From: Polytrichum commune
Lineage: Eukaryota > Streptophyta > Polytrichopsida > Polytrichales > Polytrichaceae
NCBI GenBank assembly: GCA_950295325.1
Contig: OX485803.1
Span: 53,521,554 to 53,585,553, forward strand
Reading direction: 5' to 3'
Length of the DNA: 64,000 bases
The notes beneath the pieces were generated by a model that saw nothing but the letters and a program-made list of their open reading frames with translations, was not told where the DNA came from and searched no databases. Shown here piece after piece: positions 1 to 64,000 of the stretch (positions are counted from its first letter, which is position 1; each line of letters begins with the position of its first letter). A program made the translations under genes and the position numbers.

Positions 1-2722
1 CATATGATGCAGCTGAGCGATGAAGTGTTGAAAAGCAATTCTTACGGTGTCCAGGTCCACCACTGCTACTACAACTTCAACATCTTTCATAGAGAACTGT
101 GAACCTTGTGCCACAACATCTCCATTTACTATCACAGAGGCACATCCATCTGCCAAGATTTTGCCAACACCACATTGTTTAAACATCATACCAATGCTTT
201 GAAAGTCTTGAGTCAGGAAGAAAACTTGATCCAGTATGAACAATTTATTGGCAATCTGAACCAAACAAACCACCTCATGGCAGGAATTTTCAATAAGTAG
301 CACTGTCAGCCTTGTACATACAAGAAGCAGTAAGAACACTATCTCGACTGCAATAGATTAGGCCATCACGAAATAAATCGGAAGAACCTGCTGCAACTAT
401 ACAAGGGGACGGGCAAGATAAGAAACAGGAATATTCGATGTAAGAAGTATCACCAGCTTATGAACAACAGCACCAAGTGAGAGACATGCCACAATGAGCA
501 GGAGGTATGGATATAAGGTATGTGGGCCTTATACATGTGGTCACTCTCCTTAATTGGACACCTATATTTGAGCGGTACATGGCAAGGTTTGTAGTTAAGA
601 GCTCCTATAACTTTTACAAAATCCTATAACTCCTAATTCCTATAGGTCTCTCACTTTGGCCTCCTATAACTTTTGCATCTCAACTCCAATGAACCCCAAA
701 CTTGATATGACAAGTCTCAAGATTCATCACATTTGCTAACTTAATGAAACAATTCCCAAGTCAATCCAACGACCAAAATTCTGTGTGGAGTTGGAAGTAC
801 CCACAATAGACATGCTTTAACAATTAAAATCATCAGATTACCAAAAATAGAGAGGTACGGAAAATAACCATAATAAAGACGGCCTCCATCACAGCCCTGT
901 TGGTTTGCATAAAGGTAGACACCACCAGCCTTGGCGGTAGCATTTTGCATGAGCTCCAGCCTTGTATTAAGTTTTCGGAGCTGGTGATGGCTGCCACTCC
1001 CGTTTGCAATAATCTCAACACCATTCAAAGACAAACCTGTGTGAGGTGACGATGGCGTGAAAAGCTCCTCACATGTCTCTGAGGCCACATTCCTACATAA
1101 CACCAAATCTCCTCACAATGGTCAGGCCAAGAAAATTTGTTCACATCTCTATTCCCGATTGGATATGAGAAGGCGCATAATCACCTGTAATCGATGACCC
1201 TGCCATGGAATAACCACTACGTCCAGTGATGGTCATGTGTTGTCCTCCATCAGCTATAGTAAGCACCCAGTCCCTACCTCGAGCTAGATTGGGCACCTAC
1301 TACTACAGGCAAACCGTGACAGGGCTCCTCGGATCCATTAAGGTATGCGGGCCTTACTCAATTGCTTTTCTTAATCAGACACCTATATTTGAGTGGTGTG
1401 TGGTTAGGTGCAGATCTAAGAACGAACACCAAAAGGACATGTTTAAAAGAGATTGGACTATGTGCTCAAAATTTGTTAAAGCATCCAGGGCTCAATAGTC
1501 AACATCATTGGGGGGACCTATAATGGCTATTAGTAACGAGCTCAAGAATCTTCACTTTGATAATGAATAAAATATTCATATGAGCTACGAAAATTATGAG
1601 GAAAATGGCCACAGACACGATTGGAATTGGCAACCATCGCACTAATTGTGTGTTTTCCCATCCTACGAGAACTGGGTGCAGAGCTAAAACTGTCCATTTC
1701 AGGCCCCCTTACCTTATCTAGTTCATAGAAATCCCCATTCATAAATAAGAGGAGTTGGCATTTGATAAAAACCCTAAACCTTCTATTTGTCTCGGAGGTT
1801 TGCAAGATTCGATGCTGTAGAATTGATGTGGAGGGAAGTTTGAAGATTTGAAAGTATGAAAGCTTACGTATCCTCAAAGGCGAGGTATCCATCACCAAAT
1901 GGAACGAACTCCTGTCCAGTGACTTCTTTAATGATCTCTGGAAGCTGAAAACTCTCTAGCTGGCGGAGACGTTTCCAGCCTGAAAACCATCGCAGTTCAC
2001 GGTAATTCCCATCGTTGGCCAAATAGAGCTTCGGCCGTATCAAAAGGATTTGGCTGTTAAGGCAATAAGCTCTGCAATTGTAACGCACTCCACATTGCTC
2101 CACTGGTAAACCAATGTCGCACACCATGCCGTCGGTGAGGTCGGAGGCTAAGATTTCTGCCATGCACTCCCATCTGTGCCAGCCTGACGATTTTATTAGA
2201 AACCAGAAACCTCACCATCAATTCTCACACGGTGACTTCGGAATCTATCGTTTACTATTTCTTTTATGACATATAGACTAAGCTGCTTCTGAGTGCACCT
2301 AAAACTCATTATCAAATTGCAGTTCAAGCTCTACCACACACCCTCCGACACAAAATTCACAAAAATATATACAAAAAATCATTAAAAAATCACCAAAAAT
2401 CGGAAGAATAATCTTACGCGTGGGCAAGAGTCTCGGACTCCAGAAAATGATTTTGACGAACCCTCGGACATAAAATTCAGAAAAACCGAAAGGAAAAAAA
2501 AACGGGAAAAAAAAGAAAAAATCCTTACGCGTGGGCGAGAGTGTCGGACTCCAGAAAATGATCTTCACAGCCATATCCGGTGAGCTCGAGCTCCGGGCCG
2601 ACACGAAAAACCGCGCCTGCGTCCTTGGCTTCTCGCAACGACTGTTTGGTGCGGGTCAAGTTTCCCTCGAAGTCCATGGCCCATTGATTGAGGCTGCAGG
2701 TTGCTACTTTCACCAGCCTCAT
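1..2722 (-). CDS. NADS: Glutamine-dependent NAD+ synthetase, N-terminal glutaminase part (partial, 4 exons)
   Basis: Makes NAD+ from deamido-NAD+, ATP and glutamine; the visible part is the nitrilase-type glutaminase domain that frees ammonia. Exons on the minus strand are 2722-2529, 2173-1868, 1092-869 and 149-1, all GT-AG with matching phases (291 codons seen). The start at 2722 gives [18 protein letters not shown], the usual family N-terminus; an upstream in-frame codon at 2746 adds 8 residues not expected in the family. Nitrilase triad candidates are visible: Glu44 in [15 protein letters not shown], Lys in the RPK motif of [20 protein letters not shown] (exon 2), and Cys in ETCEELFTP (exon 3). 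The [17 protein letters not shown] region spans the exon 3/4 junction. The synthetase domain with its ATP-binding SGGxDS loop lies beyond the left edge. Introns 2 and 3 each hold a copy of dispersed repeat family A. Identification is from family knowledge and is very secure. Confidence 0.95.
519..830 (+). repeat. Dispersed repeat family A, copy in NAD synthetase intron 3
   Basis: Begins AAGGTATGTGGGCCTTAT, continues through ACACCTATATTTGAGCGG and ends near GTGGAGTTGGAAGTACCCAC. The same ordered blocks recur at about 1340, 3940, 9520, 9712, 11388, 17895, 36836 and 46140, and in reverse at about 56975-57385, 59330-59610 and 59690-59975. No coding capacity is seen. Likely a non-autonomous transposable element; class unknown. 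Confidence 0.7.
1340..1700 (+). repeat. Dispersed repeat family A, copy in NAD synthetase intron 2
   Basis: Starts AAGGTATGCGGGCCTTACT, then ACACCTATATTTGAGTGG, then GGACTATGTGCTC, then TTCACTTTGATAATGAATAA. It matches the copies at 17895 and 46140 along most of its length, including the CACTAATTGTGTGTTTT block. Confidence 0.7.
2341..2580 (-). repeat. Tandem duplication covering the 3' end and splice donor of NAD synthetase exon 1
   Basis: Two units of about 111-120 bp lie head to tail (about 2341-2460 and 2461-2580). Both start with CCCTCxGACAxAAAATTCA on the plus strand. Both contain the exon 1 end, ending GCCCACGC, followed by the donor GTAAG. Intron 1 therefore carries a second donor about 111 bp downstream of the one used in the model (exon end 2529). 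Confidence 0.85.
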
Positions 2723-4690
2723 CGTGCCCCCCGCACAGTAAACCACCCCAGGACTTGGCCTTCTATTGCTTCTCTTCGTCTTCCTCTTCTTCGCTCTCCG
2801 AGGCTAGCGATCCGGAGTATGCCAGGAGGATTGTGGAACGAAACACTCAACAACCAAAACGAGATTCCCCGTGGCGCAATGTGAGTGGCAAATGTGTGTG
2901 CGAGAGGGAGAGAGGAAGAGCTGAGATTGTAGTCGAAGGAGACATGAATTCGCTAACAATCTCGCTCCGCCATCTCCAAGTTGTCTCTTCGGTAACTATA
3001 CTTATTTTCTCTCTCACACACACACAAACAAACCCTTGGAAGGCTTGGAGGGGTAAAGTATTTCTATTAAGATAAGTTATAATGAGATAGCCTCAAGAAT
3101 TGTCAGAAAAGAGGAGCTGGCAAGCATTAATTATCAAATGATAACATCACACAATATGGTTAAGAATGCTAAATTTTTGTTGGACACGGCCCATCCATTG
3201 ATAATTTTAGAAGTGAAAAGTCTGATAATTTGTCATACTTGATGATTACATCGTTTTCAACGAGACATCATGATATATGTCAGTTGGGTAGTAGATGGGT
3301 GGGAAGTTGGAAGCTCATAATATGATTTTAGAGGGATCAGATTGGCACAAGGTTACTTGAGATTTTGATGATCAAGCATTCAGAGGTGATAGATAAATGA
3401 GTGAAACAAGGTTGCTAGAAACTATTTGTTTATTAGCAGGATTTGATCGGTTGAAATTGAGAATCCCATTCTGAGATGTCTTGTGCCATTTAAAGCTGAA
3501 ATTGGTGATTATATATAAGCTTTATTTCAATGTGGGTCATGTGCAAGCCCAAATCAACCTATATTTCTTTTGTGCATATCTATATTGAGATCATAGTCTG
3601 CAATTGATAAACAGGTTCATTTAAAATGGGGATAACTACATCCAGCTAAATTTGAACAAATGCACACACCATCTTGAGGCCATAGTAAGCCTTTGAGGCC
3701 CTTACAAGTTAAGCATTTTTAATGTTTTCTTTATTCTGCTCCCCTCCTTATCCTTTATTGTCCAAGGATGTATGGAATTGAACTTGGAAATCTCATACCA
3801 CTCTTTGACATGAAGAGGCCACTTCCACCATCAAGAGACTGTTTCGTATGCATTCCTATGATATTTTTCTAGGACGCTATCAAAGAGCATGTCTTAAGGA
3901 ACATATTAGATAATGAGCCATATACTCTGGTGGGTGGTCATATTCCTAGTGTAGGCCTAAGGTCAGCGAGCCTTATGGTCTCTCCAGTCATAATTGAACG
4001 CCTATATTTAGGTGGTATATGCCAAGGCTTTGTAGTCAAGGATAGAACCCAAAAAGACATGTGCTTGATGACATTGGACTATGTGATAGACACCATTCAA
4101 AGTTCAATAACTCAACCCAATCGGGAGGACATGTGATCACCTAATGAGAAAAGAGAGTCATCACTTCGACATCACACAACATTTGTGTCTCTACATCGAA
4201 TCTAAAAATTGACAATCTGTGCTTCACAATTTCTGATCTGATCCAATGACAAAATTGTTTGTGGAGTTCGAAGTGCTCACAACAGGGTCACATACCTCAT
4301 TAGGTACCATGCATGACTCTCTGATGCTCTCCTTGGGTGCACCTGACTTTGAAGTTAGTTGGGTTAAAATAAACTAGGTTTTTGAGGGCACACTGGACTT
4401 GGTTAGAATTAGTATCACAAAAGCATAACATAACCAAGCTTGTCTTCTAAATGTTAAACTTGCCAAGAGTTGAGTTAATTACCAGTCATATAAATGACCG
4501 TGTGAATCTACTGAAGAAAACTCCTTCCCATCATCATCACTTAATCTAGCATGTCTCATTAGCACTCCTCCAGAGTACATTGTGAATGTCCTATTTGATG
4601 AATTAAATAAGTGATCACAACAGGTAAATTGAAAGGGCCCCCATCATTACTAATTTCCTGATCCCGGAGTTTTAAATGTGCCAGTTGCAG
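2723..4690. other. Intergenic region upstream of NAD synthetase
   Basis: Holds the 5' flank of the NAD synthetase gene (2723-3100, with a CT/CA-rich stretch near 3010) and a family A repeat copy at about 3940-4300. No convincing exon was seen. The short open frames at 3930-4136 lie inside the repeat. Confidence 0.6.
3940..4300 (+). repeat. Dispersed repeat family A copy
   Basis: Contains the ordered family blocks CGCCTATATTTAGGTGGTAT, GCCAAGGCTTTGTAGTCAAG, ATTGGACTATGTG and GTTTGTGGAGTTCGAAGTGC. Confidence 0.65.
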
Positions 4691-4696
4691 GCTTAC

Positions 4697-5063
4697 ATTA
4701 GAATCAATTTCTGTAGTGAAGTCACAGTGCATCATAAGCCTTGATTGTTGCAATAGTGAATCAAGTGACCCAACAACCAATGAAGGATCTCCAAAGAGTA
4801 ACATCTTCAGGCCCTGCAAAAGAAGCTTTCTTATGTTCCTAGTTTGTATCAAAAGAACCCACAACATAGCTATTCAAGCTAAGTGATTCTATTAGAGTTG
4901 GGGTTTCTCTCCTGAAAGAAAAGTGATCAGTATCCTTTTCCCATCATTTAGAGCAGATGTGACAAGTGTCTTCTGGAGGAGAATCCCAAGAATGCCCGAA
5001 ATGAATTACCTCCAGCCGATTTCTTATCAAGGTACAAGCTGCCATCAGTGTCTCCAGCTGCAG
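4697..5063 (-). other. Possible orphan exon pair 3' of the Golgi SNARE gene
   Basis: Two short open stretches on the minus strand look spliced: 5063-5010 (18 codons, donor GAG|GTAATT) and 4813-4697 (39 codons, acceptor TTTTGCAG, donor AAT|GTAAGC). Both junctions are phase 0 and join to give a protein-like reading (ETLMAACTLIRNRLE then GLKMLLFGDPSLVVGSLDSL). I found no convincing upstream or downstream exons, and I do not recognise the product. It could be a gene fragment, a spliced 3' UTR or chance. Confidence 0.25.
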
Positions 5064-5245
5064 CTTGAAGGTGATGCCGAGTCACAGACCAATGCAGCTA
5101 TTAACAATTCTAAGTACTTAGACACACCCACTGGTTTGGCTGATCTTCAAGCAGAGAGATTGGATGGTTGAATGCTGACTAAATTACACAAACCCTTTAC
5201 AGAAGTCATCCGGCACCTCAAAGTGCAGACTTTGTTCTCATAAAA

Positions 5246-8200
5246 TCATTTAGCAAACCAGTATATAATGAGGAACAGTGTGCAACCAGTTATAACCCCT
5301 GCTAAAATCAGTGTATCCTTTGATCTTTTCCGCTTGATAGCACCTGCAGTCCAGAATATAATTCTCAATCAGTAGTAGCTACATTTGGCATGTCATCTTG
5401 AGAGTCCTCCCTGATATCTTGTTAGAATTGAATGAAAAAATTACAAAAATGAAAAACAAAATTGCCAACAGGTTCGCTTTCAAAGAGCAAAATGTATGTT
5501 ATTTAAACCAGTAAGCTTCACATGCTCCCCTCCAAAACAGCCTCACCTAACTGCCAAAAGTGTAACAACATGGGAAGCTAGCTGCAACTGCACCACCATA
5601 TCCCCACTCCATCTGCAGGCAACTGCAAGCTGTACAAGTAAACCAGATAGGAAAGTGTACCTAAAATGCCCCGTATTGCAGGGAATCGGTCACCCAATTG
5701 TTTTAATTTGCTTTGTACTTCCATGAAGGTCGAGCGTTGTGCTGCAAGTGCTCCTTTGGTAGCCTGGGCCTGATTGATTACCTCATCCAGCTGCACCACC
5801 ACATGATTGACTCACTACTTAGAACTGAGTGCTTGATTCATAATACCAGAACCAAAGAGACCTTGATTTGCACAAGTTGTGCAACTCAAAGACCTAGTCT
5901 AAAACCCATGACCAGTACAAAGGTAGTACATGGGCAGTGAGGGCAGGATTGAGTACCCTAGAGGCTTAGATCTCAAGAGACCTCAAGAGATAGAGACACT
6001 GGAAGACTTACAAGTATATACCAACTGAAAGTTACTATCCAAAAAACACTCACAACTACCATAGACAGGTAGACTCATAAATCCTACTGCAAAGGGATGC
6101 TACTCAACAATGGTGGACCATTTAGTTCATTAGCAGATTAACTACCTGAGCAATGTTTCCATGAATAGCTCCACGCTCTCTCAGCAAACTAGGTCCTGGA
6201 GATAGACTTCCTGATGCCTGAAACATAGTATCCACCATGTGTAAATGAGTTGAAGTCTGAAGTTGAAATCAAACATCTGATTTTAAAATTCCATCATAGT
6301 TACAGAAGAAAATTCAAGTGAGGAGGTGAATAAGTTATACCTTGTACTCACTAATGTCGTTGCGCACAGAAGTTAAGAGCTCTGCATGCTCCCTCATTGA
6401 GCTTATATTGTTCCTTGTCCGTCGGAACTCCTGACAATTAAACCCAAGTACAGACAAATAAGCTTGTTGATGTCAAAAATATATATGCAGTCAAATTAAG
6501 TTGATACAATATGAGGGTAATCAGAGAAATTATCCATCTTAGTACATGAACGACTGGTACTGAGGGAAATCAACTTGACATTAAGTTAAGCTGTACAGAG
6601 TAGCACTCACCGGTGCAGAAGTCAAACTTAATGCAGTCCTCAGCTTGCAAACTTTACTAAGCATATGTAAAGATTCAAGATGAAAAAACCAAAGTAGAAA
6701 TGCTACCTCTTATACTACCGTGTGATGGTCACCTTAAAAGAAAACCTAGTTATATGATTAATTTCAATGCTCATTGCCAGAATATACACAGAAATACTTA
6801 CACATGTATATGGTCCAAATATGTGTCATCCTTGACATCTACACCAACAAATAATTTCTCATGACAATGAAAAAAGTGTAACTAGTCATTTCGCATACTG
6901 AAGAGTCCAGATACAAACCTGTGTGAACTCATGCAGGATATCTCGATGTCGAGCAAGCTTCTGTGTCACTGACGTGGTTGAAGTAGCACCAGCTACACAG
7001 CGGCTCATTGCATCATTGACATCAACAAGCTTCTCCAGCAGAGATTCAATCTCCATCTCCATAGACTTCCATGACCCATCCCCTCCGACATCTCCTGAAA
7101 ATTCCACATGAAACAGTTGTGTTTGAAAGTCCAAGACTACCAAAGCCAAGTCTCCACAATGAAACAAGTACTCAGCTCACAGGTGGATGATTCCCAACCA
7201 AATGAAAACAAAATTACAACTTGGGATGAGTTTGTAAACTAACTTATGATGAAGTAAGGATCCTACATTGGACTTGAGGTGCATAAAGAGAGGATTTCTA
7301 ATCAGAAATTTCAGGTTCCCAATTAATTTGTCAGTCTGCTCAATATGACGCCTGAAGTAACTTGGAAGGTAATATAAAGACTAGAACCAAGTGAGCTAGT
7401 AACTTGTAGGATGATAACAGAGGGGCCCCTGCACTGCAAGCTATTGGGCTTTTGGCATGGGCATGCTCTCCACGTTCTTAATGTCAATCACTTTGTTTCT
7501 GAGGTCAATAATAATATACTGGCTCTACCCAATGAGGGACCTGAAAATGAAGTCTACTGCAAAATTGATCTCCACAATAAGTGGGGATCCCAAAGACTAA
7601 CAGCCATCAACAAGATGATAGTCTGCATGTTACCAGCTCCTTATGTCTTGCAGGGCGCAAATAAGTTCCTTACATCTCAGTCTCATTATTTCGCCATAGT
7701 TATTAGACTGCATACAGAAAGAATTGTCTTGACTGCTCTTTCAAAAGTAGTAGGTAAGCAGTCCAGCTGAATCTAAACAGCACCATAGCCACATTGTTAC
7801 CAAAATGCACGAGCACCGCTTCTCTAAATGGCCAGAGTATCAGGGGTTTGGTGGCATCAACAAGAATGGCAGTTTTCACATACTACCCCATCAGAAGCTG
7901 TACTTTTTTCCTGTACTTAGATTGAAACCTTCTTAGATGTGTGAAATGTTGCTGATCAAATGGCAGCTATCATTCGACACCTGCAGGCGTTGTTACCAAT
8001 AGTAGTAGGACAATAAGGGGAACATTATTTCGCCATAGTTATTAGAGTACATACAGAAAGAATTGACTTGACTGCTCTTTCAAAAGTAGTAGGCAAGTAC
8101 TCCAGTTGAATTCAAACAGCATAATAGTCACATTGCCACCGAAATGCACGAGCACCTCTCCTCTAAACGGCCAAAACATCAGGGATTTGGTGGCATCGAC

Positions 8201-8453
8201 AAGAATGGCAATTTTCACATACTACCCGATCAGAAAATGCACATTTCCCTGTACTTGAATTAAAGCCTGCTTAGGGTGTATGAAATGGGCCGATCAAGTG
8301 GCAGCTACCATTCAACATTGAGGGGGAGAACTGACCTCCATGTGCAAGCATGCCTCCAACTTTAGCATAGGAGGACAGTTTCACATCAAGATCTCCTTCA
8401 ATCTTCCGTGCTTCTTTCCGAAGGTCCTCCCAGCCACCATCACTCGCTTCCAT
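5246..8453 (-). CDS. GOS1: Golgi SNARE, GOS28/Gos1 family (Qb-SNARE)
   Basis: A membrane-anchored Qb-SNARE that drives vesicle fusion in ER-Golgi and intra-Golgi traffic. Exons: 8453-8336, 7094-6919, 6430-6341, 6217-6146, 5790-5661 and 5343-5246; all introns are GT-AG and the phases close, giving 227 residues, normal for the family. The N-terminus MEASDGGWEDLRKEARKIE matches the plant GOS11/GOS12 start (WDALRKQARKIE type). An N-terminal helical region is followed by the SNARE motif at about 140-200, including NIAQLDEVINQAQATKGAL and the central-layer Gln170 in AAQRSTF. After basic AIKRKRSKD a single C-terminal membrane helix spans about 207-225, ending YWFAK. Earlier in-frame ATG codons exist at 8474, but homologous proteins start at the chosen Met. 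Intron 1 contains a tandem duplication of about 339 bp. Confidence 0.96.
7685..8331. repeat. Tandem duplication in intron 1 of the Golgi SNARE gene
   Basis: Unit A (7685-8023) and unit B (8024-8331) both begin ATTATTTCGCCATAGTTATT and share GCACGAGCACC and TTTTCACATACTACC in order. The offset is 339 bp. Unit B ends 4 bp from the exon 1 splice donor. Confidence 0.9.
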
Positions 8454-9519
8454 TGCGGACGTCTCGATTCTCACCCTTCAAACCTCCTGTTCTTCTAATC
8501 CTCCAAATTGCAATACTGCTCCTCAATCCTCAATCTTCTCCTCCTACTACACTAGATCTGCCCCTCTATATGAGTCGTCTCCTCAACAACATCACCGAGC
8601 CCAAGATTCCTTGAGCATGATCCCCCAATGTGTGCTGTAGCCAAACGTCTCACATTGGACTTACACCAACCACAGCCTCGAAAAAAAACCCCTCTTTACA
8701 CAAATGGTGATGGCTTGTCGGAATGTCAAGAATATCTCCGGAATTTCAAAAACCATGCCCTAACCCCATACAGCATAGGCCCCTACAATACTCATGCAAT
8801 TCAAATTCCAAAGTGGCACATAATCAGCATCTGAAAAGTACATACACAACCTCAAGAAAGAACCCCTTTGTCCTCCCGATCGACTCAAAATCTCCCCATG
8901 GACACAGAACTTAGGACACCAAGATTGTTCCCAAGTTTTCCAAACTCCTCCACATCCACGGAATGCACCAACCACAATTCCAGCGAATGGCACAATCGTG
9001 ATGACTCAAAGATGACACATCCCCCGACAGCCAGCTGCGAGCTTCTCACCACTTAGGGTTCCTCGAGACCCTTGCGATGAACTTGTTGCATGGATCACCA
9101 TCTTCCATCGTTTGGAGATCTGTGGCAGCACCTTTATGCAGCGTTTTTTGTGGAGAGAGTGCCACGGCGATGTGGAATGGAATGCAAGTGCATTGGAACG
9201 GATCGGTGAGGATGTGCCTGCGATTGCGAAAGCAAGAGGAGCTTTGCGAGGGCGAGTGACGGAGGACAAATGCAAAGCTACTCTAGGGTTTCGGAAACAC
9301 GTTCTGCGTAGAATGGGATGTACATACGTGGCACAAGGACTGTTCTGAGATCCATCCACATTCATCCATGTTGGTCTTCATCATCCATCCCGACGACATA
9401 AGGTATGTTTTCATCCATCCACTAATCTCCCGTCCACATGGACTCAATGCCTGTTCTCATCCATCCACACACTGATCATCCAAGCTGAAATCAACAAAAA
9501 CTACTCAACTTTATGTGCA

Positions 9520-10070
9520 TAAGGTTTGTGGGCCTTTTAAGGTCGCTCATAAATGGCAAGGCTCGTAATTAAAAGCGGACACCAAAAAGATGTGTGTTAC
9601 AATGAGATTGAACTATGTTCTCAAACTATAAAGGCATGTTTTCATTCATCCAGACATTAATCGTCAAAGTTGTAATCAACAAAGCTTTTACAAATTTATG
9701 TGCATTTGAAGGTATGAGGATTTTTCTTGGTCTTCATTTTCTAATTGGACACATGTATTTTAATGGTATATGGCAAGGCTCGTAGTTAAGAACAACCACC
9801 ATAAAGACACATGCTACAATGAGTTTGGCCTATGTTTTCAACCCATAGATATAAGTCTAGGTTCAATAATTAACACACTTGGGAGAATTTATGTGATTGA
9901 TTGAAGAGAAAGAGAATCTTCGCTTTGACTTCTTATAACTTATATATTTCAATTCGATTCTTGGCACGTGCTTGAAATGACAACCATCTTTACATGCAAT
10001 TGCTAGTTGGATGACAACCAAAGGACCAAATCTATTTGTGAAGTTGGAAGTGCCCACATTAGCCACATAA
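9520..10070 (+). repeat. Two adjacent family A copies (one partial)
   Basis: A partial copy starts at about 9520 (AAGGTTTGTGGGCCTTTTAA) and a longer one at about 9712 (AAGGTATGAGG), which ends GTGAAGTTGGAAGTGCCCAC. Both are preceded by a similar stretch (CATCCA, ATCAACAAA, TTATGTGCAT) at an offset near 190 bp, so this locus also looks tandemly duplicated. Confidence 0.65.
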
Positions 10071-11387
10071 TACCTTATGTGTAATTATTGGATCTAAGTG
10101 TCCCCCACCATAAATTAACTGAACATTGGTGGCCCACATAACTTCAAAGAATGCTATCTCAAAGTTGGCATTTTTTGTGCATAACGGGAATGCTCTCATG
10201 GCACAAGGGAATCACACTACAAGCATATAATGACCTAGGCAACTTCTCTTGCATCAATGCATTTCCTTGCGAATCTACCAAAGTGGTAGATTTTTAGATT
10301 TTTCAATGACGCATGAGAATTCTTACCAACATAAGATGAGTTGCCTAGGTCTCATTTGCATGTAGTGAAGATTATGTATACTACTGTATTCAATCATCCA
10401 CTTGCAATCAAATGTTGAATGAACCGCAAGACAATCATGAGACCCAAAGGATTTCATGACCCTTAAACTAGAATTACATTATAGTTTGAGCCCAAGAGAA
10501 ATTCCGGGTCCAAAACCACTCCTTATTTTTTTCACCCAACTTTTGGACTTGAGAAGCTACTAGAATATAGGTATTAGTTCTGGTAGTGTACATGCTTTGA
10601 CCTATCCAAAGCCAATGCCCTTATTCATATCATCAAGAATCCACCCAAGGCTCACCCAATCTTTGAAAATGTATTCTAAAGTTGTTTTGCAACTCACATC
10701 AAGCAAGTGATGGAGGGTAAGTTATATTGTGCACACTTTCCAGATCTATCCAATGAGCTACCCCAACCCACAAAGAGAGAGAGATCACCTTGATTGTAGT
10801 TGCGAGCTAATATATCTCTTATCACAATTAGTGTCGTCATTTAAACACAATGGATTTTTAATGTTCATATTTTTACACTGGTCATGTCATGCTTACATGT
10901 AAATCAAGAATGTCAGATTTTATTGTGGAAATACACTAAACAATCGTATGATTGGGGGCCACAGTAATTTTCTACAACCCACATTAATTCTCATAATGAG
11001 AATTAACACATGCCACACTAATTTTCAACCCAAGCTGAATTTCTACTACATAAAGACGGTTGATTTACTTTTGTGCTACTTTTGATGTAAAGTGATTATT
11101 TAAAATTTTCTAAGGTGTTTAACGAAAGTCTCAAGGAATACAAAAGGGAAGATTCGGAGTCTTTGGACCCATATAATTTCCACCATGGCTAAACAATTAG
11201 GGGGGCCCATGTCAATTATTTTCATGCTAATCTTCCATCCCACAATAACATGATTGTTTATTGTACATACCCATACGTAATGAACCTTAAACAACTTCAT
11301 CATTGAGTATTTCATGAAATTGTGCATGGCATGATAGCATGGAGCACAATAACATGGCATGGCGAGGTAGAGTGCACTTTCATGGGG

Positions 11388-11690
11388 GTTAAGGTATGTG
11401 GGGTCTTATGTGACTCTTCTTAATGGGTGTCTTTGGGGTTAAGGTATTTGGATACTCAAATAAAAGTGGTATAATATGGCAAGGCTTGTATATGATAAAG
11501 GACACCACAAAGAGAGATATTATGTTGAGATTTAGCTATGTGCTAGACACCATTCTAGGTTCGTTAGTGTAAGACAACTGAGAGGACATATGTGATCACT
11601 TAAAAGTAAAAATAATTATAAATTTGACCTTTTATTCGTGCATCACCGAAACCAGTCCAACAACCATATTTTTTGTGGAAGCAATGCACA
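11388..11690 (+). repeat. Dispersed repeat family A copy
   Basis: Family blocks in order: AAGGTATGTGGGGTCTTATG, ATGGCAAGGCTTGTA, GACACCACAAAGA and a TAGCTATGTGCTAGACACCATT block shared with the 3940 copy. Confidence 0.6.
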
Positions 11691-13032
11691 AGTTCCAATG
11701 GGTTAAATATATGGGTGATCCCTAATGTCTCACTATTTTATTCACCTTTTGATGCCTAATATGGACCACATGGACTCATGGGAGCATGTCAAACACCAAA
11801 TATGTTGTGTTACATGGCTTCAAATTCTCAAATTTCAATGCTTCAATTTGATATATCTCATTTTCATGAGCTTCAAACGAACCTATGACTGCAAGAATGT
11901 ATTCTACTTACGATTCTTTACAACATAATTATAAATATTGTCAGTTCCATAAAACACTATTATGAATCTGAATAATGTTATGAACTTTGTACTCGAAGTA
12001 ATAAAAAAGAATTAAAGTGGTTTTGTGCTTTATTCTAGTGCACTAAGCAACACCTCAAGCTACTCCCTCGATGGTTCCAAATAAGACCTCCCCACAATTG
12101 CTTTGGAGATGGTGAAGGTTCAAACCCAAGCTTCCCCGCAATATGTAGATGCAAATACATGAGTGTCGTCCAGACCTATATGACTCTCATCATCAACTTG
12201 AAAATTCACTTTTACTCCTTCCGAATGCACATAACATTACTCAACACTTAGTGCTCATTCAATGGGCCCTCAAATTTTAACAGTCGGATGTTCGAAAAGT
12301 TGTGCAAGGAGACTCAACTTTTAACTGAGCTCCCGACATCCCATTGTTATATTACGAGGGCCCAGATCGACGAGTATTGTTATGCACTACTATAGTAATA
12401 ACTTAGATTAATTTTTGAATCTCAAAGGTATTGTGCCCTGTGTCACACAATGGCCTTTAGTTGGAATAGTTGAGAAAGATGATGAGACATGAGGAGGAAA
12501 AAAATCTCAACATGCAAAGTGGCTTAGAAACTGACAAGGTTGTTTCTTCTCCAAAAAGAAATAGGCAAGTGAGCTCTTAGATTGACGTGGTCAAAGCTAC
12601 TCATGAAATGAGGAGTCTTGATTGGAAGATAACTCAAAGGTCAAATAAAAACGTACCATGTGAGTGGGGATAAATGAAAATTAAATGCACAAAGTTGCAC
12701 AAACGTTCGTCCCCCTTTGGAGGAAACAACCCGGGAGCCTACAAGGCCATAGATGCATTGTTTTTTCTTTGGAGAATTTCCACGAAATTCCAACCTCGAT
12801 ATTGTTTAAGGAACGTCTAGTAGATATTCTTGATGTTTTCATGGATGAAATAACCAAATGACTACCCAAAATGGATGGGATCACCAAGTTTTGGATGAAC
12901 ACATTTGTTCTCATCTTTAAAATTCGTTCATGATCATAAAGCACTTCCTTGGAGATTTGAGGCATTTTGCTTGCCACCCTCTCACATGGACTCACTACAA
13001 ACAAGGAACGGGGAAAACTAAGCGCTAATTAC

Positions 13033-13200
13033 AAATGAACCTGTTGAGTTTGAGAAATAAGCTGTTGAACAAACTAGCCGATCATTTTAGAGGAATCTGT
13101 AGAATATTCCTCATACTAATAAAGAAAACCCGAAACATGTCAACTTGTAGTCCCGGTTGGACTCGGAAAGACTAGGACCTTGACCGATTAAGTCATGCCA
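13033..13200 (+). repeat. Dispersed repeat family B copy
   Basis: Shares the order ATGAACC-GTTGAGTTTGAGAAATA, TTTTAGAGGAATCTGTAGAA, TAATAAAGAAAACCCGAAA, GGTTGGACTCGGAAA and ACCGATTA with copies at 30706, 31316 and 32699. No coding capacity; possibly part of a retroelement terminal region. Confidence 0.65.
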
Positions 13201-14169
13201 AGAATCTTCCCTGGACGCTCACCTGACCCTTGTACTGTAATGATGGGAATGGCGACGTGGGATTGCATCACGCCTAGATTCGTCAGAATCAATAATTTTA
13301 AAATCTCATGTCGCTGGGATCTTTGGACCAAGAGTACTTCAAGTCTGATCCAAGAGTGGTGTCATGCGATACTTGCTTATGAGCTGAGGAGGAAAAGCTC
13401 CAAACCTTTGGGTGAGATCCAATCTGGCGAGCACGCGTCCATACCTCTTCGCACATGACGCAACAGGTGAATGGGGAAAATATCCCTGCAGAATCGTTGA
13501 AGAAGATCATGGAGAGGGACGCAGTCTAGGTTTATTGGTACTGAGAAGCGGTCCCCCACGGTCCAATTCTTCATATTGAGCTTTATCGATCGAGGTTAGT
13601 TGATTGTTCATCAGTTTCATTCCAAGAAGCGTGCCTCGTGTGGAAGAAATCTCGTACCAGGGGCACATTACATCGTCACCCTGTTATAATCATCTTTGCA
13701 AGAGAAGTCGTGTGACTCGAATGTGATACATCAACTCTAACCCAGAATCTTTGAGCTTGCATTGCCGTGTTTGAGTTCTTGTTTTCTTTCAGAATACCTC
13801 TGTCGTTGGGGAGATTGTTTTCTGTGAGCGGATCTTATGCATCTCACTCTACGTACTGTAGGTTATGTGCGCGCGTTTCTGACGCCATGGACCTTGCTTT
13901 TCGATGCAGAACGTCCTTCGGATACATCATAAGTGTACTGATCTTCACCAATTAATGTCATCAAGAGTGTGCAAGTGATCATGGAATGGTCGAGAGCCAC
14001 TTATTTGAGTCAACCATCTAGTGGTGATGAAATTTAATGCGGCTTGTTTTCACGAACTTACATGTAATCGATCGGTCAGTGTTTTAGTTTCCTCTGGCTA
14101 GGAGGCGAGGTAGATGAAACAGCTTCATAGATGCTTTCGATAACCAGCTGAAGAAGGACTCTGATAATA

Positions 14170-16619
14170 ATGTCAATTTATCATTCTTTGGAAATGGAGA
14201 CCCGAAGTGATCCACGGCCACACGCAGTGTTGTTTCCATTCCCAGCACTGGGCCATGTTCGGCCCATCATGCAGTTGGGGCAGCTCTTGTCCCATGTCCA
14301 CGGTTTCCGGGTCACCTTGGTCAACACCTCGTACATCCACAAGCGCTTGGGCTACCAAAATCACATGTGAGTTCTGTGTTGCATTCTTTCTTTCTACTTA
14401 GCATTTGGATTCGCAGATTGCTTCGAATGAATATAATTCGACGAAAATCCAAGGACATGGTTGACAGCAATTTAGGTATTTCAAAACACCCAAAGCTTGA
14501 TGCAGTATGAATCAATTGCTACAGATCAATCTCCTTGCAATTGAGAGATCGACTGTGATAGTCATTCTAAAGGCCCTGAAGAGTATGATTTATGGTCAGT
14601 CTGAGGTATAGAAGCCAAGATTCTACTTGTATCTGTATCTTCTGGACATATTTTCCAAGCCTCGGTACTCTGGTCTACTTAGTACTTGGATTCGCAGATT
14701 GCTTCGAAGGAATTTAACTCGAGAAGAATCCAGGTGCATTGTTGACAGCAGTTTAAGTATTTCAAAACAACTAAAGGTTGATGCAGCATGAATCTTTTGC
14801 TACAGAATCTCCTTGCATTCAGAGATCGGATTTGGTAGTCATTCTACAGGCCTCAAGAGTATGACATCAGACGGTCAACCTGAGGCAGAAAAGCCAATAT
14901 TCTACTTGTGTTTGCGTCTTCCCCAGTATTGAAACAAACAAAGATCGATGCAGTATAAAATGGTTAATTGCTACAGAATATCTCTTTGCAATTAAGAAGT
15001 CATCATTTAAAAAGGCCCTCAGAGTCTGATTGGTGTTCAATCTGAGGCAGAAAAGCCGAGATTCCACTTACGTTCGTGCCGTCTTGATATTTTTCCAGTA
15101 CTCTTTTTGGTCCACAATGCAACATACTGGAAGTGATTGAATCAAGTATGCATATCTGTCTATATATATAGTTTTATAATCTCTATACAATGGTGATTGC
15201 AGGGAACCCAGCGACAATGGCCTGCACTTTGTAGACATGCAAGAGGGCTTCCCCGACGAGTTCTACACTTTCACAAGAATCATGGCCCTGTTCGAGGCAT
15301 GTGGAACTTTAGGACCGGTGATCGAAAAGCTAGTGGGCAAACTGACCTTACTCGAGGCTCTGCCTATTACGTGTATCATATCTGATTTTAACATGGTCGA
15401 ACCTCACAAGGCAGCGATCCATCTCGGCCTCCCCACAGTGGCATTTTCCACCCAGAGTGCACTTGCCCTGAGTGCGAAGTACTATTGTCATCGGCTTGTT
15501 GGCGAAGGGCTTTTACCCTTACCCAAGCCAGCTCCAACGACAGACAGAACCTTAGCAAAAGATCGTGTGCGAACCTTGCACCAAATTCCCAGTGCGGAGG
15601 AATCTGCCGCGTTTGCACGAGAAGTGACATGTGTACCTGGAATGTACCCCGTACCCCTCGGAGACTACTTTTCAGCTCTCTTGGTTCATGATCTCTCCAA
15701 TTACTTGTTTCAATTTTTCTCATGTGTGCAGATGGAGAGTTTACGTAACCGAGACTGGATCCTTATGAACACATTTCACGAACTGGAAGCTCCCATCATC
15801 GATGCGTTCCAACAAGACACAGGTATAAATCTGACCACCATCGGTCCCCTCGTTGCCGTCGACATGATCAACCATCCTGAAGGAGGAGCCAATTCTGACA
15901 ACAACAACAACAACAACAACAACTCCTCAGATCTGACTCACACAGGCAGCTTTTGGCCGGTGGAGGAGAGCAAGTGCATGGCATGGCTGGACAAACATAA
16001 CCCTAAATCTGTCATTTATGTCTCCTTCGGTAGTTTGATGCATGTGACCATAGACAAACTCCAGGAATTTGTGCTTGGGCTGGAGGATTCTCAAGCGCCG
16101 TTCCTGCTCGTCCTCCGACCTAATGTGGTCGACGGAGGACGCCAAAATGCGGTCAGTGAAATTCTACCTCCGGGGTTTGAAGAGCGTACCAAATCACGGA
16201 GCTTGATTGTCTCATGGGCTCCTCAGCTCAGAGTTCTCGGTCACCCTGCAACAGCTGGGTTTGTAACCCACTGCGGGTGGAATTCCATGCTTGAGAGCAT
16301 CTATATGGGTATTCCGATGCTGGGATATCCCATCGCTGCCGATCAGCCCATAAACAACAGGTATAATGTGAGTGTGTGGAAGCTAGGGATAGAGTTTGAG
16401 AGGCAGCCTGGTGGGATCCTCGACAGGCACGAGGTGGCGGTTAAGGTGAAGGCTTTGTTGATGGCCAAAGAAGGAGGGTTGACAGCAAGAGCACTTGCTT
16501 GGAAAGAAGTTGCACAGAAAACGGTAAACAAAGGAGGCTCTTCCTACCATAACACAGCTGCATTTGTTGCAGACATGTTCCGAAGAGCTCAAGGAGCTTC
16601 ACTTTCAACTTCCAAGTAG
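14170..16619 (+). CDS. UDP-glycosyltransferase (family 1, plant PSPG type), 2 exons
   Basis: Transfers a sugar from a UDP-sugar to a small acceptor in the cytosol; the acceptor cannot be told from sequence. Exon 1 is 14170-14366 and exon 2 is 15203-16619, joined through a phase-2 GT-AG intron; 537 residues from 14170, or 529 if Met at 14194 is used. The N-terminal [20 protein letters not shown] carries the conserved acceptor-side catalytic His after the first strand. The 44-residue PSPG donor-binding box (16215-16346) starts [12 protein letters not shown], has [10 protein letters not shown] in the middle and ends with the Asp-Gln pair typical of UDP-glucose users. The protein is longer than the usual 450-500 residues, partly through an Asn-rich insert coded by an AAC microsatellite (about 15899-15923). 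The intron carries internal tandem repeats, and decayed copies of the gene's 3' end follow it. Confidence 0.95.
14400..15065 (+). repeat. Tandem repeat in the glycosyltransferase intron
   Basis: Units start at about 14401 and 14684 (TTGGATTCGCAGATTGCTTC in both), an offset of about 283 bp. A third, internally deleted unit covers about 14930-15065 (GATGCAGTATAAA, GCTACAGAAT, TCTGAGGCAGAAAAGCC). Confidence 0.85.
15899..15923 (+). repeat. AAC microsatellite inside the glycosyltransferase coding region
   Basis: Eight or so AAC units code for a run of Asn. It lies in a surface-linker position before [20 protein letters not shown], so its length may vary without harm. Confidence 0.9.
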
Positions 16620-17290
16620 AGTTGAAGGTAACGCCATTGTTTAGATACATCTCTAGATGAAGGCATTGTCCAATTTCATATGTGTAAGAAGACCATCATC
16701 CAAAAAGGATTTGCTGCCTTCATACCTGCTCCGTTATAGAATTGATTAAACAATTCTGTTGTCACACAATTTTCTCATGGCGATTTCACATTTATTTCAT
16801 GTCTGTATTTGTTGAGCATCTGCTTGAATTGAGGCTGCAAGGAGGGCGGTGGACAGGGGGAGTCTCTTCCTACCATAACACGGCCTTGTTGAGTTCAAGG
16901 AGCTGCACTTTCAACTTGCAATTAAGTTGAGGGTAAAGCCGTCCTCTAGATGAGGGCATTGTCCATCCTCATGTGTGTAAGAAGACCGACATTGGATGTC
17001 AGAAGTCAAAGCAGGATTTGCTGACTTCGTACCTGCTCCGTTGCAGAATTGATTACACAATTCTGTTCTCGCACAAAATTTTCATGGCGATACAGTATCA
17101 CACATGTTTTAAGCTGTTTGTCACACATGTTATCATTGCTATGCTTGTTGATCACTTGTGGAAAGAGGCTGGAAGGAGGGTGATGGACAGAGGATGCTCT
17201 TCCTACCATAACACGACCACATTTGTTAATCTAGACATGAAGGAGCTGGACTTTCACTTTCCAAGTAGTGTTGATGGTAAGGTATGTGAT
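16520..17290 (+). repeat. Three tandem copies of the glycosyltransferase 3' end
   Basis: The anchor TTCCTACCATAACAC occurs at 16541 (inside the intact gene), 16867 and 17200, so the period is about 326-333 bp. The shared unit covers the last 35-40 codons plus the 3' flank, including AAGGAGCTxxACTTTCA and GTGTAAGAAGACC. Confidence 0.9.
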
Positions 17291-17323
17291 GTTGGCCTTG
17301 TTGTGGGCAATTTCACGCCATAG
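16750..17323 (+). pseudogene. Decayed glycosyltransferase C-terminal fragments (two)
   Basis: The downstream copies still read like the parent C-terminus in places: the second has SSYHNTTTFVNLDMKEL against [17 protein letters not shown] in the gene. They have lost the start, the PSPG box and a common frame. They are duplicated tails, not genes. Confidence 0.8.
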
Positions 17324-19196
17324 CTATTGTTGGCAGTTGCATTGGCCAGGGAGTCGTCTCATCCGGTTAGCACTTGCGAATCATGAAGATCCGGTTGTCA
17401 TTTCAAGTTTCAGAATTGGAGTGGAGATGTAAAAGTTAGACAAGTCTAAAGTGAAGATTTTTCTCTTTAAATGATCAAATTTGAAGCCCTCCCAAATATG
17501 TTACTGTTGAACCTAGAATGGTGCGTGCAAGTCCAATGTCATCTTCAAACATGTGTTTTGATGTCCCTTCTAAGCTATAAGCCTGGTCATATACCACTCG
17601 TATATAAGTGTCCAAGTAAGAAGAGTGACCACATAAGCCCCACATTTTAGATACAACTCTACACAAAGGCATTTTTCCATCCCCAATTGTGGAATAGCCA
17701 GGTTAGGTGTCCTAGCTTGTGGTACGCCATGCCCTCATTTCATCCAAAATCCAAAACGGATTTGCTGCCTTCATGCCTTATCAAATGCAGAGTTGATTAA
17801 ATACCAAGGCTCTGTTTTCAAATATTTCATGGCGATAGCATAAAGTAGATTGGTGTTAATCCAACATAACAATGATTTGGAGTCCTGTAGTTGAGAGGTA
17901 TGTGGTTAGGCGTGGTTTTAAAACGACACCAAAGAGTTAAATTGATTGGACTACTGCCCAGATTGTCCAATCATTTAGGCTACCCAAATTGTGCTCACCA
18001 TTTTAGGCTCAATAGTGAACAAGATTAGGGGAACCTGCATGACCACTTAATGGGCATGCAAATCTTCACTTGGACAATGACTAAGATATTCGTATGAACT
18101 CCGAAAATTATAATGCAAATGCCTACAGGCATGATTGTATTTGCTCATTGTCTCGCACTATTGTGTGTTACATATCCTCTAGAAGTGGCTGCAGAGAGAA
18201 CAGTATCTGAATAACACAACTGTATCTTAGGTAGAGAGATACTGAGGCATTAACAGTGACAAAGACCAGAAGTAAGCAATCAACCCAAAATTTCCAATCG
18301 CACATGCACAAATGCAATTGATAAAGCTAAATTTTCTGCACCTGCGAAGACTATGTTAGGATGATAAGGATATCTCCAAGTAACACATGCTTCATCCTCA
18401 TCTGCTTGAAAAGCTCAACAATAGATACTTCACAATTCTCTCTTTTACAGAATGCACAAAAGTGGTTGCGTTGTCCATGCTTGCTCTCTTCCTGGACTGG
18501 GAAAAAACCGAGACTATTTTTAGCGCATTTTCACAGCAATAACAGAAACAGACATAGTGAAGTGAGGCTGATGTAGATGTTTCAAATACATCTCGGTGCA
18601 AAAAGAAACATTGCATATATGCACAAAAAGAAGTAAGTCATACAGAATGTGAGACAAGGATGTGAGCCAAGATGATCATAGCCATTTATCCAGTGAACAG
18701 TCTCGAATGTTTTGAGTTCACTGCACATAATTGACGGTTTTCCCGTCATACATGTCTCTCTCTGCCTCCATCAATTCTACCTAGAAATCTAAGAATGAAG
18801 AAATAATTTGAAAATTCATCACAAAGTGTGTTTTGGAATCCCACAGCTCACCTGAACTCTCAGAAGCTGCTCACGGAGCAACTGATGCGAGCCGGATAAC
18901 CCACTTACCTCTCTGCAAGGATTGCTTCCCTTTTGTCATATCCATCACACTAACCAATATGTACAGTCAACCAACTGCATGAAATAATGTCAAAAAGGAA
19001 AAACCTTCTACAACAATGCCCACTTTTAGTGGAAAAGCATGCCAACCCTAAACTAAACGCTCTTGACTCTACAGCTGCCTCGTGTTTCCATCCCCCACTT
19101 TTGCAGGGAAAGGCTTCTCCTCATATTTTTTGAGCATTTGGTTTTTGAGAAAATACTCCCTGGAATACATTTCCACACCTACATGATGATGATACC
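17324..19196. other. Intergenic region between the glycosyltransferase tail and the b561 gene
   Basis: Contains a family A repeat at about 17895-18200. The rest (18200-19196) is the 3' side of the minus-strand b561 gene. No supported gene was seen. Confidence 0.55.
17895..18200 (+). repeat. Dispersed repeat family A copy (3' half)
   Basis: Blocks GAGAGGTATGTGGTTAGGCG, AAACGACACCAAAGAG, GATTGGACTACTG, TTCACTTGGACAATGACTAA and CACTATTGTGTGTTACATAT match the copies at 1340 and 46140. Confidence 0.65.
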
Positions 19197-22100
19197 TTAA
19201 ACATGATCAAATTTGTATTCCTCAGGTTGACCTGCACGGTTAACGCCGTTGGGGTGATCGAGCCTCTTTGGGGACACTTGACGCCTTCGGAACCATACAA
19301 TCCACGTGATGATCTCCATTACAAGGGAGATGGCAGCCAAGATCGCGATCACGATAATGTATATTTTCTTCCATTTCCTGTCTGGCTGCAACAGATGGAT
19401 GCCTTCGAAAATGTTGACGATAATGATAATGATTGTTGCGAAACCAATCGTGTGGTGGAACACGTTCCAGTAAATTCGGACTTTTGCATCTTTCTTGGGT
19501 CGTAAAAATCCCGACAAAACCTGGACATGGCATGCATTGTCAGTCAGGTGATGTTCTTGTACAATTTTCTTCCTTGGAGAGTTGACCACGTTTTTCAGAT
19601 TCTGGTTTATTGAATTACTGCAAGGTAATACCACATACTATAAGGCAAACATGAAACAAAAAGGGACACGAATGGTTTTATCCTATTATGTATTAGATAT
19701 GTACGCAAGGAGCCCTACTATAGTCTGTAGGATGGCAACACATGTATGATATCGAGCGTAACGATTCCTGTGTCGTGGGGATTGTTCACTAAGGTCTATG
19801 TTCCTAATGCTCATATTCAATGAAGACACCACACGTCATCGAGATATGAGATGGTGAACGCTATGAACTAGGCAATGAATGCAAGGAGCCATGCCAAGGT
19901 TGTAATCGATGCCAACCTACAAAGTCACATGAACAATGAGGCAGTTTCTAGATGCTTACTCCAATGGATGGCAAGGCCAAAGGTGTCCATTACCGAACAT
20001 AGTGGTCAATCCATAGCAAAGTCATCAACTACAGGTGATAATGTGTCATCTCGTATCAATCAGGAATAGACACATCAACAAATACGCTCAGCTTGACCAT
20101 TCTGGACTCTCTGTGACTGGACTCCCCAGGACATACACTGCTCTACACTCGCATCCACTGATAATCTTTTACATGTACACCCACTGACAAACTTTGACCC
20201 AGTCGCGATTATCAACAGCAAACATCTGGCTAATTTTTTTGGATTTACACTTCGTGATTACTTAAGGATAAGAGATTCTGGCCACAAATGAAACACTGAT
20301 CCCTACTTAAGCAATTGTGATTTGATTGTGGACTTTCGAAACTGGGAGTGAGTGGAAGGAACAAACGAGTGTACCTGAAGAGTGGCCAACGTAAAGATTG
20401 CGACACCAAGGTTCCGATGCCTGTACTGGATTGGATTAGCGTACTTTTGGAGCTGCATCCCCATCGCCCATCCGACAACACCCAAGATGTAGCCAGTGAG
20501 TTGGAAAGTGACGTGGATATACAACCAGAGAGGGTCGGCAAAGGCGAAAGGGCGCAGATAGCGAGCAGCCATGACTCCGATCGGTAGCAGGATGCCCCAT
20601 GACACCGCATTGATGATTCCATGTCTCTGGAGACACAAGTTTACACCCAACAGGTTCACGTTACTTCATTGCAACCTAAGAACTCATCACACAGCCTGTC
20701 ACTTTCTGGTTCCCACCTCTTGATCAAATTCGATCAACTTTCTGGAGAGGTGATCCCATGGGTTGGAAGAATGCATCAATTTTGCCATGTGTCATTCCTA
20801 CATCGGTTAAAACCCGCTTGAGTTCACGTGGAAACTCCACTCCACTGCGGTAGCACGAGCCTCAGGTCCAGAAGGAACTATTTAGGAATTTCACCAAGAT
20901 TTGCACCACCAGATATCCAAGAGCCGAGACAGGGCGAGTCGAAGATTTTCCTAAACCTCACAAACATCTCATCACACTCTGATTCCCGCCTCTTGATCAA
21001 ATTCGAATAACTTTAGATACGGCTACACAAGTGAGACACACACTACTTATTATGCGTTGGGGGGAACGTATCAAACATTATAGTAAGCCTTCAAAAAAAA
21101 TCTTATTTGCCCCCTTCATATGTTGTCATGTGTTTTTCCTACATTGGTTGAGACCACTTGAATCCTGCGTGGAGATCAATCCAGCACTACACTCTTTCGT
21201 CTCTTAAGTGTGGGCCTTGTTATTTCGAACTAATTTTGTAACAATCATTTTCTATCCACATATTCTTTTGGAAGCTAATCACTCTTTACAACCAGTTTCA
21301 ATTTCCAATGCTCGAATGGCGCATACCCCACCCACATTAACGAAGTACCCACACACTGAAGAGAAGAAAGAGTTAAGTGAAGATGAAACACAGCACTAGT
21401 AGGTTGAGGTCCAGAAGGAATTGAAATGTTTTGTAATTTTAACAACAGCGATATCCCTATGATAGGGAATATACTCACATTCTTGAGACTCTGGTGGGGC
21501 AAGGCGAAAGCTGTCGCAATACCCGAGGACATGTCGATTGTGGAGAAGCCTTGTAGATTATCATTCGAGATTGGGTGGGGAGCGAGCGTGGAGTTCGAAT
21601 TCACCGAGGGGCCTCGATTCCACACATGGTTGAGTGAGGTCGCCTTGCCAGCTCCCAGAGCCAGAGTTCCAAAGATGGTCATCGTGGTTCCACTCAACAC
21701 CGCCGAGATGTCTGTGTAATTCAAGCTCACTGGACCAGGCACTAAATTCGCTTGACCGATGAATACAGCTTGTGTCACATTGTACTCTTTTACTACAACC
21801 CCGCTGCTGTTCGAGAACGCAGCTAGAGCTTGCGTCCCGGGCATGTAGATCCCCGTTGGGTTGATTCCCCATGCTACCCAACCGGCTGTGTCTTGCAAAT
21901 CCTCTGCGAAATCCATCAACGAACCACCCCGTGTCAGTTCAAAGCGCTGACTAGTTTCCACGTCATCTTTTAACAGGTTCCATGAAATCCGGTAATGACA
22001 TGTGGCACTTTTGGCAAGAATAAATTAATCGATTAACGCCTAGTCTGACCTGCAGGTATACCTAGTTCAACGCCGAGAAAGTCTTGCTTTCAAGGTCAGT

Positions 22101-22428
22101 CATCTTTTAGGTTGAACTTCATCAACCAGAGCGTGACTGAAGAGCATGACAGAGAGGATCGATCGGAAATATGTGAGTGAGTAGCGAACAATAAGCTATG
22201 TTGTTGGAAATTCGTACCTGTGAATGCGAAGTTAATGGTGTTGGTAGCATTGATGAGAGTCCAGGCAAAAGAGGCCCCCAAAGATCGGAGCTCCTGGCAC
22301 TGCACAAAAGTCTTGCCTGAGACAGTGTTAGTGCAAGCGGCGTTGGCGAGCGATGGCGAGTTTCCCAAACATAACAGAGCAAGGATTGCTAGCACGATCC
22401 ACGCCCACGACCCCCGTGTAGGCGCCAT
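19197..22428 (-). CDS. Cytochrome b561 and DOMON domain-containing protein
   Basis: A plant membrane redox protein: a secreted-side DOMON heme domain fused to a b561 electron-transfer membrane domain, thought to move electrons between cytosolic ascorbate and the apoplast. Exons: 22428-22218, 21903-21479, 20626-20375 and 19520-19197; phases close, giving 403 residues, a normal size. Residues 1-30 form a signal peptide (MAPTRGSWAWIVLAILALLC...ANA). DOMON spans about 50-190, with GWVAWGINPTGIYMPGTQAL near its start. The b561 core has helices around WGILLPIGVMAARYL, ADPLWLYIHVTFQLTGYI, LGVAIFTLATLQ, YWNVFHHTIGFATIIIIIV and IYIIVIAILAAISLV. Candidate heme His residues are in RHGIINAVSW, LYIHVTF, QYRHRNLG and NVFHHTIGF. 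The start has an upstream in-frame codon at 22506, but the signal peptide supports 22428. Intron 2 holds a tandem duplication. Confidence 0.94.
20681..21440. repeat. Tandem duplication in intron 2 of the b561 gene
   Basis: CTCATCACAC followed by CCTCTTGATCAAATTCG occurs at about 20691-20730 and 20969-21005 (offset about 280 bp). CTACATCGGTTxAxACC and CTACATTGGTTGAGACC follow in each. A third partial unit at about 21410 repeats AGGTCCAGAAGGAA and ends next to GATATCC, close to exon 2. Confidence 0.75.
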
Positions 22429-22739
22429 GGTTTTACAGCCTCTCCGCCTGCCTTGTCTGTCCCCCAAGGCTTCTGGATTACTTCGCAGGAAAATCTGAAC
22501 ATTCAAGCCACAACCTCTTATTCAACCCACCTCTTAGCTCCACACTCCAATTTCTCCCTCCTCTCATCCGCAACAACAAAACATGGACACCCCTCCACTC
22601 TTCTCAACTCGTGCAAGACCAAGAGGTTTTGAGTCCCAAGCTCCCCCAAACCTTATTTTTTTACGGAACAGGCCACAAACGCGCCGAGACCTTCAATGGG
22701 TGACATCACGCAAAACAAAACAAATTGGAACTACAGGAA

Positions 22740-23045
22740 TCTGAATTATAGTCAAGAATTACTAGTGCAACAGACTAATTTAGTGGACACTTTCAAGGTT
22801 TATAGGGTGAGGAAGACAACAAAACCCAGAATGAGAAAGGAGCTGGACCAAGAACCAAATCCGATATCTCTAGCACAAACGTCGTTTCGTCAAACCATGC
22901 CAACAATTTAAACTGGAACAGTAGACTCTGAACTATAACCAAATTTTCTACTGTAACAGACTGATTCTTGTAAACCCCTCCAAAGCGTATAGGGTGAGGA
23001 AGACACCTAGAGACCACAACAACCCAGAATGAGAACGGAGCAAGA
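22740..23045. repeat. Tandem duplication upstream of the b561 gene
   Basis: Units at about 22740-22855 and 22930-23045 share CAACAGACT/TAACAGACT, TATAGGGTGAGGAAGACA and CAGAATGAGAA in order, at an offset of about 190 bp. It lies in the putative promoter region. Confidence 0.75.
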
Positions 23046-24721
23046 TTGAGAAGAGCGAAGCAGCAGCGCTCATAAACAAACAAACAAACAAAGCGAAAAA
23101 AAATGAAGTTTCTTCACAACGATCGGAGTTGTTGAAGCCAAGTCACAGTGAGAGATTCTTCACCTACACTTGCTACAACGTCACAAATCAAACACACACA
23201 ACCTCCGCCTGCAAATCCCACGCGCAACAGAAACAGAACTCTAAACCACCTCTCCTCTCAGGACGTCAAAAACTAACCAGCGGTGGTGCTCGGTTGAGCT
23301 GCTCATCTACTGAGCAATTCCGCCACAGGTGCACCCGAGGCCGACAACCGTGGGTTCACTAATTTAGTCCAAACCTCGGATGGGTTAAGTTTACTGCTTC
23401 AAAACACAAACAGTGCTAATTCAAGTCGCCATTCTTGTTGCAACGGTTTTGAGGTCCAGGACTCATACTGGGGGGGGACCAATGTGTAGGTCCTAATTCC
23501 TGTAGTCGCTAACAATCCCGGTAAGAGTCCCGGCGATTGAGAGCGGGAGACGAGAGGAACGAAGGTGGGGCAGCCATATACTTATGATCCACACGCTTAG
23601 CACACGGTAAGCCCCCCTGACGCCACGCCACGAAGTCAAAGCAAGGTAGGACTCCAGGAAAGCTCCCCGACGATCCTCCCGGAAGACAGCCTGCAAGAGC
23701 GTGCCGACTTGGGGCCAGCGAGGCTCCCGCTGCTGTGCAAATAATGCGCAAAGTCGCACTTTTAGCACCCAAAAAGCTCAGTTTTTCCCTCCCGTTGGGG
23801 CACCGCAGCTCGATCGCGACAGCGCTTACTAAGTACCTTTCCTTTTTTATCATGCATCATCCTGGCTTGGGTTTTTGAGGATCATCAATGATCACAACAT
23901 TAGATTCCTTCATACCTGGTGCGTACCTGAATTTGTGTATATAGGTCGGAGGTTGGCTTATTTCCGGTTAATCTTCGACACCGGAAGCGTCAGTTTTGAA
24001 AACTCTGAACTAAGTTTACTAGAGTCATACCTTACATACATTTGCACTTGGGAGTGAACCAGCCACAAAGTTAACCGTGGGTTGACCCCAATGTTTTAGA
24101 GTGGGAGCAAAACAACCCGTACATTGGAACCTTGGAGGCAGGGTTGCAGTCATCCAACAAGGAACTAGTCAACTCCCAAACCCTGAGTTTATGAGATATA
24201 GTCATCCCAAGTTTTGTTATTGCTTAGATTATCATACATAAAGAGTGGTGCCGGGCTCTTAACCCCTAAACCAATGAGAGACCCGAAATGATCAATTTAT
24301 GATGGTTTTTGATTCGAATGAGACCTTTGACTTTTTGGGGATGGAAGTGACAATAATGTTAGCATTAATGAATTTCATTTTGCATCCACTGCCCCAAATT
24401 TTATTGGATTTGGACTAAACCTCGGCCTTGTGGACTTTTTCAAAGTCATCCAACACCCCAATTTCCATTGGATTTGGACTAAACCTCATGATGCACTAGG
24501 AAATGTGTCGGATAGGAAAACAACATTGTTATTAACTTCAAAAGCTATGAAGTATTGCTTTTAGTTCATTTTATGTTTCAAATATCTATAGTTGGGATTG
24601 GTAAATGGAAATTTTTAAGTTACTTCAAAAAAATTATGTAAGATTGGATGTAAAATGGAGTGCTACACATTGTAAGGGCTCTCAAAAAATCACATTTGGT
24701 GCAAACCAGAGCCCTACATCG

Positions 24722-24990
24722 GGCGCCCATACCCATGCCCATGCCCATGGGTTTTGGGTGGGCATGGGTGCAATATTATTGTTCATGGGCGGGCATGGGT
24801 GGGCATGGTTGCGCTATTATTGCTCATGGGTGGGCATGGGTGGGCATGGGTGGGGCACAATTACACAATTACACAATACATATTACATAATTTTTGAATA
24901 CATGGGCGCAATTTGAATAGCATGGGTGGGCATGGGTGGGCATAGGTCGTTGCTGATGGGCATGGTCTGGGTATGGGTGCAATTAGAAAG
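24722..24990 (+). repeat. Degenerate GGGCAT/GGGTGGGCAT minisatellite
   Basis: CATGGGTGGGCATGGGTGG-type units recur, broken by ATTATTGCTCATGGGT-like spacers and an AT-rich interruption at about 24856-24900. The array is flanked by a near-direct repeat: GTGCAAACCAGAGCCC... before it and ...GGGCTCTGGTGCAAAC after it (inverted for the GGGCTC part). Confidence 0.8.
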
Positions 24991-26987
24991 GAAAATGTTG
25001 GGCTCTGGTGCAAACATAGAAATTTTAAGCCTCAAAGGTTCACACTTTAGATGGGAATCTTAAGCAAAAAGTTTCATCCCAGTTGGGTCTCCTCCTATCA
25101 CCCATTTGATGACGTCAGTAGGGTCAAAGTTTGTTTTCAACCATCTACCCCACCCATTCTACCTTCACATATGTACTAGTTTCTCATTCAAACTTGCCAT
25201 GTGGATGGTTGGTTTTTTTGTAGAGCTCATACAAACGCCAATATCGTAATTGTATGGTTGGATGCTAAAAAACACACACAAATTAGTCCTAAATAATATT
25301 TCTTGTAGACAATTATTTGAGGCCAATTTTGAGGAGAATGGTGCTTAGGGATTTAGGGGTTAACAAACGTCTTTCTAGCTTGTCCAACGTACTAGGATGG
25401 GTGGTCCAAGCTAGCCTTGCATAGGCCGATCTAGGATTTAGGACAATAGTTCCAATGCACATACCTTATTTTAGGTTTTAAAATTCTCTCAAAGTTTTTC
25501 AAGTGGAAAGAGGAAGTTCCAAAAGGGTTCACCCAACTTACAAATTACTCTTTGTTGCAGCAATGAACTAAGAACTCCCAATAGAAAGTTTCTCAAAGAA
25601 GGATCGAACTTATGGTTTTGTCCCTCTTTGAGAGATTTTGCAAATGGCTCGTTAGGGTCTAAGTCCAAGAAAGTATGGGGTCTAAACAGTCACCCCTTTA
25701 ATGGACCTTGCTATCAGACCAAGGTTGGACTCGAGCTCAAAGATTGGTACCTAAGAGTAGTAGGAATATTTGCTTGAGTACGGACCGATGACATTTGATG
25801 GGAAAGTGATGCCACATTATACTCACTTCATTGTTTCATGCCTTGGACCCATAGTCGAGTGTAAACCCCTTTATTCCATATTATTGTTGTTGACCAATAG
25901 GACTACTTGATTTTGAAGTTTCTTTAGTCTTGGACATTGGAATCATTTTATTTTAGTGTTTCCAAAATCAATTGGTGGGCCAAGTTTAGATAAAGGTCCA
26001 AGTCCAAGAAATTTGGGGTCCAAACCAATGTTGGTTAGCTATCTAGATCAAAAGATCTAAATGGTACACTTAGTTGAAATGAAAATGTTGTTTGAAGATT
26101 TACTTTCAACCCATACCCATTACCCTACCATTACAAGAACTGGTCAAGGGTATCCCCATTGCTACCTAGATGATTGTTTTTAATTACCCGTTCATGTTAG
26201 GGTAATCTTCCATCCAACATGATACTTGTTTCACTAGAGCTTTGCTTCCTTATGACAAATAGCTTGTCTTTGGTTTATATAGCGAGTACATCAAGAAGGC
26301 TTTGGTGATGTTGGAGAAGGTATTCTTGAAACTGTAGATGCAGAGTTTCCCAATGATGCAGATGCACACGTTGAAAAGACAATATAAGATTGGGATGATT
26401 ATGTTTAGGTTTGCATTTGTGTATTTTGACATTGATGCATGGACTTGTTTGAATATTTTTCAGATTGGCATTTGATCTTGACTTTGTGTTTGTAGACATT
26501 AAAAATGTTAAGCCATTTTGTTTCTTGTTTTGTTGCATAACGTTGTATTTTGTACATGGAAATAGTGAATGTTCTAATCATCCACCTTAAAGTATTTTTG
26601 AAGGTGTGCTATATGGGGGTTGCACGTGTATGTTGCACTCAAGGTTCTAGATGGAAGCATTTTTAAAAAAAAAGTTAAAGTGTTGTGAACATCTAAACAA
26701 TTATAATGGGTTTTCTTGTGTCAAAAATAAATATTTTATAAACCATGCTAAATGTTTACCAATTTTTTTTTTTTGTGACATTCATCCTTTACCTTGACAT
26801 ATCCACCAAATATCAATACTTGACACATATTACAATTTTGATACCCACATGTAAGTTTATTTGATTCCATTATCGATGTTAATTGTTCATACATTTGGGG
26901 GTTCATCTAACATAACATTACTTAACATAGTAATGATGCACATTTTGTTCGATAGAGAGGCAAGAGGCAAGAGATATAAAGAATTGT

Positions 26988-27330
26988 GAGGCCATATAAG
27001 GTAGGGTCCAGTCAAATGGTGAAACCAAGTAAAATCGTGTCAATACCCACCAACGCGAAGGACATGAGAAGAGCCAACACACTAGGTAGGTGAAGCATGG
27101 TTCCATCTATATGTAAAATCAAAGTTACCAACCACAATAGTCAACCTAAAGCATACAAATTTATGAGGCCATAAGAGGTAGTGTCTAGTGAAACGGTTAA
27201 AACAAATAAACTGTGTCACTATCCAACAATGTGAAGGGCATGGGAAGAACCAACACAATGGGTAGGTTAAGCATGGTTTCATCTATCAGTTGAATTTGAG
27301 TTATCACCTACAATAATCAACCTAAATGTA
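26988..27330. repeat. Tandem duplication with a 177-bp period
   Basis: GAGGCCATA-AGGTAG starts at 26988 and 27165. Both units continue through CATGxGAAGA-CCAACACA and GGTTxCATCTAT, and a third partial unit ends at about 27330 with ATAATCAACCTAAA. Confidence 0.85.
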
Positions 27331-28251
27331 ACAAAAAAAAAATGGGGGCTCCTCTACACAAGTATTTGCGGACTTGCATAGCACCAAATAGTTCTTGAGT
27401 AATGTTACGATATACTAGTCCAATACTGGTGCACACCATTCTAGTCTCTCATACCATGGTAATACATGTCGGCAAACAACGGTGGCATTGATGAATTTCA
27501 TCACATGTCAGTACACTTAACAATCCTAGTACTGCGGACCACAACAAGTCTCTAGAGCCCACACTAATTCTCATGATGAAATTTGATGCATGCCACATGA
27601 ATTCTCGACCCACGCTCACATGTTTACTAGAAAATCAGCGTGCACCATGTTAATTGTTTCGTTTTTTCTGATGAATTAATCTGGGTGGTTAAATTTTTAT
27701 TTTGTGCTACTTATATCCTATAATCGGACATTCAACATGTTGGTCAAAAATCCTCATGAAGACTTGGGGGAAGACCCGGGATCTTGGACTCACATCAATC
27801 CCACCTTGATGGGGAAATTAGCGTGCCCCATGCTACATTGTTTCCAAGTTACTTTTCCGCCCACACTAATAAGTGTACTTCTTTTGTGGGACGTTGTGAG
27901 GAGTGTGTTAGTAGTACTAGTAGTACAATATATAATGTGTATATCATATTTGACTTCATTGCATTGGTAGTACGAGGCAATCTTGCTTGGAAGGTTCTTC
28001 TAAGGGAATTTTGTCTGTACTCGTTAAAGTGACCAGTCCACAGGCGGTCTCTTTTTACTTCTACCTTTTGTTCACTAGGGGCCACTTTTACATATGGACC
28101 AAGAATTGACCGTGCCTATGAAAATCTGAGGGCCCTTGAAACTCACCCAAAGGCTGGCACATGGGAAATAGAAATCCCATTTCGTAACCAACGGGCCCTC
28201 AAGCTCAATGTTGTGTGAAAGTGGACCATGTCGAGGGACTGCAACATATTG

Positions 28252-28656
28252 TATGAGTTTAGGGAGGCACCACGGGCCTTGGCTTGGTGGTTAGGGCTCA
28301 TGGCCCCCAATGAGGAGGTTGTGGGTTCTATTCCCCATGCCGGCGTGGTGCTCACCACCTTAGTCCACCCAACTATGCTGGGGGGTCCTTGGACCTTGTT
28401 GTATGGGTACCTCAAAGCCCTTTGGGGGGATACCATGTCCGGTATCTTCAAGGCACTAGTGGCTAGCTAGGAACTAGTATAGTGTGTCACTATAGTGCCC
28501 ATCCTCGAAAGGGGAGAGTAGTATTGCCCCAATGTCCCCTTGTCCGGTGGGCATCGGGTCATTGACATTACGAACGGACACTTTATTCACGCCGGCCCCT
28601 TGCTAAAAAGGGATCGGAGTTTCTATCTATCTTTCTATCTATCTATGAGTTTAGGG
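28252..28656 (+). mobile_element. tRNA-derived-like SINE, copy 1, with target-site duplication
   Basis: Body 28265-28643 (379 bp), flanked by perfect 13-bp duplications TATGAGTTTAGGG at 28252-28264 and 28644-28656. Near the 5' end a tRNA-like head carries an A-box-like TGGCTTGGTGGTTAGGG (about 28280-28296) and a B-box-like GGTTCTATTCC (28324-28334), one base off the pol III consensus. The 3' end is a TCTA simple-repeat tail. The apparent open frames across it are by-products. It is nearly identical to the copy at 61868-62262. Confidence 0.92.
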
Positions 28657-28676
28657 TCCCCACTGTGGCACTGTAA

Positions 28677-29014
28677 TATCGTAGCTCTCTAGCAGCTCGG
28701 GTAGAAAACAATTAATTAGAAAGGTGCCTAAATTGATGGGAAATTGAATTCGTTGAGTGTCTAAAAAAAACATTTAAAGAGTGTTTAGAATCACAATAAT
28801 GCAAGTGACGTTCATCGTAGCCGCTATAGATGAAATTAGGTAAACCATCCATGAATTATAAAAACAACTTGGATGAATGTCTAACTTATTTTAAATTACT
28901 TCTTGAACCTGCCCAATTTTTGAATATTATTATTCTCCGGGTTGCCTAACTTACTTTCGCACATTAAATAATTATTAGGCAAAAAGGTGCCCAAGCTGCT
29001 AGAGAGTTCCGGTA
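28677..29014. mobile_element. MITE family D, copy 1 (TA target duplication)
   Basis: Element 28679-29012 (334 bp) between TA dinucleotides. The left end is TCGTAGCTCTCTAGCAGCT; the right end read in reverse is CCGGAACTCTCTAGCAGCT. No coding capacity. The TA duplication suggests mobilisation by a Tc1/mariner-like transposase. It is related, in reverse, to the nested element at 61033-61446. Confidence 0.85.
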
Positions 29015-30990
29015 TTTCTAGGAGCCAATGGCAATTTGATATGTCATCATGGCCCCAACTTTTACAATATGCTCACCTCTTTCTGATGGGCCCCACACAA
29101 TGTCCGGTAGACCATGAAACATTATCCACTTGGTGCCATGTAGAATTTTCATCCATTCAAATTTCGTTGATTGATCGGACCTTCAAGGTCTAGTCTATAT
29201 AAAGTGAACTCGAACCATCCCCGATCACATAAGTTGTATATGACGGGTAAAGGGCTCTCAAGTTTCTACTGTAAAGTGGCCTTTTGCTGGGGTATTATTA
29301 CCAAGTTTCAAAGCATGTTCAATCCGGAACGTATGGAAGATATTAACTTGTCATCCAAATAATGGTGCCACCACATGAATTATTCATCCACTTTTCCATA
29401 TGTCGCCATGCAAGTCCTAGCCTTCAACCCCGGAAGCGGACTCTGCAGATGGCACCAACTCCTGCATTCCTCAAAAGTTCATTGTTTGTCTTTTTGAAAA
29501 AAATTAAAATATATATATATATGCTCATTGCTTTCAACTTTAAGATTATTTAGATGCGAGGCCCGTTCATTGGGGGTCCATGCATTGAAATTTAGGTATA
29601 CTTGGACAAATCGCATGTCAAACAACATGAACAGAAGCAACAACACAACGACCATAACTTTGAATGTGTTGTATTTCGTGTTCGTCCTCCATTGAGTTTC
29701 ATGTTCAGTGTTGCGATCTAGTGTACGTCATATTGGTAGTTCGAATTGTCCAAAAGTCACGCCTAAATCCAACTAGACTTAAAACCCTAGTTCCCACTTG
29801 TTGTCAACTTCCCACAATCATGTCTCGGGATTCACATCCAATAGACGCTCGGTCTGAATTTGAAACTTCCCCAAGGCGTTCATTGCCTACGATGCTCGGT
29901 GTCTTCCCCGTGTGTCAGTTTCCACCCACCCTGCAGATCTGGGCATTTGCAAGCACATGCTTGACTTGGAACCTACGGTATGTGCCCCACCTGCAACATA
30001 CAGATGTGACAGACCCATGATCACCATCATCTCTACCATCACATGTAAATGGAATCCAACGACCCATGAATGCACCGTTGGGCCCCATTATTGACGACCT
30101 ACCACTATGTCTCTCAAGGGGTTTAGGATGTGGTTGTTATGGGTAGAGGCATGCCATTGACATATGGATTGTCTAGCCATCATGATGCAAAAAAATACAT
30201 GTTAATTGGCATTATTTGAGACTCATAACGTATTCCACTGAACATAGTTGTTTGTTTAGTGGGCACCTCCAAACATGCCACATGATTCAATATTGTTAAT
30301 TGCTATTGAATCTCATCTTCCCGTAAATGTAATGTCTATTTTTCCATGTGCCATACATCAAGAGTCCATTGAATGGTGACCATGGTTTACGGTGTTATGT
30401 GGATGCATGTACTATATGAACCAAAATAATCGATATGTGTGTATTTGTTCCTATACGTTTCAATTCGTATTTTCCAAATCATGCTCCATCGTAAAGTGGA
30501 TTGCTAATCACGTCACTTTGATTATCGATACATGTTTGGGGTAAATGTATGAAATTTTGGTGCTTCTTGTAGAATATACGTAATCACCATACACAAATCA
30601 AAGACTTGGACTGAACATGACTTAAAATAATGGATGTCCCATGTGTCCCATGCAATAGCACTAGAAGAATACTTGTCCATTGCAGCCATTCATTGCAGCT
30701 TGGCCATTGCAGATGAACCAATTGAGTTTGAAAAATAACCGGTTGAATTTCAAGACTTCGAGAGAATTACCAAGCATTGTTGAGGAATATGTGGAATATA
30801 CTTTGAATCAATAAAGAAAACCCAAACAATGCAACCGGTTGGACTTGGAAACACTAGGATTTTGACTGAAGTTGCCCAATAACATCCTCGGAGACTACTT
30901 CAATTGGGGGGGGGGTTTATTTCCCCTGCCCCACAACTTGAAGATGCTTGGATTTAGTGGCACTTGGAAGCAATAACCGGAGAGAACCAA
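29015..30990. other. Gene desert
   Basis: AT-rich sequence with an (AT)n run at about 29509-29522 and a family B copy at 30706-30880. Short open frames at 29664-30094 show no recognisable domain. Confidence 0.5.
30706..30880 (+). repeat. Dispersed repeat family B copy
   Basis: Contains AATAACCGGTTGAATTTCAA, GAGGAATATGTGGAATATAC, AATAAAGAAAACCC and ACCGGTTGGACTTGGAAACA, in the family order. Confidence 0.7.
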
Positions 30991-30992
30991 CC

Positions 30993-31315
30993 ACTACACT
31001 AAAAAGGATATTTAGTGTTTGATACACTAAATACGAACCCATACACTGAATGTCCATTACCCTATGAAAGCAAGTAACATCAAATGTAAACTCGAATACT
31101 AAACATCAACTATGGTAATATGTGGAAGTTACATGTTTGAATTTAGTGTTAATAAGGATATGAAAAAAGAAAAAAGAAAACTAACAATGATAAAAGGAGA
31201 ATTCCAGCGTATCTTCTAACACTAATTGTCATGGAATTGAAAATTAGTGTTGAGCAGGGTAGGGTGGTAACAACATTCAATATAATCAAACATTGAACAT
31301 CATATTTAGTGTAGT
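30993..31315. mobile_element. MITE with perfect 11-bp inverted ends ACTACACTAAA
   Basis: ACTACACTAAA at 30993-31003 and its exact reverse complement at 31305-31315 bound a 323-bp AT-rich element with several internal ACACTAA/TTAGTGT words. A family B copy begins immediately after it. I see no clear target-site duplication. Confidence 0.65.
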
Positions 31316-31500
31316 TACAAATGAACCAATCGAGTTTGAGAAATAGCTGGTTGAAGTTCAAGACTTTGGGAAAATTACCCATCGTTCTAGAGGAATCTAT
31401 AGAATATACCTCACATTTTATAAAGAAAAACCGAAAGATTCGAACACGTAACTGGTTGGACTGGAAAACACTGGGACTCAACCGATGATGCCCCAAAAAT
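31316..31500 (+). repeat. Dispersed repeat family B copy
   Basis: TACAAATGAACCAATCGAG, then GAAATAGCTGGTTGAAGTTC, TTTATAAAGAAAAACCGAAA and GGTTGGACTGGAAAACACTG, in the family order. Confidence 0.7.
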
Positions 31501-31768
31501 CACTGGCTTGGAAGTTGGAAGTTGAGAAATTTGGGGGAAGTGAATCCCGGTAAGCTAGGTATGCCAAAGTCGGACTTCGTTTTTGACTTTGCTACCCATG
31601 GCCATGGTCAACAACAATTGCTCCGTCACCAACTTAACTTAGACAAAAACAAGCCTTCAATGTCACTTATAACAACAATAACTTAATGCCATCTATGCAT
31701 TGATGAGGTAGCTTTTTCTTCAACCCTTGGGTCCAAGTCGCTAAAGGCCACTACACTAAATAGTTCTA

Positions 31769-32321
31769 TTAGGGCCAAGTTCCATGTGCCGGTCCCGGTC
31801 CGTTTTTTAAATGGGTGAGGAATGGGTGACATCATCCAGAAAATGGGTGATGTCACCCATTTTATGGAGGGGTACTTCTATGTGGGGTGCCGGTTTTTTT
31901 CGATTTCCTACTTTCTAACTAAATTTGGTGAGTGATAAGACATGACACTTTATGAAGGTCACTGGCAATGAAGGTCATCTAGATTCTAAAAACATCATAA
32001 AATACACGTTCCCTAGGAATACTCCTCAAAAGAAGGGACTAGAAGAACAAAGTGGCCTTTAGTATCCAAGGGTGTACCCTAGGTGACCGGACGATCCGGT
32101 CACCGGAGCTTTCTAACTGGCACATGTCCTTCTTGTGACCGTTAGGACCGCCGGTCCTTTGGCACCCGTTCTTGCACAACACAAAATGTGGGACACCCAT
32201 CCATGGGGGTACCGGTCCTTGGGTGAGAAGGATGGGCACATGGCGCCACCCTCTTTTCACCGGCCCACCCATTTATTTTGAAAAAAACGGACCGGGACCA
32301 ACACATGGAACTTGGCCCTTA
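31769..32321. mobile_element. PIF/Harbinger-like MITE with TTA target duplications
   Basis: Element 31772-32318 (547 bp) lies between TTA at 31769-31771 and TTA at 32319-32321. The ends GGGCCAAGTTCCATGTG and CACATGGAACTTGGCCC are perfect inverted repeats, and similarity continues inward for about 50 bp (GGTCCCGGTCCGTTTTTT). TTA duplications and GGGCC ends are typical of Harbinger/Tourist elements. It carries no transposase frame. An internal palindrome (TGGGTGACATCA / TGATGTCACCCA) lies at about 31825-31861. Confidence 0.88.
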
Positions 32322-32545
32322 CTGTGGGTGGAAGATCATCGTGGAAACAATCAATGTATGCCACTCTAAGTATTGATTGGTGAGTGTGTGTATGAAGGTT
32401 GCAATTTCTTCGCCTCCTTGGCAATTTTTCATAGGACAATTTCGGACGGGGCTTGCCGGTTTCACAAAAAAAAAAATGTTACTTTAAACCACAAATTTCA
32501 CATCGCATGACCCATATAAATGAGATTGATCAGCATGATAGGCTT

Positions 32546-32573
32546 CACACACACACACATACATACACATATT
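32546..32573 (+). repeat. CA/CATA microsatellite
   Basis: Runs of ACACACACAC followed by ATACATACACAT. Confidence 0.85.
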
Positions 32574-32698
32574 GGCTTGAACAAGGGACGTTTCATCTTG
32601 ATCATAGTTGCGAGATCATATGTGAACATGGATTGGGATTACCGAGCATGGAGGCTTAAGTATCGTAGTCATTGTCAACGATTGGGAAGAAATGGCAG

Positions 32699-32890
32699 TT
32701 AGTTATAAATGAGCCGGTTGAGTTTGAAAAATAACCGGTTGAAGTTCAAGACTGCAGGAAAATTATTGTTCATTTTAGAGGAATTTATAGAATATGCCCT
32801 AATTTGATAAAGGAAAACCGGAGGATGTCAACATATAACCGGTTGGACTTGCAAACATTAGGATCTCAACCAATTATGCCCAAAAATTCT
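32699..32890 (+). repeat. Dispersed repeat family B copy
   Basis: AAATGAGCCGGTTGAGTTTG, AATAACCGGTTGAAGTTCAA, TAACCGGTTGGACTTGCAAA and CAACCAATTATGCCC match the other three copies. Confidence 0.7.
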
Positions 32891-35800
32891 CCCCGATCAC
32901 TAGTCATTGTAAAGAAGACGCATTATTTTATCACCTCTCGTTAATATCATAGTGATGATGTTTGTCACTTGCAATGTTTTGGAATCTTGCAGCTTGAGTT
33001 AGTTGAACAAAGAAGAAGAAGAAACGCTGACCCCTGATGGGATCTGTTAGTTGAATAAAACTTATAGCGAATAAGTTGTGTGTTCAAATGACGACAATAT
33101 TTCAAATTCTGTTCACAACACTTACCCTCGTGGAGGATGAAACCGTTGAGAGCATTATGTAGAGCCTATATGTATGGATTGTTATATAAAGGCGTACTAA
33201 CACTTAACTTAAGTAAGAGGCCCCGAATTAGCCCATTAAGAGTACAATAAGACGAACCGATAATAACCCTATAGAGGCCATGTTTGAACCACCCGTAATG
33301 ATAGGTGTTGGAAAACGAAATCCGATGACTACACTATATGTGACCAAGGCAACTCTTACTATTGCTTTTGAGTTAGTTAACTTAAAGCAAGCATATCGTT
33401 ACGATGCTTATGATTTTCATATTCTAAAAGCCATGCCTTTAGGCAAGGAGGACTATGATGATAATCAGTGTCTAGGGATATTTTTGGGCATAATCAGTCA
33501 AGATTCTAGTGTTTTCAATATCAACCAGTTACATGTTGAGATCTGATGGTTTTCTTTATTAGATGGAGGAATATTTTGTGAATACCTCTAGTAGTTTTCT
33601 CATATTCTTGAATTTTAACGGATCGTTTCTCTAACTCAACTTGTTCATATGTAACTACACTAAATAGTGAGTTTAGTAACACTTACTATTTGAAATTACG
33701 CCATGTTATATCTATAAACTGTATATCTCATATTCTACCAACACATGTCAAATTGGTTGTTTAGACATCATAAGACATTAGCAACGTCACTTGGTAAAAC
33801 AAACACTTCACTAGTAAAAATATATAGCAATGTGTGAACCTCACTAAATAGCACCTTGCCAAATTGTAGAGCTGATATTCACAACGACTTTGATGTGCAA
33901 ACATAGCACCACGTTTATTGGACATACTTAAATAACATTCTTATGTTATGATGAATGAAAGACGGCGTGGAGATGTCTAAATGCTTCATTGTGTATCTCT
34001 CTATACGGTGGTCTCACCTATTCCTAACATTTTTGTGAGTTTGGGTACTTAGAGTAGTATGGTTCATGTGGCAATTGTTTTGACATGTTCACGTTTCAAA
34101 TCGTATTCATGTCTCACGGGATGAATCCAAATACTTGAGCAATACCTTGATTGCTTATGGAATTTCTAAGTGAAGTTATTCAAGGATCCATTATGATCAC
34201 ATAGGGACATACATTTGTGTTACCCATCTATGTCCAGCCCCACCTTTTGCATGGGACAAAATGAACCTTCGATGACTTATTTCATAATGGTTTGGCCTAA
34301 GACCTCGTGATTGTGAGAACGTGGGACCATAAGTGACATGCCAATCTTCATGTACTCAATGCTTTATATGATACATTTTAAGAAAGTTTAAATTGATAGT
34401 ATGTGGCCCTACCCATGTTGGAGTCTCCACTCACTTGTCTCCATCGTGATGTGCTAAGCAAGGGACTTGTTGTGTGTGCACACAGGTCAAGCTATGCCTC
34501 CACTTGGCTTTTATATTTTTCAAAACCATGTGAGATATCATGCACTCTGTCCACTTTAGACTTAATTACACTTGTTCATAATAGGTCACAACCAAAATAA
34601 ATGCACCCACATTGTACATGTTTTGGATCTTGTCGTTTTTGATGGGATTGAGAATCATTCACAGTAAGGTAGCTCAACCTCACACCAACGCCGAGCTTAT
34701 GACCGTGCAAACGAAGGGTGCGCCTTCATGTTGTAGCATTGATTCAATATCTCCAAAGATTTGGGTCATGATATGATAATTTATACTCAATATCGCTTCC
34801 ATTTTCATTATGTCTCAAAGCATAACCTTTTTGTTACTACACTTTGTTGGGCAGTGCCTTTAACCCCATAAGGTTTACCAAAGATTAATATTGGTTGGAG
34901 GTTTTTGCATATTGGGATTGTTGAACCATGGCTATTGTTGTTGGAATCACTCGTAGCTAGGAAAATGTGTGTATAGGTGCCACTTGTCCTCTATGTTTAT
35001 TAGGAAATGTAATTACTGAAAACCAACCTTGGGGCATTTTGAACATGCTAGGATTGTATGTACGAGGCCAACAATTCAGCTCGATCCATATGGAATGACA
35101 TGGACACATGTCAGTGCAATGACAAGCCGAGTCGGTCACATTTCACATCGTTGTTATGTGACTTACTCAAGTCTCCCTCTCACACCTTGGTGCCCTTGGG
35201 GTCGTTTTCACAGGCCATGGCTACATCATTGTTATTTTATGATATCATGGTCACCTTCCAAGCATGTGAAAATGCACTCATGCATCCATAATCATGTCGT
35301 TGTTCTTGCACCCAATGTAGAATGTTGCACATGCATGTGTAATGTCGCCCATGTATTAGTAACTTAGACTATTCCATCCATGATGGAAATGCTAAGGAAG
35401 AGGTTTTATCCTGAGGCCTAGCTAGGATCCTGTAGATTATGGGATGGCAAAGATCAAGTACTTATGGCCTTGCTCCTATGGCGAATGACTTACAAAAGAG
35501 ATGAAATGGCCCTTTACACGTGTCTTAAACTTATCTCTAATTGTATGCGAATAACATAATCATTTTAACATGCCATGCATTTCTCTGCATTCACATTGGG
35601 GATTGGCCCTTGGCCTTTGGCTTTTCGGGAGTCCCACCGCATAGAATTGACAATTTAGTATATTTAGATAAACTACTTGTAAAAAAAAAGGGAATCTGCA
35701 CTTGTGGGGGCAAAAACATCAAACGACGATAATAAAAAGCAACAACACATCAACCGCAACTTTGAATGTTTGTATTCCATGTTCACCAACCACCATGGTT

Positions 35801-36194
35801 CATGTATAGTGTTGCGATCTAGTGTACATCATAGTGCTGGTTGAAATTGTCCAAAATTCATGCATAAATCCACATACATTTAAGTCCTGGTTATAATGGA
35901 CTTACTACTTGTTTATACGTTGAGCGAGGCTATTACTAGCCATAGCATAGCAAGTTCCATTTCATGATGAACTTGCTAGTTGCTTCAACGTTGAGATCAC
36001 ATAGGTCAATCATTATTTCAAGCCGTACAACGACAAGGCTATAGCCTACTATCGCATCATGACCTTGTTATTGTAGTGGCACATACCTCAAGACTATCTT
36101 TAAACATTTCATAGCGATGTCACTCCTACAATGGCAATTACCTCATGTTTGCTTGCACCTTAAGGCAAAATAAAAAATTGTAAAAATGTGCCTT

Positions 36195-36563
36195 AGTACA
36201 CTAAATATCGTATCTAGTATCATTTCGCATTTATATGTCATTGTGGTAGCTTTGTTAATGATACTTCTTATGATTAAGTTTGCCATCCCGACTCACTTTC
36301 AGTTCATCCGCTTTTGGTGTACTTTGCACCTAACAATCTATGTGATGAAATATCGTCGTGAATGATTGTTTTTTGGATGAAGAATTGCTTAGTAAGTGAT
36401 AATAATTGTAACATTGTATATCTATAATGCTCAAATTGTTTTTACAAGGAATGACAAATAATGGTAGGTTTACATTTAGCGTTGGTGACACTACACAAGG
36501 TTTTACAAATTAGTATTGAGTGAGGCAGTAAAATTGGTGACACCAAATACAATATTTAGTGTG
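36195..36563. mobile_element. MITE family C, copy 1
   Basis: Left end ACACTAAATATCGTATCTAG; right end CAAATACAATATTTAGTGTG. Each end is itself nearly palindromic (ACACTAAATA-TTG-TATTTAGTGT). About 369 bp with no coding capacity. The interior matches 58648-59042 (reverse) and 60751-61487 (interrupted). Confidence 0.8.
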
Positions 36564-36835
36564 GTTCAATTAGAATTTTGTGCAATGTGGGGAATATCTG
36601 AGAATACTACGTGAAATGTTGTCAGTCCCACAAAACATTGTTATGAATATGAATAACGTTATGTTTGTGGCATGGGAATCTTTGTGTGTCAATATGACCT
36701 TATTTTATATTTCATGGGGATTTCATTCTACTATTAATAAGATTTGAGTTTATAGTCATGTCAGTTTCTACACAACTACAAGCTACCCTACAACATCAAA
36801 GAAACACATACGAAATTGTGGTACCAAATTTGTAT

Positions 36836-37010
36836 ATCATAAGGCATGCGGATGTTATTTGGTGACTTCTCTTAAGCGGACACCTATATTTGATTGATGC
36901 ATGTATGGTTAGGCGAGGATCAAAGAACAACATCATGAAGACACTGTTAAAAGTATACTGTTAAATAAATATTGGACTACATGTTCAAAATACATTAACT
37001 ACTGCATACT
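36836..37010 (+). repeat. Dispersed repeat family A copy (5' half)
   Basis: AAGGCATGCGGATGTTAT, then GGACACCTATATTTGATTG and ATTGGACTACATGTTCAAAA, in the family order. Confidence 0.6.
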
Positions 37011-37436
37011 TAGATAATGAACACAAATAGAAGGACCGATGTATTCAGTTAAGGAAACAACAAGGAGACGCTTCCTATAACCATATACAAATAAAGTGAG
37101 GTCCAAAATTCAATATGTTTATTTTTTTTGGTTCGTGCAACACACATTTCAAAACATAAATCTGATCAATAGAATATGGGGAACAAGAGAGACTGGATGA
37201 ATAATATCACCAAACCTTAGTATCCAACTGGGTGTGCTTTCCACGTGTCACGCAATGGGTGGTGCGAACAAATGGAAAACGTGACGTGGATGAAAATAAA
37301 ATAAAATTCCGGCAAGCCAAGTTTACTTATGAACTCCAGGTTTCCTACATCCACCGTCACAGACATTCATCCATTTATTCATCAGCGAGAAATCATCCAT
37401 TCATCCCTTGTGCTGACGGAGCAAGCTCCCTCTTTC

Positions 37437-40400
37437 ATGTCTGCACTTCGATCGCCGGGTTCTTCGATTGGATTGAAGGCACCACAATTGCGGCTTGAGA
37501 GCGAGGCCTGTAATTGAATTTGGGCGCAATTGCAAATTTCCCACACTGTCATTCAATCCTCAGAAATCATGGTCGAAGATCATTCTGCTTAAGGTGTGAG
37601 ACTGCACCGCATTTGTTGTTGACCTTGAATTTCGTGTCTTTCAGCAATCGGGACAGTGTTTGTCAATTATGCTATCTCAAATTGATAAAAAGAAGACGGA
37701 GAAGAAGAAGATCAGATTGAGGGGATTTTGAGGTGGTTTTCTTGTGGATTTTTAGGGTTTTAAGGTTACGCTCGAGGTGGATGATTGCTTCGATGTGAAT
37801 GAGTTGATGGATGCTCCCTAATTTCGTTTCTTTCAGCAATCGAGGCATTTTTTTTTTGGTTATCTAAATCATCCGAAAATGATCAATATGTCAAAATCCA
37901 GTATCGGCGTAAGTGTAATTTGAGGTGGTTAGGTTGGTGTGGATTTTTAGGGTTGAGGTTCTCAGGGTTTAAGATCGAGGAAATAAAGGAGATGAACGAG
38001 CTGTTAACAGCTTGGAGCTGAGCGATCAGATGGGAAAATTTGGAGAACTTCTTTGGAATATTGAAGAACATGTGCACATTTCTGGTTATGTGGGTCATGG
38101 GAAAATGATTAAAATGTCAGAACCCAATACATGATTGAGAGTAATTTGAGGTGGTCGGGTTGGGTGGATTTTTAGGGTTGAGATTCTCAGGGTTTAAGAT
38201 CGAGGAACAGCGGAGATGAATGGGCTGTTAACAGCTTGCTTGGGGTTGAGGCATTAGGAGGGAAAATTTGGAGAAGTGCTTTGGAGCATCGAAGAACATG
38301 TTGAGTAAGTTCTGGTGACTCTTGAAGTGAGAGAAATGAAGAGCAGCGGGAGCGAGGGATTGGCGGGGCACCCGCACCGCGATCCATTTAAAACCTCAGG
38401 TTAATATTCACAACGTCCTCACTCCTCCATGAAAATTGTCTGTGGTCAATTTCACCTCCCTTCTACACAATGTCACACAAAATACGTCGTGAGGACACAA
38501 ACAGAATTTGAGTAGATTTTGGACAAGTATCATAATTCTTTCTGGTTTACGATTCCTCAATATTACTGTTAAACGTGGGTTCTGGTATTGCCAACTATTT
38601 GAACCTATAAGAATCCCAGTATGTCTGGGTAGGTAGTGGAACTTCTGGCATGGTTGTGTGCCTTTACATATTAGCGATGCAGCGAACCCCAAGCATATTC
38701 TTATAAGTGCACAATCGGTCACGATTGTCGAGAAATATTATCTGCTTTCCAGATTTTCATACACTACACCTGATGTTAAAAAAAGTGGTTGCCTTCATCT
38801 GAAAATCTCCAGATTCTCTCTCTTCTTCTTGTCAACTCTTTCAACAAGAGTTCAGTGTTATGTCTAATACCTAAAGCAGTTGCAAATTTCTCTACCTTGA
38901 AACATTTGTTGTGAATGTGTGTTTCCTTATAACTGGGTGATGCGCTCTGACTTGCTTGTTTTGCTAAGGTGATTGCATTCGGTACTCTCAGTAACTTTTC
39001 AGTCCCCATAACTACAAAGTAATTTGATTTTTTACAGTTGGGAAGGTTGCTGGGCAAAGACGACGACAACAAGCTCTAACAGTAGGAAAGGACAGACGGG
39101 AGTCCGTGGTTCGGGCGAAGCGGTTACGAAGGGCAGACCCTGCAGAGCACGGGAACGACAGTGGTATCCAGCTTGGGGCTGTTGGCATAGATGACGATGC
39201 AGCATACAAAATTCTGGAAGAAAAAACTGTGGCTGCTGTCCACAATCTCAAGAACTTGTATGCTTACCTCTGGCCGTATTTTGGTCCAACTCAATCTAAC
39301 CTAAATATATTATGTTATTGTTGGTGACCTTATTTCTCTATAACATATTGTTGGTGACCTCTACAAGTCCAGACTGATTCACTTGAGAGAAGATCATTGG
39401 CTGCGTGGCTGCTAGTATTCAGGCCTCTCATTTCGAGTAATAGAAGCAATGGTTTTTAATTGATTCCTCCTTAGAAGGTATTCGTTGAGCATGTTTAAGA
39501 AGTTGCCATGCACCTTCTTGCAAGCACACTCTAGCCCTCCAAAACATTGTTTCTACACACGTCCTAGTTGAACAAGTTTGTGTGGACTTTAGGTTATTAA
39601 TGTCTTCAACAGCATTACTGATGAGGTCCACATCTAATTGACTCTCATTTTGGCTGATTTCCAGAGGGAAAGGGACCGCTGCAAAGAAAATAGAAGCATT
39701 GCAAAGTTTGAGGCAGCTTTTGTCATGCACCGCATTCCCGCCGGTCCATGTTGCTGTGCAGGCTGGTGTGGTGCCCCTTCTTGTTGATTGTCTGGCATTT
39801 GGTGCCTCTGATGATCAGGTTAACCTTTCAATCTTTAGCAAGGATACTTTCCCTGACTTATTTGTCTATTTATCTATTCAACTGGAGTTGTTGGTTAAAA
39901 ATGTCAGCTGTCCCCTGCTTTCCACTTCTTTCAAGACTGTGCTGTCTGTAGAATTTTGGGTCATAAATACATTTTTGGTATGAATGGCAGCTGTTTGAGG
40001 CAGCATGGTGCTTGACCAATATTGCATCCGGAGATCCAGAACAAACGTGTGCTGTTGTGCCAGCATTGCCACTCCTCATCCTTCATCTTGGAGGTCAGGG
40101 TTTTGCTGATTGGAACTTGGTGTGTCTAATTTGCAGTCTTTCAGAAAACTAGGCTAAGAAAGGATGTAATGCATGGCCCCTGTAGGCTGTGAAGTCCTTG
40201 TGCTTTTAAGCATGTTACTGCCCTTGTTGTTGCAAGAATGAAAGGAGGAAAAATTAAATAGAGATGTGATGTGAATATATGGTTTTTGTAAGGACAGGAA
40301 AAAGTGCTATTCATGTGGTTGAGCAGTGTGCTTGGGCACTTGGTAATGTTGCTGGAGAAGGTGAAGATCTTCGTGATGTTTTACTCCGACAAGGAGCACT

Positions 40401-43400
40401 GCCCCCATTAGCCCGCCACCTGGCGTCTTCCCAGCTTACTCTGGCTCGCACAGCTGCCTGGGCCTTGTCGAATATTATCAAAGTAATTCTCCCTCAATTA
40501 AGCCTTTCCATACAAGAGTCCTACGTATGGCAGTTTTAAAATATTTTGAAGCCTCCTATACGGTATCCTAGGTAAGGCAGACAATTTTGAAACGGTCACT
40601 TCAAGCGTTGTGTATAGCTATACTATCACTAGAATGCTACGTTTTAAAATGTTTCTTGTTATCAATTGAAACGGGTTTCCAACGCACCAAAGCATGCCTG
40701 CTTTGAATTCAGCATGCAAAAGTTATAAGGGTTCAAAGTTTTATTGGTAAATGACCCAAAACCATCAGGGGAGCCTGATGTTAAGGTGGTGGACATTCTC
40801 AAAATTAATATGTACTTATCATGCTAGATTTTAGAGTGTTGGTTTTGGGCAGGGCAATGGTTTTAGCATGCTCTTTATTAAGATTGAACATTTTTTTCTG
40901 AAGTTATGTGGTGAAATGTTTTCCCTGCATGAAAGCTCTTGATTGTCATTGAAATGCATTGAGTTATTCCTTGAATATGCATTCATGGCTATTCTTCAGG
41001 GTCCTAACCCAAAAGCAACAGTAGAGCTCATGAAGATGGATGGCATTATTGACACTATAGTTCGCCATGTATCTAAAGGGTAAGGATTCGAAACTTGACA
41101 CTCCTCTTTTCATTGGCTGTTTCATGCTGTTTTAATATCAACATCATCCTCACTAGAATGTCTGTTTGAAGATTTTATCTATATCCAAAGAGTAATTAGA
41201 TACGGGTGCTCTTTCTCTACTACTTCAGTGTTGAAAATTTTCACAGAAACAAACTATAAGAACGTGAAGGGTAACTGCACATGATTGATTCTTAACATTG
41301 CAAGAAGGCTCAATACTCGGTTAGAATTTTCTGTAAGGATGAAACTGTTCTCTTCATTACTTTGACAACAAACGAGCAAACATTTCTGACTGCCATACAT
41401 GTTCTTATACAAATATGTAATCCTCACGCAGGATAAACACTTCCCAGTGTAGAATAAACAAGAATCTAGAAAGAATAATGGGGAGAGGAAGAAAGATATT
41501 TGGATTTCAAAAGTGAGCTTTTGGTTACAACAAATAACTATATCACATGTTTAACTTCTCCAATCCATGTTTGGTTTGTGTACATGGTAGTTTCTTTAGA
41601 TTAGGCACAGACTGTACTTAATGAGCATATTGCAGCGATCCAGGCATCTTTGGAATAATTGCTGAATATGACTGTATGTTTTTGGAAGTTAACAATTGGC
41701 ACCAGTAGATTGACCTGGTTTTTTGGGGTGACTTATGGGTGGGGCACAGAGACGAAGAGTTGGTTGTAGAAGTTGCATGGGTTCTGGTGTATGTATCATC
41801 TATGTCTGATGTGCATACAAATCTCCTCATAAATGCAGGCATCCTCCCTCCACTTATTGCTCGCCTGGCCTCTTCAAGACATCTCCCTTTGTTGACACCG
41901 GTACATCTACATCAGAAATTTTCATAGGCATAATCATTATGTTTAAAGAATTTAGTATTGAAATAACATCATGTACTATCAATAATATTTATCTATCTAT
42001 CTATCTCTATATAATATGTCACAGTGTACTACTGCATAGCAATTTTTTATGTGAGAATCATAAACATTTTGTAACTAAATCACGTTGTCTACCACTATGT
42101 GTTATTTTAGTAGTAATATACGTGATAATTTCACACTTGGAAGTTTGTGATGCAGTATGCCTCACCTAGAATGTAGTATCATGCAGATGTTGGCATATTT
42201 TTTTGTTTAATGTCAACATCTTTACCTCCACCTCCATTTTTCTTCCTTGTTTGTGCTTGTTTTTGGTCCTGATTTTTGTCATCCTCCTCCTAGCTTGTTG
42301 ATGCGGCCTAGTGGGTGCGGGTGTGAACTCAATTTTTGTGACATTTCTGAAATGGGTGTATCAAACAGGTTCTACGAAGCATTGGCAACATAGTGGCCGC
42401 TGATAATATAAAGGTTGATGCTGTTTTGGCTGCTGGCCTATCTAACCCAGGTGAATTATTAAGGTTCTGAGAGGTTGTGCTGTCTTGATGTAGTCAGAAC
42501 TGCACTGCTTCAAAATTCCAATTCATGGATTTCAAAATATATCCGCATTGATATTAGAGTTATCCTCTAACTCAACCTGACTTTTGGTCAGGAGTTGGTT
42601 GTTTTGCATTTGGCATGTATGATCAGAATATGCGGAGTAAATACTGGATTCTTTGTCATGAGATTGTTTTTACCTCTTACATTAATGTTGCTGAAAGGTT
42701 ATGCCTTTGTTCTATTAAGAGATCTTCATACAGTGTCCGAAATGCAAATCATGATTATGCAAACGGCACTGCAATTCTGGATTTTCCACTCTGGTGACAA
42801 GCTACCGACCTGGGGATTCTTTTATCCTAGCTTATTATTGACGGCAGGTTATATTTGTGGTGACCAGGAGGAGTAATTGGTGCACTCGCAAGATGTCTTG
42901 AGAGTGAGCATCGTACTTTGCAGAAGGTGCATTTCTTGAACCACACTGCATCTCATGTTCACTTGTTCAGCTAACTTGTGCTCTTGTTGGGTGCTGCTGA
43001 TAATGGGGGCTAACGGCAATGGCAGTTCCTATATTTGAATTCCTAACCATGAATGATCATCTTTGACAAAAAAAAGATGGTTTGCTGGTTAGATTGAGTT
43101 TAGAGCTTAAACTTGAGAGTTTCAGGAGTGTGACACTGGCAAGCTTTCATTCAAAGCTCAAACTACTGAGAGCTTGACGAATCTTCAAGCTGTCAATAGT
43201 CTGAGCAAGTGGAAAGTGGCCATGGTCAAAGTGAGATGTCAAGGGGGCATGATACTGAACAAAGAAACATCCATGATGAGCCAAAGAACGCTTGAATGGC
43301 TATTGGCCTGGGGCTCAAGCTCTCGACATTCCTAAGTTACCTACCTCATGGAGGTAGCTTAAGATTTTGACCGAGAGCTTGTGGTAGTTGTTCCACATGA

Positions 43401-45076
43401 GATCCATCAGGCGCTGTCTAGGCATTGGAAGCCCAGTAGAATGCTCAAAGATCATGTGTAAAGTGGATTGGAGTGGACAAGCATGCACAAGAGGCTTCCC
43501 GTCAATGAATAGGCCTGTTATTTTGAGCTCTCAATTCGAGCTCTGGTGTAGTGGAGCCCAGAAGAACTCTATGTATAGCACTCGGGCCTCGAGAGTGTCA
43601 ATTTTTGTGTTCTAGGATATCATGTGTGATAGAATTTTGCTACCCTACATTAGGTAACAAGTACTTACAAAATCATGAAATTTCTTCTAGAGCAATTAAA
43701 CCATTGACATCATATTTGTGAATTGTTTTGAATGATATACTTATCATGATTTTCTTTAGTAATTTTTTTGGTTAATTTCTATGTCATTCTAGTTAGACAC
43801 GGTAGGTTTTTTAGACAAAAGAGAGGTCAACAAATCTTGTGACCATACTTTGATAAGTTTTCAACCAATTTTCTGATGCATATGTACTTTTATTTCTATC
43901 CAACAGGGTTTGAACTTGACAAGGGAATGGCCTGACTTGCTATTTTTGCTGTCTGCAGGAGGCTGCATGGGCAGTGTCAAACATAGCTGCAGGCTCCTTA
44001 TTACACAAGCAAGCTGTGTTTAATGGAGGCCCAGTGCCCCCTCTCCTACATTTACTAGCCACAGCTGCCTTTGATGTAAGAAAAGAGTCAGCTTATGCAC
44101 TCGGTAATTTGTGTATAATGCCACGTGAACAAGGAGCAGAGGGGACACCCATTTTGGAACATTTGACAGTACTCGTTGACCGAGGCTGCATTCCTGGATT
44201 CATTGCTTTGGTGAAGTCTCCTGATCTAGAAGCGGCAAGGTTGGGGCTTCAGTTCTTAGAGCTGGTGAGTGATGAATATATTTTGGGTAGGAAGTTTTAT
44301 TTCTAATTTTCCTATAACTAATCTCTAAGGTATTGGACTTAATCCTCTAACTCAACATGACTTTTGGTCTGGACTTGGTAGTTTTGTGTACAACACCTTT
44401 CATGTTCAGTAGGTTTCGGTGCATGCTTCGAGGTCATGTGGAGGTTTGAATGAATAGCCTTGTATATTGGTTCATCAGGGGTTAAACTCATTTGGGCATT
44501 CCAAGAGTTGCTAAAATGAGTTTGGCTTCCAATGAACTGAAATGGATTCCTCTTCATTCAACTTCAAACACTACCTCTGACCATGGACCACAAGTGGGAA
44601 GTAATCATTGAATTTCTATGCAAAACAACCAATGAGAAAGTATAGGGCACCAACTCCTATTGAAAAGTCCCATTGAAATAACGGAATATTCTATTATCCT
44701 GCATGGATCTAGGACTGCGTACATTGAGCTGTGCTGTTCGGGATGCTAATTTTCATTGCTATGCAAAACACACCACATTCAGAGTTTCCTCAGCTCAAAC
44801 TCATGATATTGGTCGGAATTTCAACAGGTTATGCGAGCATTACCTGATGGAATGGGTCCAAAACTTGTGGAGAAAGAGGATGGGATTGCTGCGATGGAAG
44901 AGCTCCAGTTTCATGACAACGAAGAGCTGCGAATTATGTCAAATACACTGGTTGACCAATACTTTGGCGAGGATTATGGCTTGGAAGAAGAATATGGACC
45001 TGGTGTTATGGATACCCTGAGGACCGAGGATGATACAGATTACCCCCCTTGGCGGAGAGGCGGGCTGATTGCTTAA
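37437..45076 (+). CDS. IMPA9: Importin subunit alpha (IMPA-9-like, divergent ARM-repeat nuclear import adaptor)
   Basis: Binds nuclear localisation signals and, through its IBB domain, importin beta. Exons: 37437-37509, 39038-39257, 39665-39818, 39991-40093, 40298-40482, 41000-41079, 41750-41900, 42369-42450, 42868-42926, 43959-44264 and 44828-45076. All are GT-AG with closing phases, giving 553 residues against roughly 540 for the Arabidopsis protein. Exon 2 has the basic IBB (GKVAGQRRRQQALTVGKDRR, then RAKRLRR). Later exons carry ARM repeats with the usual Trp-Asn pairs: AAWCLTNIASG, EQCAWALGNVAGEGEDLRDV, RTAAWALSNIIKGPNPK, EVAWVLVYVSSMSD, LRSIGNIVAADN, EAAWAVSNIAAGSL and ESAYALGNLCI. The C-terminus DNEELRIMSNTLVDQYFGED matches IMPA-9 rather than the IMPA-1 type. 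Exon 1 (MSALRSPGSSIGLKAPQLRL) is the least certain: it rests on phase fit and a GTAATT donor, and another first exon in the 1.5-kb intron is possible. Confidence 0.93.
37625..38335. repeat. Tandem duplications in intron 1 of importin alpha
   Basis: GTAATTTGAGGTGGT then TTTTTAGGGTTGAG, CTCAGGGTTTAAGATCGAGG, GCTGTTAACAGCTTG and GAAGAACATGT occur in the same order from about 37913 and about 38139 (offset 226 bp). AATTTCGT-TCTTTCAGCAATCG recurs at about 37626 and 37820, so an older unit of about 194 bp lies upstream. Confidence 0.85.
41985..42012 (+). repeat. TCTA microsatellite in importin alpha intron 7
   Basis: Runs of ATCTATCTATCTATC followed by TCTATATAA. It resembles the SINE tail, but no SINE body lies next to it. 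Confidence 0.7.
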
Positions 45077-46782
45077 CTATGCAGCAGATATTAGTTGGGG
45101 CTTTAAGCTGATGACATGTTCAACCAAGTTGAGTATGCACATACCTTGTGTGACTACTGAAAAGACATGGAAGTCTGTAAGCGTAAATTATGAACTTGGT
45201 GCTTCATTCAAAATTCTCGCCTGTCAGTTGTTCACGAGAATGTGGGAAGCAGGGAATATCCCATCCACATTATGAAGGCAGCTCAGAGCAGCCTGATTAT
45301 GTTAAAAAGCATATGGAGAGAGCACAATTGTGGAAGTTTCAACTGACATTCAAAGATGGTCAAAAGATTGAAGCACGAGTTAGCTGTTTATAGTTCTTGA
45401 GGAATACTGTATTCAAGAAATGGACTCCTCTTTTAATCTGGCTGCTTGTTCTTTGCTTCAAAGCAACACTTTGTTCATAGTTGTAAATTGTTTCGGTTTT
45501 CATCCTCTTCTTTGGTTCATATGTTTGATTGTCTGGTTATTATTTGACCAGAGGAGATTTTAGATGGCTTGAAATAGACCTCAGCAATATAATATTTCTA
45601 GTACATGGTCTTAGTTAAAAATTGCTGTGTAAGCTCATCAGGTGTTTCGTAATCATACCACACTGGTGTCTACATCTAGAACAGAATAAGCCCTTGGTTC
45701 TTCTTTTTGCAGAAGTTCAATTGATATCATTATATTACATATTCAACATCCTTTTGCGAACAGTGGTTTAATACGAAGTGACTATCCTGTCCTGATGTTG
45801 CACTCTTTCTCCAGGGTCCACTGGTTGTCTGCATACATTTCTGAAAAATCTAAATTGTTCTGAAATATAAGCTGTGTACGAAATCTGGTTTCCAACATTA
45901 CATAGGCATGTTCAAAATTTCATTTCAACTTCATGTGGTCCTCTGCTTGTCACAATGCTCCTCCTTGGCATCAATATTTGATTGACTGGGTCTGCAAGTT
46001 TCATTATCAAATTTATACTGGAATAGTGTACCCAACGAAGATAACCACTTACCTTACAATAGTGCTTACCTACCATTGTTGTTGAGTAAGAGGATTCTTG
46101 TAGAAAAGAACTACATTGGTAAGCAGGCCTAACTCAGTCACTCATCTCAAACAGACACATATATCTGAGTAGTCTGTGGTTAGGTCTGGATCTAAGAATG
46201 GACACCACAAAGACATTTGTTTGAAAGAGATTGCACTATGTGCTCCTAAGTTGGTAACCATTGTAGACTCAGTAGTCGACGTAATTTGGGGGCACCAATA
46301 TGATCATGTAATAACAAAGACAAGCTTCACTTTGACAATGAATAAGATATTGATATAAGCTCCAAAATATATGAAGAAAATGGCTACGGGTGCGATTTGG
46401 ATTTGCTAATCATCTGGCACTAATTGTGTGTTTTCATATCCTAGGAAAAGTGGGTGTAGAGGTAAGAGAGCTTGTTTAAGGTCCGCTTATCTTAGTTGTT
46501 GGTTGTTAAAAAATGCAGACCATGTGGCAAGATGTTATTTATATGGTAAATGAACATCTCAAAGGCTTGTTTAAAGTCTTGATGTGTCTCACACATGGTT
46601 AGATCAAGAGATTTGCTGACATGTCTATTTCTGATTGGATACAAGAAACCACATTAATACACGTAATCCATGACCTTACCATGATATGATCATCATGTCT
46701 AGTAATAGACATCCTATCACGGCTTGGCAAGTTGAACGCCTACTATAGTCCGTGACATGGCTCCTTGCATCCATTACTTAGT
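45077..46782. other. 3' flank of importin alpha and convergent intergenic region
   Basis: 45077-45600 is likely 3' UTR. A family A copy lies at about 46140-46460. No other gene is seen before the convergent minus-strand gene. Confidence 0.55.
46140..46460 (+). repeat. Dispersed repeat family A copy
   Basis: AACAGACACATATATCTGAG, GTGGTTAGGTCTGGATCTAA, GACACCACAAAGACAT, TTCACTTTGACAATGAATAA and CACTAATTGTGTGTTTTCAT match the copy at 1340 closely. Confidence 0.75.
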
Positions 46783-49700
46783 TTATGAAATGTACATGAA
46801 TATGGTCGGGATTGAATCAACGTACTGGATGAGATGCAAAGGGTTGTTGATGTGATCAACACCGTCCTTGTGAATGCCATGGCAGCCCAACATGGGAAGC
46901 ATGGGGCTATCCACCTCCTGTGACAGGATGATATTCTCAATGTCGGAATCTGGTAAGTCGTGTAGAGGACTGTGCCATTTTCCATATCCACGAATATTGT
47001 CGTCATCCAGCAAATTTTGTGGTGATTTCATGCCTTTGGGTTGGGCAATATTTCCAATTGATGCCTCATCAGACTCGAGCCCCATGTTTGTTGTTTGTGC
47101 TGAGGAGGGGTCAGCAAAGTAATCCATAGGGTTGCTTTTTGTGGTGATGATTGGGAATGCAGGCTTCACAAATGGGTCTGCTGGCCTATCTACTGCAATC
47201 ACAACAATCCAACTTATTAGATAGAAATTCGTTTCTGTTGGTATTGACGTGTATTCATCAACATTAGAAACATTTGGTCTTTCAGCAAGTACACCAGAGT
47301 TTTAGCTGGTACGAACACACTTTTTTAAGCTGCTCAAATACAACAAGCTGTCATCTAGGGCCAAAGTCAAACACCTCTGCTTCAATTCACCAAAATTGGG
47401 GGTTTCAATACCATTTCCATGTTTCTTAAACATTTATAAATTGTCAAAGGTAGGGCGAAACTCCCTACCAAAATATGAGGTTTTGAGAGGTTTTGAAGGA
47501 TGACTTCAATGTGACATTAGCATGAGATAGGTGTGCACCATTTGGTTGGGGAAATCAAAACTTCGTGAATCTTACAGGACAATGGAGTGATAGTAAGGGG
47601 AGGTAGCTTGGACTTCCGGGTTTCAACAAGGCTTGATGAACATTGGTTTATGTCAATCCCATGATGCCTACATTCGTGTTCGGATTGCTCAGTGAGCAAT
47701 TCTTTGGCTTGTTGTTCTACCGGTGCCGTAGAATCTGGTTCTTCCTGTGAACAAGAGAAGAACTTTATCATGTTTTCTGGACTATTAACCTTACCTCTCA
47801 CTTGTGACACTTATTCCTCATTTGAAACAAAACCTTGTGAGAATCAATCCACTAATACTGGCCATCATGTGTTAGCTTCCCCTTACCCCAAATCCCACAC
47901 CACTGTTCAAGATCTCTCCATGAGTTGTGACACTTTATTAGAGATTGCTCATTGTCTAACATTGCAAGCTTGAGATATGTGGAAGTAGCAAATGCTACAA
48001 TGTCTATTTGGGAGCCAATCTAACTAATGTTGGTTTGGTATATAGGTGAATGCATGTTATCAATAATCAAAATCAATAGTAGTATGAAAAAAAATCTACA
48101 TGTGGTATCAAAATTGTAATACGAATCCAATATTGGTATCTGGTAGGTACCTCAATGTGAGAGCATAGATTCTTTGTATACTTGAGTTAGTATTCGTGTC
48201 TATACCATTTTGAACCATATGGATACAAGGCCGATTTTGCCTAGGTATGTTGATTCTTGCTTGATAAATAGACCATAATGGTATCGAAAACAAAAAGACC
48301 ATCTAATGCACACACCCTACTGGTATCGAGAAGATGTGAAATCCTCACTATAGATACAAAAATGGTATCAAAGAATGATGATACCACACCACCACTGGTT
48401 AGAACCAATGTTGAATTGGTATTGTCTTTTTTTTTATACCATTTGGGTATCTATAATGAGGATTTCATACTTTCCAACGGGTACGGGTATTTGACTGTAT
48501 ATTTGTTTTCAGTACCATTCGGGTCTATCTATCATGCAAGAACTCTCATACCTAAGTAACATTACCCTAGTATCAATATGGTTTAGAATGGTATGACTTC
48601 AAATAATGACTTGGGTATACAAAAATTCTCTCACCTTGGCATACCCACCAAACATCAATATTTGACTGGTATCACAATTTTGATGTCCAGAGGTAGGTTC
48701 TTTGATACCATTATTGATGTTGATTATTGATACCATGCATTGACCTATACACCAGTCCAACATTGGTTGTAACCTCCTTCAAACAAACTAGAACTGACAT
48801 GACCGGTGACTGCAGCATTTACAGAACGTTTCCCATGAAACTGTGACCTTTGGTGAATCAAGTGCAGATATGGAATTCAAATGGGGAACTTCACACTGCA
48901 CGCCGTCAGTTGCAAAATGTTTACAGTGTGCTTGAACTTTGAGTTGAGCACAAGTACAGCTTACGTCCAGGTCAACAATCTCTGCGTTCCGTAGCGATGG
49001 CAAAGCTTGAACCTCGTCAAGCTCTGGAGCCGCACTCACATACCCGATCTGCACAGCAAATCATAATAATTAGGTATTGGATCCGCACCTGCTAATCCCC
49101 ATGCCTAGTGAGAAGTGGCGAGATTTCTATGATCCCTGACCACAATCGAGTTTATCTACTTTCTTACAATCAATCATCAGGACTGTTCAACTCGTATACG
49201 CTCCTAAGGCAAGGGGTTTCGATCCTCGTATCTAGGACGATGATGAAGTTGGGAGGCTACCATCAAGACTGTTCAAGCAGGATAGGCAAGTAGTCGGGCG
49301 ATGATGAAATTTGGAAGCTAACATAGCCAGAAAGTCAGCGCCAAACGTATATGCAAGGAATTTAGGATCCCTAGCCCAACCCACATTCGAGCTTTAGCGC
49401 AAGGATACTTTTTCACAATCTAAGATCGGTACTGTCTAACTTGTAAGTATAGGCAAGTGGTTCCAATGATCATCTCCAGGACGATGATGAAGTTGGGAGG
49501 CTACCATAGCCCAAATTTTTGTGATCCGTAGTCCAACCCGCAACCACTTTTAGCGCAATGATACTTCTCTTACGATCTACCATCAAGACTGTTAAATTGT
49601 ATAGACGAGTAGTGTCAAGCCTCCATCGGACGATGATGAGGAGGATGATGATGAAGTTGGGAGCCTAACTTAGCCGGGAAGTCAGCACCAAAAGTATGCA

Positions 49701-50419
49701 AAATTGTTATGATGCCTACGCAACTCTCAATCAATTGTAGCGCAAGGATATCTTCGTACAATCTACCACCAAGATCCAAGATTGTTCAACTCGTGTAGGC
49801 TAGTGCCAACCATCAAACTAGGAGGCTGCCATACCATAGCCGGGAAGTCACCACCGAAGGTATGCTTGGCGACTGATGCTTGGCCACTGCTCATAAGAGC
49901 ATCGAGAATCGCCGTTCCGGTGAAAATGCCAATGGCCGAAGTGGAGCATCCTTGATGATCCTCCAAGTCGCACACATCGCTCGCCAACATAGCCACCACT
50001 CTGCTACTGCCACCGACGTCATCCTCATCCACATTCGTTGGAGTTGTCGTCCCTCCTGTCAACACCGCCAATGCAGTGGCCCCATGTGCATCATCGACAT
50101 CCTCCGTCCTGGATGCCTTCAAACCTGAATCCGCCACAGTAGCCTTGATGTCCTCCTCTCTACCGGGCAGTTCAGAATCTGCACTGGAAGATGAAAGGCT
50201 ATCCCTGCCAGGGATTTTGTTGCAAATGCACTCTGAGAAATCAAAGTCGTGGCTACTTCCCACCGGGATGGCGTTCAATGCTTGTGCCGGGGGTGCGTTG
50301 CGGCTCTGTTGATGGACTATGGCGCCCACGGCACATGGCTCCGAGACGTCATCTTTGGAGACCCCACATCCAATTGATTTCAGCAGTTTCATAAACCTCC
50401 CAACCTTGCTGAGCGGCAT
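46783..50419 (-). CDS. Unrecognised protein, four exons (415 residues)
   Basis: I do not recognise this gene. The model has exons 50419-49835, 49048-48965, 47744-47576 and 47192-46783, all GT-AG; phases close and one open frame of 415 residues results. Exon 1 (195 residues) starts MPLSKVGRFMKLLKSIGCGV and is rich in Ser, Asp and small residues, with an acidic patch (NVDEDDVGG). Exon 3 begins EEPDSTAPVEQQAKELLTEQ and is rich in Cys/His near SEHECRHHGIDINQC. Exon 4 begins with DRPADPFVKPAFPII and has YFADPSSAQTTNMGL. No signal peptide or membrane helix is apparent, and much of it looks disordered. The exon 2 donor (GAC|GTAAGC) was chosen by phase and consensus; the frame stays open further, so exon 2 could be longer. 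Intron 1 holds tandem repeats and intron 2 holds a foldback element. It may be lineage-specific. Confidence 0.6.
48021..48776. mobile_element. Foldback (long inverted repeat) element in intron 2 of the unrecognised gene
   Basis: Nearly the whole 750 bp is one imperfect inverted repeat. The left arm begins AATGTTGGTTTGGTATATAG and the right arm read in reverse begins AATGTTGGACTGGTGTATAG. Both continue with ATGCATG-TATCAATAATCAA, TCAAAATTGT and TTGGTATC/TGGTATCT, meeting at about 48395-48400. GGTAT(A/C) words recur throughout. It has no coding capacity. Arm fragments occur at about 26790-26960 and 60005-60490. Confidence 0.85.
49100..49860. repeat. Tandem repeat filling intron 1 of the unrecognised gene and including the exon 1 end
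   Basis: About four diverged units share GACGATGATGAAGTTGGGAG, CTACCATCAAGACTGTT, TAGCGCAAGGATA and (at three sites) CATAGCCxGGAAGTCA-C-CC. The last motif is the reverse of the exon 1 3' end at 49835-49855, so the repeated unit includes the exon-intron boundary. Units are roughly 150-220 bp. Confidence 0.85.
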
Positions 50420-52554
50420 GATTGTTGCTGCACTCAAAATCTTCTTTCAAAACTGGGTAATAGGGGCAAATTTTGCAGTTTCTCCATGTGGATTGATGGT
50501 TCCAAAGCAGGGTGATGACGGCAGATCTGAGGAACAGAAGAGGAATGATGCCGTCGTATTGATATATCTCCACTTAGGGTGAGCTTATTTACGTAATGGC
50601 GGAGTACACTACCATCTCGAGAGAAGACATCATCGCGATTGCTTCCATCATTGTTGTCATGGTGGTGGTTTGAAGTTTCAGCGCTTCTTCCTTTCAAAGG
50701 TGTCCAGCTTTTCGAAGGATTTTTCTTATTGAAGGATTTTCACAAGAGGTTTGCGAAACTCCAAAGGACAGGGAACGTCGTTCGAAGTCCGTGAATGTGC
50801 GGGACCATCAATGTGAGGAGATTTGGGAGATGAATTGCAAATCTGTTCGGCCTCTTGTGACATCCATTCTCGTGTCAGTCACAAAGGCAAGTAACATTCA
50901 GCAGTTGTAAACAGAGTTTCATTAGAATCAGATGAGCTAACCCCATTTCTCATCAGGGACGAAACGCCATTTTCTTGCAAAGAAACGTATGGGCACGGCG
51001 AATGTTGGATTTCTATGTGCCTTGATTTCCTGTCAAGTAGCCGTCGGAGAAATGGCTTTACTCTCCAAATCCTACATGCGAATACCAGCATGCTTCCCTT
51101 TGTTCTATAGTTGGTGCTGAAGGATTAGGATTTCCGCAGTATGCAGAATCCACTCTGTAGTGACCGTGTTTGCAAAAAAACTGCATTTCCTTAAGAAATC
51201 CACTGCGCTGAATCACACAGGCTGATGAACATTGCGTTCACTTAACCCACTGCAGGCTGTAAGTGTGGCTGATGAATATACCTATTCAAGCCACCTGCAT
51301 ATAAAGCTTCAGAATTACATTCAGTGTCCAGTGGTTGGTTCGATCAAATATTTCACTTTGATTAACGGTATGAATCTTCGATACGAACTGCTTGAAGCGA
51401 TCCCAGAAAGTGCACTTAATATTTGGTCGGAATGGTGGAAATTAGGAGGGAGAGCTCGAAAGGTTGATGAGAGAGGTGTGTTACAATGATGAAGACGCTC
51501 CATGAAACCGTCCCAATTGCCAGTTATTGGTTACCCCTGAATAAGCACCCCATCACCCTCCTACGAGTGTACCCTTCCGCATTCTACTGAATTGTGTCTG
51601 AATCCAAATTTACAAAATGATTCACGAAAATGTCTCACATTGAGGAGTGTCAACTGTGATGATTTTTCGGAAATGGGAAACCCTGACGCACCTATTTCCC
51701 ACACCGAAGAGGATAGGATGGGAAGGGTTAGGTTAGCCGGAGTCAGTTGAAGGAGGTGCTGATGGTCAGCTGAAAGTTTTCAAAGGTCACCCCAGAAGGG
51801 TGGCCACTTAATTAGTTTGGTGTTAGCACAACCTTTGGAAAGTCAATGTCAACCCTTTGTGGAAACTGAAGTAAGTCTCTTAAACCACTTCTACCACAAC
51901 CAACATACGCATAACTGGCATTCCCATACATTGACAATAGTTGCGTTGCATTGCATTCTATTCCATGCGTTGCTTTTGTCACTAGTAGCTTGTTTGCGGG
52001 TGTTCTGGAGTTCTGTCTTCAGAGCTACAACACTACAACACTTTTGACGTCGTGTGATTGGTATTTTGAAATTCTCTCACCACAATCTAGAAACATACAC
52101 ATCTGTGAGAAATGCGGGACTGGATAAATTCCCCCAAGCTTAGCCATTTGGAATCTTACATTGATGATGCTGGCCGGTGAGTCACTGGGTCAGTGTGACA
52201 CTGTCCAGTTTGTTAATTATAGTGTTTTAGTTTGTTAGTAGTGTAAGTAGTGTGTTGAACAAGTTCTCTCACCAGAACTAACAAACATACACAAGTGTGG
52301 CAAATAGGGAACTGGATGCCAAATATATCCAAGGTTAGCCATTAATTGAATTCTCATTGATGATGATGGCTACCTAGTCATGCCTGGGTCAGTGAGTGAC
52401 TGTATAAAAAGAAACCCAGTTTGTTGTAGTGTTGGAGTTTGAAGGAGCACAGAGTAATGTACTGAATCACCCAAGTCATCTTGCTACACAGGTCAATCAA
52501 TCAATCAACCAATCGTTTGTTTGTCCTGATGCATGCTTGTTATCTGATTGTTAA
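50420..52554. other. Intergenic region between two minus-strand genes
   Basis: 50420-50880 is the likely 5' flank of the unrecognised gene. The open frame at 51232-51489 (plus) has no recognisable domain. 52066-52450 is a tandem duplication with a TATA-like GTATAAAAAG at about 52404-52413. 52450-52554 lies just 3' of the protease. Confidence 0.5.
52066..52450. repeat. Tandem duplication (about 196-bp offset)
   Basis: TTCTCTCACCA, AACATACACA, GGGAACTGGAT/GGGACTGGAT, TTAGCCATT, CATTGATGATG and CCAGTTTGTT occur in the same order from about 52069 and about 52265. Confidence 0.8.
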
Positions 52555-55500
52555 TTAAGCAGATTTACAATCTAAGGGTGCGAATCCAATTTGCTTGTTC
52601 TGCACGTCATAAACAATGTGGTAGTTCTGTTGCTGGATGTTCCCGAAGATGGCGAGGAACTGAGATGTGCTTTCCACTGCCAGGCACATGGTGTTGGCTT
52701 CCATGAGCACAAATGTGTTGGCCAATGGCAGAGCCAAGTTGACGCCGTCAAGATGGATTGTCAGGGTCGGGAAAGTTGGGGATGTGTCCTTGCTTGTGTT
52801 GAAACAAGTGCTCAGTCCCGAGCTTGAAGTTGTGGTAGGATATGTCACTTGGGCCTTGTATGCCTGCAGCATCACATCCGAGAACACGAAATATGAATGA
52901 AGGTATATAGCAAATCATCATTTCCAAATCTGCCCTAAATCTGCAATGGCGATGAATTACAAATCTAAGTAAGGCTTAAGTGAATTCCGCTCGCTGGCCT
53001 CATCTTTCCAAGAATATTTCTCCTCTTCGTGAAACAATATACCATCAATTCATTAGAAGCATGCTAAGAAGATGGATTGAATTTCACACACCGTCACAAC
53101 AGCGTTGTAGGCTGAGGATTGGAGGTAGGTGATGGTGGTCCCGGAGTCGATGATGGTGCCGCCGGAGCCAGAAGAGCTGATCTGGAACACTTTGGGGTCG
53201 ATGGACAGCTTCGTGGTGCCCACACTGAGACCCGTAATGCCAATGTAATAGTAGGTTGGGTAGTTGGCATTGGCGATGATTGGCGTGTATTTGATGCTCG
53301 ACGCCATAGCTGCGGGCACTGCAGCGTCGCCGAAGTACATTGAGCTCGTCGTTGTGGTGCCGGCAGATAGCCAGTCCACCATGCAGTAGGAGAATTTGTT
53401 CCCGTAGAGTGAGCCTAACTGTGAGTTGTAAGAAACTGGGCCTTGACCTAACCCCAGAATTCCTTCGCCTCCTGTCTGCCCGAATGTGCCCGTGTTGTAG
53501 TATCCGCATCCGAATGCAAACCCATTGATCTGCATTCACACAAACCAAAGGTGCGTAAATTCATTTAATTCCTCTCAACTTGTTCTTCGAAGTAGGATAT
53601 GGGGTAATTCTCTCAACTTCAAGAGTCGTTGCAGCCATGTGAGCAAAAAACATTCTGCGAGCACGATTCATGGCCATCTACATTCTAACTTCCTTCCTCC
53701 ATCCTCATACACGGATTACCTACAGCGTTGTCTCCCTATCTAATTGCTCCACAACTATAAAGCCTCTCTCCGCCTACAAACTGTATCTGGTAAGAAATTT
53801 ATGTAAAAGCCATCCTCTCAAAACTTTCCAAGCACCCCCACCCCATTCCACCCAAATTATGAAAGTATAATTCCCTACTGAGATTCAAGGCAGTGACAAA
53901 CAGTCCGACAAACTAACCTTGTGAAGTTTTTTTATTATTATTATTTAATTTTTAAATTTATTTAATTTTTAAAGTCAATGGTGTTCTGATACACATCTTC
54001 AATCCCACCCCACATCAATCAGGAACATGGTCTATCCAACAAGCTGTACATTCAACATGAACTGGGAGCTGGAAACAACCAATTTGCACAGGAGGAACGT
54101 GATTCCAGCAGATTACCTGGGATTTCATCAATCAGGCACAGAATTACTGAATTTAAAATGCACTGCGAACTGGAAACAATGAATGTGACACTGGAGCTTA
54201 TAATTTAGGGCATTATCGCAGCAGTAGTTTTACCGCAGATTTGCCACCGGTGGTAAGGGCCGCGGTGGTGGTCTCGGTGGAGAAGTAGCCTTGCGTCATG
54301 GAGCCATCGCCGTAAGCGTACCCGTAAGAGCAAGTGCTCGAAGAGCAGGTCTGGCCCAGCAAGTCTCGGCACCTGGCAGTGGAGCAAGAGAGGCGTTTGT
54401 AAGTGGAAGATTTGGAGGGATCAAAAACAGGGTCCGTCTGGGCGAAGCAGGAAGTGCAGGGCTGGCATTGCAGCCACGTCAGGTCACTGCCGGTGTCGAT
54501 GATGATGCTGGCCTTCTGTGGAGGAGTGCCCAGTTCTATGGGGACGATGAACTCTCCGTTTCCAGCTGACTCCGGAAACTGGTAGGAGGGTAGGGAGCTC
54601 CCGAACTTGATGGATTCCCCGGATGATACCGCCTCGTCATCATCCTGATGCAGTAACATCAAGATCATCTTATCAACGGTGTATGCTTAGAATTAAAACT
54701 GATCACTATTTGGCATACAAAGCAATGCAATCTTCAATCTTCCTCAACTTTCTTTATCCAAGTCTGGTTTGAGAAACGATTGTAAACATTGTCGCAAATA
54801 ACTTTTGTGTAAATTCCATTGCAAAACCCTTCAAAATCCGTTGGAAATTGGACACTTAGATTGCCAGCATGAGCGTTTATTTAGCTGATGCTGCCTTTGT
54901 GATCGGAGGCATTGCAACCCGGTTGTTGTAATCGACAACCTATTTGGCGTTAAGTGCAATGCAATCTTCAATCTTCAACAACTTTTTCCCTGTCCAAGTC
55001 TGGATGGAGAAACTGTTGTACCATTGTTGCAAATTAGGATTGAGTGAAAATTCCATTGCAAAAACCTTCAAAATCAGTGTAGAATTGGATGTTTTGAAAG
55101 CTGTAGGGGCGTTTGTTTAGCTGATGCCGTCTTCGTGATCGGAGAACATCGCAACACCAGATGTTGTACATAATTGCGGATCTATTTTGTGGCGACCATT
55201 GCAAAAACCAACATAGTTGTTACTACAGTTCTGTTGTTACTGTTGTCCAAGAGTGCGCTAGTCTAACTCCGAGTAAATGTTTCCAGAGGCTTCATGATGC
55301 CATCATTGTTGCAACTCCAGAGCTGACCCTTATCCAGGTTATGACAATCTATGCATCCAGCTTAAAGTGAGGTGAATTCCAAACTGCATGAAATTAGTGA
55401 AGAAACTGCAATACTATGCCTAACATTCATTAATTAGTGATTTATTATCATGCAAATGAATCAAATTTAACAACTTGAGTAATTAGGTTGCCATCAAGCG

Positions 55501-56099
55501 AATATATGCATGGGGACATACAGTAGTGTCAGCAGCAACGCTTCTGAGGAAGTTGGTACTGGAGTACTTCTCCCTAGCAAGTAGATGATTGAGCCTTCTG
55601 GCGCTCCTCTCCAGTGCACACTGGATGCGAAGAATGCGAGACTCGGGGCCGACCAAGGGAATTCCGGCGCAGCTTGAGTTCCTTGCAACCATCTCCAGCC
55701 TAATCCCTGCAGCTTCTGATGATGATCCAATGGGCTTCTCCTTCGGTTGATCCGTGATTGTGATTGTCAATCCTTGCGGCTCTACAGGTCATGTAACCAA
55801 CCATTATTTGAATACATACCCAAGTTAAGCAATTAGGAACAATGTAAGCCTGCATTCATATTGACATTGAAACAATATCAACACAGATTTTTTCTTGACT
55901 CTGGGCATGGTTATGTGCATCACAAATACATCAGGTGTTAAAGCTTACGTGAAAAGTGGGGTGAAGAATCTCGATCAGGAATTTTATTAGGTCCATCATA
56001 AGGAGTTTCTTCAAGACTCCACCCTTGCACTGAAATGCTCATACAGAGAGCTGCAGCTCCCACCATCATCAACACAAGCAATTGCGTCATTGCCGCCAT
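52555..56099 (-). CDS. Aspartic protease, nepenthesin-like (peptidase family A1)
   Basis: A secreted or vacuolar acid endopeptidase. Exons: 56099-55949, 55781-55522, 54644-54234, 53529-53092 and 52863-52555; all GT-AG with closing phases, giving 522 residues. The N-terminus is a signal peptide (MAAMTQLLVLMMVGAAALCM), followed by a prosegment in exon 2 (RIQCALERSARRLNHLLARE). The mature enzyme begins around GEFIVPIELGTPPQKASIII. Catalytic Asp187 is in DTGSDLTW, followed by the Cys-rich plant insert (LQCQPCTSCFAQTDPVFDPS, LSCSTARCRDL). Catalytic Asp402 is in IIDSGTTITYL. Other family marks are FAFGCGYYNTG, GILGLGQGPVS, KFSYCMVDW and FGNIQQQNYHIVYD near the end. Both active-site Asp residues are intact, so it is probably active. 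A second tandem duplication sits in intron 2. The substrate is unknown. Confidence 0.96.
54712..55155. repeat. Tandem duplication in intron 2 of the aspartic protease gene
   Basis: GCAATGCAATCTTCAATCTTC starts at 54722 and about 54956 (offset about 234 bp). CCAAGTCTGG, TTCCATTGCAAAA, TTCAAAATC and TTTAGCTGATGC follow in both units. Confidence 0.9.
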
Positions 56100-56974
56100 T
56101 GAATCTGAATAATTCGGCTCCAAACTGCACGAAAGACCACACTTCAACTTTTGCGCACCGGCTCACTATATGTGTGAATCTTCTATTAACCACAACATTA
56201 ATATCCTGGAATCCTACCACATTTCGTCACAAGCGAGTACCACCACCTAACTGTACCAAGATTTTCACCACAACAATATTGAGACATCTAAGTTACCAGA
56301 AGTCCGCTGCTGGCCAAGCCTAGCTCTCTAGGCTGCTTCCGATCTGCAAGGCTCCCTACAAGCTGCAGCAGATCCTGCACTGAAATTCCCAGCTTGGAGG
56401 ATAGGGTTAAATATGTCTGTCGATTGGTCGAAGGCATCAGCTTCTTGTGATGAGTTACTTTGATCATAATGCTGTATTATGATGATGATGACGATGAGGT
56501 GGAGGATGATTAGCAACGACGGATGCGTGAGTTGGTGATGTCGCTAAGTGTGCAAGCAACGCTGCCAACGCCGGAAGTGTGAAGCTGCCGCCTCCCTCCG
56601 GTCCCTTGATCTGCCTGTAGTTGATGCTACAACGTTTCTTTCCAACACAGACAGGGGCAGGCAGACAGATGGAGATGGCTCAAGTGGAAGAATCGAACAA
56701 TCCATCGCCCGAGCACCAACTTACTTCAACTAAAAAATGGGACAAAACTGCATTCTTGCTTGCCTCAAAATGGACATTGAAGTCCACATGCACATCATTA
56801 TGTTTGATTGTAAAGTGAGACAACCATGCTCAACATGAAACCCATGCATTTTAAATCTTTGCTCACCTATGGATGTTTAAGTTAGCTAGTGTTTGATTGT
56901 GAGGTTCAATTCTTGGACACCCATGCATGTTTCTCTAGTTGCCATGCTCAACATGGAAGGGATGGTGTCCACGC

Positions 56975-57385
56975 CCTTGGATGCTTGATCTAATAACGTA
57001 GGTGGGTGTTATTTGGTTAATTACCCATGATCTCCAACTTCTACCAATTAGATTTCCACAACAAAAACTCACGTCGCATTAGCAAATCTACAATGAAACA
57101 TATGCAACAAGCGGATTGAAAATCGGACCTCCCCTACTTTAGTTATGGTTATTGGAAGTGCATGTTTGTTGATTCCGTAACTGGATACATACGTCCTCCT
57201 GATTGTGTTCACTATTGAGTGTAGGGTAGTTATTAATATTTAAAGATGTAGTCCAATCTCCTTCAAAACATGTGCCTTTATGATGTTTGCTCTTTGGTCC
57301 TCACCGAACCACTCACCGATCATATACTAGGGGTTCGATTAAAAAAAGTAATTGTATAGCACCCACATACCTTAGGTATTTAGTC
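56975..57385 (-). repeat. Dispersed repeat family A copy (reverse)
   Basis: Read in reverse it gives AAGGTATGTGGGTGCTAT, GGAGATTGGACTACATC and ACACTCAATAGTGAACACAA, in the family order. Confidence 0.65.
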
Positions 57386-58647
57386 TTAACACTACAAGCA
57401 TAGGCATGTCTTGGACAATTGACACGCATCTCTTGGGCAATTGAAAACTTGTAAGAAATTTGCAAATCTAGCACATTGGTAATTTTTGCATTGTGCTTTC
57501 ACCGACATAGAACGATCTCAAGACAATTGTCTAAGACTCATATGTTGGTAGTGTAATGTGTGCTACATCTAAAACAAAATCACCACTTTGGTGTACAAAA
57601 GATGAGTTTTATAAGATTCACAACAATTGCTTCAGCACATTGCATTTGAAAGTCGACATGGAGAATGTGAGAAAGCAACAGTTTTTATGTTACCCTGAAA
57701 TGTTATGATCTCATGAGCATTTAACGCTTGCATGATGATGATTGGTGAGGTCTATGGTTGAATATCGTACAACTTTGAAGTCATTACTAATGTGGAGTAG
57801 TACCGTGAAGTAATGAAGGAATGGAGTCATTTAAATGATAAATAATGATCATCTTAACACATTTGGAATCAATTTTAGGATGCTATAAGGTTCTTGTGCA
57901 ATGTTTTAATTGCATGGATGTCTTATATGAGAGCTTACTTACAGATTTTGTTTTAGGGTTTAGGGTTTTTGGAGATGGAACCCATTTACGTCCAAATATT
58001 TTGTATTTTCGTTGCATTCAACTAGTGAAAGGGGACCACCGCTTGCACATAGATATTTGCACGTCAAGTATTCCCTTGCTTTTCAAAATGCAAATCTAGG
58101 AGCATCATATGTACTTTATTAACCATCTAAGAAAAAATTTCATTGTTATTTTTTATTAGTGTGGTGAGTGGTTGTAAATGAGTCTAGCATTGTCAACATA
58201 TTGCATTAAAATTATTAAAAAAAATAAAAAAATACACTTGTATCAGAATACCGGCATGAATGTGAGCATGTTGGCCTTGTGTTGATCACGGCGTGCCGTG
58301 ATGCAACATTAGGTTTTTGCCTCTTTTTGGAGGTGGGCTCTAGTAGCGTAATAGTTATCCTTTATCATTAGGGTGGGGGACATGTGTTTAGGGGGACAGA
58401 TATCAACATATAGATATCCGATTTGGCAAGATGAAAGTCATTGAGCTTTTACTGATCATGAGATTAGGGTGGGTTTTCACTAGGGTCCAAGATCAAAGGA
58501 ACACCAAACTCGAGCAACCCTATTGTTCAAGAGCAAAACTTTGGACCCAAGGCATTCACACTTAGATCCAAGTCTAAGGCATAAAAGAAATGATGTCGCA
58601 TTGCCACTTTCCGGTCGAATCTTTGTTACAAGTCCCAATTCAAGAAA

Positions 58648-59042
58648 CTACATTAAATATTATTGTATTTAGTGTCACCAATTCTATTTGTCTTGGTCAA
58701 TACTAAAATGTAAACCGCCTATGTAGTGACATATATGAACACTAAATGTAAACCTAGCATTATTTGTCATTCCTTGTAAAAAAAAATTGGGCATTGAAGA
58801 CTTACAATGTTGCAATTATTGTCACTTACTAAGTGATTTTTCATCCAAACTTCAATCATCAATGATAATACTTCATTACATAAATGTCAAGATGCAAAAT
58901 ACCGAAATAAAAGTGGATGGCTTAAAATTCAGTCGGGACGACAATAATTGTATACTTATTCATTAGAAGTGTTATTAGAAAAGTTACCACATCGACACAA
59001 AGTGCCATAATATGACACTAAATGCAATATTTAGCGCACTCC
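58648..59042. mobile_element. MITE family C, copy 2 (reverse to copy 1)
   Basis: Begins CTACATTAAATATTATTGTA TTTAGTGTCACC and ends ACACTAAATGCAATATTTAG. The interior GTCATTCCTTGTAAAAAAAA and CACTTACTAAGTGATTTTTC is the reverse complement of copy 1. Confidence 0.8.
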
Positions 59043-59329
59043 ACCCATAGTTTGAGAAACCAATCTTCAAGCTAGGGTCCACTCTTGAGCCGGGACGTAA
59101 GGCATGAAGGGGTGTTTTGGACCCCAAGTTTCATGGGACCCAGTCCATAGAACAAACGTTCCCTTAGTGATCTAACTTATTGTCCTTGTTAGTTGATGAC
59201 GAGTGATTTCAAAGGCATGTTTTACATGATACATCATGTGTAGGTGGCCGGGAATATGGATTATGAATGTGGAAAATGAATCGTTAAGTGGGTCATTTTC
59301 ATGCTCTCCAACTTCTACTAGGTTGATTT

Positions 59330-59975
59330 ATGCAACAAAATTTATGTTGCATTAGCAAATCTACAATGAAACAACAACAAAAATCGGATCAGAATCGGGC
59401 TTCCCTTTAGTTAGTTATGTTTATTGAAAGTGCAGATGTGTTGATTCATTGAATGATTACCTAGGTCACCCGTGGTTGTGTTGGTTATGGAGTGTAGAAC
59501 GGTTGACAAATTTTGAGCACATGGTCCAATTCTTTTACAAACGTTTGTTGGTTTTGTTCTTATATCTAACCTAACCACACACCACTAAAATATAGCTATC
59601 TAATTAAGATACATAACCAAATAAGGCATGCATACATGATTCATATCTTCATGTTTTGCTCCCAATCTAAACTTGTCCTCCACTAAACCTCACTAAGACT
59701 AAGGAATGTGGCCCCTATTGTGGCACTTCCAACCCCACAAACATTTATGGCTTGTGGATCAACTCAGGTCTTGTCTCATACATAGCTAGCAATGGTGTAT
59801 CTCACATATGGTCATTTCAAGTTTCAATAATGGAGTTGAGATACAAAGGTTGTAGGAGATCATAGTGAAGAGTCCCTTTCCTATGTAAGTGTTACATTAA
59901 CCTTGCCCACTGTGTTTACAATTGGAAATCAAATGATTAATATATTCTGAGCACATAGTCCAATATATAGAGAGA
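59330..59975 (-). repeat. Two reverse family A copies in a row
   Basis: About 59330-59610 and 59690-59975. The second gives GTTTGTGGGGTTGGAAGTGC in reverse, the family 3' block. Confidence 0.6.
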
Positions 59976-60750
59976 GATATATAATGTCAAGGAGTGGTCT
60001 ACATATAGCATCTAAGAACCTTCATATCTAGGTAACATTACCCTAGTGTCAATACATTGGTACTATGATAGTATTTTAATTCAAGTGGAATCGCCTTGTA
60101 ATACCCACCAAATCTTTCATATTGACTCATAATGCAATTTTGATATTGGTCGGACATGTTCTTTGAGGAGGGAAGGAATTATCATGGGTACGAGAATACC
60201 TCTCATCCATCCAACATAAGAACTTGATTCCTTATATATGTGTTGCTGATTCATCTGAAATGACCTCGAGTGGACTAATTCAGGGTTTGTAAAGCTAATT
60301 CCAGAGTCAAATCAATTGAACAAAGTAACATCCAGTCGCATACTGTTTCAAGTCTTTTATATCGGATGAATGACCGGTACACTTGTATATGATAATTCAC
60401 ACTCCCCATTCTTTGAGACCGGTGTTTTTATATAGTGTATTGATACCATGCATTTGCCTATATACCGGTCCAACATCGGTTTCCACCATTTTGCGGTCCC
60501 TATATAATAAAATCTCGTAACATACGTGAGCAAAAAGCCCGTGTGTTAAAATTACTTCGGGGTGAAGTAAGTGAGCTCCAGCCTTTGTGGAGTATTCTCT
60601 TAAAAGTCACAACAAAAGCCACTTGAAAGCGCCCTTTAATTGACTAACCTCCTTCTCTCCTTCTTTGGAAGTATACGATATTTAATTAATTGATTGATTA
60701 ATTAATGACCTTAAGTGCCCATGTTACTAAAGCTTTGGCAACCAACCTCG

Positions 60751-61487
60751 CTACACTAAATATTGTATTTAGTGTAGTATGGTAGTTTATGTCACTGTGG
60801 TAACTTTCGTAATGACACTTCTTATGAATAAGTTTACGAATATTGTCATTCCAATTTACTCTTAGTTCATCCACGTTTGGTATGTTCTGCATGCTAACGA
60901 AGCACAGTCACGGATGAATGAAATTTGGATGAAAAAACCACTAAGGAAATGGCTGTAATTGCAACATTGTAAAGCTACAATGTCCGACAAATCTATAAGA
61001 TATGACAAATATTGTTAGGTTTACAATGAGTACCGTAGCTCTCTAGCAACTTGGGCACCATTCTGCCTAATAATAAAATTAAAGTGCAAAAGCAAGTTAA
61101 GCAGTCCATAAAATAATATTCTAGAATTGGGCAGATTCAAAAGTAATTTAGAATAAGTTAGACAATCATCCAAGTCATTTCTATAATCCATGGATGGTTT
61201 CTCTAATTTCATCTATGGCACCTACGATTAACCTAAACATTTCCCTCAACCAACCTCCCTTACCCTATGAATGCCATTGATGCTACTTTGTTGGATTCCA
61301 GCGAACGTCACTTGCATTATTGTGATTTTAGACACTCTTTGAATGTTACTTCTTTCTTTTTTGGACACGCAACGAAACTAATTTCCCAAAAATTCAAACA
61401 CCTTAAAAATTAATCATTTTCTGCCTAAGCTGCTGGAGAACTATGGTATTAAGCAAGACAAATGGAATTGGTGACACTAAATACAAT
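60751..61487. mobile_element. MITE family C, copy 3, split by a family D MITE
   Basis: Left part 60751-61030 begins CTACACTAAATATTGTATTT; right part 61449-61487 holds AATTGGTGACACTAAATACA ATATT. Between them lies the family D element. In copies 1 and 2 the two halves are contiguous, with the interior reading GGTTTACATTTTAGTATTG in the reverse of copy 2. Confidence 0.85.
61031..61448. mobile_element. MITE family D, copy 2, nested in MITE C
   Basis: Element 61033-61446 (414 bp), flanked by TA at 61031-61032 and 61447-61448. Left end CCGTAGCTCTCTAGCAACTT; right end in reverse CCATAGTTCTCCAGCAGCTT. The interior is the reverse complement of copy 1 over GTCACTTGCATTATTGTGAT and neighbouring blocks. 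Confidence 0.88.
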
Positions 61488-61867
61488 ATTCATTATGGAG
61501 AAATGGAGAATGCAGTAAGTGATAACAAAAACATGTGAGGTTTGAAAGTGCTAAGTTTTTAGATAAAATAATGCGGTTGTGCCACAAAGCGCACGGAGGG
61601 AATGATATAACACTATGTAATGAGTCAAGTTTGTGGTGCTTGAAGTTGGCACGAACATTCCAAGTGACGTAAGACCCTCCCTCATGATGCAATCACAAAC
61701 AAATCTCGGAGAAAAGGAAGCAAAACGGAAGAATCTCTCTTTCATTGAATCTCACAAGTTCCAAAGCCAAAGATGACTCCAAGGGAGCCGCTTTTGGAAT
61801 CTTCCAATCGAGAGGACATTGTTGACATGGGTTGTGGAGTACGACAACCGCAACCGTTTCTATGGTG

Positions 61868-62262
61868 TACCGTAGAGGGTGAGGCACCAGGGGCCTTGGC
61901 TTGGTGGTTAGGGCTCATGGCCCCCAATGAGGAGGTTGTGGGTTCTATTCCCCATGCCGGCGTGGTGCTCACCACCTTAGTCCACCCAACTATGCTGGGG
62001 GGTCCTTGGACCTTGTTGTATGGGTACCTCAAAGCCCTTTGGGGGGATACCATGTCCGGTGTCTTCAAGGCACTAGTGGCTAGCTAGGAACTAGTATAGT
62101 GTGTCACTATAGTGCCCATCCTCGGAAGGGGAGAGTAGTATTGCCCCAATGTCCCCTTGTCCGGTGGGCATCGGGTCATTGACATTACGAACGGACACTT
62201 TATTCACGCCGGCCCCTTGCTAAAAAGAGACCGGAGTTTCTATCTATCTACCGTAGAGGGTG
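61868..62262 (+). mobile_element. tRNA-derived-like SINE, copy 2, with target-site duplication
   Basis: Body 61882-62248 (367 bp), flanked by perfect 14-bp duplications TACCGTAGAGGGTG at 61868-61881 and 62249-62262. It differs from copy 1 at only a handful of positions, with a shorter TCTA tail. A-box-like and B-box-like words are at about 61897-61913 and 61941-61951. Confidence 0.92.
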
Positions 62263-64000
62263 CTCTTTCGCATTTTAATAGTGCTAGGAATATAGATTCC
62301 AAATGGGATTCAAGTGGTCTCAACCAATGTAGGAATGACATGTGGCATAGTCTCAGGAGGATGGAATCCATATATATAACGTACTTATTATGTTGATGAT
62401 GTCTAAAGTGATTATCATGTAATTTATTTTAGTTTTACGAAGCAATTTTCTTTGTAATAGTATACTATGACACTCAATAAAGGAGGACAACAAAGTTGTG
62501 TCATTATCATAATAACATGTTTTTCAAATCCTATAATGATGTGTCATCCAAAGTCATCAACTCAACTTTGACATTATTTGTTATCCACCAAAACAAATTG
62601 ATGCCTCAATAGCATGAGCTTCATATGTGTGCATCAAAGATTAACTAACACTCTCAAGTCTTCTTCATATTTTTTACTATTTCTCTAGCTTACTTAACCC
62701 CTAAATGCCCAAGACCCCCAAATGTGCCACACTGAATGAATTTTTCATGGATTTTGTTCATTGAATTTGATTAATATTTATGTAAATTCTAGTAAAATAG
62801 GTACTATGAAATATGGTACCCATTCATAGGTGAAATGTTTTCTATAAATTAGACCATATATGAGACATAGGGAATTTTCCAGATGTACATTGGTTGGGAT
62901 TTCTAGAGTGAGCCCCCCACCCCCCACCCCCCACCGACCCACCCATTTAACTAACCATCAAGATGTTGGTTGTTGGGGGCCATGTATCCCTCTAGTCTTC
63001 AGTTTTATTCACTCAATTGTTTTTAGACTTAATTAATATCCTATGTGCCATATTTACCATTGAGGTTTTGAGTTTGAGGTCCACATGTACCTCTATCAAC
63101 ATGATGGTTTTGATCCAACAATGTCTAGTCTCAATAGCAACGGCCCTCGAATGGTGGAAATTTTGCATATGTGGGGATTGTAAGCTGCACGGTTGGAGTT
63201 CCTTTCTAATGGTGTGTTACTACACTCACTACACTCAATCAAAGTATGGATCTCAATAAGAAACCAATGTGAAGGGGGGGGTGTTGAAACACCAACATAT
63301 AAACCTCATAATATTGAACTTAAAGATACTTGGACGACTTAGAATGTTTGAGGTATTCCTCACCTACACGTTTTAAACATCTATAATATGGATTGAACTA
63401 GAATTCACTTCATGTGGTCAAACATTGCATTTCGTAGAGTTAATAACATTTATAGGCGACAGATAGGTGGACATTTAAAGGTTAATATCGTACCTCAACA
63501 CAAATGCTCCATCTTGTTACAAGAGTTACATGTGTTTTGTTCTAGGAGGATTTATGGGTAGATAGTCAGTTCAAATTTATGGGTCACGGAAACATAATTG
63601 TATGAAATAAAAAATCAATTATTTGAAAGACAACATATACATATAAAGACTTATTAAACAACATGTGTCTAAATAAGTTACGAAATCAATGTTGGCCAAT
63701 TCATTGAAGGTGCATGTACCTAACCATAAGTACAACTAAATTGGAAGAGATTACTCTCTTAATAATGTTATGCACAAGATTAAATGACCACTTAGATGCT
63801 CATGCAATTCCCTAAGACCAACATCCTCTGCATACTTAGGGCCACTTCACACACGAGACTGAGAGCCCATGACCATTACACTTCAAGCACTCTCGTTGGT
63901 GTAAAAGGCGGAGCTGGTCCAAGTTCGCTTCACACTATGCTTGAGGGACCGCTAGTAGTAGAAAACTATGCCCAAAAAAATCGCAACCGAAATCAGTTGT
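62263..64000. other. Gene desert at the right edge
   Basis: AT-rich with a C-rich CCCCCCACC repeat at about 62913-62936. No gene is supported; the open frame at 63017-63259 has no recognisable domain. Confidence 0.5.

Follow-up and report, generated by a model that had tools for sequence, protein, structure and literature searches.

The occurrence of two nearly identical short elements with TCTA-type tails in a 64,000-nucleotide stretch of Polytrichum commune DNA (the whole of which is referred to here as the window) raises the question of how such an element is copied and inserted in a plant genome, and of which LINE provides the enzymes for it. The element, its boxes, its tail and both duplications were all found where the initial annotation of the window had placed them (Table 1). 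Copies 1 (28265-28643) and 2 (61882-62248) both lie on the + strand and differ at 5 of 368 aligned bases, with no gap. Each is bounded by a perfect duplication, TATGAGTTTAGGG for copy 1 (13 bp) and TACCGTAGAGGGTG for copy 2 (14 bp, the first T of which could equally be part of the tail), and neither word occurs again in the 64-kb window. When 20,000 random boundary pairs of the same spacing were drawn from the window and compared at 7x7 offsets, a 13-bp match was obtained once and a longer one never. The different perfect duplications, together with the few differences between the copies, bear out the earlier proposal that the two were inserted independently. The TCTA tail described at that time is indeed present, with a correction as to its composition: the 12-mer TTTCTATCTATC appears twice in the tail of copy 1 and once in that of copy 2. 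As for the coding capacity that had been named as an argument against a SINE, none of its reading frames stays open over the full length of the element, and the body is non-coding.

Table 1. Features of the two SINE copies in the window (positions counted from its first base).
Feature	Position	Strand	Remark
5' target-site duplication, copy 1, 13 bp	28252..28264	+	Same as 28644-28656; absent elsewhere in the window, both strands
SINE copy 1 body, 356 bp	28265..28620	+	End-to-end homology to 39 other retrieved copies
A-box-like word TGGCTTGGTGG	28280..28290	+	7/8 positions scored against the consensus
B-box-like word GGTTCTATTCC	28324..28334	+	8/9 positions scored against the consensus
LINE-related 3' region, copy 1	28485..28620	+	Alignment to LINE 3' ends
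Terminal hairpin, copy 1	28589..28620	+	Same structure in both LINE subfamilies (1 and 2) and in the sister SINE
TCTA-type tail, copy 1, 12-mer duplicated	28621..28643	+	
3' target-site duplication, copy 1	28644..28656	+	
5' target-site duplication, copy 2, 14 bp	61868..61881	+	
SINE copy 2 body	61882..62237	+	363/368 bases identical to copy 1
Tail, copy 2	62238..62248	+	
3' target-site duplication, copy 2	62249..62262	+	

Dispersed copies of the SINE

As had been proposed with the initial annotation, the genome was searched for further copies, using an assembly of 407.8 Mb in 64 contigs (C1 to C7 account for 406 Mb, and the window lies on C1). The best 40 of 1747 first-look candidates were scored, 1747 being the number of candidates and not a copy number; all 40 were near full length, with an identity of 98.0-100% to the majority sequence, and one additional partial match was listed. 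Thirty of the 40 copies were read as loci (one of them window copy 2) and nine more were fetched. The listing of flanks comprised 41 rows, in which L017 and L040 are the same place, and the counts were redone on 40. In a comparison of 31 copies, the mean distance to the majority sequence was 0.94%, and three copies on different contigs (L002, L005 and L006) were identical to it over 356 bp and carried different duplications; the distances of window copies 1 and 2 were 0.84% and 1.69%. As the listed copies are those closest to copy 1, this low divergence is biased and understates that of the family. Near-identical copies dispersed in this manner agree with the recent insertion claimed earlier; their near-identity suggests that the family is also active.

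A duplication of at least 9 bp flanks 38 of the 40 copies (the best 40 of 1747 candidates); its length ranges from 9 to 17 bp and is exactly 12 bp in 20 of them. No duplication was seen at L009, and at L013 an 8-bp one was recognised by eye. The first base is T in 36 of the 38 duplications, G in one and C in one, the frequency of T in the window being 0.29; the first two bases, counted in 39 rows, are TG (17), TA (14), TT (3), TC (3), GT (1) and CT (1). The tail can be written TTCTATC(TATC)n, and two or more CTAT units are present in it in each of these best 40 copies; none of the 40 has a poly(A) tail, and no run of five A was found in any tail. Interruptions of the tail like that of copy 1 appear in nine rows of the 41-row listing and are compatible with slippage during priming, by which they may have arisen.

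Segmental duplication, or transposition of a MITE-like DNA element, would also multiply such copies, and the surroundings of the two window copies offer some grounds for it. A MITE-like element (28675-29016) with 27-bp terminal inverted repeats (85% complementary) starts 18 bp past the 3' duplication of copy 1, an inverted relative of it (61031-61451) lies about 430 bp before copy 2, and a 53-bp same-strand match (79%) is found in both left flanks, some 1.4-1.8 kb off. These neighbouring repeats, however, differ in their orientation or in their distance from the SINE. In addition, the 400-bp flanks of the 40 copies yielded just two same-strand matches at E<=1e-10, both due to other repeats (one joins L004 and L029 at 70%, the other the two sides of L036 at 84%); apart from these the flanks are unrelated, and the sharing of flanks named earlier as a sign of segmental duplication was not observed. 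The variable length of the duplications and the ends of the SINE, which are not inverted repeats, likewise contradict an origin of this kind, which we regard as hardly credible. No exact match to the element words tried was found in viral and prokaryote-genome contigs, nor any match to the element in phage and plasmid records, as expected for a plant nuclear element; these collections may exclude records of the genome from which the window comes.

Pol III box-like words and the SINE head

The A box occupies element positions 16-26 and the B box positions 60-70, which is the spacing of a tRNA. Scored against consensus words, the pair reaches 15 of 17; this value was attained by 2 of 500 shuffles of the head and, on both strands of the 64-kb window, by copies 1 and 2 only. 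No tRNA match to the head was found in Rfam at E<=10, and ARAGORN with default settings called no tRNA in it; for the element as a whole, no parent RNA was identified by Rfam (gathering score and E<=10), ARAGORN or folding. Calls made under permissive ARAGORN settings carry no weight, since 222 places in the window are called in this way. Similarly, the + strand of the element contains no run of four T, which is not evidence, as the same holds for 384 of 1000 shuffles. Of the tRNA-like head proposed by the initial annotation, the boxes and their tRNA spacing are retained, and a recognisable tRNA is not: a possible tRNA origin is suggested by the score and spacing of the A and B boxes only, with no cloverleaf to be recognised.

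A LINE family resembling the SINE at its 3' end

A 105-bp insertion was found in the sequence flanking L013; it is bounded by a 16-bp duplication (TTTGTTGAGGATCTAT) and has the SINE-type 3' end and no SINE head. A search for LINE 3' ends was carried out with this insertion; 40 of 422 candidates were scored and 20 loci were read, among them the place from which the query came. When trimmed to the end of the 3' match, the 19 others are colinear with L049 over 104 to approximately 1600 bp (the match is in two pieces in two loci, and in some it stops where the locus ends). These graded lengths form a 5' truncation series as expected from target-primed reverse transcription. Two LINE copies extend over contiguous 9-kb stretches which are colinear, 93% identical and interrupted by stops. 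The genome holds, in addition to the SINE, a LINE family whose 3' end is built alike, with 5'-truncated copies and with endonuclease, reverse transcriptase and RNase H domains.

The endonuclease region contains the motif GDFN and was matched by Exo_endo_phos in one copy (E 6.1e-05) and by Exo_endo_phos_2 in the other (E 2.4e-04), both below the curated cut-offs. RVT_1 was found in two LINE copies (E 6.9e-10 and 6.1e-09) and RNase_H in L072 only (E 1.9e-06). Between the reverse transcriptase and the RNase H of L072 lies an open segment (L072:2827-3894) with a match to PCIF1_WW that is over the cut-off (E 1e-11); the motif [DNS]PP[YFW] does not occur in this segment. Frames of at least 120 codons on L070-L072 numbered 15, of which 8 were submitted to Pfam and 4 matched; 2 of the 6 upstream LINE segments submitted also matched, and six C-terminal segments gave no Pfam family.

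A genome profile search with PF14529 was scored for 150 of 402 candidates, and all 150 are over the cut-off. The profile is not LINE-specific, as three of 14 prokaryote genomes used as a control also gave matches, one of them over the cut-off. All eight loci fetched through it are tblastx relatives of the LINE. Open frames of 1696 and 1017 codons contain the PF14529 matches of L064 and L068, respectively, and nine further listed matches (150 scored of 402) lie in frames of more than 2000 codons. If these long, endonuclease-bearing frames belong to the LINE clade, it may include autonomous elements that are still active. Compared with PDB sequences at E<=0.01, a frame of L064 matched R2 reverse transcriptases and no L1, which is a weak pointer only. 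In the stretches 3' of the endonuclease, taken from seven of the eight loci, a complete 3' end was found in L075 and L077; L076 breaks off within it, and no LINE 3' end was matched in L078-L081 at E<=0.01. The two complete 3' ends represent a second subfamily, LINE-2, the longer protein segments of which are about 58-65% identical to those of LINE-1.

Approximately 130-180 terminal bases are common to SINE and LINE, and comprise a conserved box, a terminal hairpin and a pyrimidine-rich repeat. Positions 221-333 of SINE-A, the type of copy 1, could be aligned to the LINE 3' ends in 19 of 20 loci, with 69-72% identity. A sister type, SINE-B, is represented by one copy (L017 652-1007, minus strand, with a 13-bp duplication of its own); head and middle are common to both types, whereas the last ~110 bp and the hairpin differ, the end of SINE-B being AGTTTCTCT. 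The local alignment scores to the LINE-1 end were 115 for SINE-A and 171 for SINE-B, the best of 200 mononucleotide shuffles reaching 42 and 46, respectively. In the terminal 47-52 columns, the identity of SINE-A is 84% and 80% with the two LINE-2 copies and 77% with LINE-1; that of SINE-B is 83% with LINE-1, and 75% and 71% with LINE-2. Over ~140 bp, SINE-B keeps its preference (79% to LINE-1 versus 66% to LINE-2), whereas SINE-A is 69% identical to both. The tails of the LINE copies read are TTC repeats, so that what the LINE shares with the SINE is the hairpin and the preceding box, and not the TCTA repeat. The partner LINE predicted by the initial annotation was thus found in the form of a family sharing the 3' end; no donor of the TCTA tail was found among the LINE copies read.

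The terminal hairpin of copy 1 has a folding energy that is equalled by 30 of 1000 shuffles, so that the case for it rests on comparison and not on energy. The upper stem reads CCCTT/AAGGG in SINE-A and CTCC/GGAG in SINE-B and LINE-1: the letters differ and the pairing is kept. A C.A mismatch is present in the hairpin of SINE-A and of both LINEs, and the LINE-2 hairpin (L075, L077) has the lower stem, the mismatch and the start of the upper stem of SINE-A. The SINE-B copy carries a hairpin of the LINE-1 type, that of the other LINE subfamily. A text pattern caught 42 hairpin occurrences (L013 and L041 being the same place, and a few copies possibly missed), of which 31 have the majority hairpin; some of the variants, that of window copy 2 included, weaken the stem. 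A swap of SINE 3' ends between the LINE subfamilies is suggested by these comparisons; it is not proven, as the preference of SINE-A vanishes over ~140 bp.

Element positions 1-180 were also compared with the 40 LINE-related loci L042-L081 (136,682 bases, in which the loci may stop short of the true 5' end of the LINE); no match at E<=0.01 was obtained, with the exception of a complete SINE in L042. The head and the LINE end would accordingly have separate origins. This result, and a 3' end common to two diverged LINE subfamilies, argue that the SINE took its 3' end from the LINE, rather than the reverse. They also bear on the possibility that the element is a short, internally deleted LINE derivative with no pol III head of its own, as might be thought from its LINE-related last 130-180 bp. 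The unmatched positions 1-180 speak against this, as do the A and B boxes at tRNA spacing, and we consider it very improbable.

A nested arrangement was observed at L040 (3525-5650), in which another element has inserted into an older SINE copy, near element position 94-104, both halves of the SINE being bounded by its duplication word TGTCAAATATC. The splitting element itself contains a young SINE copy.

Proposed mobilisation of the SINE and known SINE/LINE pairs

The explanation that we consider very probably correct is that of a tRNA-like, non-autonomous SINE mobilised by a LINE that recognises its hairpin. RNA polymerase III would transcribe the SINE from its internal A and B boxes, and the LINE-derived 3' hairpin of the RNA would be bound by the reverse transcriptase of that LINE. 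The LINE endonuclease would then nick the bottom strand opposite a T, in most cases one with a purine after it; the 3' end released in this way would prime on the TCTA tail, and cleavage of the second strand some 12 bp away would give rise to the target-site duplication. The LINE family described above probably supplies the enzymes by which the SINE is copied. Transcription and recognition are inferred steps of this scheme.

An improbable alternative is mobilisation by an L1-type LINE for which no matching 3' end is needed, in which case the common 3' sequence would be only a relic of origin. Among the LINEs of flowering plants L1 is the main clade, and poly(A) ends are given for 224 of its 233 listed families (PMC3747384, Table 3 and section 4). 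The tails of the SINE do not conform to this, none of the best 40 of 1747 copies ending in poly(A); its duplications start with T followed mostly by a purine, not with A-runs, and the architecture of the hairpin has been retained despite different stem letters. The duplications of the LINE-1 subfamily are T-initial as well, in 11 of the 14 called by script (none was called in 6 of 20 loci), although this T may in part belong to the pyrimidine tail; of the three non-T duplications, one or more lies apart from the tail and is probably spurious.

Mobilisation by a hairpin-recognising LINE can be compared, by description, with known systems. In the eel UnaSINE1/UnaL2 and salmonid SmaI/SalL2 pairs, which are of the stringent type (PMC3747384 Table 1), a tRNA-type promoter region, a LINE-shared 3' end and a tail of short repeats are likewise combined; here the host is a plant, and the SINE has another tail repeat than the LINE copies read. 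A stem-loop is described as common in stringent-type 3' ends (PMC3747384, section 4.3). The same source, from 2013, counts only three SINE/LINE pairs in land plants and calls their relation controversial; the land-plant SINE tails that it lists are A, T and TTG, and other repeats are given for algal LINEs. ZmSINE2 and ZmSINE3 of maize and sorghum, with LINE1-1_ZM of the L1 clade, are similar in that ~50 terminal bases and a hairpin of a land-plant SINE are shared with a LINE; their tails are runs of T or A and their partner is an L1, in contrast to the TCTA tail and TTC-tailed LINE found here (PMC3747384, compared by description). The tobacco TS SINE with its RTE-clade LINE (PMC3747384) also combines a non-A simple-repeat tail with a LINE-derived 3' end in a plant; described as (TTG)n, its tail is unlike TCTA. 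Neither (TTG)n nor (TTGATG)n tails of the TS/RTE type were present among the SINE and LINE tails read. The Au SINE and the Angio-domain superfamily, the latter marked by a 37-bp domain at the 3' end, are likewise plant SINEs with no poly(A) tail. Au tails are (T)2-5 by description (PMC3747384 Table 2), again unlike TCTA. No TCTA-tailed plant SINE was found in a literature search of partial coverage (most subscription papers lay outside it), which is not proof of absence, and the same search gave nothing usable on SINEs of mosses, lycophytes, gymnosperms or ferns.

Plant LINEs are described as L1 and RTE (PMC9033089). A wider reading, which we put forward tentatively and judge possible rather than probable, is that a plant LINE lineage beyond these usual two, with endonuclease, reverse transcriptase, PCIF1-like segment and RNase H, recognises the terminal hairpin; that the SINE has swapped its 3' end at least once, tracking the diverging LINE subfamilies; and that its TCTA tail has evolved away from the TTC of the LINE. 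Found together in one genome are two types of SINE, two subfamilies of LINE, a hairpin that persists while the letters of its stem change, and a sharp signature at the target sites. Recognition of the 3' end by a plant LINE would thereby become directly testable, and the young insertions could be used as markers.

A scan for reverse transcriptase and endonuclease motifs in the window frames of at least 40 codons revealed no LINE and one chance-like word. The window also contains an older dispersed repeat of ~180 bp in both orientations, the copies being ~69-79% alike (13026-13190, 30706-30869, 31303-31501, 32700-32889 and 33480-33666), and neighbouring pairs of direct repeats of ~220-300 bp, 77-85% alike (7684-8317, 14393-14921, 37853-38301 and 54706-55168). 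DUF568 and TAXi domains are encoded in it as well, and their distribution points to a land plant.
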